DNA from: an uncultured Rubrobacteraceae bacterium
Lineage (GTDB): Bacteria; Actinomycetota; Rubrobacteria; Rubrobacterales; Rubrobacteraceae
Assembly: GCA_902806085.1 (NCBI GenBank)
Contig: CADCVH010000106.1
Location: 509 to 64,508 of the forward strand
DNA: 64,000 nt
Reading direction: 5' to 3'
The translations under genes were made by a program, and so were the position numbers. Position 1 is the first letter of the stretch. Every line of letters starts with the position of its first letter. A model generated the notes under the pieces. The model had not been told where the DNA came from and did no database searches. It saw only the letters and a list, made by a program, of their open reading frames with translations. This document shows, one piece after another, positions 1-64,000 of this stretch.

Positions 1-397
1 GCGTGATCGCGGCGCCTATCAGCAGGGCCACGAGAAACGGCAGGCCGAGGATCAGGTACACGAGCAACCCGCTCGCGAGCCACATCAGCGGCATCACGAG
101 ACCGAGCAAGACCGCGAGCGTGCGCCACCGCTGCAAAGGAAAGGCCTCGGGCAACCTGAGAGCCACGCCCATGAGCGAGACGGCCAAGGTGAGGCGCGTC
201 GCCTGCTCGAGTATCGTCGTCCGGCTCCCCCACCCGGCGGGGTCGAGGATCCCGGAGACCGCCGGCCCGAGAAGCACGCCGGCCAGCAGGGCCAGCATCG
301 GCGTCGAGACCGGAGAGCGCCGGATCGGGTTGGATAGCAACCCGACCACGAGGACCACGCTCCCGACGGTCACCAGGGCTATGTTGAACGCGTCCAC
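1..397 (-). CDS. Na+/H+ antiporter (CPA1/NhaP type), N-terminal part
   Basis: The reading frame runs off the left edge of the window. Its 132 visible residues are strongly hydrophobic, with about four membrane segments, and end with LLIGAAIT. In CPA1 antiporters that stretch directly precedes the PTDPV ion-binding motif, so the cut falls just before the catalytic core. The likely start is GTG at 397, preceded by a purine-rich stretch; no ATG is available in frame. CPA1 proteins exchange cytoplasmic Na+ or K+ for H+ at the inner membrane, usually for pH or salt homeostasis. A CTTAAC box lies about 100 bp upstream (493-498). The family call is fairly firm from the motif; the transported ion cannot be told. 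Confidence 0.75.
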   Translation of the reverse strand, partial: MDAFNIALVTVGSVVLVVGLLSNPIRRSPVSTPMLALLAGVLLGPAVSGILDPAGWGSRTTILEQATRLTLAVSLMGVALRLPEAFPLQRWRTLAVLLGLVMPLMWLASGLLVYLILGLPFLVALLIGAAIT

Positions 398-493
398 GCC
401 GCCCTTACCGCCTTTCTTCTCCGCCGCGTACCCCACGCGTGGGCGAACGATCCGGAGTCTCGCAGGGGTCCACTGGTAGTCAAAGACATTCGG

Positions 494-610
494 TTAAGGG
501 AGCGCCAAGGTTCTGTTAGCGGGTCCCGAGGCGGTATCCTTCGAAAGCCAGTCGGCCGCCTCGTCCGAACCGTCGGTGGGCAGCAGGATCTTCGTCGGAA
601 AGGCGTTCAT
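494..610 (-). pseudogene. Universal stress protein (UspA) remnant, first ~20 residues only
   Basis: A 38-codon frame begins MNAFPTKILLPTDGSDEAAD, the canonical first strand and nucleotide-loop start of a UspA domain, then runs into unrelated sequence and stops at 494. A full UspA domain has about 140 residues, so over 80% is missing. A perfect Shine-Dalgarno (AGGAGGT, 615-621) sits 4 nt before the ATG, so the microORF is probably still translated. It lies between the antiporter and the Nramp-like gene on the same strand. A deletion remnant is the simplest reading. Confidence 0.6.
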
Positions 611-758
611 CGAGACCTCCTGTTGTTTTGTTCTTGCCTTCGTCCGCGCGGCCGTCGGGCCAGTCCAGCAACCCCAGCGGAACAGCCGTCGTCATCAGGA
701 CGGTGAAGATCACGGTAAACGCGAGGAAACGCGGCCAGAGCCGTTCTACCCTGACCAC
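516..758 (-). CDS. Possible small membrane protein
   Basis: An 80-codon frame with a GTG start begins 34 bp downstream of the Nramp-related gene. Residues 8-32 form one hydrophobic helix (FLAFTVIFTVLMTTAVPLGL); the rest is polar. The C-terminal half overlaps the UspA remnant in another frame, and the ribosome site (GGGGGAG) is only 1 nt from the GTG, so either the start or the gene itself is doubtful. If real, it is a single-pass membrane protein translated after the transporter. No family was recognised. Confidence 0.3.
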   Translation of the reverse strand: MVRVERLWPRFLAFTVIFTVLMTTAVPLGLLDWPDGRADEGKNKTTGGLDERLSDEDPAAHRRFGRGGRLAFEGYRLGTR

Positions 759-791
759 GCTCCCCCGTCGGCGGATCGCTCGGCCTAGAGC

Positions 792-2441
792 CTAGCCTCC
801 AGATCCAAACAAGTTGGACGCGATCTGGTAGTACACAAGGTAGATCGAGAGGGCCACGAAGACGAGCCAGGTCGGCCACATGACCCACAGGCGCCAGCCC
901 TTGAGCTTGATGGGCTCGGGCAGGACCCTGGTGTTGAGCCGGATGAGCAGCCCCAGGTAGAAGGCCATCACGACCCCGGCGCCCGACGCGGAGATGATCA
1001 GCAAGACCAACGGTGCCTCCAGGCCGGCGAGGAGGATCAGCGAGCCCCCGATGGCGATGATCCACGCCAGCGTGAAGTAGATGCGGCTCTCCGTTACGGT
1101 CTGGCTGTCGGAGAAGAAGCTTATCTTCAGCTCGGAGGCGCTGAGGCGGCTCACGTAGTCCATGATGCCTATGCTCGTCGAGAACAGGACCACCATGCCC
1201 GCGAACAGGAAGAAGGACTGGAACCAGGGCGCTATCTGGTTGCCGAGAACCTGGGACTCGGTGCGGATGAACTCGAGGTCTGTTCCGATGCCCCGGCTGC
1301 CGACGGTGGACCAGACGAGCACCGAGAGGGCGATCATCAGCGAACAGCCGATGACGAAGAAGGTGATGAAGTGCTCCCGGTTGGCGACCTTCCACCAGCC
1401 CCTCCAGCGGCGCATGTTCTCCTCGTTCACCGGGAAGGTGTACCCGAGGGAGGGGGCGGCCTGCTCCTCGCCGGTGATCGGGGAGACGACCTTGGGCATG
1501 CGCGATCCCATCCCGAGGCCCTTGTCCCTTATGTAGTTGCTCTGGGTGAGGTTGTTCGCCCCGCCCGCGCCGGCGAAGGCTATCGCCCCGAGGAACGTCG
1601 CGGCCCCGAGGGTCGCTATGGCCCCTGGCACCCCGGGGACGCTCGCGGGCATCTCCGTGACGACGCTCGCCCACGCCCCGATCTCGGTGGCCACAACCAC
1701 GCCGACGATGACGAAGCTTATTACGATTAGGACCAGCACCATCTGGATCTTCTCCAGGGCCTGGTAGACGACCGGCGAGAGGGTCAGCGCCAGCGCCGTG
1801 GAGACTAGAACTATGGAGGCGATTATGGGTGCGCTGCCGAAGCCGAAGAGGTAGGTGAACAGCGTGGCCCCGCCGGTAGCCCAGCCGGGGAAGGCGTTGG
1901 GCAGGATGGCGCCCAGCACGAAGAATATCCCCCACGGCTTCCAGAGACGTGTAAAGCCGGTGACGGCGGTCTCGCCCGTGGCCAGGGTGTAGCGCTCGAT
2001 CTCCATGTTCATGACGTACTGGACAAAGAACCCGATTATGCCGAGCCACAGGAACGCTATGCCTATCTGGGTGGTGATGTACGGCCAGATTACGAACTCG
2101 CCCGACCCGGTCGCCGTGGCGAGGATCACCACGCTAGCCCCGAAGAGCCTGCGCAGCGGCACCGGTTCGGGCAGGTCCCGAGACCCTATCGGTGGCAGAA
2201 CCCCGGACGGGACGTTCCAGCCCTCCTGGGCGGCGTCCGAAGTCGCTCGGCTGGTCTCGGTGTCGGCGCCTGCGCCATCTCGATCTTCGCGTACCTCGCC
2301 TACTCTTCGGGGCCCGCGCTCATCGGCCTCCCGCTCACCGCCCTCGTGCATCTCCACGGCATCTGGGTTATTGCCTTGCGCCCGTGCTTCGTCCGGCTCC
2401 AGCGGCCGGCCTCTCAGGTCCTTGTGCCTGTCTCCGTCCAC
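792..2441 (-). CDS. Nramp-related membrane transporter with altered metal-binding motifs
   Basis: This 549-residue protein has about 95 polar N-terminal residues followed by 11-12 hydrophobic segments arranged as in the Nramp (SLC11) / APC fold. The GTG start at 2441 has AAGGAGAGG 5 nt upstream. Canonical Nramp proteins bind Mn2+/Fe2+ with DPGN in helix 1 and MPH in helix 6. Here the equivalent positions read GSGE (about 112-115) and GAGGANN (about 291-297), so the usual metal ligands are absent. The fold is therefore recognisable but the substrate is not. The long N-terminal tail is also unusual. Two CTTWAC boxes about 22 bp apart lie some 140 bp upstream on this strand. Confidence 0.7.
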   Translation of the reverse strand: MDGDRHKDLRGRPLEPDEARAQGNNPDAVEMHEGGEREADERGPRRVGEVREDRDGAGADTETSRATSDAAQEGWNVPSGVLPPIGSRDLPEPVPLRRLFGASVVILATATGSGEFVIWPYITTQIGIAFLWLGIIGFFVQYVMNMEIERYTLATGETAVTGFTRLWKPWGIFFVLGAILPNAFPGWATGGATLFTYLFGFGSAPIIASIVLVSTALALTLSPVVYQALEKIQMVLVLIVISFVIVGVVVATEIGAWASVVTEMPASVPGVPGAIATLGAATFLGAIAFAGAGGANNLTQSNYIRDKGLGMGSRMPKVVSPITGEEQAAPSLGYTFPVNEENMRRWRGWWKVANREHFITFFVIGCSLMIALSVLVWSTVGSRGIGTDLEFIRTESQVLGNQIAPWFQSFFLFAGMVVLFSTSIGIMDYVSRLSASELKISFFSDSQTVTESRIYFTLAWIIAIGGSLILLAGLEAPLVLLIISASGAGVVMAFYLGLLIRLNTRVLPEPIKLKGWRLWVMWPTWLVFVALSIYLVYYQIASNLFGSGG

Positions 2442-2578
2442 CAGTCCCTCTCCTTCCTACCCCTCGGGAAAGAACGCGCATTGCCTGTGTGCCAGAGATT
2501 CCAGTTCTGGAAAAGGTCGGCCTCCTACCGGTAACCGTTTTGAGCTTCCTCCACCCACTTTGAGACTAGCATCGCCCG

Positions 2579-2616
2579 GTTAAGGGGCCGCGAGGATCAG
2601 GTAAAGAACCCTTAAC
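2579..2616. promoter_or_regulatory. CTTAAC/CTTTAC box cluster upstream of the Nramp-related gene
   Basis: On the minus strand CTTTAC (2601-2606) and CTTAAC (2579-2584) are 22 bp apart, two helical turns; a plus-strand CTTAAC sits at 2611-2616. These AT-rich hexamers stand out in GC-rich sequence and recur before neighbouring genes. The spacing resembles direct-repeat sites of OmpR/PhoB-type response regulators such as Bacillus PhoP (TTAACA-like repeats). The regulator is inferred, not seen. Confidence 0.35.
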
Positions 2617-2640
2617 GGGCCCCGGGCCTCCCTAGAGGTC

Positions 2641-2822
2641 GGAGGACTTGTGGCCGTCGCCCTCGAGGATGAGCACGTATGTTGGACATCCCGTATGCGG
2701 GCGAGCGCTTCGCCGCCCAGCAGTTGCACTGGTTCCGCGTTGGGGACGGTGAGATAGCGGAGCACTGGGCGGTCAGGCACGACCGCGGCATGATGCGGCA
2801 GCTAGGAGTTATGCCCTCGTGA
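2641..2822 (+). pseudogene. SnoaL-like / ester cyclase C-terminal remnant
   Basis: The final 47 codons (ATG at 2679 to TGA at 2822) read MLDIPYAGERF...LHWFRVGDGEIAEHW...RHDRGMMRQLGV. This is the conserved C-terminal end of SnoaL-fold ester cyclases, including the W-V/A-x-H/D-D-x-GMM-x-QLG tail. A matching upstream piece (LVAVALEDEHV) occurs in another frame at 2650-2680, so the remnant is frameshifted as well as 5' truncated. The first two thirds of the fold are missing. No function is expected. Confidence 0.6.
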
Positions 2823-2859
2823 TCCGCCCTACTCATCCTACTGCGGATAAGGGTCTTCC

Positions 2860-2897
2860 TCCGAATTTCGCCCCGAGGGGGTTTTAGGAAGTTCGCA
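2860..2897. repeat. 38-bp dispersed repeat, copy 1
   Basis: This matches 3467-3504 at about 31 of 38 positions and shares the core TTCGCCCCGAGGGG. Both copies are followed about 30 bp later by CTTAAC, so a larger unit may have been duplicated around the Asp23 gene. Confidence 0.5.
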
Positions 2898-2911
2898 TAT
2901 GCTTGGGAGGT

Positions 2912-2951
2912 CTTTAGCAAACCTTAACCACGTAGCGGGCGTGGTCTTAAC
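2912..2951 (+). promoter_or_regulatory. CTTTAG/CTTAAC boxes upstream of the Asp23 gene
   Basis: CTTTAG at 2912 and CTTAAC at 2923 are 11 bp apart, and a further CTTAAC lies at 2946, about two turns on. The cluster ends 57 bp before the GTG of the Asp23/Gls24 gene and is a plausible control site for it. Confidence 0.35.
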
Positions 2952-3008
2952 GAAGGCTCGCTACGCTGGTCGGTACAACGTGGTGTACGTCGAGAAGAAG
3001 GGAATAGT

Positions 3009-3425
3009 GTGAGCGAACAAAGTACTCGCGACGAGCGACAGCAGCAAGAAAGCCCGCTGAAAACCGAGCGAGGCAGCACCACAATCCAGGACGGTGTCGT
3101 CTCCAAGGTCGCCGGGATCGCGGCTCAGGAGGTAGAGGGCGTCCGAATGGGCGGCTCCACCTCCCAGACCGCGGACAACCTCTTGGGCTCCATAACCGGC
3201 GGCAGTCCGGGCGGAAGCCCGAGCCGGGGAGTATCGGTGGAGGTGGGCCAAGTCGAGACGGCGGTGGACCTGGCCATGACCGTCGAGTACGGCAGGTCCA
3301 TCCACCGGGTAGCCGAGGCCGTGCGCACCAACGTGATAAGGCGGGTCGAGGACTTGGTCGGCCTGAGCGTCACCGAGGTGAACATCGTCGTCAACGACAT
3401 CTTCTTCCCGCAGCAGGAGCAATAG
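3009..3425 (+). CDS. Asp23/Gls24 family envelope stress protein
   Basis: This 138-residue protein matches the Asp23/Gls24 domain over residues 20-132: I-Q-D-G-V-V-S-K-V-A-G-I-A-A-Q-E-V-E-G-V, then a strand pair with V-E-V-G and A-V-D-L-A-M-T-V-E-Y-G, and V-N-I-V-V-N-D-I-F at the end. In Firmicutes such proteins are abundant, membrane-associated via a partner, and induced by alkaline or cell-wall stress; in actinobacteria the role is less clear. The GTG start at 3009 follows GAAGAAGGGA. The N-terminal 20 residues are Gln/Arg-rich and the segment near residues 60-75 is Gly/Ser-rich. It appears monocistronic, behind CTTWAC boxes. Confidence 0.85.
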   Translation: MSEQSTRDERQQQESPLKTERGSTTIQDGVVSKVAGIAAQEVEGVRMGGSTSQTADNLLGSITGGSPGGSPSRGVSVEVGQVETAVDLAMTVEYGRSIHRVAEAVRTNVIRRVEDLVGLSVTEVNIVVNDIFFPQQEQ

Positions 3426-3466
3426 GAACGTCAGGGCATTCACCCGAGTGCGTGGAAGGCTTACTC

Positions 3467-3504
3467 TCGGAACTTCGCCCCGAGGGGAATCTAGGAGGTT
3501 GGCA
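3467..3504. repeat. 38-bp dispersed repeat, copy 2
   Basis: Second copy of the 2860-2897 repeat, lying 42 bp after the Asp23 stop codon. CCCCGAGGGG is close to self-complementary but the loop would be too small for a good hairpin. Confidence 0.5.
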
Positions 3505-3544
3505 CAGCCCCGGTCCTGCGCCGATCGTGCCGGTCTTAACCGAG

Positions 3545-3805
3545 TTATTCTGTAGCCATGACTTTTCGGGCCGTGACACATCGATGGGGGTACTCGTGGT
3601 CCGTAACGACAGTATTGTGGGCGGGCCTGCCGGCCTCGCGCTCCTCGATGGACTCCACCAGTGCTTCGGATGCCTCGAGAGCGCGCTTCCTGAGCCCCGC
3701 CCTGGTCATCTTGTGGCGCTCGCGCCCGAGCAGAGGCACTAGCAGCACCGCCAGGCAGAGGACCAGGATCGCGGCCAGTACCGAGAAGACGAGGGACGGT
3801 TCCAT
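3545..3805 (-). CDS. Small single-pass membrane protein, hypothetical
   Basis: The 86-residue frame starts at ATG 3805. Residues 5-27 form one hydrophobic helix, followed by a basic and then charged cytoplasmic part (GRERHKMTRAGLRKRALEAS). The layout, N-terminal anchor plus helical amphipathic tail, is common among small actinobacterial envelope proteins, but no family was recognised. No convincing Shine-Dalgarno is visible. It stands alone between the Asp23 gene and the secreted-protein gene. Confidence 0.4.
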   Translation of the reverse strand: MEPSLVFSVLAAILVLCLAVLLVPLLGRERHKMTRAGLRKRALEASEALVESIEEREAGRPAHNTVVTDHEYPHRCVTARKVMATE

Positions 3806-3878
3806 CAAGCCCGATCATACCGGAAGGCGAGCGTCCGTCGCGAGCCGCCGGCCGACGCACGTGGAGGGCCCCGCATCT

Positions 3879-3938
3879 CTTAACGGCATCTTTACACCGT
3901 CTATGCGTCCCTTAACCCGTCTGTTGCGGACCCTTTAC
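3879..3938 (+). promoter_or_regulatory. Helically phased CTTWAC array upstream of a secreted-protein gene
   Basis: CTTAAC at 3879, CTTTAC at 3890, a degenerate CTATGC at 3901, CTTAAC at 3911, a degenerate CTGTTG at 3921 and CTTTAC at 3933 follow one another at 11, 11, 10, 10 and 12 bp. One box per helical turn is the architecture of tandem OmpR/PhoB-family sites; the box itself resembles the Bacillus PhoP repeat. It ends 75 bp before the ATG at 4013. Confidence 0.45.
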
Positions 3939-4012
3939 GATGAAAGGGTATCAAGAGAGCGTGGGACGCCCCACACGGCTGTAGCACGCGAATGCTTCGA
4001 AGGAGTGAGGCT

Positions 4013-4555
4013 ATGTTGAAACTGAGGTTTTCGGTCCTGGGGATTGCGGCCATTGCCGTCTTCTCGCTCGGCAGCTTGACAGATCGGGCCCTGGCCCAAG
4101 AGAAACAAGGCGACGTGGAGAGCGAGCGCGACGGGCAGGGAGACGTAACGCTCAGGATCCAGGGCGATAAGGGGGCACGCTTCTCGGGGGCCTGTTCGTT
4201 AGGAGAGGAGCGGCGCGAGATCTCCGGGCAAGCCCCCGAGAGCTTCGAGTTCGACCTGAAAGGGCGGGAACTCTCGTGCGCGATCGACAAGCAAGGAAGC
4301 CAGAGCGACGAGCTCGAGGTCGTGCTCAGCGGGGAGAACATCCACTCGGTGCAGCGGCTGGGCGGTGCGCAGGGCACCCTGAAGATGACCTACGACGGGG
4401 ACGGCTCTTTCTCGTCGATGTCGTCCTCTTCGCAAACGACCGTGAGCAACGACGGTGGCTCTTCCCTCTCAAGGGACGAGGATAAGGCCCTGGAGAACCT
4501 CGATAACCGGATCGAGCAGAGGGTGGACGACATCCTCAAACGAGTGTTGCCGTAG
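4013..4555 (+). CDS. Secreted protein, hypothetical
   Basis: The ATG at 4013 is chosen because AGGAG lies 7 nt upstream (4001-4005). The 180-residue product has a signal peptide (basic MLKLR, hydrophobic core to about residue 23, ALA-Q cleavage near residue 29). The mature part is acidic and probably beta-rich, with two cysteines about 40 residues apart that could form a disulfide (ACSLGE and LSCAIDK). The C-terminal 45 residues are Ser-rich and then charged and helical. No family was recognised. The phased CTTWAC array directly upstream suggests response-regulator control. Confidence 0.6.
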   Translation: MLKLRFSVLGIAAIAVFSLGSLTDRALAQEKQGDVESERDGQGDVTLRIQGDKGARFSGACSLGEERREISGQAPESFEFDLKGRELSCAIDKQGSQSDELEVVLSGENIHSVQRLGGAQGTLKMTYDGDGSFSSMSSSSQTTVSNDGGSSLSRDEDKALENLDNRIEQRVDDILKRVLP

Positions 4556-4623
4556 GGTCGCGCGCCTTCTCTCCCGATGGGCTCTGCCGCCGCCCGTCGG
4601 GGCGACGTTTGTACGCCAAGTGG

Positions 4624-5274
4624 TCACGCCGGCCATCCGTCGGGGTAAGCTGGAAGTACAGAAGAAAGAGAGTACGACGGATTCGGCGTTTTCCCGTTCT
4701 CCCACCGCGTCTTACCTGCAAAAGAGGGGGTGACCGTGTCTATCAGGAAGGCCCTCTCGGCCGGGGCCGGGTCCTCGTTGCCCGCCGCGTCCTTTGCCCT
4801 GACGTGGAGGGTGTGGGGACCGTCTGCGAGGCCGGCGGCGCCGCCGAGCGTGGCGTCGGTGCCCGCCGAGTACGGCGACCAAGCCCCGCCGTCGACCCTG
4901 TACGAGTAGAGCAGGCCCCAGGAGGCCGTCATGTTGTCCGAGCCGCCGAAGGAGAAGGTTGGGGTGGCATCGCTTGTCAGGCCGTCAGGGCCGTAGTCTA
5001 TGCTCGCCTTGGGGGCATCCGTGTCTTCCAGCACCCTGTAGCTGAGGGATTTGGTTGCGGTGTTCCCCGCACCGTCGCGCGCCTGCACGGCGAAGGAGTT
5101 CCAGCCGAGCGTCGCGGTGTCGATATTCTCGCCCGGGCCGACCGGCCCGGCGCACCCGGACACCCTCGAGCCGCCGTCGGAGCAATAGTAGCCGGCAGCC
5201 ACAGCCGAGTCGAGCTTGTACGACGCCGCCTCGACCGGCTTGCTGACGAAGATCTCCGGGCTGCGGCGTAGCGG
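4624..5274 (-). pseudogene. C-terminal fragment of an Ig-like repeat surface protein
   Basis: The frame is open from 5274 with no plausible start, so the gene is 5' truncated. It contains two tandem Ig-like modules: the first has A-x-Y-x-C-x-D-x-G-S-x-V-x-x-C and DTATLGWNSFAVQARDGAGN, the second TFSFGGSDN and the HTLHVRAKDAAGN ... FLIDTVTP pattern. Such repeats are typical of large secreted or surface-bound adhesive or sugar-binding proteins. The end lies next to the remnant at 5240-5350 on the other strand and just left of the integrated element, so rearrangement is likely. Confidence 0.6.
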
Positions 5275-5350
5275 CTACCCGGAGGCGGCCGGGGAGCTGC
5301 GAGCCAAGCTAGACCGGCTTAGAAGGCTCTGGAGCGACGGCGCAGTGTAG
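5240..5350 (+). pseudogene. Possible C-terminal remnant (sulfatase-like tail)
   Basis: An open stretch of 36 codons ends YPEAAGELRAKLDRLRRLW..., resembling the C-terminal helix of bacterial arylsulfatases (E-L-x-x-x-L-x-x-L-R). Nothing else of the gene is present. It overlaps the Ig-like fragment on the opposite strand. The assignment is weak and rests only on this helix. Confidence 0.2.
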
Positions 5351-5382
5351 TGCGTACTACGATCGCGACCGGCTCGACGGAT

Positions 5383-5393
5383 GAGATGGCAGA
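5383..5393 (+). repeat. Candidate attL core
   Basis: GAGATGGCAGA is identical to 12213-12223. Its place exactly at the element edge supports an attachment site, but 11 bp can recur by chance and no tRNA target was recognised. Confidence 0.35.
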
Positions 5394-5399
5394 CGTTCC

Positions 5400-6251
5400 C
5401 TAGCGGCGGTGCCGGGCGTTTGAGCGGCAGGTGTCGTTGCAGAACCGCTTGTCCGTTCGGGTTAGCGGAAACGGCAGACCGCAGATGGGGCTGTCGCAGC
5501 GGCGCATGCGCCGGTTCTTGTAAATCATCAGATAAAACTGAAGGTAGAGCCCGGAGAGCAGATCGGGACAACTCCATCCCTGGGTCAGCCCATATGCGGA
5601 CTCAGAGATCTTGGGGGCGTCTTTTGTAAGGGCAGTAAGGTCAGGGAAGCTGGCGTCGAGACGGATAGTCACGCCATCCAAACGGCTGGTCAGCGCCTCC
5701 GCCAGGGCATCGTAGCCGGCGAAAAGGTCGACGTCTTCCCGGAGCATCTCCTGCGTGTTCCTGAGCATGTAACGCACAGCCCCAAACCGGCTGTTCAAGC
5801 GCCAGTCGCGTCCGCGCGCGACGTCGAACGGTGGCCGTGCCGCTTCGAGTCGCTCCGCAACTGCCTTGGCGTCTCCCCCTTTGAGTTCCGCGTAAAGGCG
5901 TAGCATCCCGTGCGCCTGGCGAACCTCCGCGCGGAAGTCCGTCAGGCTTATCGGGGCTTGCCCCCCTCGGCCATCGTCACCCAAGGTCAACAGCCCGTGT
6001 TGCCGAACCCAGCCGAGGACCCTGTTCGGCGAAGGATTCCCCTGCGCTCCCAGGCGAGCGAAGGACAGAAAGAGATCGTCATCCGCCAGCGGAAAGCCCG
6101 TTCTCAACACGTCCTTCCCGGCAACGTACACCTCACCATTCACTGAGAGGGCGTAACGGCGAACGGCCCACGAAAGCGTGACGGCCTCCTCAGCCACCCT
6201 CTCGTCAAACAGCCCCGCAAACTGATTCTGTCCGATTTCTGAATTTTGCAC
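5400..6251 (-). CDS. Cys-rich (zinc-finger-like) protein of the element
   Basis: A 283-residue protein with no recognised domain over its first 245 residues. The C-terminus holds CDSPICGLPF...RFCNDTC followed by RSNARHRR. The C-x4-C and C-x3-C pairs plus basic tail resemble the CGNR-type zinc finger found at the end of actinobacterial regulators and mobile-element proteins, so DNA binding is plausible. It is transcribed away from the rest of the element, towards the left boundary, and diverges from the HTH gene at 6350. A 98-bp intergenic region separates the two. Confidence 0.6.
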   Translation of the reverse strand: MQNSEIGQNQFAGLFDERVAEEAVTLSWAVRRYALSVNGEVYVAGKDVLRTGFPLADDDLFLSFARLGAQGNPSPNRVLGWVRQHGLLTLGDDGRGGQAPISLTDFRAEVRQAHGMLRLYAELKGGDAKAVAERLEAARPPFDVARGRDWRLNSRFGAVRYMLRNTQEMLREDVDLFAGYDALAEALTSRLDGVTIRLDASFPDLTALTKDAPKISESAYGLTQGWSCPDLLSGLYLQFYLMIYKNRRMRRCDSPICGLPFPLTRTDKRFCNDTCRSNARHRR

Positions 6252-6349
6252 GACTATATCCTTCCGAATCGTGTTTTAGTCGTGCAGGATCTCACAGTAC
6301 TTGGCAAAATTCTACGGTGACGGACGATACCAACAGGAGGAGGCGCGAA

Positions 6350-6547
6350 GTGGGACCAGAGGCGTTGCAGAAGGAGTGGTTGACCACCGACGATCTGATT
6401 CGTTGGCTCGGGATCGGCAGAACGCTGGCCTACCAGTTGCTAATGACCGGCGAGATACCGAGCTACAAGATCGGACGGGTAAGGCGGATCAGGCGGCAAG
6501 ACGTGGAAATGTGGCTGGAAGGTAACAGGTTCCGGCCTGGTGCCTAG
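6350..6547 (+). CDS. Excisionase-like helix-turn-helix protein
   Basis: A 65-residue protein with a MerR/excisionase-type winged HTH: WLTTDDLIRWLGIGRTLAYQLL forms the helices, and IPSYKIGRVRRIRRQDVEMWL the wing and C-terminal helix. The GTG at 6350 is preferred over the one at 6317 because AGGAGGAGG ends 6 nt upstream. Proteins of this size next to an integrase usually steer excision or act as small regulators. It precedes the replication gene by 180 bp. Confidence 0.8.
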   Translation: MGPEALQKEWLTTDDLIRWLGIGRTLAYQLLMTGEIPSYKIGRVRRIRRQDVEMWLEGNRFRPGA

Positions 6548-6727
6548 GGTCAGGGGTCCGGGTTCAGTGGCAGAACAAGGCCCCATCCCACGTTGCTGGC
6601 CAGCCGCTCCAAGAATCGGCGCGGCTGATGGTCACGAAGAAGACGCGCGGGATCAGCACTGCGTGCTAATGTCCGCGAACGGCACGGTCGGCGCGACCGG
6701 TCGCGGTCCCCTTGCGATCCCCGGTGC

Positions 6728-8518
6728 GTGGCCACGGCGTCGGCCATGAATCCCCTGGCGCGGGTGTTGGAGGATAGTGACAGGCTCCTCAACGGCAGCG
6801 GCAAGATGGACTACTTCGAACGGCGGGAGCTCGGCCGCGACGTTGTCCAGGACGCCGGGATCGGGGTTGAAAACGGGTGGTTCCTTTACCCGTGCATCTC
6901 AAGAAGCTGCGAACTGCTCGGGGTGCACGTGAAAAGCGAGAGGCGAAACGGAAAGGGCAAGCGCGAGCAAGAGTGGAGAAATTATGCCCCCGACCTCGCG
7001 CTAAAAGCTAACGGCAAGCAGGCCAAGGTCATACCGTTTGGGCTGGATACCCTTGGGGACCCCGAGCCCGGCTCGCCGGTTATCCTCTGTTGCGGCGAGG
7101 AAGACGCCCTGAGCCTCCGCCAGGCGGGCTACACGACGCTCTCCCAGCCCGGGGCCGGACTCCTAGAACCCGTCTACGCCCGCGAGTTCGCCGGCCATGA
7201 GGTCGTCGTCTTCTACGACGCTGGCGAGGAGCGGGCGGCGAGCAAGGACGCCCAGAAGCTACTCGAGGCCGGAGCTATGGAGGTCAGGGTCGTCCCGTGG
7301 CCGCCCGAGGCCCCTAACGGCGCGGACGTGAACGGTCGGCTCGTGGAGGACCCGGAGACCTTCGGGGACTGGGCCGCGAGGATGATGGCCACCGCCCAAC
7401 CGCTACCTGCTTCCGATAATGCGCCGCCGCAACGCGAAGGCGTGCCGGACCAGTACGATGGCGCCAGCGGGGCCCTGAACGGCAAGGTCGTTCATCCAGT
7501 TGGCACGCTGCTTTCGGAGGTGGCTCCGGAGGAGGTCGAGTGGTTGTGGGAGGGGCGGATCCCTAAAGGGAAGGTTGCGGTTCTGGACGGCGATCCCGGC
7601 CTCGGCAAAAGCACGGTAACCATCGACATCGGAGCCCACACCAGCACCGGGCGCAGCTGGCCTGACGGGGGCGCTTGCAAGGCGGGCGGGGTGGTGATCT
7701 GCTCTGCCGAGGACGGACTGGCCGATACCATCAGGCCGCGCCTGGATGCGGCCGGGGGCGACCCCGAGAGGGTGCTGGCCCTGACCACCGTAATGGACGG
7801 CGATTCGGAGCGCCTGCTCTCCATCCCCGAGGACCTGGACGTTGTTCGCCAGGCGATCGAGCAGGTAGGCGCGAAGCTGCTGATCGTGGACCCGCTGATG
7901 GCATTCCTGAGCGGCCGCCACGACGCCCACAGGGACCAGGACGTCAGGCGCGCACTGGCGCCGCTGGCGAGGCTCGCCGAGGAGATGAGGGTCGCCGTGC
8001 TGGTAGTACGCCACCTGAACAAGTCAAGCGGTGGCAACCCCCTCTACAGGGGTGGCGGCAGCATAGGGATCGTCGGGGCGGCGCGATCGGCGTACCTGGT
8101 AGCAAGACACCCTGAGGACGAGAACCTGCGCGTGCTCGCCCCGCTCAAGAGCAACCTCGCCGCTCCGGCACCCTCTCTGGCGTTCGGCGTCTCGGAGGCC
8201 CCCAACGGGGCGGCGCGGGTCGAGTGGAAGGGCGAGACGCGCCACACCGCGGACGCCCTCCTGGCCGCGCCAACCGACCCAGAGAAACGCTCGGCGCTGG
8301 AGGAGGCCAAGGACTACATTAGGGAGACCCTGGCAGGAGGCCCGCGAGGGGCGCAGGTCGTGCTGGAGGAGGCCCACGAGGCCGGCATCTCGGGGGTGAC
8401 TCTCAAGCGAGCCAAGAAGGATCTGGGGGTGGTCTCCAAGAAGGCGGCCGACGGGCCATGGACGTGGCGGTGGCCTGAAGGGCAAGGGGGTCAGCAGGAG
8501 CCCGAACCCAAACGATGA
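6728..8518 (+). CDS. Toprim-RepA fusion: primase-like / AAA ATPase replication protein
   Basis: A 596-residue protein with two parts. Residues about 100-215 carry a Toprim-like fold (ILCCGEEDALSLRQAGYTTLSQPGAG, then VVVFYDAGEE), as in primase-helicases. Residues about 275-480 are a RecA-type RepA/AAA_25 ATPase with Walker A GDPGLGKST (about 287) and Walker B LLIVDPLMAF (about 384), followed by VRHLNKSSGG. The C-terminus looks like a winged helix (GVTLKRAKKDLGV). The N-terminal zinc finger of full primases is absent. The start is uncertain: GTG 6728 or ATG 6746, neither with a good ribosome site; a stop at 6666-6668 limits upstream extension. Confidence 0.8.
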   Translation: MATASAMNPLARVLEDSDRLLNGSGKMDYFERRELGRDVVQDAGIGVENGWFLYPCISRSCELLGVHVKSERRNGKGKREQEWRNYAPDLALKANGKQAKVIPFGLDTLGDPEPGSPVILCCGEEDALSLRQAGYTTLSQPGAGLLEPVYAREFAGHEVVVFYDAGEERAASKDAQKLLEAGAMEVRVVPWPPEAPNGADVNGRLVEDPETFGDWAARMMATAQPLPASDNAPPQREGVPDQYDGASGALNGKVVHPVGTLLSEVAPEEVEWLWEGRIPKGKVAVLDGDPGLGKSTVTIDIGAHTSTGRSWPDGGACKAGGVVICSAEDGLADTIRPRLDAAGGDPERVLALTTVMDGDSERLLSIPEDLDVVRQAIEQVGAKLLIVDPLMAFLSGRHDAHRDQDVRRALAPLARLAEEMRVAVLVVRHLNKSSGGNPLYRGGGSIGIVGAARSAYLVARHPEDENLRVLAPLKSNLAAPAPSLAFGVSEAPNGAARVEWKGETRHTADALLAAPTDPEKRSALEEAKDYIRETLAGGPRGAQVVLEEAHEAGISGVTLKRAKKDLGVVSKKAADGPWTWRWPEGQGGQQEPEPKR

Positions 8519-8739
8519 TCCCCTTGAACCCCTTCGCATCGTCGAGTCACGGCAGAGGACCCAAGGAGATCAAGGGAATCAAGGATCTTCCCCTGGTATC
8601 GATGAGCGCCTTGTCCGTCGGGACAATGGCCGCGACCTCGGGGAGCGAAGCAGGCACGGCGTACCGGGCGCGTGCCGACTGTGCCACAGAGGGGAGCGAA
8701 ATGGGCCACGCACGCCAACAACAAGGAGGTTCGGTAGCT

Positions 8740-9093
8740 ATGGGCATGGACTTGACGAACGTCGCGCTCAACCGCGAGCGCTTCAGCAACGTAGCTTGGA
8801 GCAGCGTGCTGGAGCTCGCCTACAAGTACGGCTGGAAGCCGGCAGGGACCGAACCGGGCGCCTGGGTCGACCCGGAGACGGGCGAGTTGGATAGGCAGTT
8901 GTCCCCCGATCCCGACAAGTGGAGCGGGACCTATTTTTCGAACGATTGCCAGTGGGTCACCGAGGGGGACGCCGCGGGCATCGCCGACGCGTTAGAGCAC
9001 GCGCTGAAGGACACAACATTCGGCAACAAGGAGCTGCAGAAGTTGAGTCACTTCATAGCGTTCTGCCGCGAAGGCGCCTTCTTCATCGCCTGA
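8740..9093 (+). CDS. Hypothetical protein of the element
   Basis: AAGGAGGT at 8723-8730 lies 9 nt before the ATG at 8740, so the upstream open stretch back to 8515 is not used as the start. The 117-residue product is acidic and soluble, with W and aromatic residues (ELAYKYGWKPAGTEPGAW, CQWVTEGDAAGIADALEHAL). This pattern is frequent in small proteins from actinobacterial mobile elements that carry no named domain. No function can be given. Confidence 0.6.
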   Translation: MGMDLTNVALNRERFSNVAWSSVLELAYKYGWKPAGTEPGAWVDPETGELDRQLSPDPDKWSGTYFSNDCQWVTEGDAAGIADALEHALKDTTFGNKELQKLSHFIAFCREGAFFIA

Positions 9094-9190
9094 GGCGGCC
9101 CCGGTGGCCCCGGCCGCACGCTAAGTGTCGCGAGAGAAAGTAGCCATCAACCCATCTGTCAAGGAACCCGCACAGAGAGGAGTACGGAAG

Positions 9191-9625
9191 ATGATCACAG
9201 ACAACCACCCGACGCCCGCGGAGGAGTCCTACGCGCGGCTCCTAGAGGAAAACTGGGGTTCGATCCCCGAAGCGGCCAGAGCCCTCCTGAGAGAGGCCTG
9301 GCTAACGGCCTACGACCAGTTCATGGTCCACAACACTTGCAACTCGGTAGAGGAGGTAAACGAGGCGATAGAGCGGATGAACGTCGCGGCCGCGGATTTC
9401 GCGGACCGGGACCGAGAATTCCTGGCGGCGGTCGTGCGCGCGATGCAAGCGGCCGCCGACTCGTTAGATCCCGACGACTCCGAAACCGTCGTTAAATATG
9501 GCGCCTTTCGGGGTCACCTCCACCAGTACTACGCGCTCGGGTCGAACATGATCGCCTACGCCCTCCTCGATGACGAGGAGAGGGGACCTGGGCCCTTCTG
9601 TTGGATAGAGGGCATGTCATCCTGA
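9191..9625 (+). CDS. Hypothetical helical protein of the element
   Basis: The ATG at 9191 follows AGGAG at about 8-9 nt. The 144-residue product is acidic, largely alpha-helical and Ala-rich (AARALLREAWLTAYDQFMVH, NEAIERMNVAAADFADRDREF). No motif was recognised. It sits between the 8740 gene and the small 9661 frame, all co-oriented with the integrase. Confidence 0.55.
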   Translation: MITDNHPTPAEESYARLLEENWGSIPEAARALLREAWLTAYDQFMVHNTCNSVEEVNEAIERMNVAAADFADRDREFLAAVVRAMQAAADSLDPDDSETVVKYGAFRGHLHQYYALGSNMIAYALLDDEERGPGPFCWIEGMSS

Positions 9626-9660
9626 AGCGGTCCCGTGGGTCCTACCGACGAGGAGGCAAA

Positions 9661-9849
9661 GTGAGGAAGGTGATGGTTCTGGAGCAGCCCGGCAGGACGG
9701 CGCCGGTCGAAGCGATCGGATGGGCATTACTGACGACCTCGATGCTGGGGTGCACTTCTCCTCGCGGCCGGCCGCGGGGCCGGCAGCGTATCCCTTTACT
9801 GCGCGGGCGCCCTAGTGGGGTCGCGGTTGCCCTTGGGGGGTCGCGATGA
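9661..9849 (+). CDS. Small protein, possibly a frameshifted membrane protein
   Basis: AGGAGG lies 5 nt before GTG 9661 and the TGA overlaps the next ATG (ATGA at 9846-9849), so translation is probably coupled. The first half is hydrophobic (AIGWALLTTSML) but the second half becomes Arg/Gly-rich. One base less in the GGGG run near 9750 would continue as LGALLLAAGRGAGSVSLYC, a membrane helix, which suggests a frameshift. Against this, the shifted frame does not stop where expected. Confidence 0.4.
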   Translation: MRKVMVLEQPGRTAPVEAIGWALLTTSMLGCTSPRGRPRGRQRIPLLRGRPSGVAVALGGSR

Positions 9850-10529
9850 GCGAGGATCCGCAGAGAAAAAACAACCGGGGTGTGGTCCCCGAGGGCGAGC
9901 TCTGCCAAGGCTGGAGCCGGACCGCCGACAGGCCCTGCCGCCAGCGGCGGGTGCCGGGCTCCGAGTACTGCCACTACCACGGCGGCAAGAACGCAAAAGG
10001 CGGGGCGCACCCGAACTACAAGCACGGGCGGCGCTCCAAGTACAGGCCGCCCCCGGAGTTACTCGGGAACTACAGGCGCTTCCTGCGAGACCCCGAGCTC
10101 GCCCACCACAGGAACTCGGTAGCCATACTCGACGCGATGATCCAGGAGCTCTTCGACAACTACGACTCGGCAGGCTCGCCGGCGCTCTGGCGCCGGCTGC
10201 GGGGGGCCTGGGGCCGGGCCGAGGCCGCCCGGGAGACAGGCGACGAGCAGGGCTGGCGCACGGCCTACGAGAAGTTAGGCCTCACCATCGAGCGCGGGTC
10301 GGCCCAGTCGGGTCGCGAGCGCCAGGTCGTGAAGCTCTACGAGGCCCGCCGCAAGCACGCCGACAGCCAGCTCAAGCGCGAGACGGCCGAGAAACACATT
10401 TGGACCTACGAGGAGGCGTCGGCCTTCTACGTGGCCCTCGGGGCCGCCGTCAGGCGCCACTGCACCGAGGAGCAGATCGTTGCCATCGACCGAGACCTCA
10501 GCGCCATAGCGGGACGGGCGACGCCCTGA
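9846..10529 (+). CDS. Phage-type protein with N-terminal Cys/His motif, hypothetical
   Basis: A 227-residue protein. Residues 20-70 contain C-x13-C-x10-C-x-x-H-x-H-G-G-K followed by HPNYKHGRRSKY. This Cys/His cluster plus KHG motif is common in small actinophage and mobile-element proteins, some annotated as terminase-associated. The rest is helical and charged. It starts inside the stop of the 9661 frame. The role is unknown; a nucleic-acid-binding function is only a guess from the Cys/His cluster. Confidence 0.6.
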   Translation: MSEDPQRKNNRGVVPEGELCQGWSRTADRPCRQRRVPGSEYCHYHGGKNAKGGAHPNYKHGRRSKYRPPPELLGNYRRFLRDPELAHHRNSVAILDAMIQELFDNYDSAGSPALWRRLRGAWGRAEAARETGDEQGWRTAYEKLGLTIERGSAQSGRERQVVKLYEARRKHADSQLKRETAEKHIWTYEEASAFYVALGAAVRRHCTEEQIVAIDRDLSAIAGRATP

Positions 10530-10747
10530 TCCTTCCAACGGTTGCTGGGCGGCCAACCGAGGTAGGAGCAAGGCGCAAGCGCGCGAACGTGCCCAGAGAC
10601 ATACGGCCCAATGCGCCACCACCCGCCAACCCACCGACAGAAAAGGAAAAGCCCCCCGAACAACCGCGTTTTCCATATCTACGAATCCTCTGCCGTGTCG
10701 CGCAAAACGGGTAACCGATCGGCCTTCCTTTGCGTGCTGGCTGTAAG

Positions 10748-10753
10748 TATAAT
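10748..10753 (+). promoter_or_regulatory. Consensus -10 (TATAAT) of a leaderless promoter
   Basis: TATAAT ends 6 nt before the GTG at 10760 in a stretch without a Shine-Dalgarno. Transcription would begin at or next to the start codon. The -35 is weak. This could drive both the XRE gene and the integrase. Confidence 0.6.
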
Positions 10754-10759
10754 GTAAGT

Positions 10760-10978
10760 GTGTATCCGAGGTTCATCCGGATCGACGGCAAGAGGTTGCG
10801 GCGGATCAGGCAGGAGCGAGCGCTCAGCCTGCGCGAGCTCGGCGAGAAGAGCGGCGTGTCCTTCGACTCGATACACAAGCTGGAGACCGGAAGGCGCGAC
10901 GCCCAGCCCCGCACCGTCCGCAAGCTGGCGGAGGCGCTGGGCCTGGAGCCCTCGGAACTGATGCGGGGAGAGGAGTGA
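10760..10978 (+). CDS. XRE-family transcriptional regulator
   Basis: The GTG at 10760 is chosen because a TATAAT box ends 6 nt upstream, giving a leaderless mRNA. The 72-residue product is almost entirely a Cro/C1-type HTH: RLRRIRQERALSLRELGEKS, then GVSFDSIHKLETGRR and TVRKLAEALGLEPSEL. Such single-domain repressors next to an integrase usually control excision or the element's own promoter. The stop is separated from the integrase TTG by one base, so the two form an operon. Confidence 0.85.
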   Translation: MYPRFIRIDGKRLRRIRQERALSLRELGEKSGVSFDSIHKLETGRRDAQPRTVRKLAEALGLEPSELMRGEE

Positions 10979-10979
10979 G

Positions 10980-12098
10980 TTGACGAAGCGACGCGGCAAC
11001 AACGAGGGGACGATCGGCCGGCGCAAGGACGGGCGCTGGGAGGCCAGGTACACCATACAGACGGGCAACGGCCCGAAGCGCAAGGTCCTGTACGGCAGGA
11101 CCCGAGAGGAGGCGGCGGCGAAGCTCACCAAAGCCATGGCCGACCGCGACGGTGGGCTCCACTTCGACGCGGGACCGCTCACGGTCGGCGAGTACCTTGA
11201 CCGCTGGCTGAAGGAAAGCGTCCTGCACACGGTGAGGCGGTCGACGTTCGTTCGCTACGAGGGGATCGTGCGCAACCACATCGCGTCGGCGATTGGACGC
11301 GTCAAGCTCAAGGCGCTGACCCCGGCGCAAGTCCGGGCGCTCTACCGCGAGAAGCTGGTTCAGCTCTCCCCCCGCTCCGTGAACTACGTCCACGTGACGC
11401 TGCACAAGGCCCTCAAGCAGGCCGTGCTCGACGGGCTGATCCCGCGCAATGTTGCGGACGCCGTCAAGCCCCCGCAGGCCCGTGGCGAGGAGATAAGGCC
11501 CCTCTCCCCCGCCCAGGCCGCAAGGCTGCTCTCCGCCGCACGCGGAGAGCGACTGGAAGCCCTCTACGTGGTGGCCGTGCACGCGGGCCTGCGGCAGGGC
11601 GAGCTCCTCGGCCTGAAGTGGCCGGACCTCGACCTCGAAGGCGGGACGCTCTCGGTGCAGCGCTCCCTCGCCGCGGACCGCTCCTTCAACCCGCCCAAGC
11701 GCAAAGCGAGCCGCCGCACCGTGAAGCTAACTAAGGCGGCCGCGGAGGCCCTCAAGAAGCACAGGGCGCGACAGAACGAGGAGCGGCTGGCTTTGGGCTC
11801 CCTGTGGGAAGACCACGACCTCGTCTTCCCCAACCGCCTCGGCAAGCCCATGGCCCACAACAACCTCTACCAGCGGGACTTCAAGGCCCTCCTGGAGAAG
11901 GCGGGACTCCCCGGCTTCACGTTCCACAGCCTGCGCCACACCTGCGCTACGCTGCTGCTCAGGAAGAACGTCAACCCCAAGATCGTCCAGGAGATGCTCG
12001 GGCACGCCACCATCTCCCAGACCATGGACACCTACAGCCACGTCCTCCCCGGCATGCAGGACACGGCCGTGAGCGCCATGGAAAGCGCCCTGCCCTAA
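10980..12098 (+). CDS. Tyrosine-type site-specific integrase
   Basis: A 372-residue phage-type integrase. The N-terminus holds an arm-binding AP2-like domain (GTIGRRKDGRWEARYT), then a SAM-like core-binding domain (residues about 65-155) and a catalytic domain. Catalytic residues visible are Arg in HAGLRQGEL (about 203), HSLRH (about 317-321) and the nucleophile Tyr in MDTYSHVLPG (about 351). The TTG start follows GAGGAG within the end of the XRE gene. It closes the 5.4-12.2 kb element and should recombine the flanking att sites. Confidence 0.92.
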   Translation: MTKRRGNNEGTIGRRKDGRWEARYTIQTGNGPKRKVLYGRTREEAAAKLTKAMADRDGGLHFDAGPLTVGEYLDRWLKESVLHTVRRSTFVRYEGIVRNHIASAIGRVKLKALTPAQVRALYREKLVQLSPRSVNYVHVTLHKALKQAVLDGLIPRNVADAVKPPQARGEEIRPLSPAQAARLLSAARGERLEALYVVAVHAGLRQGELLGLKWPDLDLEGGTLSVQRSLAADRSFNPPKRKASRRTVKLTKAAAEALKKHRARQNEERLALGSLWEDHDLVFPNRLGKPMAHNNLYQRDFKALLEKAGLPGFTFHSLRHTCATLLLRKNVNPKIVQEMLGHATISQTMDTYSHVLPGMQDTAVSAMESALP

Positions 12099-12641
12099 TT
12101 CTCTGCGTCCGGCGGCCGCTTTTCCGCTCTAGCCTGCCACAAGGGTCGTTCGGGTCAATCCCCGCCGGCGGCGCAAACCTCGCCACGGCCGACGCTACAC
12201 ATGTCCGTTACCGAGATGGCAGAAGGACGCTTACAATCGGGTCCGGTTTGTGAAATTTGAGGAAGCTCCGGCGGGCCGGAATCCGGCCGGGCCGTGCTGC
12301 AAAGGTCTGAATCTTTATGCGTCGTTGTAACACCGCCCCGATTCGACCCCTCGGACCGGGCCCAAATCTCAGGTTTTCTCAGGCCCAGGCCGCATGGCTA
12401 TTCACCACGGCGCATAACTATTAGCCCAACTTCCGAGAACGGGTCCTCTAGGACGTTGATCGCGCGAGGCGGAACGGGGACTCCGGGAGATCGTGGGGTT
12501 CATGCTAAGAGAAAAGGGGATCGGCGGTTTTGGTTCCGCTGCTATCCGTGTACCTACTCGTACGACGCCCGATCCGACGCCGCCTCTGGAGACGGGGCGC
12601 GGTCAATCTCGATACCGCCGGAATCGGGTCGGCGTCCGGCT
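12099..12641. other. Intergenic region right of the integrase
   Basis: No gene is supported in these 543 bp; open frames here lack coding character. It contains the candidate attR at 12213-12223. No tRNA fold was recognised. Confidence 0.5.
12213..12223 (+). repeat. Candidate attR core
   Basis: GAGATGGCAGA, identical to 5383-5393 and 115 bp after the integrase stop. Confidence 0.35.
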
Positions 12642-14510
12642 CTAGCGGCCTAGCTCTCGCAGGTTGTCCCACAGGATGTAGAGCCCGACGCCCAGGACTA
12701 CGAAGACGATGATCTGCCAGAAGTACTCCTGAAGGAGGACCAGGAAGCCCACGATCGCGAGGCCGATGTTGGCGCTGGCTATGAACCTGGTTAGCCGTCC
12801 CCTGAAGCTGGCCTCGATGAACGCGAACGCGGCGATGGCGAGGACGAGCGCGGAGAGCAGGTGCTGCCTCTCGTAGGCGACGATGCCGATAAGCGTGAGC
12901 AGCACCACGGCTATGCTGATCGAAGCCCAAAACTGGGCTATCCGACCGGAGCGGTTCTCCGCCTCGGAGGTGGGGCGCGCGGGGTGCGACATGTGGGCGT
13001 GGACGGGGGAGCGTTCGCCGCTCTCGAGGCGTTCGGCGTGGTTCTTTAGCGCCCTGTCGAGAACCTCGTCCTCGGAGAGCTCCGCGCGCATCGCCGCTAC
13101 CTCAACGGAGAGCTCCTCCGCGCGGCGCGTATGCGTCTCGTGGAGCTTGCGCAGGTACGATCTATCGCGGGTGGCCTCGGCGTCCATGCCCAGCGCCTTG
13201 AGCTGGCCGCTCTTCTCCCGTATCTCGGAGCGGAGCAGGGCGCGGCGTTTCTCGATTCCGGCCCGGCGCCTGGCGATGACGTCGAACTGCTCGGCCCGGG
13301 TGGGCACCTTGTCGAGCCCGGCCCAGCCGACGGGGTCGTACCACTCGCGGCTGACGGTCTTGTCGCGGTCGTACATCGGGCCCGCCGGGGCGTCCTCGCC
13401 CTCGAAGGGATCGCGGGTGTAAAGGCCCCACAGCCCCCGGTAACCCGCCACCCACGACGGGGTCGGGTCCGTCATGAGGCGCGGGGGGTCCCACTCCCTG
13501 TCCTGGCCCGGCCCGACCGAGAGCCCGTCGCCGCGGCCGTAGTCCACGAACGGTATGGTGAACCTCTCGTAGGGCCTATCGGCGGGATGCTCTTCCGTGT
13601 ATTGGCGGAGCGTGCGGTACCAGAACGTCCGGACGGCCCTCCTGACCGCCGCGAACGCCCGCGGCAGGGGGAACGCCAGCTCGGTCAGGTACTCGCCCGC
13701 GGAGTACCGGCTGGCGTGCGAGCCGGCGCAGACGTACACGACGGGGTGCCCGTCGACCTTCTCGAGCTCGGGATCGTCCCACCGGCGCCTGAGGTCGTCG
13801 CCGGTCTCCTCGTGCGCGGCGTAGGCGGCCCACTCGGGGATCACCCCGCCGGAGTCTGTCTCCGAGAGGTACACGAACACCTTCTCCCAGTCGGACTCGT
13901 GGTCGTTGGCGCCGAAGAAGTTGCTCCTCCAGTCGTTGAACGCGTAGAAGAGCCAGTACTGCAGCACGATCCAGCCGTCCTGGTTGACCACCCGTCCGTG
14001 GTAGGTGAAGTGCTCCCCTTTCTCCATGAGGCGGCCGTACATGACGCGCGCCCCCTCCACGTCCCCGCCAGGAACCCTGCCCCTGGCCAGCAGCACCAGG
14101 GAGAAGAGCGCGTCGGCCAGCCGCGAGACGTAGCCCACGCGCGCCAGACGTCCCCTGCCCGCGCGGAAGGTCTCCGTGGGCCAGGCGGGGTCGGTGCGCG
14201 AGCGCCTCGCCCGCAGGCGCGTCAGGAGACCCCGCTTCCCGTTCTCGTTGGGAGGGGGGATCTTGAGGTAGTGCACGGCGTCGGCGCCGTCCTCCGGCTG
14301 CTGGGCGAGCCTGTCCAGCGTGAGTTCGCCGGCCGGCACCGCGCACACGGCCTCCTCGCTGGGGCGACGGACCCAGAGGCTCGCGGCCCGCACGTACGGC
14401 TCGGCGTCCATCGGGTAGAACCACTCGCCTTTGGTGAAGCGGATGACGGGCTCGAAGCGGCGGAGCAGGGCATCCGGGGAGCCCGCGTCCGGGGGCACCC
14501 TATCCGCCAT
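12642..14510 (-). CDS. Vps62-like membrane-anchored protein, hypothetical
   Basis: A 622-residue protein. Residues about 20-430 contain the pattern QYWLFYAFNDW...HESDWEKVFVYL and later VVYVCAGSHASRY, similar to Vps62/DUF946-type proteins in which a Y-W-x-F-Y-x-x-N and H-E-x-D-W-E pair is conserved. Residues about 435-510 form a charged coiled coil. The last about 85 residues hold three or four hydrophobic helices. A large globular domain would thus be attached to the membrane by the C-terminus. Its start overlaps the stop of the upstream gene by 11 bp, so the two form an operon. The biochemical role is unknown. Confidence 0.6.
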   Translation of the reverse strand: MADRVPPDAGSPDALLRRFEPVIRFTKGEWFYPMDAEPYVRAASLWVRRPSEEAVCAVPAGELTLDRLAQQPEDGADAVHYLKIPPPNENGKRGLLTRLRARRSRTDPAWPTETFRAGRGRLARVGYVSRLADALFSLVLLARGRVPGGDVEGARVMYGRLMEKGEHFTYHGRVVNQDGWIVLQYWLFYAFNDWRSNFFGANDHESDWEKVFVYLSETDSGGVIPEWAAYAAHEETGDDLRRRWDDPELEKVDGHPVVYVCAGSHASRYSAGEYLTELAFPLPRAFAAVRRAVRTFWYRTLRQYTEEHPADRPYERFTIPFVDYGRGDGLSVGPGQDREWDPPRLMTDPTPSWVAGYRGLWGLYTRDPFEGEDAPAGPMYDRDKTVSREWYDPVGWAGLDKVPTRAEQFDVIARRRAGIEKRRALLRSEIREKSGQLKALGMDAEATRDRSYLRKLHETHTRRAEELSVEVAAMRAELSEDEVLDRALKNHAERLESGERSPVHAHMSHPARPTSEAENRSGRIAQFWASISIAVVLLTLIGIVAYERQHLLSALVLAIAAFAFIEASFRGRLTRFIASANIGLAIVGFLVLLQEYFWQIIVFVVLGVGLYILWDNLRELGR

Positions 14511-15006
14511 GCGCGGTTCCGGATCCTTTGCTCGTCGGCGTCTCCCTAGTACGGAACACGGTTCGCACGCCCTGGGAGTTCAGGTACAGGACCATCAAGA
14601 TGCAGTAGGCGATGAGCGGGTAGGCAAACCAAGGTCGCGGGTCGGGGTAGGAGAAAAGGCAGGCCAGCAGGATCGCCCCCTGGGCGACCGAGGCCAGCAG
14701 CCACCCCCGGCGCCGGAGCAGCACGAAGCCGAGGCCGGCCAGGAGCAACAGGATCGTGGGCCCGAGGAAGAGGACGGCGAACACGACGGCCTGCTCGAGC
14801 TGCTGCTCCAGATGCTTGGGCAGGGTCTGGGCCCGCTCGTCGGCGAGGGTCACTACCCGGTCCCAATCGATGCCGGTAAGCAGGCGGGACCCGATCCCCA
14901 CCAGCGCCACCGACTGCAAAAGGAGCAGCACGCCGAGCACCCGCTTCTGTCGGTACAAGGTTCGTCCCTCGGGCTCGCTTGGGAACGTCGACCACGGACT
15001 ACGCAT
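14500..15006 (-). CDS. Integral membrane protein, hypothetical
   Basis: A 168-residue protein with four hydrophobic helices: VLGVLLLLQSVALVGIGS, a pair around residues 72-110, and WFAYPLIAYCILMVLYL near residue 130. A charged periplasmic or cytoplasmic loop (DWDRVVTLADERAQTLPKHL) follows the first helix. No family was recognised. It is the first gene of a two-gene operon with the Vps62-like protein, whose start lies inside its last codons. A functional link is implied but unknown. Confidence 0.6.
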   Translation of the reverse strand: MRSPWSTFPSEPEGRTLYRQKRVLGVLLLLQSVALVGIGSRLLTGIDWDRVVTLADERAQTLPKHLEQQLEQAVVFAVLFLGPTILLLLAGLGFVLLRRRGWLLASVAQGAILLACLFSYPDPRPWFAYPLIAYCILMVLYLNSQGVRTVFRTRETPTSKGSGTAHGG

Positions 15007-15265
15007 CTGGCGGACAGAATACCTTCCCGCGTCCCGTCGCGCATCCCCTCGCCCGCCGTCGTCCTCTGCGAAAAAAGACCGTCACAACCGCCGTCCAAAC
15101 CGGGATACCCGTGGGCAGACGGGTCCCCGATCCTTCGAGCAACGTCGAGACGCTTCGTGACCGGGCGCGGGGAGACGCCGAAGGTGATGCTTGTTACGGC
15201 GAGTTGTCGCCGGATGCGTCATGATGCCGACGCGAGGCGGGGGGACCGACGGAGGGGGGCCGGAG

Positions 15266-16279
15266 ATGGTGGCCGAGCGCACGAATCAGGGGACGGATCG
15301 CGACGGCGGCGGGACCGGGAGGCACCGGATCCGGCACGCCCTCTCGGGTATGCGCCACCTCCACAGGAGGCGCTGGTTCCGCGTGTTGGCGGCGGGGATC
15401 TTCTTCTACGCCCTGATTCAGGCTTCCTACCTGGCGTTCACGAACGTTAACCTCATACCGGCCATGATGATCTACGGCGCCCTCGTCGTGCCCGCGGCGT
15501 TCATGGTCTACCTCTACGACGGGTTGGAAGCCACGGAGCTGCCCGTGGCCGCGATCGTGCTCTGCTTCCTGGCCGCCGGGTCCGTGGGCCCGTCGTTGGC
15601 CTCGGCGGTATTGTGGGCCCTCTTCCCGGGAACCGACGCCACCTACCTGGAGCACGTCGCCGTCGGGCCCATAGAGGAGGCGTCCAAGATGGTCGTCCCG
15701 CTCGTCTTCTTCGCCCTGGGCGCCTACCGCTCCGTGGGGGCGGGGGTGATGCTCGGGCTGGTCTCGGCGATGGCCTTCTCGGTCCTGGAAACGGCGGGCA
15801 TGTCCTTCGGCGCCTACTTCGTCTCCTCCGTCAGCATGCAGGTGGGGGCGGGATCCGTCGCACCGCAGGACCTCGTCAACGCCTTCGGGGATCCGAACAA
15901 CTTCTTCGACAACCCGCTCGGCATCTTCCTGCTCGACATCAACCTCGTGGCCCGGTCCTTTGTGGACCCTATAGGCCACGGCACCTGGACGATGCTCGTC
16001 TGCTTCGCCCTCTGGAACGAGCGGCGCAAGGCCGGAAGGTTCGTCCTGAACTGGCGCGTGGTGGCCGCGTTCGTGGCGGCGGCTTCCCTGCACGCCCTGT
16101 TCGACACGACCCTCCAACTGCAGGGCGAATCTTCCTGGGTTGGGGCACTGGGATGGCTCGCCTTCTTGGTGACCGCCCTCTTCCTCCTGTGGCTGACGGT
16201 CAGGCTCGTCAGGAAGACCCGCGAGGCGACGGATGCGGACCCGGCGCCCCCGACCAGCCCCGTGCGACCGACGCCGTAG
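15266..16279 (+). CDS. PrsW-family intramembrane metalloprotease
   Basis: The protein has eight or so hydrophobic segments and all three PrsW motifs: GPIEEASK (E-E-x-x-K, about 134-141), FSVLETAG (F-x-x-x-E, about 171-178) and GHGTWT (H, about 237-242). PrsW proteases cut membrane-anchored regulators such as anti-sigma factors. ATG 15266 is chosen because GGAGGGGGG lies about 6 nt upstream; earlier TTG/ATG codons at 15191-15224 lack one. It is convergent with a broken CPBP protease gene. No anti-sigma factor is adjacent, so the substrate is unknown. Confidence 0.88.
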   Translation: MVAERTNQGTDRDGGGTGRHRIRHALSGMRHLHRRRWFRVLAAGIFFYALIQASYLAFTNVNLIPAMMIYGALVVPAAFMVYLYDGLEATELPVAAIVLCFLAAGSVGPSLASAVLWALFPGTDATYLEHVAVGPIEEASKMVVPLVFFALGAYRSVGAGVMLGLVSAMAFSVLETAGMSFGAYFVSSVSMQVGAGSVAPQDLVNAFGDPNNFFDNPLGIFLLDINLVARSFVDPIGHGTWTMLVCFALWNERRKAGRFVLNWRVVAAFVAAASLHALFDTTLQLQGESSWVGALGWLAFLVTALFLLWLTVRLVRKTREATDADPAPPTSPVRPTP

Positions 16280-16371
16280 GGGGCGACGTTCCCAACAGTC
16301 GGGCTCGCAGAACGCGTCGTCCGTCCAGGCGCGTGGTCGAGCCCGACCAACGGTGGTCCCCGGAGAACCGG

Positions 16372-17130
16372 TTACCCGGCCAAACCGCTTGTCAGCAGCG
16401 CCACCGTGAACAGCGTCCAGTCGTTGATGATATGGGCGCCGGCGGAGACCCAGGTGTTCTTCGTCTTGATGTAGGCCAGCAGGAGCACGAGACGGGCGGA
16501 GCCGATGACGACGAAGCACTGCACGAGGTTCCAGTCGTAGGTGGGCAGGTGGATGGCGCCGAAGAGGACGGCAGAGAGGAGCCACGCGACCACGATCGAC
16601 GTCTTCCTGGGTAAGTTCATCCGCGAGAAGAGGAACCACATAATCGCCAAAAACGGCAGGACCGTGAACACCTCCTCGCCCAAGAGCTGCGGGCCCGTCG
16701 ACAGGAAGTAGAACGCCACCTCCGATGGGGACTCGTCGGCGAGGGTGGCGAAGCCGGCGTTGGCGTTCAGGGCGAACAGCAGGCTCGTCAGCGCCCCGAT
16801 GACGAAGGTGGCCACGATGTTGATCAGCGCGAACCCGAACATCCAGGCGACGTCCCTCCTCCCGACCCTCCGGAACAGGGCCGTTCAGTCCCTCGGCGCG
16901 ACGTACGCGAGGGCCGCGAGCGGGATGACGGGGAAGAGGATCCTTGGGATGAACTGCCCGAGACCTTCGGCGAAGAAGGGTACCGGCGCGATCAACACGG
17001 CGAACGCGACCGCCACCGCGACCAGCACCAGCAACCACTGGCGCCCGGAGATCCCGGTCGGTCGACCGTCGTAGAACGGGAAGTCGTCGTTAGGGTACTC
17101 GAACCTCTCGAACCGGCCGCTACTCGGCAT
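16372..17130 (-). pseudogene. CPBP (CAAX/bacteriocin-processing) intramembrane protease with in-frame TGA
   Basis: Two same-frame pieces are separated only by TGA at 16885-16887: an N-terminal part from ATG 17130 (GGGAGTGGG just upstream) ending YVAPRD, and a C-terminal part resuming TALFRRVGRRDVAWMFG. The joined protein would have about 250 residues, a usual CPBP length, with GEEVFTVLPF, FGAIHLPTY and HIINDW as the catalytic Glu, His and Asn motifs. The stop probably replaced a Trp codon (TGG to TGA). Readthrough or an internal ATG at 16842 could still yield the catalytic half. Confidence 0.7.
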
Positions 17131-17366
17131 CCCACTCCCATCCTCGCTGAGCGATAACCGCACGAAGTCTCGCACGGCTTCCGGGCAGATTCATGTAGGA
17201 CCGTTTACGACCTCGAAGCAAGGCTATGTTCGCGTCGGGCGGGCGTTCCCCGGCCACCGTCCCGGCCGACTGCGAAACCCCGCTGGCGTCCGGGTTCCCG
17301 AGTCCATGCACCGGACCGCGGATAAGGGCTACAAGACGAAGTTCGGGCAATGTGATCGATCCGAAG

Positions 17367-19118
17367 TTACCCCCAGGCCCCATGGTAGGGGAATAGGGAT
17401 TGCTGAAGTGACCCGGGTCGCCTCCTCCTCGGCGCGTAGTCTTCCAGCCTCAGGGCCTTGAGCCATCCGTCCTCTCCAAGGGAGTCGGGGCCGAAGAGCC
17501 GCAACTGCGCGAGCGCGGTCGTGCTCTCGAAGAGCACGGGACGCGATAGCGCCCGCGGCTTATCGGTGCCGGCCGCGAACTCCACCTCGTAGCGGCTGAG
17601 CGGCTCGCCGGCGTGCTCGACGGTGAGCGTCTTCTCCCGCAGCCAAAGCGCCGCCTCCCTGCCGGCGAGGCTCTCCTCGCCGTAGACCTTCCAGCGCCGC
17701 CAGACAGCGTAGCCCAGAGGATTCAGCACCCGGACGAAGCGCTCGGAGAAGAAGGCCCGGTCCAGCTCCTCTCTTCCGTAGAGCCCGCCTGGGACCCACG
17801 AGAGCACCGCTCTTGGCGAGCGTCGTCCATCGGTCCGGTCTTTGTGCGCCCAGTGAGCCTGGGCGTTGAAGTCCTTCATCCACTTGGTATGGGCGGCCAC
17901 GAGCTCGGGCCAGGTCTCTGCTCTTGCGAAGTGCCAGTCGGCCATGCGCCTCTGGACGTTGAAGTTGGTCTCTATGTACGACTGCCAGGGCTGGCGCCTC
18001 TCGATCTCCTCCTTGCGGATGCCTAAAGCTTCGTAGACGGCCAGCGCCCTCTTCGCGCGGAAGATACCGCCGCCGTCCGTGACGAGCGCCTCCGGGGAGC
18101 CGTGCCCTTCCACGGCCCGGTGAAGCACGCGGAGGAAGGCCGACTGATCCTGGGTGCGCGAGACCGAGCTCGCTAGGACGGCACGACTGTAATTGTCCAG
18201 GACGGAGATCACGTAGACCGTGTCTCCGCCGACCCTGTGGTCGTCGACGTAGCGTACGTCCGCGGTCCAGTACTGGTGGCGCCTGGCTGCCAGAAAAGGC
18301 ATCTCCCTCTTCTCCTTGGACGGCCCCTTCGGCTTCTCCAGCCCGTAGAGCCTGCGGTTGATCGCCAGGATCCTGCCGCAGGTGCGTGGGCTCAGATGTA
18401 TGCCGATCTGGGCAAGAGCGGCGTGAACTCGGAACTCGCCGAGGTTCGGGTTCTCCTGCAGGCGCCTGACGGCGGCGTAGGCTTTCAGGTCAGCCCTGCG
18501 CAAGCCTCCTCCGGTGCTGGGCCTGTCGTCGAGGCCCTCGATCCCTTCCTCGATCCAGCGTCGGAGCACCCGGTAGACGGTGGAGCGTGCCGTACCGAGG
18601 TAGGACGCTATGCTCTTGACGTTCCAGCCCTCGGCGTGCAGCCTCACCACCGCCGTACGCTTCTCGCGCGGTTCTCCCATCTCGTGGTAAGGCGGGAAAC
18701 GACGGACCATGCGCAGCGGCATCGGCTCCTCGGCCAAGACCCTCTCGACCGTGCGGTAGTCCGGCCTTCTGCCGAACCTCACGGAGCAGACGGTCGAGAC
18801 CTCGTGGGGGCGCATGGGAGGGTGCTCGGCCTTGAGGTCCAGAATGAGGCGGCGCATCGCTGGCGGCAAGGAGCGCCGCATCGCTCCTTCGGTGGCGAAG
18901 AGTGAGTCCATGCCTTCCGACTCGAACCGGGATACCCTTCGGTACAGGGTCCTCTGCGAAGAGCCGGTCTCTTCTGCTCGTCCCGCTACGGGCAGGCCGA
19001 ACAGTACCAGCGGCCTTATCTCCTCGTAAGCGCGCTGCTCCGGCCACCCGCAAAGAAGCTCCAGCTGCTCCCATTCGTCGGTCGGCTCGACGCGTCGTCG
19101 GCGGTTCCGTTCGCCCAT
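17367..19118 (-). CDS. DDE (rve-type) transposase
   Basis: A 583-residue transposase. Residues about 35-215 hold two helix-turn-helix modules (SSQRTLYRRVSRFESEGM; SIASYLGTARSTVYRVLRRW). The integrase-core domain carries D in WTADVRYVDD (about 285), D in LVTDGGG (about 345) and E in SYIETNF about 35 residues on, the DDE triad of IS481-like and related elements. The ATG follows GGGAGGGGACAGGG. The gene is intact. No convincing terminal inverted repeats or target duplication were seen in 17131-17366 or 19119-19260, and no other gene is supported in those flanks. Confidence 0.85.
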   Translation of the reverse strand: MGERNRRRRVEPTDEWEQLELLCGWPEQRAYEEIRPLVLFGLPVAGRAEETGSSQRTLYRRVSRFESEGMDSLFATEGAMRRSLPPAMRRLILDLKAEHPPMRPHEVSTVCSVRFGRRPDYRTVERVLAEEPMPLRMVRRFPPYHEMGEPREKRTAVVRLHAEGWNVKSIASYLGTARSTVYRVLRRWIEEGIEGLDDRPSTGGGLRRADLKAYAAVRRLQENPNLGEFRVHAALAQIGIHLSPRTCGRILAINRRLYGLEKPKGPSKEKREMPFLAARRHQYWTADVRYVDDHRVGGDTVYVISVLDNYSRAVLASSVSRTQDQSAFLRVLHRAVEGHGSPEALVTDGGGIFRAKRALAVYEALGIRKEEIERRQPWQSYIETNFNVQRRMADWHFARAETWPELVAAHTKWMKDFNAQAHWAHKDRTDGRRSPRAVLSWVPGGLYGREELDRAFFSERFVRVLNPLGYAVWRRWKVYGEESLAGREAALWLREKTLTVEHAGEPLSRYEVEFAAGTDKPRALSRPVLFESTTALAQLRLFGPDSLGEDGWLKALRLEDYAPRRRRPGSLQQSLFPYHGAWG

Positions 19119-19272
19119 CCCTGTCCCCTCCCAGAGTTACTGCATGTTGCGTCGTGGAGGGAAAACCATGCCACGTCCGGTGGTCAGGGGCCACCTACAC
19201 GCGGCGCTCCAGGTATCTTTCGGCTACTGCCAGTCGGGTAACTGGTATGTGTAGCGTCGGCCGTGGCGAGGT

Positions 19273-19488
19273 TTGCCCCCCGATGTGTGGGAGGATCTGG
19301 AAGGCACCTACTACGCCGGCGCCGGCCTCGCGGACAACCGGGAGGCCCTCTTTGGGACCATCGCGCTCTTCCGCAGGGCCGCCAGCAACGTAGCCGCCGG
19401 CCGCGGGTACGCCTACCCGCGAGATCTCGACCGTCGGGTCACCGCTTACGTGCGCGCCGTAAAGGGCCTGGACCCCGGGGGGAGGTAG
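19273..19488 (+). pseudogene. Aminoglycoside 6-adenylyltransferase-like C-terminal remnant
   Basis: The 71 codons read WEDLEGTYYAGAGLADN...ALFGTIALFRRAASNVAAGRG and YPRDLDRRVTAYVRAVKGL. This is the C-terminal helical end of AadK/AadS-type streptomycin adenylyltransferases (about 280 residues when complete). A stop codon shortly upstream in the same frame and the absence of the nucleotidyl-transferase part show that it is broken. It lies about 150 bp from the transposase gene, so IS-related deletion is plausible. Confidence 0.6.
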
Positions 19489-19546
19489 CGTGGCCGACAT
19501 CGCGGCGCGGGCTCCATGCCCCGGTTCGGACACCGCGCGGGAGCGC

Positions 19547-19576
19547 TTGACGCGGCTCGCGCGACCGGAGTAGGAT
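19547..19576 (+). promoter_or_regulatory. Promoter upstream of the MFS exporter
   Basis: TTGACG (19547-19552), an 18-bp spacer and TAGGAT (19571-19576). The expected transcription start falls on the ATG of a 5-codon frame at 19584. Confidence 0.55.
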
Positions 19577-19583
19577 GCCCGCC

Positions 19584-19601
19584 ATGAGAATTCCTCTCTA
19601 A
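19584..19601 (+). CDS. Five-codon leaderless leader peptide (MRIPL)
   Basis: ATG-AGA-ATT-CCT-CTC-TAA begins 7 nt after the -10 box, so it would be translated leaderlessly. It lies in the roughly 200-nt leader of the MFS gene and is followed by a hairpin at 19686-19708. Very short leaders of this kind often act as ribosome-stalling sensors for drug-export genes. The role is inferred. Confidence 0.4.
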   Translation: MRIPL

Positions 19602-19685
19602 GCGGCGCAACGCGAGCCAGGAGACCGGACGTCAGCCGGCCCCTGCTTGCCCCGCCGCATTCCTCGGGAGTCCCATCCCATAGCG

Positions 19686-19708
19686 GTCGCGGTTCGGGCC
19701 GCCGCGAC
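19686..19708 (+). terminator. Hairpin in the MFS leader
   Basis: GTCGCGG (19686-19692) pairs with CCGCGAC (19702-19708) across a 9-nt loop. No U-tract follows. It could be part of an attenuator between the MRIPL frame and the exporter. Confidence 0.3.
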
Positions 19709-19789
19709 GCGTGGACCGGGACGTTTGTGCTGCGGTGACCGTGCGTCCCCGCCTCGTGGTGGAACGGCGCTTCGCGAAAGCGGGGGTCT

Positions 19790-21019
19790 GTGAACAACCT
19801 CAGAGCTTATCCTGTGTACCTCGGCATCAAGGGGGCGTTCGCGCTCTTTTTTATGCTGTGGGCGACCGTGGCTTCGGTTTACAGGATCGAGGAGGTGGGC
19901 CTCGACCCTTTGCGGCTCGTGCTGCTTGGCACGGCGCTGGAGGTGGCGGTCCTCGTCTTCGAGGTGCCGACCGGGGTCTTGGCAGATACCTACGGCCGCA
20001 GGCGGTCCGTCATCACCGGCTTTTTGCTTATGGGGTGCGGCTTCGCGCTCGAAGGGGCGATTCCCACGTTCGCGGCGGTGCTCGTGGCGCAGGCGGTGTG
20101 GGGGGTGGGGTACACCTTTATTAGCGGGGCCCTGGAGGCCTGGATCGCGGACGAGGCCCCCGAACGCAACCTCGGGCGCGTCTACCTGCGCGGCGAGCAG
20201 GCCGACTACGCGGGCTCCCTTCTCGGTGTCTTCGGCAGCGTCCTTCTCGCCACCTACGCCCTGAACGTGCCGCTCCTGATCGGCGGCTTCCTGGCCGTAG
20301 GTCTCGGCGTCGCGCTCTTTTTCGTGATGCCGGAGCGGAACTTCCGGCCCTCCCCGCGCGAGGGGCGTTCTTCCTTGCAGCAGGTCGGCGCGACGGCGCG
20401 GGGCGGGGTTCGGCTCGTGCGGGGGCGTCCGGTGCTCCTGATCCTGCTCCTCGTCGCCGTCTTTACCGGGATGTCCGAGGAGGGCTTCGACCGCCTCTAC
20501 GCGAAACACTTCTTGGACGGGCTCGGGCTGCCTTCCCTGGGCGCCCTCGACCCCGTGGTGTGGTTCGGGATCATCAACGCGGGCGCCCTGATCCTGGGCT
20601 ACCTCGCCGCAGAGGTCGTCGGCCGCGGGCTGAACGTCGGGGACGCCGCCGTGGCCGCGCGCCTGCTGCTCGTCCTCAACGCCTGCACCATCATCGGGAC
20701 GCTCTCCTTTGCCCTGGCCGGGAGCTTCGCCCTCGCCCTCGCGGCCTTCTGGTTCGCGAGCCTCACCCGGACCCTCGCCGAGCCGCTCTACCTCACGTGG
20801 CTCAACGAGGGGCTCGAGCCCGGGGTGAGGGCGACCGTGATCTCGATGGGCAGCCAGGCCGGAGCCTTCGGCGAGGCCTCCGCCGGGCCCGTGGTCGGGG
20901 CCGTGGGCAACCTCGCCGGCGTCCGCGCCGCCCTCACCCTCGCCTCGCTCATCCTCTCCCCGGCCCTCCTGCTCTACGCCCGCGCCCTCCGCCACCGCGG
21001 CAAACCGGGCGCCGAATAG
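19790..21019 (+). CDS. Major facilitator superfamily exporter
   Basis: A 409-residue protein with 12 predicted membrane helices. The loop between helices 2 and 3 carries GVLADTYGRRRSVI, matching the MFS signature G-x-x-x-D-x-x-G-R-R. The N-terminal half has FEVPTGVLAD and the C-terminal half repeats the fold (EPLYLTWLNEGLEPGVRAT). Such 12-helix proteins without sugar motifs are usually drug or metabolite exporters; the substrate is unknown. The GTG start has only a weak ribosome site. The long leader with a tiny frame and hairpin points to translation-dependent control. Confidence 0.8.
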   Translation: MNNLRAYPVYLGIKGAFALFFMLWATVASVYRIEEVGLDPLRLVLLGTALEVAVLVFEVPTGVLADTYGRRRSVITGFLLMGCGFALEGAIPTFAAVLVAQAVWGVGYTFISGALEAWIADEAPERNLGRVYLRGEQADYAGSLLGVFGSVLLATYALNVPLLIGGFLAVGLGVALFFVMPERNFRPSPREGRSSLQQVGATARGGVRLVRGRPVLLILLLVAVFTGMSEEGFDRLYAKHFLDGLGLPSLGALDPVVWFGIINAGALILGYLAAEVVGRGLNVGDAAVAARLLLVLNACTIIGTLSFALAGSFALALAAFWFASLTRTLAEPLYLTWLNEGLEPGVRATVISMGSQAGAFGEASAGPVVGAVGNLAGVRAALTLASLILSPALLLYARALRHRGKPGAE

Positions 21020-21043
21020 CGCGCCGAAAAGGGCCTCACGGCC

Positions 21044-21068
21044 AAATCCGATAAAAAGTGTCGGATTT
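21044..21068 (+). promoter_or_regulatory. Sulfur-regulon palindrome, copy 1 (cysH promoter)
   Basis: AAATCCGA (21044-21051) and TCGGATTT (21061-21068) are perfect inverted arms around 9 bp. The inner 17 bp, CCGATAAAAAGTGTCGG, matches CCGACAAAATTTGTCGG at 36748-36764 (CCGAYAAAAWKTGTCGG). It ends 3 bp before the -35, centred near -51, a position more typical of activation than of simple blocking. The binding protein is not in the window. Confidence 0.65.
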
Positions 21069-21071
21069 GTA

Positions 21072-21100
21072 TTGACGGACGGGTGTTCGCGTCCTACTAT
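21072..21100 (+). promoter_or_regulatory. Promoter of the sulfate-assimilation operon
   Basis: TTGACG (21072-21077), a 17-bp spacer and TACTAT (21095-21100) form a good housekeeping-sigma promoter. Transcription should start at about 21107-21108, exactly at the ATG of the Cys-containing sORF. Confidence 0.75.
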
Positions 21101-21107
21101 CCCGCAC

Positions 21108-21194
21108 ATGGAGTTGCAAAGTACGCAGGGACAGGTGAAGAGGCGAATGTTTACGGCGCTTCTCGCGGGCGCTCGATGTAGCGTGTGCGCCTGA
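21108..21194 (+). CDS. Leaderless Cys-containing leader peptide of the cysH operon
   Basis: The 28-codon frame MELQSTQGQVKRR...LLAGARCSVCA begins 7 nt after the -10 and ends with Cys-Ser-Val-Cys-Ala-stop, 40 nt before the cysH ATG. Leaderless short frames ending in Cys codons act as cysteine-responsive attenuators upstream of sulfur genes in mycobacteria. The RR..ALLAGARCSVC pattern also resembles the short leader peptides seen before streptomycete sulfur genes. The cysH ribosome site (GGAGG near 21226) could be masked or freed by ribosome position on this frame. Function is inferred from position and composition. Confidence 0.6.
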   Translation: MELQSTQGQVKRRMFTALLAGARCSVCA

Positions 21195-21234
21195 TCCACC
21201 CTTCCGAGTCTTACGATCCTGATGGAGGACCGCA

Positions 21235-21990
21235 ATGCCTGAAGCCCTGCGTTCGCAGCAGAGAGGAAACATAGTGCCGGACCCGGAGGGGCTCGACCTC
21301 GAGTCCAACCGGCTCGAGGGGTCCGACCCTCGCGAGATAATCCGGTGGGCCGTGGAGACCTACGGCGACGGCCTGGCGCTCTCGGCTTCCTTCGGGGGTG
21401 GGGAGGGCATGGCGCTGCTGGACATGATCTCCAAGATCACCAACAGGGTGACGGTCCTCACGATCGACACCGGCTTTATCTTCAAGGAGACCGCCGAGTT
21501 CCGCGAGGAGGTAATGCGCCGGTACAAGCTGCCGGTCGAGGTCCTCAGGCCGGCGTTGACGGTCGATGAGCAGGTCGAGCGCTACGGGGAGCAGATGCGC
21601 ACCTGCACGCCCGACCTTTGCTGCCAGGTCCGCAAGATAGAGCCCCTTCAGAGGGCCCTTGGCCGCTACGACGCCTGGATGACCGGCATCCGCCGGGTGC
21701 AGACGCCCCAGCGGGCCACCACGAAGATCGCCGCGTGGGAGGAGCGCTACGGCGCCGCCAAGGTGGCGCCCCTCGCCGGCTGGACCGACGAGCAGGTCTG
21801 GGATTACGTCAGGGAGCACGACGTCCCCGTCAACCCGCTGTTGCACCAGGGTTACAAGAGCATCGGGTGCGAGCCCCAGACGAGGCCCGTCCACGACGAC
21901 GAGGATCCCAGGGCCGGACGCTGGTCGGGCACGGAGAAGACCGAGTGCGGCCTTCACTGGGTCGGCAACGGCGGCCGCGCGGGCTCGTAG
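21235..21990 (+). CDS. cysH: APS/PAPS reductase (CysH), atypical cluster motif
   Basis: The 251-residue protein reduces adenylyl-sulfate (or PAPS) to sulfite. It shows SASFGGGEGMALLDM at the nucleotide pocket, TIDTGFIFKET, the tandem cysteines in DLCCQVRK, the GWTDEQVW segment, and the C-terminal catalytic ECGLH. The double Cys suggests the [4Fe-4S] APS-type enzyme, but the second pair, normally C-x-P-C, reads CEPQ: one cluster ligand is Gln. ATG 21235 has GGAGG 8 nt upstream. It is the first structural gene of the operon, 54 bp before sulfite reductase. An adjacent APS kinase gene leaves APS versus PAPS use open. Confidence 0.88.
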   Translation: MPEALRSQQRGNIVPDPEGLDLESNRLEGSDPREIIRWAVETYGDGLALSASFGGGEGMALLDMISKITNRVTVLTIDTGFIFKETAEFREEVMRRYKLPVEVLRPALTVDEQVERYGEQMRTCTPDLCCQVRKIEPLQRALGRYDAWMTGIRRVQTPQRATTKIAAWEERYGAAKVAPLAGWTDEQVWDYVREHDVPVNPLLHQGYKSIGCEPQTRPVHDDEDPRAGRWSGTEKTECGLHWVGNGGRAGS

Positions 21991-22044
21991 AGTCCCGGCT
22001 CTCCAGAAGGACAATCTCACCAAGAATTTTTTAGGGGTTTCTCG

Positions 22045-23679
22045 ATGCGTTTTCTCAGGGAGGGCCAGACCCTCAACAAGGTAGAGAAGATAAAGCTCCA
22101 GCGCCACCCGCTGGAGGTGAAGCAGGCGATAATAGACACCTACTCCAAAGACCTCTCCAAGATGGACGAGGTCCCCGGGGAGGTCGAGCGCCTCAAGTGG
22201 GTCGGCGTCTACCCGCAGAAGCAGGGCGGGGACGCGTTCATGATGCGCGTGAAGGTGCCTGGCGGCGTGCTCACGCCGAAGCAGACGGAGGTCATCGGCA
22301 AGATCGCCGTGGACTTCGCCAACGGCCCGATCCCCAACCCGCACTTCGGCAACAACTTCCTGGACCTCACCACGCGCCAGGACGTGCAGATGCACTGGCT
22401 CAAGATGGGGGACATCCCCGAGGTCTGGCGCAGGCTCGAAGAGGCGGGCATAACCACCGTGCAGGCGTGCGGGGACTCCGCCCGCAACGTGCTCTGTTGC
22501 CCCGTCTCCGGCCTCGACCACGAGGAGGTCATAGACGCCTACCCTGTGGCCCAGGCCATAAACGACTACTTTACCGGCAACCGCGAGTACGCGAACCTGC
22601 CGCGCAAGTTCAAGATGAGCGTTACCGGCTGTTTGGAGGACTGCGCGCAGGCCGAGATCAACGACATCGGCCTGCTGCCCGCGCGCCTGGAAGACGGGAC
22701 CATCGGCTTCAACCTGCGCGTGGGCGGCGGGCTGTCGGACGGGCCGCGGATGGCCTCCGACATAGACGTGTTCGTCAGGCCGGAGGACGCCGTCGAGATC
22801 ACGCGCGGCATAGCCCAGGTCTTCGGCGAGCTCGGCGACCGGGAGAACCGCTGGACGGCCCGCATGCGGTACCTGGTGCAGCGGATCGGCCCCGAGGCCT
22901 TCCGGGACGAACTCGAGAAGCGCGTCTCGGTGGAGCTCACGCCCGCGGGCGAGGACCTGACCAAGCGCTATCGCGGCGACCACGTCGGCGTCCATCCCCA
23001 GAAAGACGGCCTCCACTACGTCGGGCTGAACGTCCCGGTGGGCCGGATGAGCGGGGAGCACTTCATGGAGGCCGGGCGTCTGGCCGGGCGGTACGGCAGC
23101 GAGGTGCGCCTGGCCACGGACCAGAACCTCGTCATCACGGGCGTTCCCGAGGACCGCATCGACGATCTGCTGGGCGAGCCCCTGCTGGGGCGGTTCTCGC
23201 CGAGCCCCGGTGCCTTCGGGCGGGGTGTCGTTGCCTGCACGGGGAGCGAGTTCTGCCGGTTCGGGATCGTGGAGACCAAGATCCGGGCCGTCGAGTGGGC
23301 GAAGGAGATGGACGAGCGCGTGGGCGACGTCGGGCAGGAGGCCGTGAGGATGCACTTCTCCGGCTGCTCGGCGTCCTGCGCGCAGCCCCAGATAGGCGAC
23401 GTGGGTTTCCGCGGCGAGACGGCCAAGACCAAGACCTCCATCGTCGAGGGGGTGGACATCGGCCTCGGCGGATCTTTGGGGCGGGACGCCGCGTTTATCG
23501 ACTGGGTGGAAGGGGCTAAACCCACGGAGGAGGTTCCGGACGCCCTCGTCTCCGTCTTCGAGCAATTCAAGGAGGAGGGGCGCGAGGACGAGCGGTTCCA
23601 CGAGTGGGCGCGGCGCAAACAGAACGGGGAGCTGCGCGAGGCGTTGCGCCGGCCCGCGAAGGTGGGGGGGCGCGAGTAA
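22045..23679 (+). CDS. sir: Assimilatory sulfite (nitrite/sulfite) reductase, siroheme [4Fe-4S]
   Basis: A 544-residue hemoprotein reductase with the duplicated ferredoxin-like and siroheme domains. The cluster/siroheme ligands appear as C-T-G-S-E-F-C (about 400) and C-S-A-S-C in SGCSASCAQPQIGD (about 440). The first half carries TTRQDVQMHW and TGCLEDCAQAEINDIG. It would reduce sulfite to sulfide with six electrons. Gene order between cysH and an FrhB-like protein, with sat and cysC downstream, favours sulfite over nitrite. Its TAA overlaps the ATG of the FrhB-like gene (TAATG), so the two are translationally coupled, which suggests a complex or an electron-transfer pair. Confidence 0.88.
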   Translation: MRFLREGQTLNKVEKIKLQRHPLEVKQAIIDTYSKDLSKMDEVPGEVERLKWVGVYPQKQGGDAFMMRVKVPGGVLTPKQTEVIGKIAVDFANGPIPNPHFGNNFLDLTTRQDVQMHWLKMGDIPEVWRRLEEAGITTVQACGDSARNVLCCPVSGLDHEEVIDAYPVAQAINDYFTGNREYANLPRKFKMSVTGCLEDCAQAEINDIGLLPARLEDGTIGFNLRVGGGLSDGPRMASDIDVFVRPEDAVEITRGIAQVFGELGDRENRWTARMRYLVQRIGPEAFRDELEKRVSVELTPAGEDLTKRYRGDHVGVHPQKDGLHYVGLNVPVGRMSGEHFMEAGRLAGRYGSEVRLATDQNLVITGVPEDRIDDLLGEPLLGRFSPSPGAFGRGVVACTGSEFCRFGIVETKIRAVEWAKEMDERVGDVGQEAVRMHFSGCSASCAQPQIGDVGFRGETAKTKTSIVEGVDIGLGGSLGRDAAFIDWVEGAKPTEEVPDALVSVFEQFKEEGREDERFHEWARRKQNGELREALRRPAKVGGRE

Positions 23680-24878
23680 TGGCGGGCTTCGACATCCGGG
23701 AGATGATGAACGACATCGACGAGGCCCCCGGGAAGGTCTGGTTCTGGGACCTGGAGCAGGCCGTCATCGACGCGGACCGCTGCGTGCAGTGCGGCGTGTG
23801 CGTGGCCGCCTGCCCGACGGACTCGATCGGCATAGGCGAGGACGACCTGCCCGAGCTCGTCAAGATGTGCACGGGTTGCTCTTTGTGCTGGGACTTCTGC
23901 CCTAGAGGCGGGCTCCAGTACGAGGCGACGTGGAAGATCACGGGCAACGGCAACGGCCACAGGGGCAACGGCCTCGGGCACGTCGAGGAGAGCTACACCG
24001 CCAAGGTGGACCCGGCCATAGAGGGGGTTCAGGACGGCGGGTTCGTGAGCGCGCTCCTGACCTCGCTTCTCGAAAACGACGAGATAGACGGCGCCCTCGT
24101 CGCCCGCGAGAGCGCGACGGAGCGCTGGAAGGGCGAGGCGTTCCTCGCGACCACGCCAGAAGAGGTCCGCGAGTGCGCCGGCAGCTTCTACAACCAGACG
24201 TTGGCCCTCGGTCACGTCGACTTCAAGGGCTACGACTTGCCGCCGAACCCGCGCATAGCGGTGGTCGGGACCCCGTGCGAGATCGAGGGAATAAAGGCAA
24301 TGCAGGCTAGGCCCTGGACCTGGGGCTCGTCGCAGGTCGAGGCCATCACCCTCACCATCGCGCTTCTCTGCACCAAGAGCTTCAACTACGAGAAGTTGAT
24401 GCTGGAGGAGATCCGGGACAAGAGGAACGTCGACCTCGACAACGTCGGGCGGGTCGACATCATGCGGGGGAAGATGATCGTGCAGAACCTGGAAGGCGAG
24501 ACGGTCTTCGAGGAGCCGATCCGGGACTTCCACAACGCCGCCTTGAAGGGCTGCGACGAGTGCGCGGACTTTATGGGCCACGCGGCGGACATAAGCGTCG
24601 GCAGCGTCGGGAGCGCCGACGGCTACTCGAGCGTCCTCGTTCGCTCGGAGGAGGGCCTGGCGGCCTTCGAGCACGTGAGGGGCAGTTTGTTAACCCGGCC
24701 GCTTGACAAACCGCAGGCATTGGATAAGCTTGACGCTTTGGATAAGAGGGTGGCTTTTAGCAGCCTCAAGCGGGCCTTCGACCCCGACGCCCCGCTCTTT
24801 ATAGACTACGAGGAGCACCTGAACGACTACGCCGGGACGGACCGCGCTCCGGTCGAGCACGAAGCGGTGAGGTATTGA
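23679..24878 (+). CDS. Ferredoxin-domain FrhB-type F420H2 oxidoreductase, likely partner of sulfite reductase
   Basis: A 399-residue protein. Residues about 30-75 hold two [4Fe-4S] ferredoxin motifs, CVQCGVCVAACP and CTGCSLCWDFCP. Residues about 85-370 match the coenzyme F420 hydrogenase/dehydrogenase beta-subunit family (FrhB/FpoF): VVGTPCEIEGIKAM in the N-terminal part, and CDECADFMGHAADISVGSVG before SSVLVRS in the C-terminal part. FrhB proteins oxidise F420H2 through FAD and pass electrons to Fe-S clusters. In archaeal Fsr the same module is fused to a sulfite reductase. Here the two are adjacent and overlapping (ATG at 23679), so this is probably the electron donor. ATG 23679 follows a GGTGGGGGG ribosome site. 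Confidence 0.85.
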   Translation: MAGFDIREMMNDIDEAPGKVWFWDLEQAVIDADRCVQCGVCVAACPTDSIGIGEDDLPELVKMCTGCSLCWDFCPRGGLQYEATWKITGNGNGHRGNGLGHVEESYTAKVDPAIEGVQDGGFVSALLTSLLENDEIDGALVARESATERWKGEAFLATTPEEVRECAGSFYNQTLALGHVDFKGYDLPPNPRIAVVGTPCEIEGIKAMQARPWTWGSSQVEAITLTIALLCTKSFNYEKLMLEEIRDKRNVDLDNVGRVDIMRGKMIVQNLEGETVFEEPIRDFHNAALKGCDECADFMGHAADISVGSVGSADGYSSVLVRSEEGLAAFEHVRGSLLTRPLDKPQALDKLDALDKRVAFSSLKRAFDPDAPLFIDYEEHLNDYAGTDRAPVEHEAVRY

Positions 24879-25211
24879 TTGGCACGCGCCCTGGAGAAAC
24901 TCCCCCTGCGAGAGGAGCCCGTAGAGCTACGGGTCCAGACCCGCGCCCTTCTCGAGGAGTCGCCCGAGGAGGGCGCGCGCCTCGTAGGTGAGGCGACCTT
25001 TGTCGCCGACCTCCTCTGGGAGGACTGGAGGGGGACCCTCGAACCGGCCGGCATGCCTCACGAGCGCTTTGTGGAGATCTCGCGCGGCTACTCCGACGAG
25101 CTCAGGCTCTGGGTGGTCGGAGAACGTCCCTGGGACCACTGCGCGGCCGGGTTGGCCGGCCGCGTCCAACGCAGGCTACCGGCCACAGAGGCCATCCACG
25201 CGGAGGTATAA
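24879..25211 (+). CDS. Sulfate-operon protein of unknown function (110 aa)
   Basis: TTG 24879 directly follows the stop of the FrhB-like gene, and the frame ends 3 bp before the sat start, so the gene is firmly inside the operon. The product is acidic and mostly helical (VELRVQTRALLEESPEEGARLV; FVADLLWEDWRGTLEPAG; ELRLWVVGERPWDHCAAGLAGRVQRR) with a single Cys in WDHC. No family was recognised. Its place between the sulfite-reducing pair and ATP sulfurylase suggests an accessory role in that pathway, for example assembly or regulation. This is inferred from position only. Confidence 0.7.
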   Translation: MARALEKLPLREEPVELRVQTRALLEESPEEGARLVGEATFVADLLWEDWRGTLEPAGMPHERFVEISRGYSDELRLWVVGERPWDHCAAGLAGRVQRRLPATEAIHAEV

Positions 25212-25214
25212 AAC

Positions 25215-26414
25215 GTGACCACAAGCACCACGCAGCAAGAGATGATAGCCCCCCACGGCGGCGAACTGATAGACCGCCGGGCGCCGGAGGGCGAGCGCGA
25301 CGCGCTGCTCCAGAAGGCCGAGGGCCTGAGCAAGGTAACGCTCGAGCCGCGGGCGCTCTCGGACCTGGAGATGATCTCCACGGGCGTCTTCTCCCCGCTT
25401 ACGGGCTTTATGACCCAGGCGGACTACGACTCCGTCGTCGAGACGATGCACCTGAAGAACGGCCTGGTCTGGAGCCTCCCGATCACCCTCTCAGTAAGCG
25501 ACGCCGAAGCCGCCGCCTTAAACGAGGGCGACGAAGTGGCCCTGACGGACGGCGAGGGCCGCGTCCTCGCCACGATGCTCGTCGAGGACAAGTATTCCTA
25601 CGACAAGGAGCGCGAGGCCCGCGAGGTCTTCGGCACGACGAACGACGAGCACCCGGGTGTGGCCGCCGTCTACCGCCAGAAGGACACCCTGATCGGGGGC
25701 GAGGTCACCCTCCTCGTGGACGACCCGAACCCGAAGCCCTTCCCCCAGTACCACTACGAGCCGCGCGAGCTTCGCAGGGTCTTCGCCGAGAAGGGTTGGA
25801 AGCGCGTCGTCGGCTTCCAGACGAGAAACCCCGTCCACCGCTCCCACGAGTACATCCAGAAGAGCGCGCTCGAGATCGTGGACGGCCTCCTGCTAAACCC
25901 GCTGGTCGGCGAGACCCGCGCAGAAGACATCCCGGCTGACGTCAGGATGCGCTCCTACGAGGTCATCCTCGAGAAGTACTACCCGAAGGACCGCACCCTC
26001 CTCAGCGTCTTCCCTGCCGCCATGCGCTACGGCGGGCCGCGCGAGGCCATCTTCCACGCCGTCTGCCGCAAAAACTACGGCTGCACCCACTTCATCGTCG
26101 GGCGCGACCACGCAGGCCCGGGCAAGGATTCCAGCGGCAAGCCGTTCTACGGGGACTACGACGCCCAGCACATCTTCGACGAGTTCGAGGAAGGCGAGAT
26201 AGGCCTTACGCCCCTCTTCTTCGAGCACTCCTTCTTCTGCCTCGTCTGCCAGGGCATGGGCACCACCAAGACCTGCCCCCACGGCAAGGAGAACCACGTC
26301 TTCGTCTCGGGCACCAAGGTCCGCGAGATGCTCCAGAAGGGCGAGTACCCGCCCCCGGAGTTTTCCCGCCCCGAGGTCATCGAAGTCCTCATGGAGGGCC
26401 AGAAGACCGCCTAG
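25215..26414 (+). CDS. sat: Sulfate adenylyltransferase (ATP sulfurylase)
   Basis: A 399-residue Sat that activates sulfate with ATP to APS. It has the PUA-like N-terminal domain, the [12 protein letters not shown] active-site motif (about 199-210), [10 protein letters not shown] (about 296) and the C-terminal zinc-binding cluster [18 protein letters not shown], as in bacterial and archaeal monofunctional Sat. It lacks the C-terminal kinase domain of fungal enzymes; the kinase is the separate cysC gene downstream. The GTG start follows GCGGAGG. It supplies the substrate of cysH in the same operon. Confidence 0.95.
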
Positions 26415-26496
26415 AAGAATCTTTAACATTTGTTAGACTGCATCGCGGTAGCAACAGCAAGCAACCGAAAGCAACTGAAAGTAAAGGAGAGGTAGG

Positions 26497-27066
26497 ATGG
26501 AGAACGGGACGAGGCGTGGCGGGTTCACGCTGTGGTTCACCGGGTTGTCCGGGGCGGGCAAGACGACGATCGCTGAGATCGTCGAGAAGGAGCTCCGGAT
26601 GCGGCACGGCAAGATCGAGGTATTGGACGGGGACATCGTCAGGACGAACCTCTCCAAGGGCCTCGGCTTCAGCCGGGAGGACCGGGACACGAACGTGCTT
26701 CGGATCGGGTTCGTGGCCGACCTTCTCACGCGCAACGGCGTCGGCGTGATCGTCTCGGCCATCTCGCCGTTCAAGGAGGTTCGGGACCAGGTGAGGCGCA
26801 ACATTGGCGAGGGCTTTATCGAGGTCTTCGTGGACGCGCCGCTCGACGTGTGCGCCGATCGGGACGTCAAGGGCCTCTACGCGAAGGCCTTCAGCGGTGA
26901 GATCCCGCAGTTCACCGGCGTTTCGGACCCCTACGAGGCGCCCGTAGCCCCCGAGCTCCACATAAAGACCAACGAGGAAGAGCCGGCCGAGAGCGCCGCG
27001 CGGGTCGTGCGGTACCTCGAGGAGCAGGGTTTCCTCCAGCCCGTTCCGGAGTTCAACCGGGCCTAG
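26497..27066 (+). CDS. cysC: Adenylylsulfate (APS) kinase
   Basis: A 189-residue P-loop kinase phosphorylating APS to PAPS. Walker A is [11 protein letters not shown] (about 16-26); [24 protein letters not shown] covers the substrate loop, and [21 protein letters not shown] plus [11 protein letters not shown] the lid. The ATG follows AAAGGAGAGG. An 82-bp gap after sat carries an inverted repeat (TAACA-TT-TGTTA near 26423) and several GCAAC repeats, so some independent control is possible. Having cysC beside a cluster-type cysH suggests PAPS is made either for CysH or for sulfation. Confidence 0.93.
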
Positions 27067-27069
27067 GGA

Positions 27070-27870
27070 ATGTTCGACGCCACCCCCACCCTCTTCGGCC
27101 TGCTGGTCGGTTTTTTGGTAGGCCTTACGGGGGTGGGCGGCGGCTCCCTGATGACCCCTTTCCTGGTGGCGGGGCTCGGGGTCCCGGCCCCGACGGCCGT
27201 CGGGACGGACATGGTCTTCGCCACGCTCACGAAGTTCACCGGCTCGGTCCAGCACTACCGGCAGCGGTCGGTGAACCTCGAGGTGGCGCTGTTTTTGGGG
27301 TTCGGGAGCATACCCGCGGGGTTGCTCGGGGTGGCGACGCTTGAGTGGATGGAGGGCGCCTTCGACCCGGAGACGTTGACGTCCATCATGATCACCGTCA
27401 TAGCCTGCACGCTCGTGCTAGTGGGCGCGTCCCTGATCTACCGCAACTACTTCATGCCGAACCGGGATGACAGCCCGAGACCCCACGTCTGGGACGGGAA
27501 GGGCCGGATGAGCACCCGGCGACGGGCTTACACGGTCGTCTTCGGCGCCCTGGGCGGCTACCTCGTCGGCCTTACCTCTATAGGGTCGGGCAGCGTGATG
27601 GCCGTGATCCTGCTCCTCCTCTACCCGCTTGCCCCGGCCGTCGTCGTGGGCACCGACATCGCGCACGCCACCGTCCTCTCCCTGGTCGTCGGCCTCGCCC
27701 ACATGACCCAGGGCAACGTGGACTTCGGCCTCGCCGGCTCGCTGCTCCTCGGCGGCCTCCCCGGCGTCCTTATCGGCAGCCGCATCGCCCCCCGGCTCCC
27801 CGGCAAACCGCTCAAAACGGTCCTCGCCATCATGCTAATATTCGTCGGCCTCAGGCTGCTCCTCTCTTAA
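27070..27870 (+). CDS. TSUP (TauE/SafE) family permease, probable sulfate/sulfite transport
   Basis: A 266-residue membrane protein with eight or nine helices and the duplicated TSUP signature: GLTGVGGGSLMTPFLVAGLGVPAPTAVGTDM in the first half (split here by family convention) and GLTSIGSGSVMAVILL with VVGTDIAHAT in the second. TSUP proteins move sulfite, sulfate or other sulfur anions across the cytoplasmic membrane. ATG 27070 is 4 bp after cysC, so it is the last gene of the operon; sulfate uptake is the likely role here, though export of excess sulfite is possible. Confidence 0.85.
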   Translation: MFDATPTLFGLLVGFLVGLTGVGGGSLMTPFLVAGLGVPAPTAVGTDMVFATLTKFTGSVQHYRQRSVNLEVALFLGFGSIPAGLLGVATLEWMEGAFDPETLTSIMITVIACTLVLVGASLIYRNYFMPNRDDSPRPHVWDGKGRMSTRRRAYTVVFGALGGYLVGLTSIGSGSVMAVILLLLYPLAPAVVVGTDIAHATVLSLVVGLAHMTQGNVDFGLAGSLLLGGLPGVLIGSRIAPRLPGKPLKTVLAIMLIFVGLRLLLS

Positions 27871-28008
27871 AAGGACCCGGAGGGCCTCCCCTTCGGCGGG
27901 TCGCCGACCTGCGGCGATCAGCCTCTCCAACACCCCCGACGCCCGTACGCAGTAGCCCCCGACGCCCGCTGCCAGACAGGACCTCGTGCAACCCCGGCTC
28001 CTCGACCC

Positions 28009-28113
28009 TACGTGGTCCAGAGCGGGGACACGCTTACCGGCATCGCGGCGGAGCTCGGGACCGACCTGACCGACCCGAACTACGTGTACGCCGGGCAGAC
28101 CCTGACCTACTGA
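28009..28113 (+). pseudogene. LysM-domain remnant
   Basis: The 34 codons YVVQSGDTLTGIAAELGT...PNYVYAGQTLTY are the start and end of a peptidoglycan-binding LysM module, with the middle shortened. There is no start codon or upstream protein, so it is the C-terminal relic of a secreted or cell-wall enzyme. The rest of 27871-28178 shows no gene. Confidence 0.55.
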
Positions 28114-28178
28114 GGAGGTGCGCCCGGCCCGTCGCTTGCTTCCGATCCGACAGGCGCGGCGGGGTGTAAACTCCGGGC

Positions 28179-29240
28179 GTGAGACGAGAAGCGGAGGAGG
28201 CGCGGTTGGTCGGCGACGGCGGCCCGAGCTTCGGGCTCTGGTACGATTTCCGGCAGAGGTTGCCGCTCGGGGACTACGCGGCCTTCTACGCCGAGTGCCT
28301 GGAGGAGATCGAGGAGGGTGAGCGGCTCGGCTTCACGGGGGCCTGGCTCTCCGAGCACCACTTCGTGGACGACGGCTACCTGCCCTCGCCGCTCGTGGTC
28401 GCGGCGGCCGTGGCGGCCCGCACGAAGAGCATCACCATCGGCACGAACATCCTGCTCCTCCCGATGCACCACCCGCTGCGGGTGGCCGAAGACGCGGCGG
28501 CCGTCGACCTCGTCTCCGGCGGGCGGTTCGTTCTCGGGGTCGGGCAGGGCTACGTCCAGCACGAGTTCGAGGCTTTGGGCTACGAGAGGCGGTACAGGCC
28601 CTCGCTTTTCGAGGAGGGGATCGAGATTATCCGGCAAGCCCTCGAGGAGGGGCGCACCGGCCACGAGGGGAGGCGGTGGAGCTTCGACGATCTGCCGTTC
28701 GAGCCGCGTCCCTCGGGGAAGCTCCCGATCTACGCGGGCGCCTTCGCCGACCCCGCCATAGACCGGGCCGCCCGGCTGGCCGACGGGTTCCTGGCCTCCG
28801 CCGGCGGCGGGGCTTTCGGGGATACGTATAGGAAGGTGCGCGAGGCCCTGGAGCGGCACGGGAGGTCGGGCGAAGAGTTCCCGTACGTCGCCTCCGGGGT
28901 GGCGTTCGCGCACGAGGACGCGGGGAGGGCGCGGAAGATCGTTGGCCCCGCCATCGCCTACCAGCGCACGCGCTACGCGGAGTGGGGGACGGACCGGGAG
29001 AAGCCCCGTCCGGAGCCCATGAAGGAGGAAGATCTGCCGTGGGAGCGCTACCTCGTCGGCACGCCCGAGGAGGTGGCCGACGGCCTGATCGGGCTTCATA
29101 GGGAGGCGCCATACGACCACTTCTGCTTCTGGGGCCGGCTCCCGGGCGTGACCCACGAAGAGGCCCTGGAGAACCTGCGCCTCTTCGCCACCGAGGTCGC
29201 CCCGCGGGTGCGCGAGGCCGTGGGATCGAAGCCGGCGTGA
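28179..29240 (+). CDS. LLM-class (luciferase-like) flavin/F420-dependent oxidoreductase
   Basis: A 353-residue (beta/alpha)8 luciferase-like protein. Family features include WLSEHHFVDDGYLPSPL near residue 60, TNILLLPMHHPLRVAEDAA, VSGGRFVLGVGQGYVQHEF and PIYAGAF. Members use FMN or coenzyme F420. The His-His in the first loop is common to FMN-type members, so the cofactor is open. The GTG start has no strong ribosome site. Its stop overlaps the GTG of the PPOX-nitroreductase fusion (GTGA), so the two are co-translated, which favours an F420 link. Confidence 0.8.
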   Translation: MRREAEEARLVGDGGPSFGLWYDFRQRLPLGDYAAFYAECLEEIEEGERLGFTGAWLSEHHFVDDGYLPSPLVVAAAVAARTKSITIGTNILLLPMHHPLRVAEDAAAVDLVSGGRFVLGVGQGYVQHEFEALGYERRYRPSLFEEGIEIIRQALEEGRTGHEGRRWSFDDLPFEPRPSGKLPIYAGAFADPAIDRAARLADGFLASAGGGAFGDTYRKVREALERHGRSGEEFPYVASGVAFAHEDAGRARKIVGPAIAYQRTRYAEWGTDREKPRPEPMKEEDLPWERYLVGTPEEVADGLIGLHREAPYDHFCFWGRLPGVTHEEALENLRLFATEVAPRVREAVGSKPA

Positions 29241-30301
29241 CCCTGGCCTCCCCCGTCCTGTCCCCGGAGCAGACCGCCTTCCTCGTCCGCCAGCGGGTCG
29301 CCCGCCTCGCCACCGCCGACGCCGAAGGCCGGCCCCACGCCGTCCCCGTCTGCTTCGCCCACGCGCCCGGCGCCGTCTACATCGCCCTCGACGAGAAGCC
29401 GAAAGACGTACCGCCAAATCGTCTCAAGCGCGTCCTCAACATCCTGGAGAATCCCAACGTCACCCTCGTTGCCGACCGCTACGTCGAGGACTGGAGCCTC
29501 CTGGCGTTCGTCATGGTGCGCGGCCGGGCCGGGTTGCTGCAGCCCGGCGCTCTAGAGCACGCCGCCGCCGTGAGGCTCCTGCGCGGCAAGTACCACCAGT
29601 ACGAGCGGATGAAGATAGAGGAGAACCCGGTCATCGCGGTCCGGGTGGAGAAAGCGACCTCCTGGGGCGCTCTGGACGAACCGGAGACCTCCGCGCAGCC
29701 GGTCCTCGGCGCCATCAGGGGGCGCCGCTCCGTGCGGCGCTACCTCCCCAAAGAGGTGCCGGACGGGGCCGTCGAGCGGGTGCTCGAGGGCGCCCGCTGG
29801 GCACCCTCGCCCCACGGCCGCCAACCCTGGCGCTTCGCCGTCGTTACCAAAGAGGAGACCAAAGTGCGGCTCGCCGACGCGATGGGCGAGGAGTGGCGGT
29901 CGAACCTCCAGATGGACGGGCAGGACGCCGGGATCGTCGAGAAGCGCCTCGAAGGCTCCAGGCGGCGTTTGCTGGACGCGCCGGTCCTGATCCTGCTCTG
30001 CCTGTACCTCGAAGACCTCGACGTTTATCCTGACCCGGATCGCCAGGAGAACGAGACCACGATGGCCGTCCAGTCCCTCGGCGCTGCGGCGCAGAACGCG
30101 CTGCTCGCGGCCCACGGCCAAGGGCTCGACGCCGGCTGGATGTGCGCCCCGCTGTTTTGTACGCAGAAAGTGGTGGAAGCCCTCGGCCTCGATCCGAAGC
30201 TAGTACCCCACGCGCTTCTCACGCTCGGCTACGCTGAGGGAGACCCCCCGAAGCGCCGCGGTCGCAGGCCGCTCGACGAGCTAGTGGTGTACAGGGACTG
30301 A
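29237..30301 (+). CDS. PPOX-nitroreductase fusion (Rv0121-like domain plus FbiB C-terminal-like domain)
   Basis: A 354-residue two-domain protein. Residues about 8-145 are a split-barrel PPOX domain (RQRVARLATADAEGRPHAVPV; GRAGLLQPG; KYHQYERM) resembling the Rv0121 F420-associated family. Residues about 155-345 are a nitroreductase (GRRSVRRYLPKEVPDGAVE; ARWAPSPHGRQPWRFAVV; SLGAAAQNALLAAHGQGL; APLFCTQKVVEALGL) closest in pattern to the C-terminal domain of mycobacterial FbiB, which reduces dehydro-F420-0. It is coupled by a 4-bp overlap to the LLM gene. A role in F420 maturation or F420-dependent redox chemistry is likely but not proven. Confidence 0.8.
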   Translation: MTLASPVLSPEQTAFLVRQRVARLATADAEGRPHAVPVCFAHAPGAVYIALDEKPKDVPPNRLKRVLNILENPNVTLVADRYVEDWSLLAFVMVRGRAGLLQPGALEHAAAVRLLRGKYHQYERMKIEENPVIAVRVEKATSWGALDEPETSAQPVLGAIRGRRSVRRYLPKEVPDGAVERVLEGARWAPSPHGRQPWRFAVVTKEETKVRLADAMGEEWRSNLQMDGQDAGIVEKRLEGSRRRLLDAPVLILLCLYLEDLDVYPDPDRQENETTMAVQSLGAAAQNALLAAHGQGLDAGWMCAPLFCTQKVVEALGLDPKLVPHALLTLGYAEGDPPKRRGRRPLDELVVYRD

Positions 30302-30572
30302 GCGATCTGTCGGGCCAGAGAAGACGTCGCCGAAAACGCCCCTCCCGGCCAGGCGCAGTAACCTTCCTGCCGGTACGTTCGGCTTCGCAGGTATCTCCGT
30401 GCTGGAGACGATGGGCGGGGCCGTCGCAAAAAGGCGTACGCGCTTTGCCCGCCGGTTCGCCAGGAAGACGCCACGCAGTAGAATGTAAGCAAGACCCACT
30501 TGGTTCGAAAGCCGCCGCATCATAGACACGACCCGAGCAAACATAGAGGGCGCCGCCCAGGCGCGGGCGCAG

Positions 30573-31415
30573 ATGGAAGGCAACCCCGATCTCCCGATCC
30601 TTTCCAGCGGTCCGCTGGGCTGGAACGGCCTGATCGCGGAGAGGTTCCGGCACGCGCCGGCCGAGCACCACTTTCCGGCCCTCCCCGAGGACATAACTTC
30701 CCTGTACCTGGGGCAACCCGTACGCTCGGTGAGGTGGTCGGGCGACGGAATCCACGAGGGACCCACTTCCAAAGGCGACGTCACGGTGAAGGCCTCCGGA
30801 CAGCCCGTCGGCTGGCACTTCGACGGAGACGTGGACCTGCTCGTGATGCGCTTCGCGCCCGCTTTCCTCCTCCACGTGGCCGAGGAGAACGGGCTAAATC
30901 CCAGCGTGGTGGAGCTTCGCCCCAGCCTCGATGGGCGGGACAACGCGGTAAAGCACATAGGCCTCGCGATGCTCGCCGAGATGGAAGCCGGGGGCGCCAG
31001 CGGCAGGGTCTACGGCGACGCCCTGGCCACCGCGCTCGCGACGCACCTGCTGCGCAACCACGGTGCATTCCCGCAGGACGTGTCCAGCCGCGGGGGCGGT
31101 TTGCCCAAAGATGCGCTCCGGCGCGTAACCGACTTCGTAAACGACAACCTTTCTCTGGACCTCGGGCTCTCCGAGATGGCCGGGGTTGCCAACCTCAGCC
31201 AGTACCACTTCTCCAGGCAATTCAAGCGTTCGACGGGCCTCTCGCCGCACCAGTACGTGATCGGGCGCAGGGTAAAGCGGGCCAGGGAGCTTCTGTTGCG
31301 TACCGACCTCTCCGTGGGCGATGTGGCGAGCGCGGTCGGCTTTACCCACCAGAGCCACCTGGCCCACCACGTCAGGCGCCACTTCGGCGTCGCCCCTTCT
31401 TCCCTTCGCGGGTAG
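30573..31415 (+). CDS. AraC-family transcriptional regulator
   Basis: A 280-residue regulator. The N-terminal about 170 residues form a cupin-like sensor. The C-terminal 100 carry two HTH motifs, LGLSEMAGVANLSQYHFSRQFKRSTGLSPHQ in two halves around residues 200-230 and LSVGDVASAVGFTHQSHLAHH near 255. The annotated ATG is the first available start after a TAA at about 30494, but coding character seems to begin some 25 codons earlier (RIIDTTRANIEGAAQAR), so a non-standard start or a lost start is possible. A TAGAAT -10-like box lies at about 30480. Confidence 0.85.
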   Translation: MEGNPDLPILSSGPLGWNGLIAERFRHAPAEHHFPALPEDITSLYLGQPVRSVRWSGDGIHEGPTSKGDVTVKASGQPVGWHFDGDVDLLVMRFAPAFLLHVAEENGLNPSVVELRPSLDGRDNAVKHIGLAMLAEMEAGGASGRVYGDALATALATHLLRNHGAFPQDVSSRGGGLPKDALRRVTDFVNDNLSLDLGLSEMAGVANLSQYHFSRQFKRSTGLSPHQYVIGRRVKRARELLLRTDLSVGDVASAVGFTHQSHLAHHVRRHFGVAPSSLRG

Positions 31416-32022
31416 ACCCATCCCGAAGATTGGACGGGATCTAAGCGTGGGTGGAACCCGGCGACGAAACCTCCGTCCGAATCCTGTCGAGGTTTCGGTT
31501 CTTCGCCGGCCCCCGTCAGGGGTCATTCGACCCCATGGGGATTCCGGTAGCGCGACTATCGCGCTACCGGATGGTAACCCACGTCGGGATGCCCATTCCC
31601 TCCGGGTATCCCGGCGTCCTTCAGACCCGCGCACCGTGGCGGCAGGCACCCGGCGGGTACCGCGAAGGTCCCACCCGCCACGCCCCCGCCATGCCTTGAG
31701 GGTAACTTCGGGGGCGCACGGATCGTAGACACGCGCATCAGAGGAAGGGATGGCCTCATGTACGAGAAGCCAAGGCGCGCGGTGCCCACGGGCGGCGCCC
31801 GGGGGAGGCCGCGCCGGTTCCGTGCCTTCGCGGCCTCGCCCGGAGAGCGGCGTCGGCGTGGCGGCGCGTTCGTGGCTACGTAGGGGCGCGGCCCGAACGA
31901 CCCGGCATCGTGCCAAACAGCAAGATCCTGCTCAAAGACGGCAGTTTCTTGAGCGACGCCGCTTCCTTCGGGCCGGATACTCACGGGGGTCATCTGATCC
32001 CCAACGAAAGGACGGAAACATC
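31416..32022. other. Intergenic region with a perfect hairpin
   Basis: No gene is supported in these 607 bp between the AraC regulator and the first SDR. Its one clear feature is the hairpin at 31543-31571. Confidence 0.5.
31543..31571. terminator. Perfect 13-bp inverted repeat (hairpin)
   Basis: TCCGGTAGCGCGA and TCGCGCTACCGGA flank CTA. There is no U-tract on either strand. It is 127 bp after the AraC stop, so it may end that transcript; a dyad operator is the alternative. Confidence 0.4.
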
Positions 32023-32760
32023 ATGGAAAACACACCCACCCGCGTCGCGCTCGTGACCGGCGGATCCGGCGGCATAGGCCGCGACACTTCGGAACGCCTC
32101 GCCCGGGACGGCATGGCCGTCGCCGTACACTACGCCGGCAACCAGGCCCGGGCCGACGAGACCGTCGAGGCCATAACCTCCGCCGGTGGCAGGGCGATGG
32201 CCGTTGGCGGCGATGTCGCGGACGAGCATGCGATGGCCGAGGCCTTCGACGCCGTCGAGCGGACCTTCGGCGGGGTCGACGTCGTAGTGAATACCGCCGG
32301 CATCATGATCCTCGCTCCCCTGGCCGAATTCGATCTCGCGGACCTCGATAGCACGATCCGCACCAACATCCGCGGCACGTTCGTGGTCAACCAGCTGGCC
32401 GCCCAGCGGGTCCGGAACGGTGGTGCGATCATCAATTTCTCCTCGTCGGTCGTGCAGATCGCGCTGCCCACCTACGCGCCCTACGCCGCCTCCAAAGGCG
32501 CCGTCGAAGCGGTCAGCCTGATCCTCGCCCGCGAGCTTCGGGGCCGCGACATTACCGTCAACGCCGTCGCCCCAGGCCCCACCGCGACCCCCCTGTTCCT
32601 GGACGGCAAGGACCAGGAGACCGTAGATAACATGTCCAAGATGCCCCCGCTCGAGCGCCTCGGCACGCCGCAGGACATCGCCGAATCCGTCGCGTTCCTC
32701 GCCGGTCCCGCCCGCTGGGTCAACGGCCAGGTCGTCTACGTCAACGGCGGCATCATCTAG
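32023..32760 (+). CDS. Short-chain dehydrogenase/reductase (3-oxoacyl-ACP reductase-like)
   Basis: A 245-residue classical SDR. It has the NAD(P) motif TGGSGGIG (residues about 12-19), NTAG (about 90), the catalytic Ser in FSSSV and Tyr-Lys in YAASK, and the PGPTATPLF segment. Arrangement and length fit FabG-like oxidoreductases; the actual substrate is unknown. ATG 32023 follows GAAAGGACGG. It precedes a second SDR by 68 bp and may be under the AraC regulator upstream. Confidence 0.88.
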   Translation: MENTPTRVALVTGGSGGIGRDTSERLARDGMAVAVHYAGNQARADETVEAITSAGGRAMAVGGDVADEHAMAEAFDAVERTFGGVDVVVNTAGIMILAPLAEFDLADLDSTIRTNIRGTFVVNQLAAQRVRNGGAIINFSSSVVQIALPTYAPYAASKGAVEAVSLILARELRGRDITVNAVAPGPTATPLFLDGKDQETVDNMSKMPPLERLGTPQDIAESVAFLAGPARWVNGQVVYVNGGII

Positions 32761-32828
32761 AACGCCCGCGGCCCCAGAAGTAAGTGCAAGTAAGTGTATG
32801 GACAGAGGAAGCTAAGGAGGACAGCATT

Positions 32829-33725
32829 ATGAGCAAGGTTATCGTCATCAGCGGGGCCGGCACGGGGTTCGGCGCGCTCACCGCGCGCGCCCTCGCGGAC
32901 GCGGGCAACGCCGTTTACGCCGGCATCCGCGAGACGGCTGGCCGCAACTCGGGCCGGGTTGCCGAGGCTCAGGAGTACGCCAAAGGGCACGGCGTGGACC
33001 TGCGCACCGTAGAGCTCGACGTCTCCTCGCAGGATTCCGTCGACGCCGGCATCGCGGCGATCATCGAGGAGGCGGGTCGCCTCGACGTGGTCGTACACAA
33101 CGCCGGCCACATGGTCAACGGCCCCACCGAGGCGTTCACGCCCGAGGAGATCTCGCGCGTCTACGACACGAACGCGCTCTCCACCCAGCGCCTGAACCGC
33201 GCCGCGCTGCCCCACCTGCGAAAGCAGGGCCACGGCCTGGTCTTGTGGGTCGGGAGCACGAGCACGAGGGGCGGCACCCCGCCATACCTCGCCCCGTACT
33301 TCGCGGCCAAGGCGGCCATGGACGCCCTCGCCGTCAGCTACGCAGCCGAGCTCGCCCGGTTCGGCATCGAGACGACCATCGTCGTCCCTGGCTCGTTCAC
33401 CAGCGGTACGGACCACTTCGCCAACGCCGGCCAACCCGCCGACGAAGGGGTCGTGGCGGAGTATGAGGTGCACTACGCCGGGCTCCTCCAATCGGTTGCC
33501 CAGAAGCTCGCCGCCCTGGCGCCGGAAGATGCCAGCGCCGCCCAGGTCTCCGACGAGATCGCACGCATCGTCGCCCTGCCCGACGGGACGCGGCCCTTCC
33601 GCAGCCACGTCGACCCGGCCGACGACGGATCGGAAGAAGTGTCCGTAGTAGCCGACCGCATCCGCGCCGAGTTCCTAACCCGCATCGGCCTTCAAGACCT
33701 CCTGCACCCGGCCGCACGGAACTAA
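32829..33725 (+). CDS. Short-chain dehydrogenase/reductase
   Basis: A 298-residue SDR with GAGTGFG at the cofactor site (residues about 9-15), HNAGH, a catalytic Ser in WVGSTS and YFAAK as the Tyr-x-x-x-Lys pair. The extended C-terminus (about 50 residues beyond FabG length) resembles classical SDRs acting on larger lipophilic substrates. AAGGAGGACAGC before ATG 32829 is a strong ribosome site. It is co-oriented with the preceding SDR. Confidence 0.85.
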   Translation: MSKVIVISGAGTGFGALTARALADAGNAVYAGIRETAGRNSGRVAEAQEYAKGHGVDLRTVELDVSSQDSVDAGIAAIIEEAGRLDVVVHNAGHMVNGPTEAFTPEEISRVYDTNALSTQRLNRAALPHLRKQGHGLVLWVGSTSTRGGTPPYLAPYFAAKAAMDALAVSYAAELARFGIETTIVVPGSFTSGTDHFANAGQPADEGVVAEYEVHYAGLLQSVAQKLAALAPEDASAAQVSDEIARIVALPDGTRPFRSHVDPADDGSEEVSVVADRIRAEFLTRIGLQDLLHPAARN

Positions 33726-33816
33726 TCGATGGGGGAGAGGGGGGAGCGACGGCCTCTAGCGTTCCGTCCGCTGCCGATCATCTCCGACGCCTGGGTAGCG
33801 AGATACGGGGGTGAGA

Positions 33817-34098
33817 TCAGGCACCAAGCCGGATTATGCCGCGTTGGAGGGCGACGGTCACGGCGGCGGTTCGGTCGGCGACGCCGAGCTTGCTGAAGAC
33901 GTGGATCAGGTGCGTCTTCACGGTGACCTCGCTGAGGTGGGGGCCGCGCGCGATCTCTCTGTTGGAGGCTCCCCGGGCGACCAGCCCGAGGACCTCCGCC
34001 TCGCGGTCGCTGGGCGTGGAGCCGGCGGGCGCCTGCGCCCGCTTCATCGGGCGGTCTTCTTCGCGCGCCTCCACCCCTCCGGTCGGCGACTCGACCAC
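33817..34098 (-). CDS. LuxR/NarL-type HTH protein, probably a truncated response regulator
   Basis: The last about 65 residues form a LuxR HTH: SDREAEVLGLVARGASNREIA, LSEVTVKTHLIHVFSKLGV and DRTAAVTVALQRG. NarL-type regulators carry a 120-residue receiver domain before this; here a stop (about 34145) cuts the frame a short way upstream, so the receiver is missing. It may be a free-standing HTH or a decayed gene. The GTG start at 34098 has only a weak ribosome site. Confidence 0.6.
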   Translation of the reverse strand: MVESPTGGVEAREEDRPMKRAQAPAGSTPSDREAEVLGLVARGASNREIARGPHLSEVTVKTHLIHVFSKLGVADRTAAVTVALQRGIIRLGA

Positions 34099-34220
34099 GA
34101 GCGTGCTGCCCTCGCCGGGCTCGCTCCCGACTCCTCCGCTCTACTCTCCTGTAGCCGGAAGTATCGCGGGCGGGGGAAGCCGGGTAATCGGTCGAGGGCC
34201 TAGAGGTTTGGGGACAGCAG

Positions 34221-34260
34221 CCGGGGCCGCCACCAACCGAGCGGTTGGTGGCGGCCCCGG
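34221..34260. terminator. Strong 18-bp hairpin at the end of fbiC
   Basis: CCGGGGCCGCCACCAACC (34221-34238) pairs perfectly with 34243-34260 across GAGC. It lies 50 bp beyond the fbiC stop on that gene's downstream side. A U-tract is absent, as is common for GC-rich actinobacterial terminators. Confidence 0.65.
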
Positions 34261-34310
34261 TTCCCGAGGTTACGGTGTCGTAGACGAGGTGTCATACCGG
34301 CGGTACTCGC

Positions 34311-36671
34311 TCACCCGGCGGAGTACGACCTCTCAGGCACGCCGTAGAGGGTGTTGCGGCGGCGGGGGGTGCGGCCTACCTCCCGGATCATGGCCTCCAG
34401 GTCCGAAGGCGTCATCTCCTGGCCGTGGCTTGCCCCGGCCGCCCGGCTGATGCTCTCGTTCATGAGCGTGCCCCCGAGGTCGTTGCAGCCGGCCTGCAGG
34501 CACGCCTTGGCCCCCTCGGCCCCGAGCTTTACCCACGAAACCTGCACGTTATCTATGTGGCCGTGGAGCGCGATCCTCCCGACCGCGTGCATCTTGATCG
34601 TCTCGGCGAAGGTCGGGCCCCTGCGGGAGCGGCCCTGCAGGTAGAGCGGGGCGCCCATGTGGACGAACGGCAGCGGCACGAACTCGGTGAAGCCGCCGGT
34701 GTCCGCCTGTATGTCCCGCAGGACCATGAGGTGCCGCGCCCAGTTCACGGGCCCGTCCACGTGGCCGAACATTATGGTCGTCGTGGCGGAGAGCCCGACC
34801 GCGTGCGCCTTGCGCATCACCTGCGCCCACTGGGCGGTGTTTATCTTGTCGGGGCAGATGATCTCGCGTACCTCGTCGTCGAGCACCTCGGCGGCCGTAC
34901 CCGGCAGCGTGCCGAGCCCCGCCTCTTTTAGCTCCACCAGGAACTTCTCGACCGATATCCCTAAAGTGTGCGCGCCCTGCCACACCTCGAGCGGCGTGAA
35001 GGCGTGGACGTGCATCCCGGGCACCTCGTCCTTTACCGCGCGCAGGTAGTCGAGGTAGTTCTTGCCCGTGAAGCTGCCGTGGATGCCCCCGACCATGCAG
35101 ACCTCGGTCGCGCCCTTCTCCCACGCCTCCCGCGCCCTTCGGGCCACCTCCGTCGTGTCCAGGAGGTACGGGTCGCCTCGCAGGTTCAGGGATTTCGGTC
35201 CCTTGGAGAAGGCGCAGAAGCGGCAGCGGAAGTAGCACTGGTTCGTGTAGTTGATGTTCCTGTTGACGACGTAGGTGACCTCGTCACCGTTGACCTCGCG
35301 CCTGAGCCCGTCCGCCACCCGGCAGAGCTCCTCGAGCTCCGTCCCCCGCGCCGTGAAGAGCAGGGCTATCTCGTCCTCGCGCAGGTCCCTGGTCCCCGCC
35401 GCGGCCAACGCCCTCGCGAAGTTCGGCCGCAACTTCGACGGACGCAGCCCGCGGGCCTCGCCTAAAGCCTTGGCCGGGACGGGCTCGGTGGTGCCGGGCG
35501 CCCAGTCTTCCGTCCTCGCGAAGCCCTCGGCGTCCTGGGCGGCCCACACCCCGGGGCGCAGGCGCTCGTCCACCCACGTCCCGGCGTTGCGGGCGTAGGA
35601 GGGATGGAGGGCGAGGCGTTCGAGGAGCAGGTAGCCCTTGGCCTCCGTCGCCTCTTCCAGCTCCCGGAGGTGGGGCCAGGGACGCTCGGGGTTTACGTGG
35701 TCGGGGGTGACGGGGGAGACGCCGCCCCAGTCGTTTATGCCGGCTTCCACGTAGCGGCCGTAGGAGGGCGTGCCGTCGCCCCGCGGCCCCGCGAGGTTCG
35801 GGGGGGCCTGGACCGTGACGTCCGGGGGGAGGAGCAGTCGGGCGAGGGCGATGGTTGCCAGCATCTCGTCCTCGGTGGGTTCCGGGAAGAGGGCCATGCG
35901 GGTGCCCGGCTTGGCCCGGAAGTTCTGGACGATGCATTCTTGAATATTGCCGTGCTCGTCGTGGATCTCGCGTATCGCGAGTAGCGTGTCCACCCGCTCC
36001 TCGACGGTCTCGCCGATGCCGATCAGGATCCCGGTCGTGAACGGCACCCCGAGCTTTCCGGCCTCTCGCATGGTCTTGAGGCGCTTGGCGGGCACCTTGT
36101 CCGGCGAGGCCCAGTGGGCGAGGTTCGGGCCTAGCAGGCGGTCGGAGGCCTGCTCCAGCATGATCCCCTGCGAAACCGAGACGTGCCTGAGATCCCGCAC
36201 CTCCCCGGCCGAGAGCACCCCCGGGTTCGCGTGCGGCAACAGCCCCGTCTCCTCGAGCACCAGCCGGCAGCAGTGGGCCAGGTACTCGATGGTGGTGCCA
36301 AAGCCCATCTCCCGCAGCTCGCGCCTGGCCTCGGGGTAGCGCTTTTCGGGCTTGTCCCCGAGCGTGAAGAGCGCCTCTTTGCACCCGGCTTCGGCGCCCG
36401 CTCTCGCTATCTCCAGAACCTCCTCGGGCGTGAGGTAGGCCTTCTCGCCGGGACGGGGGCCGTGGGCGAACGTGCAGTAGCCGCAGTTGTCGCGGCAGAG
36501 CTTCGTGAGGGGGATAAAGACCTTGCGCGAGTACGTGACGCGGGGCCCGAAATGGCGGTCGCGGATCTCCGAGGCCGCCTTCATGGCAGGCTCTGGGTCG
36601 GCGTAGGCCGCCCATGCCAGCTCGTAGATCCCCTCGCGTCTCTCCCCGTCGGCCGTCGCCGCGTGCACCAA
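34311..36671 (-). CDS. fbiC: FO synthase, fused CofG-CofH radical SAM enzyme (FbiC)
   Basis: This makes 7,8-didemethyl-8-hydroxy-5-deazariboflavin (FO), the chromophore of coenzyme F420, from tyrosine and a flavin precursor. The protein has two radical SAM domains: CofG with CRDNCGYC near residue 58 and CofH with CYFRCRFC near residue 475, the order of mycobacterial FbiC. The start is set at TTG 36671 (or GTG 36668) because GAGGGGG lies about 8 nt upstream. The longer open frame to 36893 would run through the divergent promoter and operator. The product is about 786 residues. It shares its upstream region with the sulfurtransferase gene. Confidence 0.93.
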
Positions 36672-36704
36672 AGCTGCGTACCCCCTCGTCTCTTGCGGAA
36701 GGGC

Positions 36705-36710
36705 AGTATA
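36705..36710 (-). promoter_or_regulatory. -10 box of fbiC
   Basis: TATACT on the minus strand, about 34 nt before the TTG start. The -35 is poor, so an activator bound at 36748-36764 (centred near -57) could be needed. Confidence 0.45.
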
Positions 36711-36747
36711 CTCCCGATCCGCCCGACCGGAATCCCCGGGCCGAAAT

Positions 36748-36764
36748 CCGACAAAATTTGTCGG
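36748..36764. promoter_or_regulatory. Sulfur-regulon palindrome, copy 2 (fbiC / sulfurtransferase)
   Basis: CCGACAAAATTTGTCGG is a perfect dyad (8-bp arms, 1-bp centre) and matches the cysH operator at 13 of 17 bases, including both outer halves. It lies between divergent genes. For the sulfurtransferase it sits in the -35 region, where binding would block polymerase. Confidence 0.65.
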
Positions 36765-36772
36765 GGATCGGA

Positions 36773-36778
36773 TAGAAT
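36773..36778 (+). promoter_or_regulatory. -10 box of the sulfurtransferase gene
   Basis: TAGAAT, 37 bp before GTG 36816. The -35 region falls inside the palindrome 36748-36764 (CCGACA-like). Confidence 0.5.
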
Positions 36779-36815
36779 ACTCCCTCGTGGAACTAAAAAC
36801 CGAGAAGGGAGTCTC

Positions 36816-37685
36816 GTGAGCGAGCAGCAGATAGAGCAGAAGGGTTACGCCCATCCTGAGGCGCTTGTAAGCACCGACTGGGTCGCGGAGCACCTCGACG
36901 ACCTCGAGAACGTGCGCATCGTGGAGTCAGACGAGGACGTGTTGCTCTACGAGGTGGGGCACATCCCGAACGCCGTCAAGATCGACTGGGTGGAGGACCT
37001 CAACGACCCCGTCGTGCGCGACTACCTCGACCCGGAGAAGTTCGCCCGGTTGATGGGCGAGAAGGGCATAGGCCCGGACACGAAGGTCGTCTTTTACGGG
37101 GACAAGAACAACTGGTGGGCCACCTACGCCCTGTGGGTCTTCCGCCTCTTCGGCCACGACAACGTCGCCATCATGGACGGGGGACGGGTCAAGTGGGAGG
37201 CCGAGGGACGCGAGATGACCCAGGAGGTCCCCTCCGTGCCCGCGGCCGAGTACCCGACGCCCACCCGCGACGACTCGGCCATCCGGGCCTTCAAGGCCGA
37301 CGTCGAGAAGCACGTCCAGGCCAACGGGCAGATGATCGACGTGAGGAGCCCCGGCGAGTACTCGGGCGAGCTCCTTCATATGCCGGACTACCCGCAGGAG
37401 GGCGCTTTGAGGGGCGGGCACATCCCGGGGGCGGCGAACGTGCCGTGGGCGCGGGCGGCGAGGGAGGACGGCACCTTCAAGAGCGCCGACGAGCTCAAGG
37501 AGATCTACGAGGGCGAGGCGGGCCTCTCCGGGGGCGACGAGGTCGTGGCCTACTGCCGCATCGGGGAGCGTTCCAGCCACACCTGGTTCGTCCTCGAGTA
37601 CCTCCTCGGCTACGACAACGTCCGCAACTACGACGGCTCCTGGACGGAGTGGGGCAACTCCGTGGGCGCCCCCATCGAGCGGTAG
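36816..37685 (+). CDS. Thiosulfate sulfurtransferase (two-domain rhodanese)
   Basis: A 289-residue tandem rhodanese transferring sulfane sulfur. The N-terminal inactive domain has [20 protein letters not shown]; the C-terminal domain has [24 protein letters not shown] and the active-site loop [12 protein letters not shown] with Cys about 249. GTG 36816 has GAGAAGGGAG 5 nt upstream. A NifU-like gene follows 12 bp later, so the pair probably handles sulfur mobilisation. The promoter palindrome ties it to the sulfate operon. Confidence 0.9.
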
Positions 37686-37697
37686 AGACCGGAAGCG

Positions 37698-38126
37698 TTG
37701 GACCGTAAAGAACGCGTCGCCTTCCTCGTAGAACACTTCGGGAACCCCCGCCACAAGGGGGTTCTCGAAGGCGCGGACGTCCGGATGCCGGGCGGCAGCC
37801 CCGAGTGCGGCGGATCCGTCGTCGTCTACCTCAAGGGCGACGGCAACGGCGGCATAGACGGCCTCACCTGGACCGGCCAGGGCGACACCATCAGCATGGG
37901 CGCGACCTCTGTCATAGTAGAGCGCGTGCGCGACGAGGGCCTCGGCCTGCAAGAGGTTCTCGACCTCGACTACGAGCGGTTCATGGATTCGATAGGCCGG
38001 GACGTGATCGGCAGCCGCACCCGCAACGCCACACTCGGCCTCTCCACCATAAAGTCCGCCGCGCGCAAGTACCTCAAAGACCACGCGAAGGACGCGGCGA
38101 ACCGGGCCGGGGCGGGGACCGCCTGA
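37698..38126 (+). CDS. NifU/IscU-like protein lacking two scaffold cysteines
   Basis: A 142-residue protein with the IscU/NifU-N fold pattern: an N-terminal H-F-x-N-P helix, S-P-E-C-G-G-S-V-V-V-Y-L, then G-Q-G-D-T-I-S-M-G-A-T-S and a C-terminal helical end. IscU binds its Fe-S cluster with three Cys. Only the first (PEC) remains; the equivalents of the second (Y-G-C-G-S) and third (H-C-S) are Gln and Leu. So it may be a sulfur carrier or SufE/NifU-type acceptor for the adjacent rhodanese rather than a cluster scaffold. The TTG start follows GGAAGCG. Confidence 0.7.
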   Translation: MDRKERVAFLVEHFGNPRHKGVLEGADVRMPGGSPECGGSVVVYLKGDGNGGIDGLTWTGQGDTISMGATSVIVERVRDEGLGLQEVLDLDYERFMDSIGRDVIGSRTRNATLGLSTIKSAARKYLKDHAKDAANRAGAGTA

Positions 38127-38179
38127 CCCCAGCCCGGCCGCGGTGCACGAGGGTCCCTACCGGTGCCCGCGCCTTTCGC

Positions 38180-38185
38180 TAAACT
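38180..38185 (+). promoter_or_regulatory. -10-like box, possible leaderless argH promoter
   Basis: TAAACT ends 8 nt before ATG 38194, and no Shine-Dalgarno precedes that ATG. The -35 is not clear. Confidence 0.35.
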
Positions 38186-38193
38186 GCCCCATC

Positions 38194-39579
38194 ATGAGCG
38201 AGAAAAACAACGCGCCCCTGTGGGGCGGAAGGTTTGGGGCGTCGCCCGCCGGGGCCTTCGAGCGCCTGAACGCCTCGATCCCGTTCGACGTCCGCCTCGC
38301 GCCCTACGACGTACGCGGCTCCATCGCCCACGCGAAGATGCTGGGTGAACAGCAAATAATCTCCGTAGAGGAATCCGACCAACTGGTCCGCGGCCTGGAG
38401 TCGGTATTGGGGGAGGTCGAGGCGGGCGAGTTCTCGTGGACGCTCTCAGACGAGGACGTGCACACGGCCGTGGAGCGGCGGCTGCGGGAGCACGTCGGCG
38501 ACGTGGCGCTGAAGCTGCACACGGGCCGCAGCCGCAACGACCAGGTCGCCCTCGACCTGCACCTGTTCGTGCGGGAGGCGGCGGAAGGGCTGCGCGAAGG
38601 CGTTCTTGGGGCGATGCGGGCGCTCGTGGAGGTGGCGGAGGGCAACCGGGGCGTCGTGCTGCCCGGGTACACGCACTTGCAGCGGGCGCAGCCGATCCTG
38701 CTCTCCCACCACCTGCTCGCCCATTTCTGGGCCTTCCGGAGGGATCTGGTACGGCTCGGGGCCGCCAGGGAGGCGGCCAACCGCTCTCCCCTCGGGGCGG
38801 CGGCGCTCGGCGGCACGCCGCACGCCATCGATACGGATCTCACGGCCCAAGAGCTCGGGATGCGGCCCCTGCTTAACTCGCTCGACGCCGTCTCCGATAG
38901 GGACTTCGCCCTCGACCTGCTTTACGCCTGCGCCGTGCTCGGCGTTCACCTCAGCAGGATGGGGGAGGAGTGGGTGCTCTGGACGAGCGCCGAGTTCGGG
39001 TTCGCCACCCTCGACGACGCGTACTCCTCGGGCTCCTCCATCATGCCCCAGAAAAAGAACCCCGACGCCCACGAGCTGATGCGCGGCAAGGCCGGACGCC
39101 TCATCGGAGACCTCAGCGCCCTCCTCGTCACCCTGAAGGGCCTCCCGCTCGGCTACTCCAAGGATCTCCAGGAGGACAAGGAGCCGATCTTCGACGCCGT
39201 CGACGCCGTCACGCCCATGCTCGCCGTCCTCCCGGAGATGCTGCGCACGGCCCGCTTCGACGGCGACGGGATGCGCTCGGCGGCCGGGGGTTTTGCCCTT
39301 GCGACGGAACTCGCGGACTTTCTGGCCGCGCGCGGCGTGCCGTTCAGGGAGGCCCACCACGCCGTCGGGCGGCTCGTGCGGCGGTGCGAGGAACGCGCGG
39401 TGTCCCTCGAAGAGGCGCCGGACGACGAGCTCGTCGCCGCGCACCCGGCGCTCGCGCAGTTCCCCCGCCGGTTGCTCACGCCCGAAGGAAGCGTCTCAAA
39501 CAAGAAGAGCGGCGGTTCCACCTCGCCGGATTCGGTCGAAGGACAACTTCGGGAGGCCTGGCGGATCCTGGACGGCTGA
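38194..39579 (+). CDS. argH: Argininosuccinate lyase
   Basis: A 461-residue fumarase/aspartase-superfamily enzyme splitting argininosuccinate into arginine and fumarate, the last step of arginine synthesis. Signature SSIMPQKKNPDAHE (about 285) is present, with TGRSRNDQVALDL (about 110), GYTHLQRAQPILLSHH and the N-terminal LWGGRF. Length is normal. ATG 38194 lacks a ribosome site and may be the start of a leaderless mRNA. No other arg gene is adjacent, so it is isolated from the usual arginine cluster. Confidence 0.95.
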   Translation: MSEKNNAPLWGGRFGASPAGAFERLNASIPFDVRLAPYDVRGSIAHAKMLGEQQIISVEESDQLVRGLESVLGEVEAGEFSWTLSDEDVHTAVERRLREHVGDVALKLHTGRSRNDQVALDLHLFVREAAEGLREGVLGAMRALVEVAEGNRGVVLPGYTHLQRAQPILLSHHLLAHFWAFRRDLVRLGAAREAANRSPLGAAALGGTPHAIDTDLTAQELGMRPLLNSLDAVSDRDFALDLLYACAVLGVHLSRMGEEWVLWTSAEFGFATLDDAYSSGSSIMPQKKNPDAHELMRGKAGRLIGDLSALLVTLKGLPLGYSKDLQEDKEPIFDAVDAVTPMLAVLPEMLRTARFDGDGMRSAAGGFALATELADFLAARGVPFREAHHAVGRLVRRCEERAVSLEEAPDDELVAAHPALAQFPRRLLTPEGSVSNKKSGGSTSPDSVEGQLREAWRILDG

Positions 39580-39747
39580 AGACGCGCCGCGTCCCGTGAA
39601 ACATGCGGTTAATCGCGTCTTTGCGGTGCCGGGTACGCTTCCCCGCAGACAAAAGAAGGAGCAGGAGGGGGACACACGAAGGGTAGCAAGCTGTTTATGC
39701 CGTTGATCGTCGCGGCTGCGGTGTCGATCGCCGGTTCCACGTTGTAG

Positions 39748-40026
39748 GGCGCGCAACTCCGGTTCGAGCTCACGGATGTGTCGGTTGAGGCGGCTCTGAG
39801 AGAGCAGGCTCGGGAAGTAGGGGCGCAGGTGCGCGTCGGCGAAGCGCCAGAAGTCGCGCTCGCTACGAAAGCGGGGCCACTGGGCAAGGATCGCCAAGGT
39901 GAGGACTTCGGTGTCCGAGAGCAGCGTGGGGCGGCCGGGACCGCCCCGCCGCTTAGAGCAGCGGTCCGCCTTCCACCAGTCGTCCACCAACACGTAAAGG
40001 GAGTTGAGAAACGAATCCAGATCCAT
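39748..40026 (-). pseudogene. Transposase N-terminal fragment (IS982/IS4-like)
   Basis: From ATG 40026 the frame reads MDLDSFLNSLYVLVDDWWKA, GRPTLLSDTEVLTLAILAQW, RSERDFWRFADAHLRPYFP and NRHIRELEPELRALQ, the N-terminal part of an IS transposase. Homology ends near 39748 and the catalytic domain is missing. Beyond it, on the plus strand, lies a short signal-peptide-like frame (KLFMPLIVAAAVSIAGSTL, about 39690-39746) whose continuation is cut by the IS end. The IS therefore probably inserted into a secreted-protein gene and was then itself deleted. Confidence 0.6.
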
Positions 40027-40065
40027 GCGGACCGCTCCCGCCGAGCCACGGTTGCCTCGCGGCGT

Positions 40066-41118
40066 CTAGGTCTGGCCCGCGCGGTGCGTTGGACGAACTA
40101 CCCGGTGGATGGCCTCGACCACCGCTGCGGGTCGCTCGACGTGGTTGTCGTGGCTGGCCCCCTCAACGACGACCAGCCGCCCCTGCGGGGCAATCTTGGC
40201 CGCCCGGGCTTGCGTCTTCTGCCACGCCCGCTCCGCCATACGCGCTTCGCCATCCGGCAAACCGGAGAACATAGACGGGACACCGTGCGCGAGGACCTCC
40301 AGCGCCACCTTCGGGGGCGGACCGGCGGCGAGGGCTCTCCGGGTCTGCTCCGCGCCCCAAGCCAAAGCCCGCGCCTCCGCGGCCGCGGCGGAGAGGTTCT
40401 TCCCGCTCACGTAGCCGGCCGTGAAGTCGGGCCGGGTCTCCTCCGGCTGAGCCGCCACGAAGGCCGGCAGCACCGAGCCGGCGAGCCCGGAGGCTAGGCG
40501 CAGGAGGCCGAGCCGGACCACCGGCGCCAGGGAGCGGAAGCGGCGCGCGAGCGAGCCGAAGTAGCGGTCGAACAGCTCGGGATCCTCGTCCCACAGGCCC
40601 TCGTGGACGGCGTCGACGAGCACGAGCCCGGCCACCTCCCCCGGGTGGCGCGCGGCGAGAAGACGCGCCGTCAAGCCGCTCATGGAGTGGGCCACCAACA
40701 CGTAGGGGCCGGGGACACCGCCGGCTCGGAGCAGCGCGCGGAGCTCCCCGGCTAGCCGGTCGGGGCCGCGGAGTGCCGGGCCGGCGTCGCTCCAGGCGTA
40801 GCCGGCGCGGTCGTAGGCGACCACACGGGTGAACTTCGCGACCTCACGACGGACGGGTTCCCAGACCAGGGCGCTCTGGCCGATGCCGGCGTCGAGCACG
40901 ACGGTGGGGCCTTCGTCTCCCCGTTCCCCGTTACCGCGTAGCAGGTGCAGTCGGCGTCCGCCGACGTCGATGAACTCGCCCGGGGGCGGGTAACGGCGCG
41001 CGTCGCGGGCAGTGCCCAGGGCCTGGTAGACCATTCTCGCGCCGACGCCGGCGGCAAGCCCGCACGCGCCGACGCCGGCGGCCTTCGCGGCCCGCGCGGC
41101 GACCCTTGCCGCCCTCAC
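40066..41118 (-). CDS. Alpha/beta-fold hydrolase
   Basis: A 350-residue serine hydrolase. VVLDAGIGQSALVWEPV carries the oxyanion region, AHSMSG the nucleophile Ser (about 147), VLVDAVHEGL is downstream, and the His is in ASHDNHVE near the C-terminus. The N-terminus (residues 1-40) is Ala/Arg-rich with a weak hydrophobic stretch, possibly a membrane anchor. The start overlaps the end of the truncated NmrA-like frame by 4 bp. The substrate is unknown. Confidence 0.85.
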   Translation of the reverse strand: MRAARVAARAAKAAGVGACGLAAGVGARMVYQALGTARDARRYPPPGEFIDVGGRRLHLLRGNGERGDEGPTVVLDAGIGQSALVWEPVRREVAKFTRVVAYDRAGYAWSDAGPALRGPDRLAGELRALLRAGGVPGPYVLVAHSMSGLTARLLAARHPGEVAGLVLVDAVHEGLWDEDPELFDRYFGSLARRFRSLAPVVRLGLLRLASGLAGSVLPAFVAAQPEETRPDFTAGYVSGKNLSAAAAEARALAWGAEQTRRALAAGPPPKVALEVLAHGVPSMFSGLPDGEARMAERAWQKTQARAAKIAPQGRLVVVEGASHDNHVERPAAVVEAIHRVVRPTHRAGQT

Positions 41119-41510
41119 GAGACGGTCCCCCGAACGGGCCGGGTCGCCGCGCGACCTGCGGACGCGGCAACCACGCCGAAGGCCGCGGCGTGCTCGCGGG
41201 CGAACCGCCCGAAGCTCTCGGGCGCTTTGCCCCCGACGCGCTCGACCACGTCGGTGACCACGTCGAGGTACCCTGCCCGGATCGCCGCGTACAGTCCGGC
41301 GGCCACGTCCCTTTGCCAGGCCGGGACGCGTGCCGCCCGAGAAGCTATCCCGAAGGCCGCGCGCGGGACGGCGGCGTAGCGCACCCTCCTCGCGGTCGCC
41401 CGCGAGATAGCCGCGGCCAGATCAGCGTAAGAGAGGGATTCCGGGCCGGTGATCTCGTGGACGGCGCCTTCGTGGGCGGCGGCTTCGCCGGCGAGCACGG
41501 CCGCCGCCGA
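41115..41510 (-). pseudogene. NmrA-like NAD(P)-binding protein, C-terminal fragment
   Basis: The frame carries the C-terminal substrate domain of NmrA/QOR2-type SDRs: AVLAGEAAAHEGAVHEITG, SLSYADLAAAISRATARRVRY, AGYLDVVTDVVERVGGKAPESF. The Rossmann half (about 150 residues) is missing, and the frame passes straight into prophage-type sequence near 41510. The junction marks the left edge of the prophage remnant. Confidence 0.65.
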
Positions 41511-41511
41511 G

Positions 41512-42057
41512 GTCCTCGGCGACACGGGGCAGGGCTACAAGGGCGGCGGCCTGAACCGTCGGGACCACCCGGCGATGGTCCACAAGGACGAGCTGTACTT
41601 CCCGATCGGGGAGGACCCGAGGGCCGCCACGGAGTTCGTGGGGTTCCTCAAGAACCTGGCGCCCAAGGGCTTCGACTCGGCGGACATGCGCCAGGAGTAC
41701 GAGCGGCGCATCGCGGACTCCGAGGGCCGCGGCGCCCCGATCGGCGGCGGGGCCCGGGGGGAGGGCGGCCGTCCCGCGGGCGGCGGGAACACCGCCGTGG
41801 CGGAGCGCCAGCGGACCGAGACCAACGAGAGGCTGGCCGCCCTGGAGAAGCGGATGGGCGAGCACACGGAGGCGCTGGTCGCGGTCGGGGAGAGGATCGA
41901 GAGGGCCACGCGCGACGTCGGGCCGGACGTGGGGGACCCCGTGATGCACGGCGCGAAGGAGCGCTCGCAACTCAGGCGGGACATCTACGACGGCCACGAC
42001 GACGAGGAGGGGTACCGCGGCATGGGCGGAGAGCGACACGGAAGGAGGGACTGGTAG
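41512..42057 (+). CDS. Phage tail (tape-measure-like) protein, C-terminal fragment
   Basis: Coding character starts directly at the NmrA junction without a start codon: EVLGDTGQGYKGGGLNR, VHKDELYFPIGEDPRAATEF and FDSADMRQEYERRIADSEG, then a Gly/Arg-rich linker and a coiled coil (RQRTETNERLAALEKRMGEH). This is typical of the end of actinophage minor tail or tape-measure proteins. The 5' part is lost. Its TAG abuts the next ATG. Confidence 0.5.
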   Translation, partial: VLGDTGQGYKGGGLNRRDHPAMVHKDELYFPIGEDPRAATEFVGFLKNLAPKGFDSADMRQEYERRIADSEGRGAPIGGGARGEGGRPAGGGNTAVAERQRTETNERLAALEKRMGEHTEALVAVGERIERATRDVGPDVGDPVMHGAKERSQLRRDIYDGHDDEEGYRGMGGERHGRRDW

Positions 42058-42706
42058 ATGGCGACCGTACCCGTACAAACCCTAGCGGACTGGACCCGGT
42101 GCCACCTGAGGAACGTCCACCCGCGCCTCCGGGACGACGGGCTCGCCTCCCTGGAGCTCACCCCGGACGACCTCTCCACGAACCCCTTCTGGCGGGACGT
42201 GGACGCCTTCGGCGACCCGGAGGGCTTCCCGCTCGAGCTGCCGCCCCGCCCGACCCACCGCCTCGTCTTCGCCGCCCTGGACGGGGACGAGGAGACGTGC
42301 CAGAACCTCACGCCCTTCCCGGGCGACGCCTACGCCTGGTCGGGGTTCCAGCCCCTCGTCCGCGGCTTCCCGTACCTGAAGAACGCGAAGAAGGCGGCCT
42401 TCCCCCGCCCCGAGCGGCCGAGGGTCGTCAACGTCGGGGTGGGCAACGGCGGCTACCCGGCCGGGGACTACATACTCTTCCGCTGCCTCGCGCTCGCGGG
42501 CGGGCGGCTCCTGACCGAGCCCGACGAGGGCGTGGAGTTCTCGCTGGCCCAGGGCCACGGCTTCGAGGTGCCGGCGGAGCGCGACCTGCCCCGCGGCGTC
42601 GGGGTCGCGTACTTCCTCACCCGGGCCGGCAACGTCGCCGCCGGCAAGCCCCCCTCCCCGAGCACGGCCCGGGAGCAGCGCGTGGGAGAGGCCGCTGGCG
42701 TACGCC
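42058..42706 (+). CDS. Phage-type protein, hypothetical (3' end unclear)
   Basis: ATG 42058 follows GAAGGAGGGACTG. The first about 200 codons look coding (WTRCHLRNVHPRLRDDGLAS, NVGVGNGGYPAGDYILFRCLAL) and resemble phage structural proteins. From about 42660 the same frame stays open to 43302 but only as the shadow of a membrane protein in another frame. The real stop is not visible; an indel in the CCCCCC run near 42645 is a likely cause. The end given here is arbitrary. Confidence 0.45.
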
Positions 42707-43042
42707 GTGGGAACCGTCTCGCTGCTCTTCGGCATGTGGGCCGTCCTCGACATGATGAGGATGCCGAGGGGCGAGTACCCCTCCTTCTTCCTGGTGACGC
42801 TCTTCTACCAGAAGCTGTTCCTGTTCGTCGCCTTCGCGGCCATCTTCGGGTTCGCCGCCAACGACGTGCTCCCGTGGGTCCCCGTGCTGCCCGAGCCGCT
42901 GCTGTTCTCGGCGCTGGTGGCGTCCATAGCCGCGCTCGCGGCGGTCAACTTCGGGCTCTTCCTGGGCCGCAAGCTCGACTTCCTCGACGTGCCCGCCGAC
43001 CCCGTGCCCTTCCGGTTCCTTTTTCAAAGGCGGAAGCGGTGA
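42707..43042 (+). CDS. Phage-associated membrane protein
   Basis: A 111-residue protein with three hydrophobic helices (VSLLFGMWAVLDMM; FLVTLFYQKLFLFVAFAAIFGF; LLFSALVASIAALAAVNFGLFL) and a basic end (FRFLFQRRKR). It lies between a putative tail-type gene and the endolysin, where holins or related membrane proteins often occur. GTG 42707 is the first possible start; coding character may reach about 15 codons further up. Confidence 0.5.
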   Translation: MGTVSLLFGMWAVLDMMRMPRGEYPSFFLVTLFYQKLFLFVAFAAIFGFAANDVLPWVPVLPEPLLFSALVASIAALAAVNFGLFLGRKLDFLDVPADPVPFRFLFQRRKR

Positions 43043-43302
43043 GCGGCTTCTCCTTCGGCGCCACTGTGATCAGGTGGGTGGACGCCGACACAGTCCTCGT
43101 CGATCCGCCGATCTACCCCCAGGACACCGGGCTCCGCGTCCGCCTCAAGGACGTGTGGGAGCCCGAGATCGGCGAGGACGGTGAGGACCTCGCTAGGGCG
43201 AAGGCCGAGGCCGCGTTCCCGGTCGGCTCCAAGGTCTTGCTCACGAACACGCGCGTCAGGTGGACCTACTGGCGCCTGGAAGCCTGCCTAGACCCCGCGT
43301 AA
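43039..43302 (+). CDS. Staphylococcal-nuclease-like small protein
   Basis: GTG 43039 overlaps the preceding stop (GTGA) with AAAGGCGGA upstream. The 87 residues include VIRWVDADTVLVDPP, RVRLKDVWEPE, and AEAAFPVGSKVLL, the D-x-D-T-V, R-L and late-strand elements of SNase (thermonuclease) folds. It is shorter than the roughly 130-residue domain and lacks the catalytic Glu/Arg segment, so activity is doubtful. Confidence 0.5.
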   Translation: MSGFSFGATVIRWVDADTVLVDPPIYPQDTGLRVRLKDVWEPEIGEDGEDLARAKAEAAFPVGSKVLLTNTRVRWTYWRLEACLDPA

Positions 43303-43347
43303 CCCCGCCCCGATCGGCATAGCGACCCGCAAGGAAAAGGAGCACGC

Positions 43348-44580
43348 ATGTCCAAGACCAACCCCACCTTCTTCGTCGACGTCCACCCCGAGTACCAGCG
43401 CGGCCTCGACTTCCGCCGCGTCGGGGAGCTCGGCTACGCGGCGGCCATCGTCAAGGCCTCGCAGGGCGGCTCCTACGTCCCGACCGGCCTCCGGGAGTAC
43501 TTCGCCCGCGCGAAGGGCTCCGGCCTGATCCCGGGCCTCTACCACTTCCTCGACGCCACCGCCCCGGGCGTCGTCCAGGCCCAGCACTTCGCCCGGACGA
43601 TCGCCTCCGTGGGCGGGCCCGAGGGGAAGATCCTCGCCGTGGACTTCGAGGACTACGGGGACGCGAGTCCCTCAAACGGCCACCTGAGCACGTTCGTCGC
43701 GCAGCTCCGCCGGGCGATCGGCGACCATCCTATCGTCCTCTACACCGCCAAGTCTTTTTGGGAGGGCGGCGACCCATCGGGGCCCTTTACCCGCTACGGC
43801 TGCGACGCGTTGTGGAGCGCCCGCTACGCGGACATGGTCAAGCACGACCGGCCCCGCGAGCACTACGGGCGGATCAAGGATTGGGGCTGGGATTCCGTCG
43901 GCGGCAAGACCTCGGACGCCTGGCAGTTCACGTCCACGGGCCTCGTGGCGGGTCAGTACATCGACGTGAACGCGTTCGACGGCACCCGTGCGGAGCTGAT
44001 GGCGCTCGCGAAGGCCGGGCGCGCCCCCGAAGGGCCTCCGCCGGGCCGGCCCACCACCCCGGAGCCGCCGATGAACAAAGCGCAGCGGGCCATCGCCTAC
44101 ATGAAGAAGCTGATAGACCCGCCCACGGTCTACGGGTGGTGGCGGGGCGGATGGCCTCCGCCGAAGAACCCGCCGAACCCGGAGTGGATGTTCTTCCCGT
44201 TCGGCCTGCCCGACCCGAGGACGGAGGTCCCGGACGCCACCTGCGCCGGGATGGTCAATCTCGGCAACGAGGCGGCCGGCGTCCACTACCGCAACGGCAC
44301 GCTCGGCTACGCGAAGGACCTCGTCAACAAACGCCGCTACTCCCCCGGGGTGAAAGTCAGGGTCGGGGAGGTCCTGGTAAACGACAACGTCACGGGCCCG
44401 GGCGCGGCGGATCTTTCGCACATCGTCACCTACATAGGCGACGGCAAGGTCATCTCCTGCGATCACCGCTTCGGCGGAAACAGGCCGGGCCTGAACATCC
44501 ACGGGCTTGCCGAATCGCACCGCATGTTCGCCTACGAATTCGTGGGCGAGGTGCCGGGGGCCCGCCTCGCGCTGATGGTC
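43348..44580 (+). CDS. Endolysin: GH25-type muramidase plus NlpC/P60-like domain
   Basis: ATG 43348 follows AAAAGGAGCACGC. Residues 5-215 match GH25 lysozymes (FFVDVHPEYQRGLDFRRV, AAIVKASQGGSY, GLYHFLDATAP, LAVDFEDYGD). After a Pro-rich linker, residues about 245-405 hold a second domain with ATCAGMVNLG and SHIVTYIGDGKVISCDH, which fits a Cys/His NlpC-P60 peptidase. It should cut cell-wall glycan and peptide. No stop follows: the frame passes into a P-loop kinase (LALMVGLPRSGKSTYA) and remains open to 44856, so the end given is the apparent domain end. Confidence 0.65.
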
Positions 44581-45008
44581 GGCCTGCCCCGGTCCGGCAA
44601 GAGCACCTACGCCGGGGGCTCCAGCGGGTCGGTTGGACGAGGATCGAGCCCGACGCCTTCCGCAAGGCGCTCCACGGCGGCGCGTTCTTCTCGCCCGCAG
44701 AGCCCATCGTGTGGGCCTCGGCCGAGCTCGCCGTCCGGGCGCTGCTGCTGGGCGGGCACGCCGTCCTCGTCGACGCCACGAACACGACCCGCCGAAGGCG
44801 CGCGGGGTGGATCAGGATCGCCCGCGACGTCGGGGCGCCGGTCGAGGCGTTCGTGATGACGACCGCCGCCGAGGAGTGCCGCAGGCGGAACCTCTCGCGT
44901 GGCCACCGGGTTCCCGAGGATGTCATGGACCGGATGGCCCGTCAGTGGGAGCCCGTCGCGCCCGAGGAGATCCCGAAGATCACGCCGATAGAGAGCAACG
45001 AGGCATGA
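44551..45008 (+). pseudogene. P-loop (polynucleotide-kinase-like) protein, frameshifted
   Basis: Walker A LMVGLPRSGKSTYA lies in the endolysin frame, while the continuation WTRIEPDAFRKALHG, LLGGHAVLVDATNTTRRRR and AAEECRRRNLSRGHRVPED lies in the next frame. Inserting one C near 44612 would give KSTYARGLQRVGWTRIEPD, a clean PseT/AAA_33-type kinase of about 150 residues. GTG 44551 is a possible original start. It was either once fused to the endolysin or the intervening stop was lost. Confidence 0.55.
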
Positions 45009-45018
45009 AAGGAAAAGG

Positions 45019-45196
45019 ATGAAGACCAAACGCAAAGACATCGCCGCTGCAGCCGTTCCCCTGAGCGTTGCCCTGACAATGCGGGCGATCACCGGCAACC
45101 TCAACGCCCCTCTACGCCCGGGTCTTGGACCTACTCATAGCGGAGCACGACTCGCCGGCCAACTGGATTGAGTACGGGGCGACGTGGGCACGCTAG
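45019..45196 (+). pseudogene. Small phage protein with a single-base frameshift
   Basis: AAAGGAAAAGG precedes ATG 45019. The frame starts MKTKRKDIAAAAVPLSVALT; after the CCCC run near 45101 coding character shifts to LYARVLDLLIAEHDSPANW...YGATWAR and a TAG at 45194. Removing one C joins them into a 58-residue protein. It has one weak hydrophobic stretch. The unshifted frame stops at 45171. Confidence 0.4.
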
Positions 45197-46350
45197 GATC
45201 GTCCGAGTAGGGACTTGTACTCTTCGGTGGTCCGCACCCCTTTCCGTAAGTTGCACGCGGGGCACGATAGGCATATGTTCGTCAGTCTGTCCGTCCCGCC
45301 CCGGGAGAGCGGGGTCTTGTGCTCGACGTGGTAGACGGCGAAGAGCGGAGTATCGCAGTAGAAACAGAGTCCATCCTGCTCAACCCACATCGCGTGCAAT
45401 TCCGCATCATCGTAGTGGTCCCGTTCAGCGGCCCTTATCATCGCCTTTCTGGCACGGTTCTTCGCAAGAATCCGGGCCTTGTTCTGTTGCCGCCAACGCC
45501 GTTGGGTTTCCTTGTAGCGTTCGGGATACTTCGCTTTGCTGGCCGCAGCCTGTTCATTGGCCCTCACCCTATTGTTCCTAACCCATTCGCCGTGCCGGGC
45601 CTTCTCGGCTTCCGGGTTCGCATAGTAGTAGGCTTTGCGTTTGGATCGGAGGCAAACGGAGCAACTGGGCGTGTGGCCGGTTTTTGACGCTCTGGAGACG
45701 TGGAAGAAATCGGCGGTCAAAGGCTTGGTGCATCCGCAAGAGGGGCAAACCTTAAAGCGTACCGGGCTCAACTGCGTGCAAGTCGCCGCCTTCTTGGGTT
45801 CCGCTTCGCCCACACTCCCCGGGTCACCTAGGGCTTCGGCAACCGACCACCCGCGCCTTATCCTGTCCGCCAGCCTTTGGCGTGATATGCCGAGCTGCTC
45901 CGCCCATTCCGTGAGCAACAGCGTCTGGCCGTTGTACGTGAGGTAGCGTCGGCTACTCCTGCCAGTGCCGGGCTTCGGGGGTTCGGTCGCAGCCCTCTCC
46001 AGGTTCCAGCCCCTGTCGAGTCGTCCGTAAATCGTGCTGAGGGTTACCCCGATTCTCTTGGCCCATTCCGTGAGCGGTAAGGTTTCGCTGGCGTGCGAAA
46101 CTAGGCGGTCGGGGCGCTTATCTTCGGGACGTTCGACGCGAGCCACTCGCCGCTCGCTGGCCTTCTCCGATTTTAGGCAACCGCAGGACAGGCTTTGACC
46201 GTACTTGAGGTTGTCGCCGGAAACCTGCTTTTCCGCGCCGCACTCGCACCGGCAAGCGTAGTACTTGTGTTTGCCCCGCTTCGCCCCCGGCCCGAGCACG
46301 GTCCACCGCCCGAATTGCTTGCCGGTCAGGTCTTGCGGTACTCTACCCAC
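45193..46350 (-). CDS. HNH endonuclease with duplicated HTH segments (homing-type)
   Basis: GTG 46350 is chosen for its AGGGAGG site. N-terminal residues carry LTGKQFGRWTVLG and a Cys cluster (CRCECG...LSCGCL), a phage DNA-binding module. Two similar HTH-like segments follow: LPLTEWAKRIGVTLSTIYGR and LLLTEWAEQLGISRQRLADR. A zinc ribbon (CPSCGCTKP...CSVC) comes next and a C-terminal HNH nuclease (CFYCDTPLF, HVEHKTPLSRGG, NICLSCPACN). It is inserted on the opposite strand between phage genes and is less GC-rich than its neighbours, typical of a free-standing homing endonuclease. Confidence 0.8.
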   Translation of the reverse strand: MGRVPQDLTGKQFGRWTVLGPGAKRGKHKYYACRCECGAEKQVSGDNLKYGQSLSCGCLKSEKASERRVARVERPEDKRPDRLVSHASETLPLTEWAKRIGVTLSTIYGRLDRGWNLERAATEPPKPGTGRSSRRYLTYNGQTLLLTEWAEQLGISRQRLADRIRRGWSVAEALGDPGSVGEAEPKKAATCTQLSPVRFKVCPSCGCTKPLTADFFHVSRASKTGHTPSCSVCLRSKRKAYYYANPEAEKARHGEWVRNNRVRANEQAAASKAKYPERYKETQRRWRQQNKARILAKNRARKAMIRAAERDHYDDAELHAMWVEQDGLCFYCDTPLFAVYHVEHKTPLSRGGTDRLTNICLSCPACNLRKGVRTTEEYKSLLGRS

Positions 46351-46461
46351 TGATGGCCTCCCTGAAGGCTGTCCGCGCCGGGGGCCCGCCAGCCGCCCGG
46401 CGTTTCGTCGCTCAAAATTTCCCATAGATATGCCGACAACTCAACGGAAAGGAGCAATACA

Positions 46462-46704
46462 GTGGACCGTTATCCCGCCCGCTGGATCGGATTCGTCATG
46501 GCCGTCGTGGGGCTTGCCGCCGCGTTCGGTCTCTTCGCCCTCACCCCCGAGAAGACCGTAGCCATAGAGGCCTTCCTCCTCGCCGTGCTGCCGATCGTCC
46601 AGGCGCTCGCCACCGAGCGCAAGGTCTACAGCCCCGAGACGCACATGCGGGAACTCGAGGTGGACTACGAGGCGGGCTATAAGGCGGGAAAGAGGGAGGG
46701 GTAG
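46462..46704 (+). CDS. Holin-like phage membrane protein
   Basis: GTG 46462 follows AAAGGAGC. The 80-residue protein has two hydrophobic helices (IGFVMAVVGLAAAFGLFAL; AIEAFLLAVLPIVQALA) and a charged C-terminus. The size, topology and place after the endolysin region fit a holin or small phage membrane protein, though no holin family is identifiable. Confidence 0.5.
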   Translation: MDRYPARWIGFVMAVVGLAAAFGLFALTPEKTVAIEAFLLAVLPIVQALATERKVYSPETHMRELEVDYEAGYKAGKREG

Positions 46705-46799
46705 CCGTGGTCTCCCGGGACCCCGGCGTTTGTCGGGGGGGCGGGCCGGGAACGTAGGCCGGAAGCTACGCACCACCTGTAAAGAGAAGGAGATTCGTC

Positions 46800-46961
46800 G
46801 TGGCGGGCAGACCCCTTATGGACCCGGACGAACCGCAGCCGATAGACCAGCGGATAGACGATCTCGTCGCCGTGCTGTTGCGAGAGAAGCCCGAGTTGGA
46901 CCGGGCCCAGACGCACGCGACGATCAGGGAAACCGTCGAGCGGTTGTTGAAGGACGGCTAA
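46800..46961 (+). CDS. Small phage-type protein, hypothetical
   Basis: A 53-residue frame with GTG 46800, AAGGAG 8 nt upstream. The acidic start (MDPDEPQPIDQRIDDLVAVL) precedes a helix (ATIRETVERLLKD). No family recognised. It lies between the holin-like gene and the small acidic 46985 gene, all co-oriented with short gaps. Confidence 0.5.
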   Translation: MAGRPLMDPDEPQPIDQRIDDLVAVLLREKPELDRAQTHATIRETVERLLKDG

Positions 46962-46984
46962 CGGCATCCGAGAAGGAGACACCA

Positions 46985-47221
46985 GTGAGCGAAGGAACGC
47001 AGGTACAGCAGGGCGGCGACCAACCGGGGCAGCAGGGCGCCGAAAACTACTCCACGAGCGACAGCAGCACGAACACGGTCGAGAACGACAAGAGCCCCAA
47101 GGGTCTCCTCGCTACCCTCCTCAACCTGGACATCCTCCCGTCACCGGAGAGCGACACCTCCACCATAGAATCCGGCGACTCCAGGGACTACTCCGGTCCG
47201 GAGGAAGGAGGGCGGGGGTAG
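46985..47221 (+). CDS. Small acidic Ser/Gly-rich protein, copy 1 of a window family
   Basis: GTG 46985 has AGAAGGAGA upstream. The 78-residue protein is Gln/Gly-rich at its N-terminus, followed by ENYSTSDSSTNTVENDKSPK, GLLATLLNLDILPSP and an acidic end (SGDSRDYSGPEEGG). A clear paralogue lies at 63021-63251, with ENDKSPKG, ATLL-x-LDILPSP and ESGD-x-x-DYSG conserved. The sequence is probably disordered apart from the LATLLNLDIL helix. No known family was recognised. Confidence 0.6.
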   Translation: MSEGTQVQQGGDQPGQQGAENYSTSDSSTNTVENDKSPKGLLATLLNLDILPSPESDTSTIESGDSRDYSGPEEGGRG

Positions 47222-47312
47222 CGCGAGTCGGGAGGGAGCGGTGGAGGGACCGAGAGGCGACAGGAAGGGACTAGACGAGCGGGACCTCGGGGACCTCGCG
47301 GTGCTGGCGTCT

Positions 47313-47430
47313 TAGAACGTCGGCTCGATGCCGAGTTCGTGCATAGTCTGGATCGCGTGGCGGGTGGGCGGATAGGTGGCCGCAAGGAGTATCTTCCTCA
47401 AACGAAAGGCTGAGACTCGAGCGAAGCTAG
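47313..47430 (-). pseudogene. Possible C-terminal gene remnant
   Basis: An open frame ends RKILLAATYPPTRHAIQTMHELGIEPTF at a TAA (47313), with coding-like composition but no start. No family was recognised. The rest of 47222-47620 shows no gene. Confidence 0.2.
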
Positions 47431-47458
47431 GACCCCGGCCCGAGGTGACGAGGCGAGG

Positions 47459-47497
47459 AAGGGCGGCGCCCTGGAGGGGGGATAATACGCCGCCCTT
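47459..47497. terminator. 10-bp stem hairpin
   Basis: AAGGGCGGCG (47459-47468) pairs with CGCCGCCCTT (47488-47497). It lies between converging gene blocks and could end transcription from either side. Confidence 0.4.
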
Positions 47498-47624
47498 GCC
47501 TCTTGGGAACCAATCTACCAGCGGTCTTTGAAGATTCGGTTAACGCCCGGTAACGGTTCGGTTACGGCGGACGGAGGCGGCCTTGGCACCCATCCTCGGC
47601 TCGGCGGGGGTGCCTAACCCCCGC

Positions 47625-47927
47625 CTACGCGAACATCGAGTAGTCCGGCCTCTCCGGCTCCCTAGGCTCGCCCATCTGCTTCCTGTTAGATGCTCGGTAC
47701 ACGACGAGGTCGTACTCGGCCTCATCCGTCTCCCGGTAGCGGGCCATCGGCGCCTCGCCCTCCTCGGCCTCGAGTGCGGCGTCGACCTGGTCCCGGAGGG
47801 CGAGCAGGCCGGTCCTGTTGCCGTAGAGCTTCGCCAGCGGCTCCCCCTCGCCGCCGACGCCCACGACGCGCTTCGGCGGGCGGACGTGCAGGTAGGGGAT
47901 CTCGCTCGGCTTGCGTTCCTCCGTCAC
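47625..47927 (-). CDS. Hypothetical phage-region protein
   Basis: GTG 47927 overlaps the stop of the upstream frame (GTGA), which decides the start. The 100-residue product is charged (ERKPSEIPYLHVRPPKRVVGV; LALRDQVDAALEAEEGEAPMARYRE; YRASNRKQMGEPREPERPDY). It is the last gene of a minus-strand cluster of small genes. No family was recognised. Confidence 0.5.
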   Translation of the reverse strand: MTEERKPSEIPYLHVRPPKRVVGVGGEGEPLAKLYGNRTGLLALRDQVDAALEAEEGEAPMARYRETDEAEYDLVVYRASNRKQMGEPREPERPDYSMFA

Positions 47928-48052
47928 GGCTCCGGCCATTTCTCCTCGTCGGGCAGCCGCCCGTAGCGCACCCGCCACGCCGCCCGAACGGCGGATACCC
48001 TGCCGACGCCGAGCTTCCGGAGTGCGCGGTAGTGTCGGAAGAGGGCGCTCAA
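47924..48052 (-). CDS. Very small phage-region protein
   Basis: A 42-codon frame: TTG 48052 overlaps the stop of the zinc-ribbon gene (TTGA), and its own stop overlaps the next GTG. The product is basic (FRHYRALRKLGVGRVSAVRAA). Tight 4-bp overlaps on both sides are the main evidence that it is real. Confidence 0.45.
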   Translation of the reverse strand: MSALFRHYRALRKLGVGRVSAVRAAWRVRYGRLPDEEKWPEP

Positions 48053-48366
48053 AAGCCGAACAGGCTCGACAGGAAACCAAGAACGAACTGCAACACGATC
48101 CACATGATCACCAAGAGCACCGGCACGCCGATAGCCACGGCAAGGACCAGGCCCACGATCTTGTCCAGGCGGCTCACCTTGACCACCCGCCCCAGCCCAC
48201 GGCGGGGTTGGTCGGGACGCATCCCCTCTTGGAGTGGAGGAACGCCGACGTCGGCCTCCGGTGTCGCCACTGCGGCTGACTCGTGGGCCGGTCTCCCGCA
48301 AGAGCCGCAGAAACGGGCGTCCTTGGGGAGCTGGGCGCCGCATTCGGTGCAGTGCCTTCGCGCCAA
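48049..48366 (-). CDS. Zinc-ribbon membrane protein
   Basis: A 105-residue protein beginning MARRHCTECGAQLPKDARFC, with CGSCGRP: a C-x2-C...C-x2-C zinc ribbon. After a Pro-rich linker a long hydrophobic helix (VGLVLAVAIGVPVLLVIMWI) anchors it near the C-terminus. Zinc ribbon plus anchor is a widespread small-protein layout without a fixed function. It is adjacent to the interrupted MmpS-like gene upstream. Confidence 0.6.
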   Translation of the reverse strand: MARRHCTECGAQLPKDARFCGSCGRPAHESAAVATPEADVGVPPLQEGMRPDQPRRGLGRVVKVSRLDKIVGLVLAVAIGVPVLLVIMWIVLQFVLGFLSSLFGF

Positions 48367-48367
48367 C

Positions 48368-49003
48368 CTATTCCCCCGGCACCCAATTCACCGTGACGAC
48401 CCCGTATTCGGCCGTGGTGTTCTGCGACTTGACTACCTCGCCATCCTGGACGATGTCCACCTTCAGCTGTCCCTGCCCGGCGCGCATCTTCTGGAAGACC
48501 GCCGTGACCGTGTCCATAGCGAGGAAGCCCGTGTCCACCTGCTGCTTGTAAGAAGCGGGCACCGTGCCGTCCACGGTACGCGTGGTGTCGATGTTGCCAT
48601 AAGACCCCGAAAAGGTTTCACCGGCGGTCCCGGTGATGCGTATGGTGACGGTGCCGGAGTTCTCCTCTTCTTAGGGGGCGGGCTTGGGGTCGTCTTGGGC
48701 CTGCGCTCTCGCGGCCTCGGCCTCCTCGGCCTCTTCCTTCGCCTGCGCCGCCTCTTCTTTGGCGGCTTCGGCCTCCTGTTTGGCTTCCTCAGCTTCCCGG
48801 CGCGCCTGCTCCAGCTCTCGCTCCTGCGCCTCGGACTCGGCGTTGTTCTGGCCGTTTGCCACCTGCGCGCCGCCCTTCTCGGGCTGTTCGGGCGCCTGTG
48901 CCGTCTCCCCGCCTCCGATAAGGGCGCCGACCACGCTTAGTAAGACGACTATCCCTACCAGGCCCCCACACCCGATCAGGGTAAACCGCAAGATCCGTCC
49001 CAT
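48368..49003 (-). pseudogene. Membrane-anchored coiled-coil / MmpS-like protein with in-frame TAA
   Basis: From ATG 49003 the frame gives an N-terminal membrane helix (TLIGCGGLVGIVVLLSVVGAL), a Glu/Ala-rich coiled coil (residues about 45-105) and TAA at 48671-48673. The same frame continues at once with EENSGTVTIRITGTAGETFS and QGQLKVDIVQDGEVVKSQNT, a beta-rich domain similar to MmpS-like or transport-accessory folds. The joined 211-codon protein is coherent, so a single substitution to TAA (from GAA, CAA or AAA) probably split it. The anchored coiled coil alone may still be made. Confidence 0.6.
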
Positions 49004-49098
49004 GGTGCCCCCTTCGTTGTTTGTTTATCCTGGGGAGTACCAGCACCAGCCCCGCCCCAGCGTCGATAACACAGCCTAGCGCCTGGCACGGCCCCGCG

Positions 49099-49260
49099 CT
49101 ACTTGTTCTCGGCGCACTCTTTGCACCGTATGCTGCCCTCCGCGCTCTCCCGGGGCGTGACCTCGACGCCCTTCTTCTCGGTGCCGTCCGGCAGGACGCA
49201 GGTCTCCAGTGTCGCTATCTGCCGCTTGCAGGACGCGCATTGCTCCGGTAGCTGCCGCAT
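49099..49260 (-). CDS. Small double-CxxC protein
   Basis: A 53-residue frame from ATG 49260: QCASCKRQIATLETCVLPDG and SIRCKECAENK. Two C-x2-C pairs about 40 residues apart suggest a zinc ribbon. No clear ribosome site. It is divergent from the LPXTG gene across a 112-bp gap. Confidence 0.5.
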   Translation of the reverse strand: MRQLPEQCASCKRQIATLETCVLPDGTEKKGVEVTPRESAEGSIRCKECAENK

Positions 49261-49372
49261 GGCGGGGATGTTGGCAGCGGGCGGCGGGCGCGCGCACGTG
49301 TGCGAAAAGTGGCGCGCATATCCCACCGCGTGTAGACTGCCCCCGTCCGGTGTCGGGTTGGGAAGGTGGGGC

Positions 49373-49903
49373 ATGAAGGCGCGCTTCTTTGCGGTTATGT
49401 CGGTTTCGGCTTTGTTTCTGGCGGTGATAGCTCCGGCCGTCCTCGCCCAAGACGGCGGACGCGACCGGGACACAAACATCACCATCGTGGACTGCTCGCA
49501 GGTGCAGAACGCCTTCGCGGACCAGGGCCAGTACGGGGACGCGAACGCCGTCGCGGACGACGGGAGCGCCGCGGTGGCGGAGATCTCCCAGGAGCTGGGG
49601 ATCTCACAGGGCCAGGTGAACGCCTGCCTCGGCAACATTGGGAGTGATCCGGGCGGGGAACCCACGGAGCCCACCGAGGTGACGGATGAACCGACCGAGG
49701 TAACGGACGAGCCGACGGAAGAGACGACCGAGGAAACGACCGAAGAGACCACGGTGGTGAACGAGGAGACCACGATAATCATGAACCCGGAGGTCGCGGG
49801 CGAGGGAGAGCTCCCGGAGACGGGCGGCCCGGGCGGCGTCCTCCTGGCGTCCGGCTGCGCCCTGCTCGGCGTCGGCCTGATCCTCAACAGGATCGCCCGC
49901 TAA
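49373..49903 (+). CDS. LPXTG surface protein with a GDANA-ADDGS domain
   Basis: A 176-residue secreted protein. It has a signal peptide (MKARFFAVMSVSALFLAVIA, cleavage near residue 25). Residues about 30-80 form a small domain, VDCSQVQNAF..., QYGDANAVADDGSAAVAEIS and QGQVNACL, with two Cys. A Thr/Glu repeat spacer (TEPTEVTDEPTEVTDEP, TEETTEETT) follows, and a sorting signal LPETG (147-151) with hydrophobic helix and RIAR tail. It should be linked to the cell wall by the sortase encoded 8 bp downstream. A paralogue of the small domain, without LPXTG, lies at 52780-53067. Confidence 0.8.
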   Translation: MKARFFAVMSVSALFLAVIAPAVLAQDGGRDRDTNITIVDCSQVQNAFADQGQYGDANAVADDGSAAVAEISQELGISQGQVNACLGNIGSDPGGEPTEPTEVTDEPTEVTDEPTEETTEETTEETTVVNEETTIIMNPEVAGEGELPETGGPGGVLLASGCALLGVGLILNRIAR

Positions 49904-49910
49904 TCGGCGC

Positions 49911-50852
49911 GTGAGGCGCGCCGCACCACGAGACCCGCTGCTGAGGTTCGGCGCGGCGGCGCTCGCCTTCGCGGTGCTCTTGGCCGCGGCGGTCGCCGCC
50001 TACGCCCTGCTGCGCGAGCGCCCCGCGGAGGCCCCGGTTCCGGCGGTGAAGGCCGCCGAATCCGAGCCCTTGGTCCGCTCCGACCCCGGCGTGGATCCGC
50101 AGAAAGAGCCGACGGTGGCCGCTCCCGAACCCGAGAAGCCCGGGCCCGAGCCAACGCCGCCGCCTAAACCGGACCCCGAGCCCAAGCCGCACCCCCAACC
50201 GGCGCCGGAACGTGCCGCGCCACGGTCTGCCGAGCAACCCGGCCGCCTCCAGCCGACACCCGATCCCGGGCCCCGGCTGGAGGCGGCCGGGCCCACGCCC
50301 GAGCGGCCCGAGTCCCAACCGGAGCCCGAGCCTGGGCCCCAACCGGCAACCCTGCCCGTTTCGGAAGGCGACTGGCCGCTCCCCACCGACGAGCAGATTG
50401 AGGAAACCAGGGAGCCCCGCCGGTACGACCTGCCGCGCGGGGCGATGCTCGGCCTCACCGTCCCGTCCATAGGCCTGTACGACGTGCCCGTGCTGCGCTC
50501 CAATACTCAAAGAGCCCTCGACAACGGCGTCGTACACGCCCGCGGGACGTCCATGCCCTGGTCGGAGACCTCAGAGAAGAACGTCTACCTTGCCGGACAC
50601 AGGCTCGGCTGGCCCGGCACGGGTAGCCATCTGGTCTTCTACCGCCTCAACGAGCTCGGGGAAGGCGACGAGGTCGTGCTGAAGGGCAGGAGCGGCAGGT
50701 ACGCCTACCGGGTAACGGAAGCGTTCGTGGTCGGACCGGAGGACACGTGGGTCATGGGGCGCGTGGTCGGAAAGGACATCCTCACCCTGCAGACCTGCAC
50801 GCCGATTCCCGGGTTCCAGAAGCGTCTTATCGTGCGCGCCGAGCGCGTCTAG
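49911..50852 (+). CDS. Class E-type sortase
   Basis: A 313-residue transpeptidase. It has an N-terminal membrane helix (residues about 12-33), a long Pro/Glu-rich extracellular linker (about 40-150) and a sortase domain with catalytic His230 (YLAGHRLGW), Cys296 (TLQTCTP) and Arg305. The HR-x-G-W and T-L-x-T-C motifs fit actinobacterial class E sortases, which often prefer LAXTG; here the adjacent substrate has LPETG. GTG 49911 follows the substrate gene by 8 bp, so the two form an operon. The enzyme anchors surface proteins or builds cell-wall attachments. Confidence 0.88.
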   Translation: MRRAAPRDPLLRFGAAALAFAVLLAAAVAAYALLRERPAEAPVPAVKAAESEPLVRSDPGVDPQKEPTVAAPEPEKPGPEPTPPPKPDPEPKPHPQPAPERAAPRSAEQPGRLQPTPDPGPRLEAAGPTPERPESQPEPEPGPQPATLPVSEGDWPLPTDEQIEETREPRRYDLPRGAMLGLTVPSIGLYDVPVLRSNTQRALDNGVVHARGTSMPWSETSEKNVYLAGHRLGWPGTGSHLVFYRLNELGEGDEVVLKGRSGRYAYRVTEAFVVGPEDTWVMGRVVGKDILTLQTCTPIPGFQKRLIVRAERV

Positions 50853-51240
50853 GCTTCCGCCGGTCCGACCTCGAAGACGAGAAGGTCCCCCTCCATGGCC
50901 GCCGGGAAGTTTCCCTTCGGGATCTCGTAGTGGCGCACGAACCGGGTGGGGGAGATGGCGACCTGCTTGCTGTTGCCCCGCTTCGTGGTCCTGTACGAGC
51001 GGGGATCGCCCGCCGGCGCCTCCCCGATGCCCACTGCCCTGCGCTGCCGGTCGAAGTGCAGGAAGACGTCCTCGACGTCGCCCAGCATCTCCGTCGCCGC
51101 CCGGTTGACGAGAAGCACCCTGTTGTCCGTGACGGTGACGGCCGCGTTGCCGGCCCCCCCGCGCGGGAGTTGGCGGGCAACGCCCGGGCGTCGAAGAGCT
51201 CGAAGCTCGCGTGCGGTGTTCCGTGCGGCGCATGATGCCG
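50849..51240 (-). pseudogene. Hypothetical protein, frameshifted at a G7 run
   Basis: The first part (HASFELFDARALPANSRAGG, upstream of about 51160) and the second (AGNAAVTVTDNRVLLVNRAA, EMLGDVEDVFLHFDRQRRAVGI, FVRHYEIPKGNFPA) lie in different frames on either side of GGGGGGG at about 51156-51162. An eighth G would join them into a beta-rich protein of about 130 residues. No start codon was identified. Its end overlaps the sortase stop by 4 bp, convergently. Confidence 0.45.
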
Positions 51241-51278
51241 GATGTTAGCACGGGGCGACGGCGGGGCGTTCGGGCCGG

Positions 51279-51671
51279 TTACCGGCCCTCCGGGGGCGGG
51301 GAGATCTGGCGCGCCATGCGGAGCAGGAGCTCCCGGTCCCGCACGCTAAGCATCACGACCTGCTCTAGTATGGCCGCGACCGTGTCGTCTTCGAGCGCGG
51401 CCACGAGCGCCCCGTCCGGAACGCGCCCCGCGTCGCCGCCCCCGCCGAACCAGAGCTCGGGCGGGAAGCCCATGGCCCCCGCTATCGCCTCGAGCTTCGC
51501 GAGGCCGGGGTTCTCGATGCGGCCCTTCTTGAGGTTCGCCACGTAGGAGCGGGTCACCGCCCCGCCGGTGGCGTTCTCCAGGTCTTGGCCGCCCCACTCC
51601 GAGCCGTCGGGCTTGCGGTAGAGCGCGAGGAGACGCGCGAACCTCTCCGAGACGTGTTCCTTGCCGCCCAC
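51279..51671 (-). CDS. XRE-family repressor-like protein
   Basis: A 130-residue protein whose first about 75 residues form a Cro/C1 HTH (ATGGAVTRSYVANLKKGRIENPGLAKLEAIAGAMG in two segments). The rest is helical (AALEDDTVAAILEQVVMLSVRDRELLLRM). GTG 51671 has GGGAGGGA upstream. HTH proteins of this form (SERFARLLALYRKPDGSEW, then WGGQDLE) are common as actinobacterial prophage or conjugative-element regulators. It probably marks the right part of the prophage remnant. Confidence 0.75.
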   Translation of the reverse strand: MGGKEHVSERFARLLALYRKPDGSEWGGQDLENATGGAVTRSYVANLKKGRIENPGLAKLEAIAGAMGFPPELWFGGGGDAGRVPDGALVAALEDDTVAAILEQVVMLSVRDRELLLRMARQISPPPEGR

Positions 51672-52185
51672 TTCCCTCCCCCGGGACCGCCCGTTTAAGC
51701 CGTTGCCGGTCCGTACAAGATACTACACGGCGTCGGAGGGCCTCTTCTCGGCCCTGCGGACGGCGGGTAGGCCCGCGTTGCGGCTTGTCGTGAAGGCCGG
51801 GCCACGACCGGTGTAATGTTGCGGCAGCCCGGCCAGAGAAAAAACATGGGACGGACCCGAGGGGGGCTTGGGCCCGTTCCCGATGTGCCAGGCACCATAC
51901 CGGTCGCGTAGGAGACGGCGCATGAGCCGATCGGCACATTCTTTCGCGAGATCCGACCACCGCGCCACGCATGCTGCCATGCAGCGCTCGGCCTTTGTCG
52001 GCGACGTGCTAAAGGATTCTGAATACCTGGACGTCGAGGATCCGGAAGAGTCGGAACCTGTCTGGCAGGAAGTGCGCCGGGAACGCGCAGAACCGCCACC
52101 CCGGAGACCAAGAAAGGACCGGAGCCCCGTAAGGCCCCGGCCCGTTGTCGTTGCCAGCCCGCTTGCGGGCGCGGTTCTTCGGCCC
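51672..52185. other. Intergenic region
   Basis: No gene is supported in these 514 bp. Near its right end, CCGTAAGG (about 52128) and CCTTACGG (about 52183) with an inner CCCGC-TT-GCGGG form a hairpin at the 3' end of the RTX-like gene, a likely terminator. Confidence 0.4.
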
Positions 52186-52659
52186 TTACGGCCGGCGCAC
52201 CACCCTCTCGCAGTCGCCCGCGACGGCGTCGATGGGCTCCGCCCTCACCGTGTCCCTGCCCGGGCCGCAGTCGATGGCGTCCCTCGAGTTGTCGCCCCTG
52301 GTCGGCGCCCCGCCGTCCCGGTAGCGGCCGTCGTTGATGAAGTCGTCGCCGCGCCCCCCGGAGAGCGCGTCCCTGTCCGGACCCCCGTAGACGCTGTCCG
52401 CGCCCGCCCCGCCGGCGACGGCGTCGTTGCCGACCCCGCGCACGGTGTTCGCGTCGTTGCTGTCGGCGTCCAGGAAGTCCGCGGCGCCCCGGCCGCGGAG
52501 CGCGTCGTCCCCGCCCTTGCCGAACAGGCCGTCGCGGCAATCCGTGCCGGTGAGCACGTCCTTGCCGTTGGTGCCGTTCTCTATCCTGAGCCCCGTCAGG
52601 TGCGCCGCCAGGGCCGGGGCCGCGACCACCAGCGCCATCGCCAGCACCGCCCCCAGCAT
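52186..52659 (-). CDS. Secreted RTX-like calcium-binding repeat protein
   Basis: A 157-residue protein. The signal peptide (MLGAVLAMALVVAAPALA) is followed by hemolysin-type repeats (GGDDALRGRGAADFL, GGAGADSVYGGPDRDALSGG, RGDDFINDG) that bind Ca2+ in a beta-roll. Two Cys near residues 41 and 131 could close the fold. The codons before ATG 52659 read like an in-frame extension (RKKLI) preceded by TAG where an ATG would be expected, so the original N-terminus may have been lost. No secretion ATPase is adjacent; export is probably via Sec. Confidence 0.7.
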   Translation of the reverse strand: MLGAVLAMALVVAAPALAAHLTGLRIENGTNGKDVLTGTDCRDGLFGKGGDDALRGRGAADFLDADSNDANTVRGVGNDAVAGGAGADSVYGGPDRDALSGGRGDDFINDGRYRDGGAPTRGDNSRDAIDCGPGRDTVRAEPIDAVAGDCERVVRRP

Positions 52660-52729
52660 GATCAGCTTCTTCCTCTATCCAACCCCTTCCGTTCCGTTGG
52701 TCTTGCCCGTCGCACAAGGTTTCGTGGCG

Positions 52730-52759
52730 GGGGCCGGGGCCCCGAAGGACCCCGGCCCC
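52730..52759. terminator. Perfect 10-bp stem terminator-like hairpin
   Basis: GGGGCCGGGG (52730-52739) pairs with CCCCGGCCCC (52750-52759), 20 bp beyond the stop of the 52780-53067 gene on the minus strand. Confidence 0.55.
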
Positions 52760-52779
52760 GTAGAGAGCCCTGCCGCGCG

Positions 52780-53067
52780 TTAGTCTACGAAGAAGAACCC
52801 GTCGACGCCGCCGTTGAACTGGTTCTGGGTGATGCTCAGGCTCTGGTCGATCCCGGCCGCCGCGAAGCTGCCGTCGTCGGCCGCCGCGTTGGCATCGCCC
52901 GTGTTCACCTGCAGGCCGGCGGCCACCTGGAACTGCGAAGCGTCCACGAACTGGGCGGTGAAGTTCCCGTCGTCGCCGTCGTCGGTGATTATCGCCTGCG
53001 CGGAGGCCGGGGAGGTGGCGGCGAGCATCAGCAGGGCCATCGTCCCCGTAGCAACCAGTTTCTTCAT
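52780..53067 (-). CDS. Small secreted protein with a GDANA-ADDGS domain
   Basis: AAGGAGAGAAG directly precedes ATG 53067. The 95-residue product has a signal peptide (MKKLVATGTMALLMLAATSPASA) and one domain: VDASQFQVAAGLQ, NTGDANAAADDGSFAAAGID and SLSITQNQFNGGVDG. The same V-D-x-S-Q-x-Q...G-D-A-N-A-x-A-D-D-G-S...Q-x-Q-x-N pattern is in the LPXTG protein at 49373, but here Cys are replaced by Ala/Gly and no anchor is present. Alternating Gln/Asn-rich strands suggest a self-associating surface protein; this is an inference. Confidence 0.65.
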   Translation of the reverse strand: MKKLVATGTMALLMLAATSPASAQAIITDDGDDGNFTAQFVDASQFQVAAGLQVNTGDANAAADDGSFAAAGIDQSLSITQNQFNGGVDGFFFVD

Positions 53068-53216
53068 CTTCTCTCCTTTGTTCGGGGGCCCCGTTTTGGC
53101 CCACGTTTGCTGTGCCACTTATTGTTACGGTGCCGCAGACGCCGCGTATCACCCAAACGTCGTATTTTTCAAGCGCCGGTGAGGGGGCGGGAGGTCTCTT
53201 GTTGCCCGCGGTCCGC

Positions 53217-53400
53217 GCCCGCCGATCATGGTCGGGGGAACCATAGAGCGCGCTATCTCGACCGCCTCACGCGCGATCAGGGAGTACCCCGCGTAGCCCA
53301 TCGCCGAGATCACCCCGAGCTCCTTCTCGAGGCGCGAGCGCAGCTCCGCCCGCGAGGGGAACGCGTCGGGCTCCCCTCGGAACGTGGCGGGGTAGAGCTT
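53217..53400 (-). pseudogene. DnaE (DNA polymerase III alpha / DnaE2) fragment
   Basis: The stretch [20 protein letters not shown] followed by [14 protein letters not shown] matches the start of the DnaE polymerase core (R-L-E-Y-E-L-x-V-I-x-x-M-G-F-x-G-Y-F-L-I-V). Nothing else of this roughly 1,100-residue protein is present. It abuts the P-type ATPase fragment at about 53405, so both were joined by rearrangement. Confidence 0.5.
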
Positions 53401-53414
53401 CTTCCCATCAGGCG

Positions 53415-53591
53415 ACCACGCTGCGCGACGGTGGGCGCGTCCCGGTCTCGGCCGACGACCTGATCCTCGGCGACGTGGTGCTCCTCGGGGCGGGGGACCA
53501 AGTGCCGGCCGACGCCAGGGTCCTCGCCTCCAAGGGCCTGCAGGTGGACGAGTCGGCGCTGACGGGAGAGTCCGTGCTTTCGGTACCATGG
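53415..53591 (+). pseudogene. P-type cation ATPase fragment (actuator domain)
   Basis: The 59 codons [37 protein letters not shown] and [13 protein letters not shown] are the actuator segment of P-type ATPases, including the TGES motif. The phosphorylation domain and membrane helices are absent. It is directly adjacent to the DnaE fragment in the opposite direction. Confidence 0.6.
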
Positions 53592-53619
53592 CGGCTCGCG
53601 CCTACGGGGAGGAACGCCG

Positions 53620-53991
53620 ATGGACGGGAACGAACGGCCCCCCCGACCGGGTCGTGGGCGGGCGCCTCGGCCGGCGTTCTGGCTGCTGACGAGGCGCCGC
53701 CGCGGTCGGACGGAGGTGCTGGCGGCGGAACTCGTCGTCGGTGCGAGGGCGCTGGCGGTCTTCAGCTTCTCCGAGGAGGCCCGGCTGTTCGTCGGGCTCG
53801 GCCCCCTGGAGGGGGCCGGCTGGCGTGCCGCAAAGATCGGGGCGGGAGAACTCGCTTCCTTGCTGCTCGGTCCCTTGAGGGGCGTGGAGCGCGTGGCCCT
53901 CGACCCGTTGCCGGGAGTCGGCCTCGAGCCGGCGAACCGTCTGGTGTGCCTGAGTCGGGAAGGCTTCCTGGACCTCCTCCTGAACGGGTAG
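53620..53991 (+). CDS. Hypothetical protein
   Basis: GGGGAGGA lies a few nt before ATG 53620. The 123-residue product is basic at its N-terminus ([12 protein letters not shown]) and then alternates short strands and helices ([41 protein letters not shown]). No family was recognised. A strong hairpin directly follows the stop, supporting an expressed gene. Confidence 0.5.
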
Positions 53992-53992
53992 T

Positions 53993-54021
53993 TTCCCCGC
54001 CGGTCCCGGACCGGCGGGGAA
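53993..54021 (+). terminator. Terminator hairpin
   Basis: TTCCCCGCCGGT pairs with ACCGGCGGGGAA immediately after the 53991 stop; the stem is 12 bp or longer. Confidence 0.65.
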
Positions 54022-54159
54022 GGGGATGCTCGATTCATCGGCTTTTCGGCCTGCTCCGCGCCTCGACCTGCGATCCTCGAATAAGGGGCCTGCCGGTTTA
54101 CTTTCTCGCGTCGAAACGTACGTACGCCCGTCCGATCGGAAGCGCAAGGAGGACCCCGC

Positions 54160-54714
54160 ATGACCACCACGATCCCTCGTCGGCTGGCCGTCGTAGGTTA
54201 CGCTAGCCTGGCCCTCACTGTCTCTGTCATCATGGCCGGCTGTGCCGCCGGCCCGGAGCAGGCAGGGGGAACGAGCCGACCTGCCGAGGCTGCCCGGGAG
54301 GCGGCCCCCGAAACCTCCGCGCCACCGGCGGCCGGTCGCGGGGCCGAGGAGCCCACCGCCGCGAGGCGCGGCGACCGGGCCGACGAGGGGGAGAACACGG
54401 CGCTGATCGAGGCCGCCGAACGCGGCGAGGCGGGGGCGGTCCGGCGGCTGCTGGGGGAGGGCGCGAGCGTTCGCGCCCGCGACGCTAACGGCCGCACGGC
54501 GCTCGTCGCGGCGGCGTTCGGCAACCACCTGGGGGCGGCGGAGGCGCTGATCGAGGCCGGGGCCGACGTGAACGCCAAGGACGAGACCGAGCAGAGCGCC
54601 TACCTCATCTCCAGGAGCGAGGTCGGCGACGCCCCCCGCCTCCTCGGGTTGACCCTGAGAAACGGCGCGCACGTGGGGAGCCTGGACTCCTACGACGGCA
54701 CCGAAGCCAGGTAG
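54160..54714 (+). CDS. Ankyrin-repeat lipoprotein, C-terminally truncated
   Basis: A 184-residue protein. The signal peptide ends in a lipobox (IMAGC, Cys about 27), so it is attached to the membrane by lipid. After an Ala/Pro-rich linker come ankyrin repeats ([41 protein letters not shown]). The third unit ([19 protein letters not shown]) breaks off where the next repeat should begin, at the junction with a recombinase fragment on the other strand. Related proteins usually have four or more repeats, so the gene was probably cut by a recombination event. Confidence 0.65.
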
Positions 54715-54857
54715 CCGAGAAACAGGCTCACCCGCGTCGCGTAGGCCCTCCTCGTGTTCGCCGACAGCGGCTGGCGCGCCAGCCAGCCCCCGTACTCGCC
54801 CCGCACCCTCTCCAGACGCGCCGGCAGCGCGGCCTTGCCCCCGAAACCGCCCCCCAT
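54690..54857 (-). pseudogene. Tyrosine recombinase, N-terminal SAM-like fragment
   Basis: From ATG 54857: [39 protein letters not shown], the core-binding domain of XerC/D-like recombinases, then a TAG 55 codons in. The catalytic domain is gone. It ends inside the ankyrin gene's last codons. A dif-like site lies about 90 bp upstream. Confidence 0.55.
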
Positions 54858-54871
54858 GACCGCCGCTCCTT

Positions 54872-54968
54872 GTTATCGGAACCAGAAAACCGGGCCCAAG
54901 GATAGCAAAACCTCGCGTTATCGGAAGTAGGATGTCCTTTCCAGTTCCATTAATGTTTGTTATCGGAA
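54872..54968 (+). repeat. GTTATCGGAA direct repeats
   Basis: GTTATCGGAA occurs at 54872, 54917 and 54959, 45 and 42 bp apart; the first and third extend to GTTATCGGAACCAGA. They lie upstream of the recombinase fragment and could be its accessory binding sites. Confidence 0.5.
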
Positions 54969-54970
54969 CC
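54943..54970. other. dif-like 11-6-11 recombination core site
   Basis: AGTTCCATTAA, a 6-bp spacer (TGTTTG) and TTATCGGAACC form two imperfect inverted 11-bp arms (GTTCC/GGAAC outer parts exact). This is the architecture of Xer/tyrosine-recombinase crossover sites. Confidence 0.4.
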
Positions 54971-55001
54971 AGATCCAAGGTCGTCGGGATTTAACCGTCT
55001 A

Positions 55002-55883
55002 CTACCCATGCCCCGACTTGTTGATGAGCTCGCTGGTGACCCATCGTGCGACGTTTTCGGGGTATGGGGCGGGCAATCCCAGGACGACGTGCCGGAAGCC
55101 GGCGTCGACGGCTTCGGAGATCGCGTTTCGGGTGTCGCCGGGGTGGTCGTAGGAGACGGGTAGGACGATGGATCTGGTGATCGAGGCGGGATCGCGCCCG
55201 ATCTCGGCGCAGAAGCGGTCCATCAGGGCGCCCCGACGAGCGGCGTCCCCGATGTCGCCGCCGGGGATGTTCCACACGTCGGCGTGCTCGGCGACCACGC
55301 GCAGCGTGGCGGTAGAGCGTCCGCCGATGAGGATCGGTGGGTGGGGGCGCTGGACGGGTTTGGGGTTGCAGAACGCCCCGGTGAGGTGGTGGTAGGCGCC
55401 GTCGAAGTCGAACGGTTCGGCCTCGGCCCACAACCGCCGGACGACCGTGCACGCCTCGGCGAGGCTTCCCACGGCGTGGGCGGCGTCGTGGAAGGGCAGG
55501 CCGTGCGCCTCGTACTCGCGCCGGGCCGCGGGGTGGCCTGGTCGTGAGCCCGCGCCGATGCCGAAGTCGAGCCGCCCGCCGGAGACGACGTCGACGGTCG
55601 CGGCGATCTTGGCCAGCATCGCGGGCGGTCGGAAGCGGTTGCTGGTCACCATCAGCCCGAGGCGCAGCCGTTCGGTCTGCGCGGCGAGGGCCGAGAGCAG
55701 CGTCCAGCCTTCGAAGGTCGGCCCGTTCGGGTCGCCGCCGATCGGCATGAGGTGGTCGAACAGCCACGCGTGCTCGATCTCGGGGATCGCGTCCGCCTCC
55801 CGCCAGACCCGCAGGACGTCGTGGTAGTCGACCTGTGATGGGGCGGTCATTATCCCGAAGCTTGGTTGATGCGTGTCTGACAT
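55002..55883 (-). CDS. LLM-class F420-dependent oxidoreductase
   Basis: A 293-residue luciferase-like protein of the F420-associated type: IEHAWLFDHLMPIGGDPNGP near the start, LRLGLMVTSNRFRPPAMLAK, VVSGGRLDFGIGAGSRP, and PPILIGGRSTATLRVVAEHAD. The DHL-M-P-I-G-G and N-R-F-R-P-P-A patterns fit F420-dependent members. The substrate is unknown. ATG 55883 follows GAGGGGCCC. It lies 90 bp from the downstream end of the hydrolase gene at 55974 on the same strand. Confidence 0.82.
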   Translation of the reverse strand: MSDTHQPSFGIMTAPSQVDYHDVLRVWREADAIPEIEHAWLFDHLMPIGGDPNGPTFEGWTLLSALAAQTERLRLGLMVTSNRFRPPAMLAKIAATVDVVSGGRLDFGIGAGSRPGHPAARREYEAHGLPFHDAAHAVGSLAEACTVVRRLWAEAEPFDFDGAYHHLTGAFCNPKPVQRPHPPILIGGRSTATLRVVAEHADVWNIPGGDIGDAARRGALMDRFCAEIGRDPASITRSIVLPVSYDHPGDTRNAISEAVDAGFRHVVLGLPAPYPENVARWVTSELINKSGHG

Positions 55884-55973
55884 GGGCCCCTCAGTCCTTC
55901 CGTTTGCGTCTGTGGTCTTCTTCCCGGCGTCATAGCCACGCGAGCTCCGTCCCGACGGTATCGACGGCGCCCC

Positions 55974-56987
55974 TCACCAGAGATCGACTGCCCGCCCCTC
56001 ACCGGCGTCGAGCCGGTAAGGGGGCGCGCGGTGCGCTTCTCGGCGCTTCACTTCGATTCGGCCCGGTGGATCGGTGCTCTCCATCAACTCGGCGCTCGCC
56101 ACGGGCCAACTGGGGTCTGCGGGGTAGAGCGCACTACGAAGGTAGGCCCACGTGAGCCGCTGGATCAGGGCGACCCGTTCGGGGTTCTCGTCCGTGGTTT
56201 CCGTGACGGTGTACCCGGGGATGCCGCCGAGCGAGTGTTCTGCCCCGAACAGGGTGAGCAGGCTCTTGGGGCCCGGGCTCAAGAAGTACGGGTCCGTGAA
56301 CCAGTCCGGCCCCCGGGTGGACAGCGCGGACTGGTCGTGATCCCCCGCGACCACCAGGGTCGGCGTCGTCATGCCCGCGAAGCTCGGGTTCATGAAGGGG
56401 AGGTGCTCGGCCGCGAACGGGGTCAGGTCGGCTCCGCCCTTGCCGGTCGTGGAGAACAGCACGCCCGCTTTGATACGGGAGTCGGACATGTCCTCTCCCG
56501 GTTCGCCGTCGGAATCGAGGACCCGCGCGCCCAGCAGCACGCTCACCGTCTGGCCGCCCCAGGAGTGTCCGGCTGCCGCGATGCGGCTTCGATCGAGGCG
56601 CCCACCGAGACCGGGAACGGAAGCTTCGATGGGATCCAGCCGGTCGAGGATGCGCTCCAAATCCCCGACCCGGAAACGCCAGATCTCTGGGAAACGCGGA
56701 TCATCGGGCGTGACGTTCAGCGTCCGCGAGTCGAGATGGGTTGGCTGGATCACCACGAAGCCGCGAGCGGCCCAGAAATCGACGAGCGGGGCGTAGCCCT
56801 CCAGCGACCAGCCGAAGCCGTGAGAGAAAACGATAACGGGCAACTCGTGCCCCGTCGCCGGCGCGGACACCCGCACTTGCAGATCCTCACCGCGACCCGG
56901 GGCTGACAGCACCACCGGCTTCACCGAGACGACCGGAGTGGGCGCACTGATGGCCACGGCCGTATGCGCCATGTTTGATTCGCTCAT
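55974..56987 (-). CDS. Alpha/beta hydrolase (PAF-acetylhydrolase/chlorophyllase-like)
   Basis: A 337-residue serine hydrolase. VIVFSHGFGWSLEGYAPLV provides the oxyanion region, AAAGHSWGGQT the nucleophile Ser (about 150), VVAGDHDQSAL the acid region and FGAEHSLGG the His. This matches dienelactone-hydrolase / PAF-AH-like enzymes. No signal peptide is evident. Located downstream of the broken aldo/keto reductase gene on the same strand, so it may once have been part of a TetR-controlled unit. Confidence 0.82.
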   Translation of the reverse strand: MSESNMAHTAVAISAPTPVVSVKPVVLSAPGRGEDLQVRVSAPATGHELPVIVFSHGFGWSLEGYAPLVDFWAARGFVVIQPTHLDSRTLNVTPDDPRFPEIWRFRVGDLERILDRLDPIEASVPGLGGRLDRSRIAAAGHSWGGQTVSVLLGARVLDSDGEPGEDMSDSRIKAGVLFSTTGKGGADLTPFAAEHLPFMNPSFAGMTTPTLVVAGDHDQSALSTRGPDWFTDPYFLSPGPKSLLTLFGAEHSLGGIPGYTVTETTDENPERVALIQRLTWAYLRSALYPADPSWPVASAELMESTDPPGRIEVKRREAHRAPPYRLDAGEGRAVDLW

Positions 56988-57057
56988 AGGAAGACTTTCC
57001 TTTCACTCTTCGCAGGGTCGAGGCCGAGCGGTTGGATGTACGTCCGCGCGTGCGCCG

Positions 57058-57580
57058 TCAGCGGCGCCGCAGTGACGGGTCGAGCAGGGCGGGCGTGGCG
57101 TCGAATTTCTCGTGCGCGGCGAGGTCGACACCGGGGGCGACGATCGCGTCGATTGCGTCGAGCCTGGCGCGGTTGGAGTAGATAGAAGCGTCGAAGCGTT
57201 CCGGCATGAAGGTCGAGCGGTTCGTGCCGACTTCCTGACCCTCGCGGATCGCCCCCGACAGCCACCCCGAGGCCAAGGGCAGGCTGTCGTCGAGCGCGGT
57301 GATGAGCCAGCGGCGCGAGCTGCCCTGGTGGTTGGGCTCATCGCCCATCGGCATGTTCGCCTTGGTCGCGAGCACGACGTCCTTGCGTCGCCCGGCGATG
57401 GCCTCGCCAACCATCTCCCCGGACTGGCCACCGCTGTACATGTCGACGGTCTCGATGAGGTTGATCCCGGCTCCAAGGGCATCGTCCTGGGTGGTGCGTC
57501 CGATCTCTGGCCGAAGTTCATCGCGCCGAGCACGAGGGAACTGACCTGGACACCGGTGCGGCCAAAGTGCGGTATCGCAT
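57058..57580 (-). pseudogene. Aldo/keto reductase with internal deletions and frameshifts
   Basis: ATG 57580 has AAGGAGG upstream, but the sequence then needs frame changes to read FGRTGVQVSSLVLGAMNFG and EIGRTTQDDALGAGINLIET. Segments MYSGGQSGEMVGEAIAGRR and VVLATKANMPMGDEPNHQGSS are normal AKR. Then RRWLITALDDSL jumps to PLASGWLSG (about 115 residues missing) and RARLDA jumps to IDAIVAPGVDLAAHEK (about 55 missing). Under 190 of about 330 residues remain. The promoter region and operator to the TetR gene are intact, suggesting recent decay. Confidence 0.7.
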
Positions 57581-57662
57581 AAGCGTGTTCCTCCTTTGCG
57601 GGCTTGGTTCGCGATTGCCATATGCGGCCTGGTCGCCGGGCGTCGGTTCGGGTATCATGTCT

Positions 57663-57706
57663 AAGCGGAACGTCGTTCCTGTATGATACGGCACAACGTT
57701 CCGCTT
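57663..57706. promoter_or_regulatory. TetR-type operator between divergent genes
   Basis: AAGCGGAACG (57663-57672) and CGTTCCGCTT (57697-57706) are exact inverted repeats. The left arm is also part of GGAACGTCGTTCC (57667-57679), itself a dyad. They lie between the AKR and TetR starts and should bind the TetR product. Confidence 0.6.
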
Positions 57707-57736
57707 GTCAAGTTTGGCGGCGGAGGGAACGGTGCG

Positions 57737-58333
57737 GTGACGGAGATCGACGGGCGAGCAGGGAAAGCGGCCCGGCCCAAGCGGGCCGACGCCCGGCGCA
57801 ACGAGCGGACGTTGCTCGACGCCGCGGCCGCGGTGTTCGTCACGTCCGGTGTAGAGGCGCCGGTGCGTGACATCGCGGCCGAGGCCGGCGTCGGGACGGG
57901 GACGATCTACCGCCACTTCCCGACGCGGGCGGACCTCGTCGTCGCCGTCTACCGCCACCAGGTCGAGGCCTGCGCCGAGGCCGGCCCGGCCCTGCTGGCG
58001 AGCAGCGCAAGTCCCTACGCGGCGCTCGGGCGGTGGATCGACCTCTTCGTCGATTTCCTGACCACCAAGCACGGACTCGCCGCCGTGATGCGCTCCGACA
58101 AAGCCGGCTTCGAAGTCCTGCACGCCTACTTCCTCGACCGCCTCGTGCCGGTCTGCGCCCGGCTGCTCGACGCCGCCGCCGAGGCCGGCGAGGTCCGCCC
58201 CGGCACGGACGCCTACGGGCTGATGCGCGGCGTCGGCAATCTCTGCATCGGCGCCGACAACGACCCGCGCTACGACGCCCGCCGCATGGTCGGGCTGCTC
58301 ATCGCGGGACTACTTCAACCGCGCTCGACCTGA
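57737..58333 (+). CDS. TetR-family transcriptional regulator
   Basis: A 198-residue repressor. The N-terminal HTH is typical (RNERTLLDAAAAVFVTSGVE, VRDIAAEAGVGTGTIYRHFPTRADLV), followed by an all-helical ligand domain ending DARRMVGLLIAGL. GTG 57737 is chosen over ATG 57683 because GGAGGGAAC lies about 7 nt upstream. It is divergent from the aldo/keto reductase remnant across the palindromic operator, so it probably represses that unit and itself. Confidence 0.88.
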   Translation: MTEIDGRAGKAARPKRADARRNERTLLDAAAAVFVTSGVEAPVRDIAAEAGVGTGTIYRHFPTRADLVVAVYRHQVEACAEAGPALLASSASPYAALGRWIDLFVDFLTTKHGLAAVMRSDKAGFEVLHAYFLDRLVPVCARLLDAAAEAGEVRPGTDAYGLMRGVGNLCIGADNDPRYDARRMVGLLIAGLLQPRST

Positions 58334-58557
58334 CGCCGACGATCCACTTGGAGCGCGTTGCGAAACCGAATCGCTACGCTATAGACGCCCCCTGGCCGTC
58401 CAGACCTTTCCCGTTTGCGGTCTTTGGTGTCGATCCGCTCGCTTTCGCCATCAACTCTTCGAGCCGCGCCAGGTCCTCCCCGGTCGAGGGCACGTACACG
58501 AGCACCCTTTCGGGGCGAAGTTCCACGTTTGCGACCACGACCGAAAGGACACAAGGG

Positions 58558-58998
58558 ATGAGTGCCAGGGCAAGCCCTATGGTGGTTACGGGCGGACTGT
58601 TCGCCGGAGGCGCCGCGGCCATCGCGTCGTATCGCGCGCCGATCTGGCGGCGGATGCCGGCGGAGGAATTCGTCGGCGACTTCGAGCGGACGCTCCGCTA
58701 CACGGACCGGATGCAACCCGCCTTGCTAGTCGCGACGATCGTCTCGACGGGCGGGTTCGCCCTCACCGCCGACGGCTCGGCGCGCCTGCTCGCGTCGGTG
58801 GGTGGCGCGGGTTTCGTCGCGAGTCTCGCCGCGGCGCTCGCGTACTTCGTGCCGCTGCAGCGGCGCATCGTCGCGACCCCGCCCGCGGAGGCGGAAGCGA
58901 TCGACGGGATGCGCGCCCGCTGGTTGCGCGGGAATCTGGGCCGCTCGATGCTCGCGGCGGCGTCGTTCGTCGCGGTCGCCTTGGCGGCGACCCGGTGA
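58558..58998 (+). CDS. DUF1772-like membrane protein
   Basis: The ATG at 58558 follows GAAAGGACACAAGGG. The 146-residue protein has four hydrophobic segments: VVTGGLFAGGAAAIASY, ALLVATIVSTGGFALTA, VGGAGFVASLAAALAYF and LGRSMLAAASFVAVALA. The polar pattern between them (RMPAEEFVGDFERTLRYTDRMQP; ATPPAEAEAIDGMRARWL) fits DUF1772 / anthrone-oxygenase-like proteins. It is 224 bp after the TetR gene and co-oriented, so co-regulation is possible. The function is unknown. Confidence 0.65.
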   Translation: MSARASPMVVTGGLFAGGAAAIASYRAPIWRRMPAEEFVGDFERTLRYTDRMQPALLVATIVSTGGFALTADGSARLLASVGGAGFVASLAAALAYFVPLQRRIVATPPAEAEAIDGMRARWLRGNLGRSMLAAASFVAVALAATR

Positions 58999-59550
58999 TT
59001 ACCGGCTGATGAAACGGAGGGGCCGCGTTTTCGTAGAAACCTGGCCAAAAACCGTGCAACGAAGCGGGCGGGCGCGTCGGGCTGTGGACGGACCCGGCCG
59101 TCTCCGAGGAGGCGGCCTACCGGAAGCACTGGTCGGACAGGAAGAAGGTCTCCGTCCGGATCTCCGGGCGCAGGATGGTCATCGGCGCCGACGACGGCGC
59201 GTGGGGAGGGGCGCCGCCCGGCCCACCGACCGGCTCGGCGGCTCCCGATCGCGGCGGCTCCCGATCGCGGTGGCGCCCGACCCGGCTGGGGCCTGGACCC
59301 TCGGCGGTAAAGGGACGAGGACGTACGCCGCGGCCGCTCCGCGGTTTCGTGCGGTGTTCCCTGCCCTCCGACAGGTGTAGATCCGACGCCACGGTGGTAC
59401 CAACGGGAAGCCGTGCAAAGAACCGACGGCGCCACGGGCGCCGCGCCGCGATGGAGCGCGGGGACCCGAGGCCCGCCCGGTGGCCGCGTCGGTGGCCGCG
59501 CCGATGGCCGAGCGGCTGTTCCGGGGGCGGCATAACCAGAGGAGGAACCC
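58999..59550. other. Intergenic region with possible remnants
   Basis: No intact gene is supported in these 552 bp. A short plus-strand stretch (AYRKHWSDRKKVSVRISGRR, about 59110-59180) has coding character but no recognisable family or start. Confidence 0.35.
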
Positions 59551-60519
59551 ATGAAGATCGGCTACAAGTTGATCGCGGAGGTCTATTCGCCCCAGGAAAT
59601 GGTGCGCCAGGCCGCCCGCGCCGAGGAGGCCGGCTTCGACTTCGTCGAGATCAGCGACCACTTCCACCCCTGGTTCGACAGTCAGGGCCACTCCGGCTTC
59701 GCCTGGTCGATCCTGGCGGCGATCGCGATGCGCACCGAGCGCATAGGGTTGGCCACCGGCGTCACCTGCCCCTTCCTCCGCTACCACCCGGCCGTGATCG
59801 CCCAAGCCGCGGCCACCACCGCGCTGCTCTCGGAGGGGCGCTTCACTTTGGGCGTCGGGGCAGGAGAGCGGCTCAACGAGCACGTCGTCGGCCGGGGCTG
59901 GCCGGCGGTGGGCGCGCGCCACGAGATGTTCCGCGAGTCCTTGGAGATCATCAGGCTGCTGTGGTCGGGCGGCTACCGCTCCTACGAGGGCAAGCACCTT
60001 ACCCTCGAGGACGCGCGAATCTTCGACCTGCCGGAGACGCCGCCCCTTATCGCGGTGGCCAGCGGCGGCCCGTCCTCGGCCCGCATCGCCGCCGAGCTCG
60101 GCGACGCCATCTTCGTCACGGAGCCGAGGACGGGCATAATGGACGCCTACGCCGGGGCGGGCGGGGACGGCCCGAGGTACGCCGAGGTGCCGCTCTCGTG
60201 GGCCCCCGACGAGGCTGAGGCCGCGAGGTCGGCGCGCGAGCAGTTCCGCTTCGGCCTGACCGGGTGGAAGGTCCAGTCGGAGCTGCCGAACCCGGTCAAC
60301 TTCGAGGCCGCGACGGCTTTCATCACCGAGGACGACATGCGCGGGGTGTTCGGCTGCGGGCCCGACACCTCCGCCCACCTCGGGGTGGCCCAACAGTTCG
60401 TGGACGCCGGCTACGACCACCTCGCGCTGATCAACGCGGGTCCGGACCCCGAGGGGTTCTTCGGCTTCTTCGCCTCCGAACTGGCCGGGCCGATGCGGGC
60501 GCTTACGCCCCCCGGCTGA
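59551..60519 (+). CDS. F420-dependent glucose-6-phosphate dehydrogenase-like LLM protein
   Basis: A 322-residue protein with the FGD-type signature: GYKLIAEVYSPQEMVRQAAR, EEAGFDFVEISDHFHPWFDS, GHSGFAWSILAAIAMRTERI, TGVTCPFLRYHPAVIAQAAA and GRFTLGVGAGERLNEHVVG. The S-D-H-F-x-P-W and H-S/A-x-F-A-W motifs contact F420 in mycobacterial Fgd1, which oxidises glucose 6-phosphate and makes F420H2. A related sugar phosphate or alcohol could also be the substrate. AGAGGAGG precedes the ATG. It could regenerate F420H2 for the sulfite-reducing pair at 22-25 kb. Confidence 0.85.
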   Translation: MKIGYKLIAEVYSPQEMVRQAARAEEAGFDFVEISDHFHPWFDSQGHSGFAWSILAAIAMRTERIGLATGVTCPFLRYHPAVIAQAAATTALLSEGRFTLGVGAGERLNEHVVGRGWPAVGARHEMFRESLEIIRLLWSGGYRSYEGKHLTLEDARIFDLPETPPLIAVASGGPSSARIAAELGDAIFVTEPRTGIMDAYAGAGGDGPRYAEVPLSWAPDEAEAARSAREQFRFGLTGWKVQSELPNPVNFEAATAFITEDDMRGVFGCGPDTSAHLGVAQQFVDAGYDHLALINAGPDPEGFFGFFASELAGPMRALTPPG

Positions 60520-60547
60520 CGCCCTCCGGCCGCGGGCGGGAGGGGGC

Positions 60548-61627
60548 TCAAAGCCTCGCCACCCCGGCCCGCGCGCTCTTCTCGTCGGAGAGGGTGTACT
60601 TCATCACCTGGGAGAGGTCGGAGTGTCCCATCAGCTCCGCGAGCTCCCTCACCTGTCCGGGGTTGTCCTGCAAATACCGCGTCCCGAACGTCCTCCTCAG
60701 GTCGTGGGGCTTTATGTCCGCCTTCTTTATGGGGCTCGAGCGCACCCACTTGTAGAGGCGGCGCCTGAGGGTGTTCTCCGTGACCCTCGCCCCCTTCCCG
60801 TTGAGGAAGAGGTGGGGGGAGGGGACCCCCGACCGGGACCAGCCCGTCACGCAGCTTCAGGTAGCGCCCGAGGCTTTTCCTGAGCTTCGGGCTCATGGGC
60901 ACGACGCGCTCCTTGTTGCCCTTGCCGCGGGCGGCTCTGACCTCCTCCTCGCCCCTGATGAAAGAGGGGTCTTCGATGGTGAGCGCCGTCGTTTCCCATA
61001 TCCGAAGGCCCGCGTAGATCATGGCGCTGAGAAGGCCGCGTGGTCGCGGGCGGCCAAAGCCCGCCCCAGCGCGAGCTTCCTCGCCGTCCTCGGGTCGCCG
61101 CCCCCTTCGTCTGCCTCACCCGCCGTCTGTGTATCATTCGTTGCTTGGTGAGCGATGGGGGAAGGGAGCATCTCGGCCTCACGTTTTGTGGGGTAGCTCC
61201 TCTTGGGCGCCGTCTGGCGGAAGCGCACCTCGTCCAGGTCCTCGAAGGGGTTTTCGACCTTCAGCCTCCTGCGCAGGGTCTCGAAGAAGCTCTTCGGGAC
61301 CGCGAGGTGGTTCTTCCTCGAGGAGTCGGCCATCCCGCGCCCGTCCCTGAGGTATACGACGTACGCCTCGACCTCGTCCGCACCCACGAACGAATAAGGG
61401 GCGTCGACCTCCTCGGTCCCTCGCTCGCCGCCGTGGCACTCCGCGGCCCAGCGCTGGAAGAGCTCGAGCTTTTTGCGGTAGTCGTCTATGGTCCTCTCGG
61501 AACGCCCGCCGGCGCGCTTGGCCGAGAGGAAGAAGTCGATCGCGTCGCCGAGGTACAACCCGTCCGGGCAAGTCTTCCCTTCGACCGCCCCGGGCGCGTC
61601 GCGCGTTCCCGCTTCCGTCATCGGCAC
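60548..61627 (-). pseudogene. Tyrosine recombinase with two frameshifts
   Basis: Three consecutive frames together make a recombinase of about 360 residues. 61627-61030 is the SAM-like N-domain (LYLGDAIDFFLSAKRAGGRS). From about 61030 to 60840 runs the catalytic start (MIYAGLRIWE, containing the first Arg). From about 60850 to 60548 runs the rest (HDLRRTFGTRYL, LMGHSDLSQ and Tyr in VMKYTLSDE). All catalytic residues exist, but indels near 61030 and in the GGGGG/CCCCCC runs near 60830 break the frame. It is probably inactive now, and could mark a lost mobile element. Confidence 0.7.
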
Positions 61628-61744
61628 CGTCCTCCCTCGGAGACGCCTTTAGTAGTTTACTTGCGTAACCTTACGCGATGCTCACGCGGACGAGGCCGGA
61701 TTCCCGTGCCGTCGCCGCTACTCGACTCGGCTAGAATGGAGACC

Positions 61745-62028
61745 ATGACGAACAGCGCAGGGTACACCAAAGAGGAGATAGCCCGGGCGGGGCACGAGAT
61801 CTACGAGCGGGACATCCGCGCGGCGGTCGAGCCCGACCACGACGGCCGTTTTCTGGCCGTGGACGTCACCACCGGCCGCTACGAGATAGCCGACGACGAG
61901 CTCGGGGCCTTCGACCGGGCCGAAGAGAAGGCCCTGACGGGGCCTTCTTCTTGCTCCGGGTGGGCCGACGCGCCGCCCACCGCCTCGGCGGTCGCCGAGG
62001 CGGGCCTACGATAGCCGCCGGTGGCTGA
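61745..62028 (+). pseudogene. Small antitoxin-like protein, frameshifted
   Basis: ATG 61745 begins TKEEIARAGHEIYERDIRAA, FLAVDVTTGRYEIADDELGA. After EEKA the expected end, DGAFFLLRVGRRAAHRLGG, lies in another frame and stops at 62026-62028; one missing C near 61934 explains this. In the unshifted frame translation ends at 62014. Such 80-95-residue proteins are typical partners of the clan AA aspartic protease gene that follows immediately. Confidence 0.55.
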
Positions 62029-62031
62029 AGG

Positions 62032-62352
62032 GTGACGATGCGCGGCCGCGTGGCCGACGACGGCGGCGAGGCCGTGCTCCCGGTGGTCGTGTCCGACCCC
62101 GGCCGAGGGGGCACGGGCGCCGATGTGGAGGCGATCTTGGACACCGGCTTCACCGGGCACCTCACGCTTTCCGTGGGGACGGTCGGTGCCCTGGACCTGC
62201 TTGGCAGAACCCACCAAAGTTCCCGGATCCCCCGGCTGGCCGGAAAGCCCCGGACGTGGCATCCTTCCGAAGGTTCCTTCGGTCTAATCGCATGTTGGGC
62301 GGCGAAGACGCGCGTCGACCTTACGAACGGACGCCATTGGAGGTCTTCTTGA
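62032..62352 (+). pseudogene. Clan AA (retropepsin-like) aspartic protease, truncated
   Basis: GTG 62032 (or ATG 62038) lies 3-9 bp after the previous stop. The frame reads RGRVADDGGEAVLPVVV, VEAILDTGFTGHLTLSVGTV with the D-T-G-F-T-G active site, then loses similarity after LLGRTHQ (about 62215), missing the second half of the roughly 130-residue fold. The frame runs on to 62352, overlapping the acetyltransferase start. A deletion or insertion near 62215 is likely. Confidence 0.55.
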
Positions 62353-62816
62353 TCCGACCGGCAACACCCGAGGATTCGGCGGCGATAATCGAGTTGGTCG
62401 TCGCGGCCGGGATGTTCTCCGCCGACGAGGCCTGGCTCGTGGAGGGCATGCTGGCGGGCTACTTCGACGCCAACGGGGACGACGGCCACGTCTGCGTGAT
62501 CGACGACGAGGGAGACGGTCCGCTCGGGGTCGCCTACTACCAACCCAAACCCGCCACCGATCGGGTCTGGGACCTCACGATGATCGCCGTGCGGCCCGCC
62601 CTTCAAGGACGGGGGCGCGGGGCGGCGATGCTCCGGGGCGTCGAGGAGGACCTGCGCGCGCGCGGCCAGCGGCTGTTGCTGGTCGAGACCTCCTCGCTGC
62701 CGCAGTACGACCGCACGCGCGCGTTTTACGCCAAGTTGGGCTACGAGGAGGAGGCGCGCATCCGCGACTACTGGGCGGCGGGCGACGACCTGGTCGTGTT
62801 CCGCGGAGCCTTGTGA
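62349..62816 (+). CDS. GNAT-family N-acetyltransferase
   Basis: TTG 62349 follows GGAGGTCTTC and directly gives LIRPATPEDSAAIIELV, the usual GNAT start. The 155-residue protein has DLTMIAVRPALQGRGRGAAM (acetyl-CoA pyrophosphate loop Q-x-x-G-R-G-x-A), LLLVETSSLPQYDRTRAFYAKLGYEEEARIRDY in two motifs and DDLVVF at the end. The acceptor is unknown. Confidence 0.88.
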   Translation: MIRPATPEDSAAIIELVVAAGMFSADEAWLVEGMLAGYFDANGDDGHVCVIDDEGDGPLGVAYYQPKPATDRVWDLTMIAVRPALQGRGRGAAMLRGVEEDLRARGQRLLLVETSSLPQYDRTRAFYAKLGYEEEARIRDYWAAGDDLVVFRGAL

Positions 62817-62836
62817 ACGCGGACTGAACCACGGCC

Positions 62837-62995
62837 GGGCCCTGCCGCACGTCGCCGCAGCCATACGTTGCGCTGTTGCTGACCTGGTTTGGCCGGATCA
62901 TTCTCCTAAGACTCCCGACTAAATGCGACCGCGCAGGCTCTGCCAAGCCCCGCTGCGGCCATACGGTGCGCTACTCGTGGCCGAGTTTGGTCCGG
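62837..62995. repeat. Imperfect ~60-bp tandem-spaced direct repeat
   Basis: 62837-62895 and 62935-62995 share GC[A/G]GCCATACG[T/G]TGCGCT and TTTGG-x-CCGG and are about 100 bp apart. They lie between the GNAT gene and the small acidic protein gene. No function is visible. Confidence 0.45.
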
Positions 62996-63020
62996 TAGCC
63001 CCAGAAACCCCCGGCTCGCG

Positions 63021-63251
63021 CTACCCCTGCCCGCCTCCTCCCTGACCTCCCCCTTCCTCCTGCCCGGAGTAGTCTTCGCCGTCGCCGGACTCAAGGGTGG
63101 TCGTGTCGCCCACCGGAGAAGGGAGGATGTCCAGGTCGAGGAGGGTAGCGAGGGGACCCTTGGGGCTCTTGTCGTTCTCCACCGTGGTCGAGTTGACGTC
63201 GCTCGAGGAGTAGTTCTCGTTGCCCTGCTGCCCCCGCGTTCGTTCGCTCAC
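63021..63251 (-). CDS. Small acidic Ser/Gly-rich protein, copy 2 of a window family
   Basis: GTG 63251 follows GGGGAGG. The 76-residue protein aligns with the one at 46985-47221 over its whole length: ENYSSSDVNSTTVENDKSPK, then G-P-L-A-T-L-L-D-L-D-I-L-P-S-P and LESGDGEDYSGQEEGGG. Conservation of both the acidic ends and the NDKSPKG-LATLL core between copies 16 kb apart implies selection. No known domain was recognised. Confidence 0.6.
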   Translation of the reverse strand: MSERTRGQQGNENYSSSDVNSTTVENDKSPKGPLATLLDLDILPSPVGDTTTLESGDGEDYSGQEEGGGQGGGGQG

Positions 63252-63599
63252 TCCTGGCCTCCCCTTCTCGGTTTTTTCTCGGGTTCGCGTACCCCTGCCC
63301 CGCGCGACGGTGGGCGTGACCCCCGACCGCCCCGCCGAGCACGGTTTGCCTACCTTACAGGCTAGCAGACCCCGCCATTGATTCCCCGGCACCGGCGTGC
63401 CATTGGGTTGGCGGTACAAACCTGGTCGAAATACTGGCGCGTAGCCGAAAATAGACCTTCGGTGGCCATTCTGGCGTCGCGGGCGGCGGGCTGCCAGGAA
63501 CCTCTATGGCCCCGACGTTGTGCATGAGGCAAGGAGCCCGGCCGTTATACTGCCGGGTACCCGACGGGAGCCCGAGAGGCACACAACAAGGGGGAGACG
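63252..63599. other. Intergenic region
   Basis: No gene is supported here. It separates the divergent small genes at 63251 and 63600. Confidence 0.4.
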
Positions 63600-63784
63600 A
63601 TGGGAAAGACGGTTCTGCCGGTAGTGGCGATTTCGGCCGTTGCGCTGGCAGCGATGCTGGCTACGCTGTGGCACTGGCTAGCCCGGCGTACCCCCAGACG
63701 GTCTCGGAGGATTTGGCGGCCGACGAGGATGGCAACCTCGTGGGACCCCGCCCGATTAGGAGGCCACCGAAGGCGGCATGCTAA
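63600..63784 (+). pseudogene. Small secreted protein with a frameshift in its signal region
   Basis: AGGGGGAGACG precedes ATG 63600. The signal peptide MGKTVLPVVAISAVALAAML is followed, after a one-base shift near 63663, by AVALASPAYPQTVSEDLAAD and GNLVGPRPIRRPPKAAC ending at TAA 63782-63784. The two parts joined would give a 61-residue exported protein. In the unshifted frame an Arg-rich, non-coding-looking sequence follows. Confidence 0.45.
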
Positions 63785-64000
63785 TTATCGGCGGCGACGT
63801 CCTCATGCCCTGCTCCGACATCGGTATGCCGTCAGACTCTTTCGGGGCTGGCGAGGATACCCTGGAGGTCGAAACCAAGATCGAGCGGGCAAGGAGGGAA
63901 AGTATTCGAGTGTGCCAGGCCGCCGGGTTCGATACCGCCGGAGACTTACCCGAGAGCGCTTCGCCGTCGCCTAACGCTTCCGCCGCAGAGGGTGGCGGCA
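63778..64000 (+). CDS. Hypothetical protein, partial at the window edge
   Basis: ATG 63778 overlaps the preceding stop. The 74 visible codons (MLIIGGDVLMPCSDIGMPSD, TLEVETKIERARRESIRVCQ) have coding composition and no stop before 64000. No family was recognised. Confidence 0.4.
   Translation, partial: MLIIGGDVLMPCSDIGMPSDSFGAGEDTLEVETKIERARRESIRVCQAAGFDTAGDLPESASPSPNASAAEGGG

Follow-up and report, generated by a model that had tools for sequence, protein, structure and literature searches.

A probable two-subunit, F420H2-dependent assimilatory sulfite reductase in a Rubrobacteraceae sulfate-assimilation operon

Introduction

In the 64,000-nucleotide stretch of uncultured Rubrobacteraceae DNA analysed here (the window), a siroheme sulfite reductase gene (sir) and an adjoining gene for an FrhB-like protein (frhB) probably specify an assimilatory sulfite reductase of the aFsr type, built of two subunits and dependent on F420H2. 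This reading, drawn from comparative sequence evidence, is well supported because the two genes are invariably paired, the F420-site residues are present, the locus is linked to cofD and fbiC, the genome has a single sir, and no convincing counter-example genome was found. The initial annotation had proposed that the two modules of archaeal Fsr work here as separate subunits in assimilation, with F420H2 as the donor. Separate subunits, donor, and assimilatory role hold up in the comparative evidence, whereas identity of the modules with those of Fsr, an Fgd-like source of F420H2, and the novelty of the idea do not. A two-subunit aFsr had already been put forward in 2012 for haloarchaea, with Rubrobacter xylanophilus Rxyl_0964 included in the tree (Susanti and Mukhopadhyay, 2012; PMC3448663). 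No biochemical assay of F420H2 oxidation or F420H2-dependent sulfite reduction was found in the literature for any aFsr member.

New elements are the distribution in bacteria, a supercluster of F420 and sulfur genes, a small conserved gene (orf110), a two-site palindrome, and a cysteine-rich leader ORF. F420 in bacteria is mostly known for reductions of unusual substrates. If the reading is correct, F420 would serve a central and possibly essential route, the one that supplies sulfur for cysteine. The reading would also offer a bacterial test system for the 2012 proposal, explain why F420 genes are kept beside sulfate-assimilation genes in Rubrobacteria, and imply at least two origins of F420H2-sulfite coupling, one in Fsr and one in aFsr.

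Gene organization of the locus

The features of the window are as follows.

21044-21068: palindromic operator-like site AAATCCGATAAAAAGTGTCGGATTT, directly upstream of a TTGACG-N17-TACTAT promoter-like sequence
21108-21194, forward strand: candidate cysteine leader peptide MELQSTQGQVKRRMFTALLAGARCSVCA*, a cysteine-rich ORF
21235-21990, forward strand: cysH, sulfite-making (P)APS reductase (domain/profile match)
22045-23679, forward strand: sir (aFsr-alpha), 544 aa, NirA/aSir-type siroheme-[4Fe-4S] sulfite reductase (Pfam, invariant cysteines)
23679-24878, forward strand: frhB-like gene (aFsr-beta), 399 aa, ferredoxin domain, linker, and FAD/[4Fe-4S]/F420 oxidoreductase domain (Pfam, PDB, Foldseek, F420-loop residues)
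24879-25211, forward strand: orf110, small all-helical protein, third gene of the cluster
25215-26414, forward strand: sat, ATP sulfurylase (domain/profile match)
26497-27066, forward strand: apsK, APS kinase (domain/profile match)
27070-27870, forward strand: TauE/SafE-family permease (Pfam)
28179-29240, forward strand: LLM-class (luciferase-like) oxidoreductase, probably F420-dependent (TIGR03619, 153 bits, under the cut-off of 166.9)
29237-30301, forward strand: fusion of a PPOX-class F420 oxidoreductase and an FbiB-C-type nitroreductase domain
34311-36893, reverse strand: fbiC (fused CofG/CofH), F420 biosynthesis (1128 bits, cut-off 1018)
36744-36768: second palindrome copy AAATCCGACAAAATTTGTCGGGGAT, between fbiC and a divergently oriented rhodanese gene
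59551-60519: TIGR03557 member, annotated as Fgd-like (452 bits, cut-off 210)

The order cysH-sir-frhB-orf110-sat-apsK-tauE is operon-like. ORF coordinates and Pfam matches confirm the overlapping gene pair within a sulfate-assimilation operon. At the TAATG junction, the stop codon of sir (TAA, 23677-23679) and the start codon of frhB (ATG, 23679-23681) have one base in common. The fbiC gene and the PPOX-nitroreductase fusion that had been reported for the window are both present.

The FrhB-like subunit

The FrhB-like protein contains two ferredoxin [4Fe-4S] motifs and the FrhB_FdhB_N and FrhB_FdhB_C domains, above Pfam cut-offs. All 12 cluster cysteines are conserved in the alignment, including the eight of the ferredoxin domain; C200, C231, C292, and C295 are invariant and correspond to the FrhB cluster cysteines C104, C134, C192, and C195. 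In FrhB, F420 is contacted by S209-V210 and by 163IGKGK (PMC3591093), positions with which S309-V310-G-S312 and R263-G-K265 of the window protein align. The same loop mostly reads G-(I/L)-G in other actinobacterial FrhB homologues. It is conserved in the Rubrobacteria and Acidimicrobiia members of the family, but some positive or F420-loop residues are missing from haloarchaeal and f8 members, which counts against the F420 reading. From the residues of the window protein, we infer that it uses F420.

The closest solved chains are all F420-coupled: 8riu_B (the best match), 8rja, Fsr, and Frh. A structure model of moderate quality (pLDDT 61, pTM 0.66) gave Foldseek matches to 8riu, 8rja, and 7np8, and HCAR is also among the fold matches. 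The linker between the ferredoxin and FrhB domains is variable, ranging from 40 to 90 residues in Rubrobacteria. In the tree, the 37 rows of the FrhB-like family form one clade (100/100) outside Fsr-N, with the haloarchaeal rows branching within it.

Instead of F420H2, reduced ferredoxin might supply the electrons that the FrhB-like protein passes to Sir or to another substrate. The FrhB family offers precedents in HCAR and in BciB, a ferredoxin-dependent chlorophyll enzyme with FAD and Fe-S (PMC4836224), and Sir belongs to the NirA type, whose members elsewhere accept ferredoxin directly. However, HCAR matches far less well than the F420 enzymes (17% versus 27-29% identity), and a flavin interposed between ferredoxin and a ferredoxin-accepting reductase would have no evident purpose. 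The retention of the F420-contact loop in Rubrobacteria and Acidimicrobiia and the linkage of the operon to cofD and fbiC also argue against ferredoxin, which we consider an unlikely donor.

The reductase subunit

Sir comprises two NIR_SIR and two NIR_SIR_ferr domains (Pfam) and lacks a ferredoxin domain. Its siroheme-cluster cysteines, C398-x5-C404 and C441-x3-C445, are kept in 116 of 116 homologues. The conserved residues Y56 and C142 correspond to Tyr69 and Cys161 of Mycobacterium tuberculosis NirA, which are bonded to each other in that enzyme. Sir is a separate siroheme reductase subunit of the aSir type, as the alpha subunit of aFsr is defined. NirA-type sirs without an frhB neighbour also exist (20 control loci).

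Four invariant cysteines of the N-terminal repeat (C142, C152, C196, and C200) were considered as ligands of an extra [4Fe-4S] through which electrons enter from the FrhB subunit, a proposal that was rejected. The quartet occurs in all complete partnered sirs, yet 12 of the 20 unpartnered ones have it too, so it does not single out FrhB-coupled enzymes; moreover, C142 is the counterpart of the Cys161 that bonds to Tyr69 in NirA. An additional N-terminal cluster in Sir is at most a bare possibility. In-frame TGA codons in unpartnered sirs were likewise dismissed, as the TGA was the terminal stop in the two cases checked.

Siroheme enzymes often accept both sulfite and nitrite. The pair might serve to reduce nitrite with F420H2 or to detoxify sulfite or nitrite, and a Natronococcus homologue adjoins nosZ. 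ANME FsrII provides a precedent, using F420H2 for nitrite but not for sulfite reduction (PMC9295563). Nevertheless, the genes lie within cysH-sat-apsK in Rubrobacteria, sir occurs only once in the genome of the window, and the Tyr-Cys pair of the sulfite-reducing NirA is kept, so that a role outside assimilation appears improbable.

F420 genes and F420H2 supply

Among genomes with the sir-frhB pair, CofD is above the cut-off in 65 of 70 and broken or partial in three more. In Actinomycetota, CofD accompanies 31 of 34 pair-positive and 155 of 312 pair-negative genomes; the Chloroflexota counts (3/3 versus 156/251) are uninformative. Co-occurrence with cofD alone is weak evidence because CofD is widespread in general (54% among sampled Actinomycetota and 62% among Chloroflexota) and the counts are not phylogenetically independent. 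Gene linkage adds to it: a neighbourhood comparison across Rubrobacteria, as the initial annotation had advised, finds sir and frhB consistently together and cofD 4.0-8.7 kb from frhB in 23 of 24. No cofD linkage to the pair was seen outside Rubrobacteria. In the genome of the window, cofE and cofD are adjacent on contig C34 and fbiC lies in the window; thus, the host has F420 synthesis genes. Pair genomes without F420 biosynthesis genes would have spoken against the proposal, and no convincing case was found among those searched.

As to the source of F420H2, the TIGR03557 member scores far under the Fgd equivalog cut-off (170 versus 420 bits), which weakens the earlier claim of an F420H2-generating enzyme; the window holds no Fgd equivalog, and no Fno is above the cut-off in eight Rubrobacteria. 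These negative results count against the F420 reading and leave some room for NAD(P)H as the donor in place of F420H2; CysJI, for comparison, usually takes its electrons from NADPH. However, Pfam and NCBIfam show no NAD(P)H-binding domain in either protein, the closest solved relatives use F420, and we know of no FrhB-family protein that uses NAD(P)H directly. NAD(P)H is a very improbable donor.

Gene pairing, orf110, and the palindrome

The sir gene lies directly 5' of frhB in 79 of 80 loci on genome contigs, and the remaining locus ends at the contig end. The pairing extends through Rubrobacteria, Chloroflexota, and the annotated haloarchaeal loci examined. In Rubrobacteria, where the two-gene enzyme turns out to be standard for the class, the pair sits within cysH-sat-apsK; on haloarchaeal megaplasmids, it is kept without other sulfur genes nearby and with overlapping reading frames. 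The 20 unpartnered control loci would allow Sir to work alone with free ferredoxin and a co-regulated FrhB-like protein to have a separate job, such as balancing F420 and ferredoxin pools, but a pairing unbroken from Rubrobacteria to haloarchaea, including those megaplasmids, makes this exceedingly improbable.

A third gene, orf110, accompanies the pair in 72 of the 80 related loci. Its product has no match in Pfam or NCBIfam and no fold match in a PDB search, and AlphaFold predicts an all-helical protein (pLDDT 90). Equating it with the domain fused to haloarchaeal FrhB was ruled out, as that extension is of low complexity. Speculatively, it may help assemble or dock the Sir/FrhB pair.

The common core of the palindrome has exactly two exact matches in the 4.4-Mb genome (21044-21068 and 36744-36768), and the reversed control pattern has none. 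Similar palindromes lie upstream of cysH in other Rubrobacteria. The suggested cysH/fbiC shared operator is borne out as sequence; the second site may serve the rhodanese gene instead of fbiC, since it sits between both divergent genes. The listed GTG start of fbiC probably lies too far upstream, since it places the palindrome within the ORF.

Proposed electron path

In the proposed aFsr, CysH would provide sulfite, and a hydride would pass from F420H2 to FAD in the FrhB-like subunit, as its conserved FAD and F420 sites suggest. The flavin would split the electron pair into single electrons for the FrhB-domain [4Fe-4S], from which they would reach the two clusters of the N-terminal ferredoxin domain, whose cysteines are all present. 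This domain would act as a built-in, tethered ferredoxin and occupy the docking site that NirA-type reductases offer to free ferredoxin. The variable linker suggests that it may move between flavin and reductase. The siroheme-[4Fe-4S] centre would then receive six electrons per sulfite, yielding sulfide for cysteine. A broader version is tentative and rather doubtful: sulfur assimilation throughout the class Rubrobacteria, and in many Acidimicrobiia, would depend obligately on F420H2 as reductant. The reductase would be heteromeric, its ferredoxin domain tethered and mobile, with orf110 serving it as a dedicated third subunit or as a maturation factor. On this version, the enzyme would be the first in bacteria shown to reduce sulfite with F420.

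Comparison with known systems

Sir shares its architecture, siroheme-cluster cysteines, and Tyr69/Cys161 pair with the ferredoxin-dependent NirA of M. tuberculosis (1ZJ8). Unlike sir, NirA-like control genes have no frhB partner alongside, and the closest NirA-like sirs have an insertion after Tyr69 that is absent from the window protein.

The FrhB-like protein finds its best sequence and fold matches in the 8RIU and 8RJA subunits of Ca. Ethanoperedens CODH and Fwd (PMC11493965), which are likewise stand-alone plug-in subunits with a two-cluster ferredoxin domain at the N terminus and an F420-reductase domain. However, those subunits run toward F420 reduction, serving CO and formylmethanofuran oxidation.

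Group I Fsr of Methanocaldococcus and Methanothermococcus (EC 1.8.98.3; PMC10229431) also joins an F420H2 oxidase (FAD, one [4Fe-4S], and a two-cluster ferredoxin domain) to a siroheme reductase. Fsr is one fused chain, whereas the window has two ORFs with sir first. Fsr-C is single-repeat and Dsr-like with an inserted ferredoxin domain, whereas Sir is of the two-repeat NirA/aSir type, with ferredoxin-nitrite reductases as its best PDB matches (E ~1e-95, versus 1e-9 for Fsr). In group I Fsr, one ferredoxin cysteine is replaced and cluster 3 has a Glu ligand, while the window protein retains all eight. With this reductase half and an FrhB clade outside Fsr-N, the pair is not a split Fsr, contrary to the initial annotation, and the coupling was probably assembled separately.

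The closest counterpart is haloarchaeal aFsr, which likewise pairs a separate aSir-type reductase with an adjacent-gene Fsr-N homologue (FrhB domain and two N-terminal [4Fe-4S]). Identity between the haloarchaeal beta subunits and the window protein is 45-55%, all fall in one clade, and the haloarchaeal sir genes overlap or abut upstream. In the haloarchaeal loci inspected, which lie on megaplasmids, no cys genes are close by, and two of these loci have a rhodanese-sir fusion. The window pair, by contrast, is bacterial and chromosomal, belongs to a full sulfate-assimilation operon linked to F420 genes, and is followed by orf110.

Gene Pair and Genomic Context

The siroheme reductase gene (sir) and the FrhB-like gene (frhB) of the window probably encode an F420H2-dependent, two-subunit bacterial sulfite reductase. 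This reading extends the prediction of aFsr, a putative two-subunit assimilatory enzyme, from gene and residue comparisons. The genome (Rubrobacteraceae; 4.41 Mb, 133 contigs) contains one sir gene and one FrhB_FdhB_C protein and thus no second member of either for assimilation. The gene overlap and domains described in the initial annotation are confirmed: at the TAATG junction, the A of the frhB ATG is that of the sir stop codon. The pair is flanked by cysH upstream and by orf110, sat, apsK, and a TauE-type permease gene downstream. The relevant features are:

21044-21068, palindrome in the cysH promoter
21108-21194, short ORF ending in ARCSVCA and a stop codon, between the promoter and cysH
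22045-23679, sir, two NIR_SIR repeats (Pfam)
23679-24878, FrhB-like gene, two ferredoxin motifs, FrhB_FdhB_N and FrhB_FdhB_C (Pfam)
24879-25211, orf110, small helical protein, third gene of the cluster
36744-36768, palindrome between fbiC and a rhodanese gene
59551-60519, LLM protein, TIGR03557 family

Conservation of the Pair

A survey of one genome per species (84,980 species) gave 255 relatives, of which the best 80 loci were kept, spanning Rubrobacteria, many Acidimicrobiia, one Chloroflexota genome, and others. The neighborhood comparison proposed in the initial annotation finds the pair unbroken, with sir immediately upstream of frhB and in the same direction, in 79 of these best 80 loci; the exception (L063) begins inside frhB at a contig end. 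The FrhB-like gene is present in 33 of 39 genomes of the class Rubrobacteria (12 of 13 genera), and none of 20 NirA-type sir genes from other Actinomycetota, a control set, has frhB nearby. The sir-frhB order is repeated in three Actinomycetota genomes (proteins ~40% identical) and three Chloroflexota genomes. Seven haloarchaeal plasmids carry homologues (45-55% identical). In six, sir overlaps or abuts frhB on the upstream side, annotated in two of them as a rhodanese-domain protein; tblastn detected no sir in the short, unannotated stretch fetched from the seventh (L188).

In Natronococcus occultus and Halomontanus rarus (L164 3556-5955, L165 3338-5878), the sir match falls within a protein of ~800-850 aa annotated as having a rhodanese domain, and the Natronococcus pair adjoins nosZ. 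Many Actinomycetota carry a second FrhB family (31% identical; L189-L208) that has no sir gene beside it; one member, in genome G061, adjoins cofD.

After frhB, orf110 is found in 72 of the best 80 loci but not in the haloarchaeal loci examined. Its conserved positions are P14, LW-x2-W, E74, LW-x2-GER-x-W, and GLAGR-x2-RR, and Pfam, NCBIfam, and PDB fold searches gave no match to it.

Putative F420 Site of the FrhB-Like Protein

The nearest solved chains in a PDB sequence search are 8riu_B (E 1e-39) and 8rja_E, together with Fsr and FrhB. The first two, F420-reductase subunits of CODH and formylmethanofuran dehydrogenase, share the ferredoxin-plus-FrhB layout of the window protein (PMC11493965). 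A fold search with a moderate-quality predicted structure gave the same ranking, HCAR being weaker. FrhB places S209-V210 and the turn 163IGKGK at F420 and holds a cluster with C104, C134, C192, and C195 (PMC3591093); by offset from the cluster cysteines, the window counterparts are S309-V310, I261-M-R263-G-K265, and C200, C231, C292, and C295.

The main rival reading is that the FrhB-like protein uses ferredoxin rather than F420, as do some members of the family, such as BciB (PMC4836224). All Rubrobacteria and Acidimicrobiia rows of the alignment have S-V-G-S and a turn glycine flanked on both sides by basic residues (K, R, or H). In 20 further FrhB homologues from actinobacteria, the loop position mostly reads G-(I/L)-G. 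The case for an F420 site is best in the group to which the window protein belongs, since the loop is retained in haloarchaeal rows while their turn varies, and one group of family members (f8) has N in place of S309.

Linkage to F420 Synthesis

In the window genome, fbiC lies inside the window, and cofD and cofE are neighbors on another contig (C34). CofD scores over the cut-off in 65 of 70 genomes with the pair; it is in pieces in G024 and G146 and truncated at a contig start in G357, and a convincing CofD is absent from only two, G363 and G394, both draft assemblies. Among 346 sampled Actinomycetota, cofD occurs in 31 of 34 pair genomes versus 155 of 312 others (Fisher p 2e-6, a value that ignores shared ancestry) and, excluding Rubrobacteria, in 5 of 5 pair genomes (p 0.06). 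The three lacking it are draft Rubrobacteria whose contigs stop <2 kb upstream of sir, short of the expected cofD position.

Linkage says more than co-occurrence: cofD lies 4.0-8.7 kb (median 4.3) from frhB in 23 of the 24 Rubrobacteria with both placeable, the window genome being the sole exception. LLM and PPOX-nitroreductase genes follow the pair in several genera, and fbiC does so in two loci (L049, L055).

Candidate Regulatory Elements Upstream of cysH

A shared cysH/fbiC operator had been proposed, and exact copies of the palindrome indeed occur at both genes, the second also beside the rhodanese gene, with no third in the genome. At least eight other Rubrobacteria loci have a related palindrome ahead of cysH. 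About half of Rubrobacteria cysH upstream regions contain a short ORF that finishes with two or more Cys, often as RCSVC, against a background of 7% in random 350-bp pieces. Mycobacterium has comparable cysteine leader peptides (PMC1262725, PMC4633059). Both the palindrome and the candidate leader ORF suggest that sulfur status may govern these genes jointly.

Proposed Mechanism

Gene order, cofactor-binding residues, fold family, and host F420 synthesis are established for the pair. In the proposed reaction, F420H2 would donate a hydride to FAD, single electrons would pass three clusters, and the ferredoxin domain would dock on sir for the six-electron reduction of sulfite. The ferredoxin-to-FrhB segment ranges from 40 to 90 residues among Rubrobacteria, which fits a mobile, tethered ferredoxin domain. 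Transfer would be downhill, given potentials of ~ -380 mV for F420H2 and -116 mV for sulfite/sulfide (PMC10229431). The LLM protein, previously taken for an Fgd-like source of F420H2, scores far below the Fgd equivalog cut-off, and no Fno exceeds its cut-off in eight Rubrobacteria.

Comparison with aFsr and Fsr

The central point of the initial annotation is well supported by the pairing, the F420-site residues, and the cofD linkage; its reading of a split Fsr is wrong, and the idea is not new. Susanti and Mukhopadhyay (2012) proposed aFsr for haloarchaea, pairing an alpha subunit of the aSir type with a beta subunit of the Fsr-N type, and their tree includes sequences from Rubrobacter xylanophilus (Rxyl_0964) and Thermobaculum (PMC3448663); a 2022 alignment again lists the Rubrobacter sequence (PMC9295563). 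A search of the open-access literature turned up neither biochemical work on aFsr nor any treatment of its bacterial distribution. The pair offers a clean, testable, and probably correct way of carrying that prediction over to bacteria; further leads are orf110, a conserved third gene not described before, and the shared regulation.

In a sequence search, sir is far closer to NirA and the ferredoxin-nitrite reductases (E 1e-79 to 1e-95) than to Fsr (E 1e-9). Residues Y56 and C142 of sir are the counterparts of Tyr69 and Cys161 in Mycobacterium tuberculosis NirA, numbered after subtracting an 11-residue tag inferred from chain length. Unlike the Fsr reductase, sir lacks an inserted ferredoxin domain, and the FrhB-like protein retains all eight ferredoxin cysteines, whereas one is replaced in Fsr and 8riu_B. 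In a tree of 61 FrhB proteins, all 37 sir-linked rows, including the haloarchaeal ones, form one clade (100/100) outside of which fall the Fsr-N rows (the FrhB-like half of Fsr), although some long branches leave the deeper order uncertain and Fsr is represented by partial sequences taken from the PDB search alignments. Because sir is NirA-like without the inserted domain and the FrhB clade excludes Fsr-N, Fsr and the sir/FrhB-like pair share a principle of F420-sulfite coupling but were probably assembled separately.
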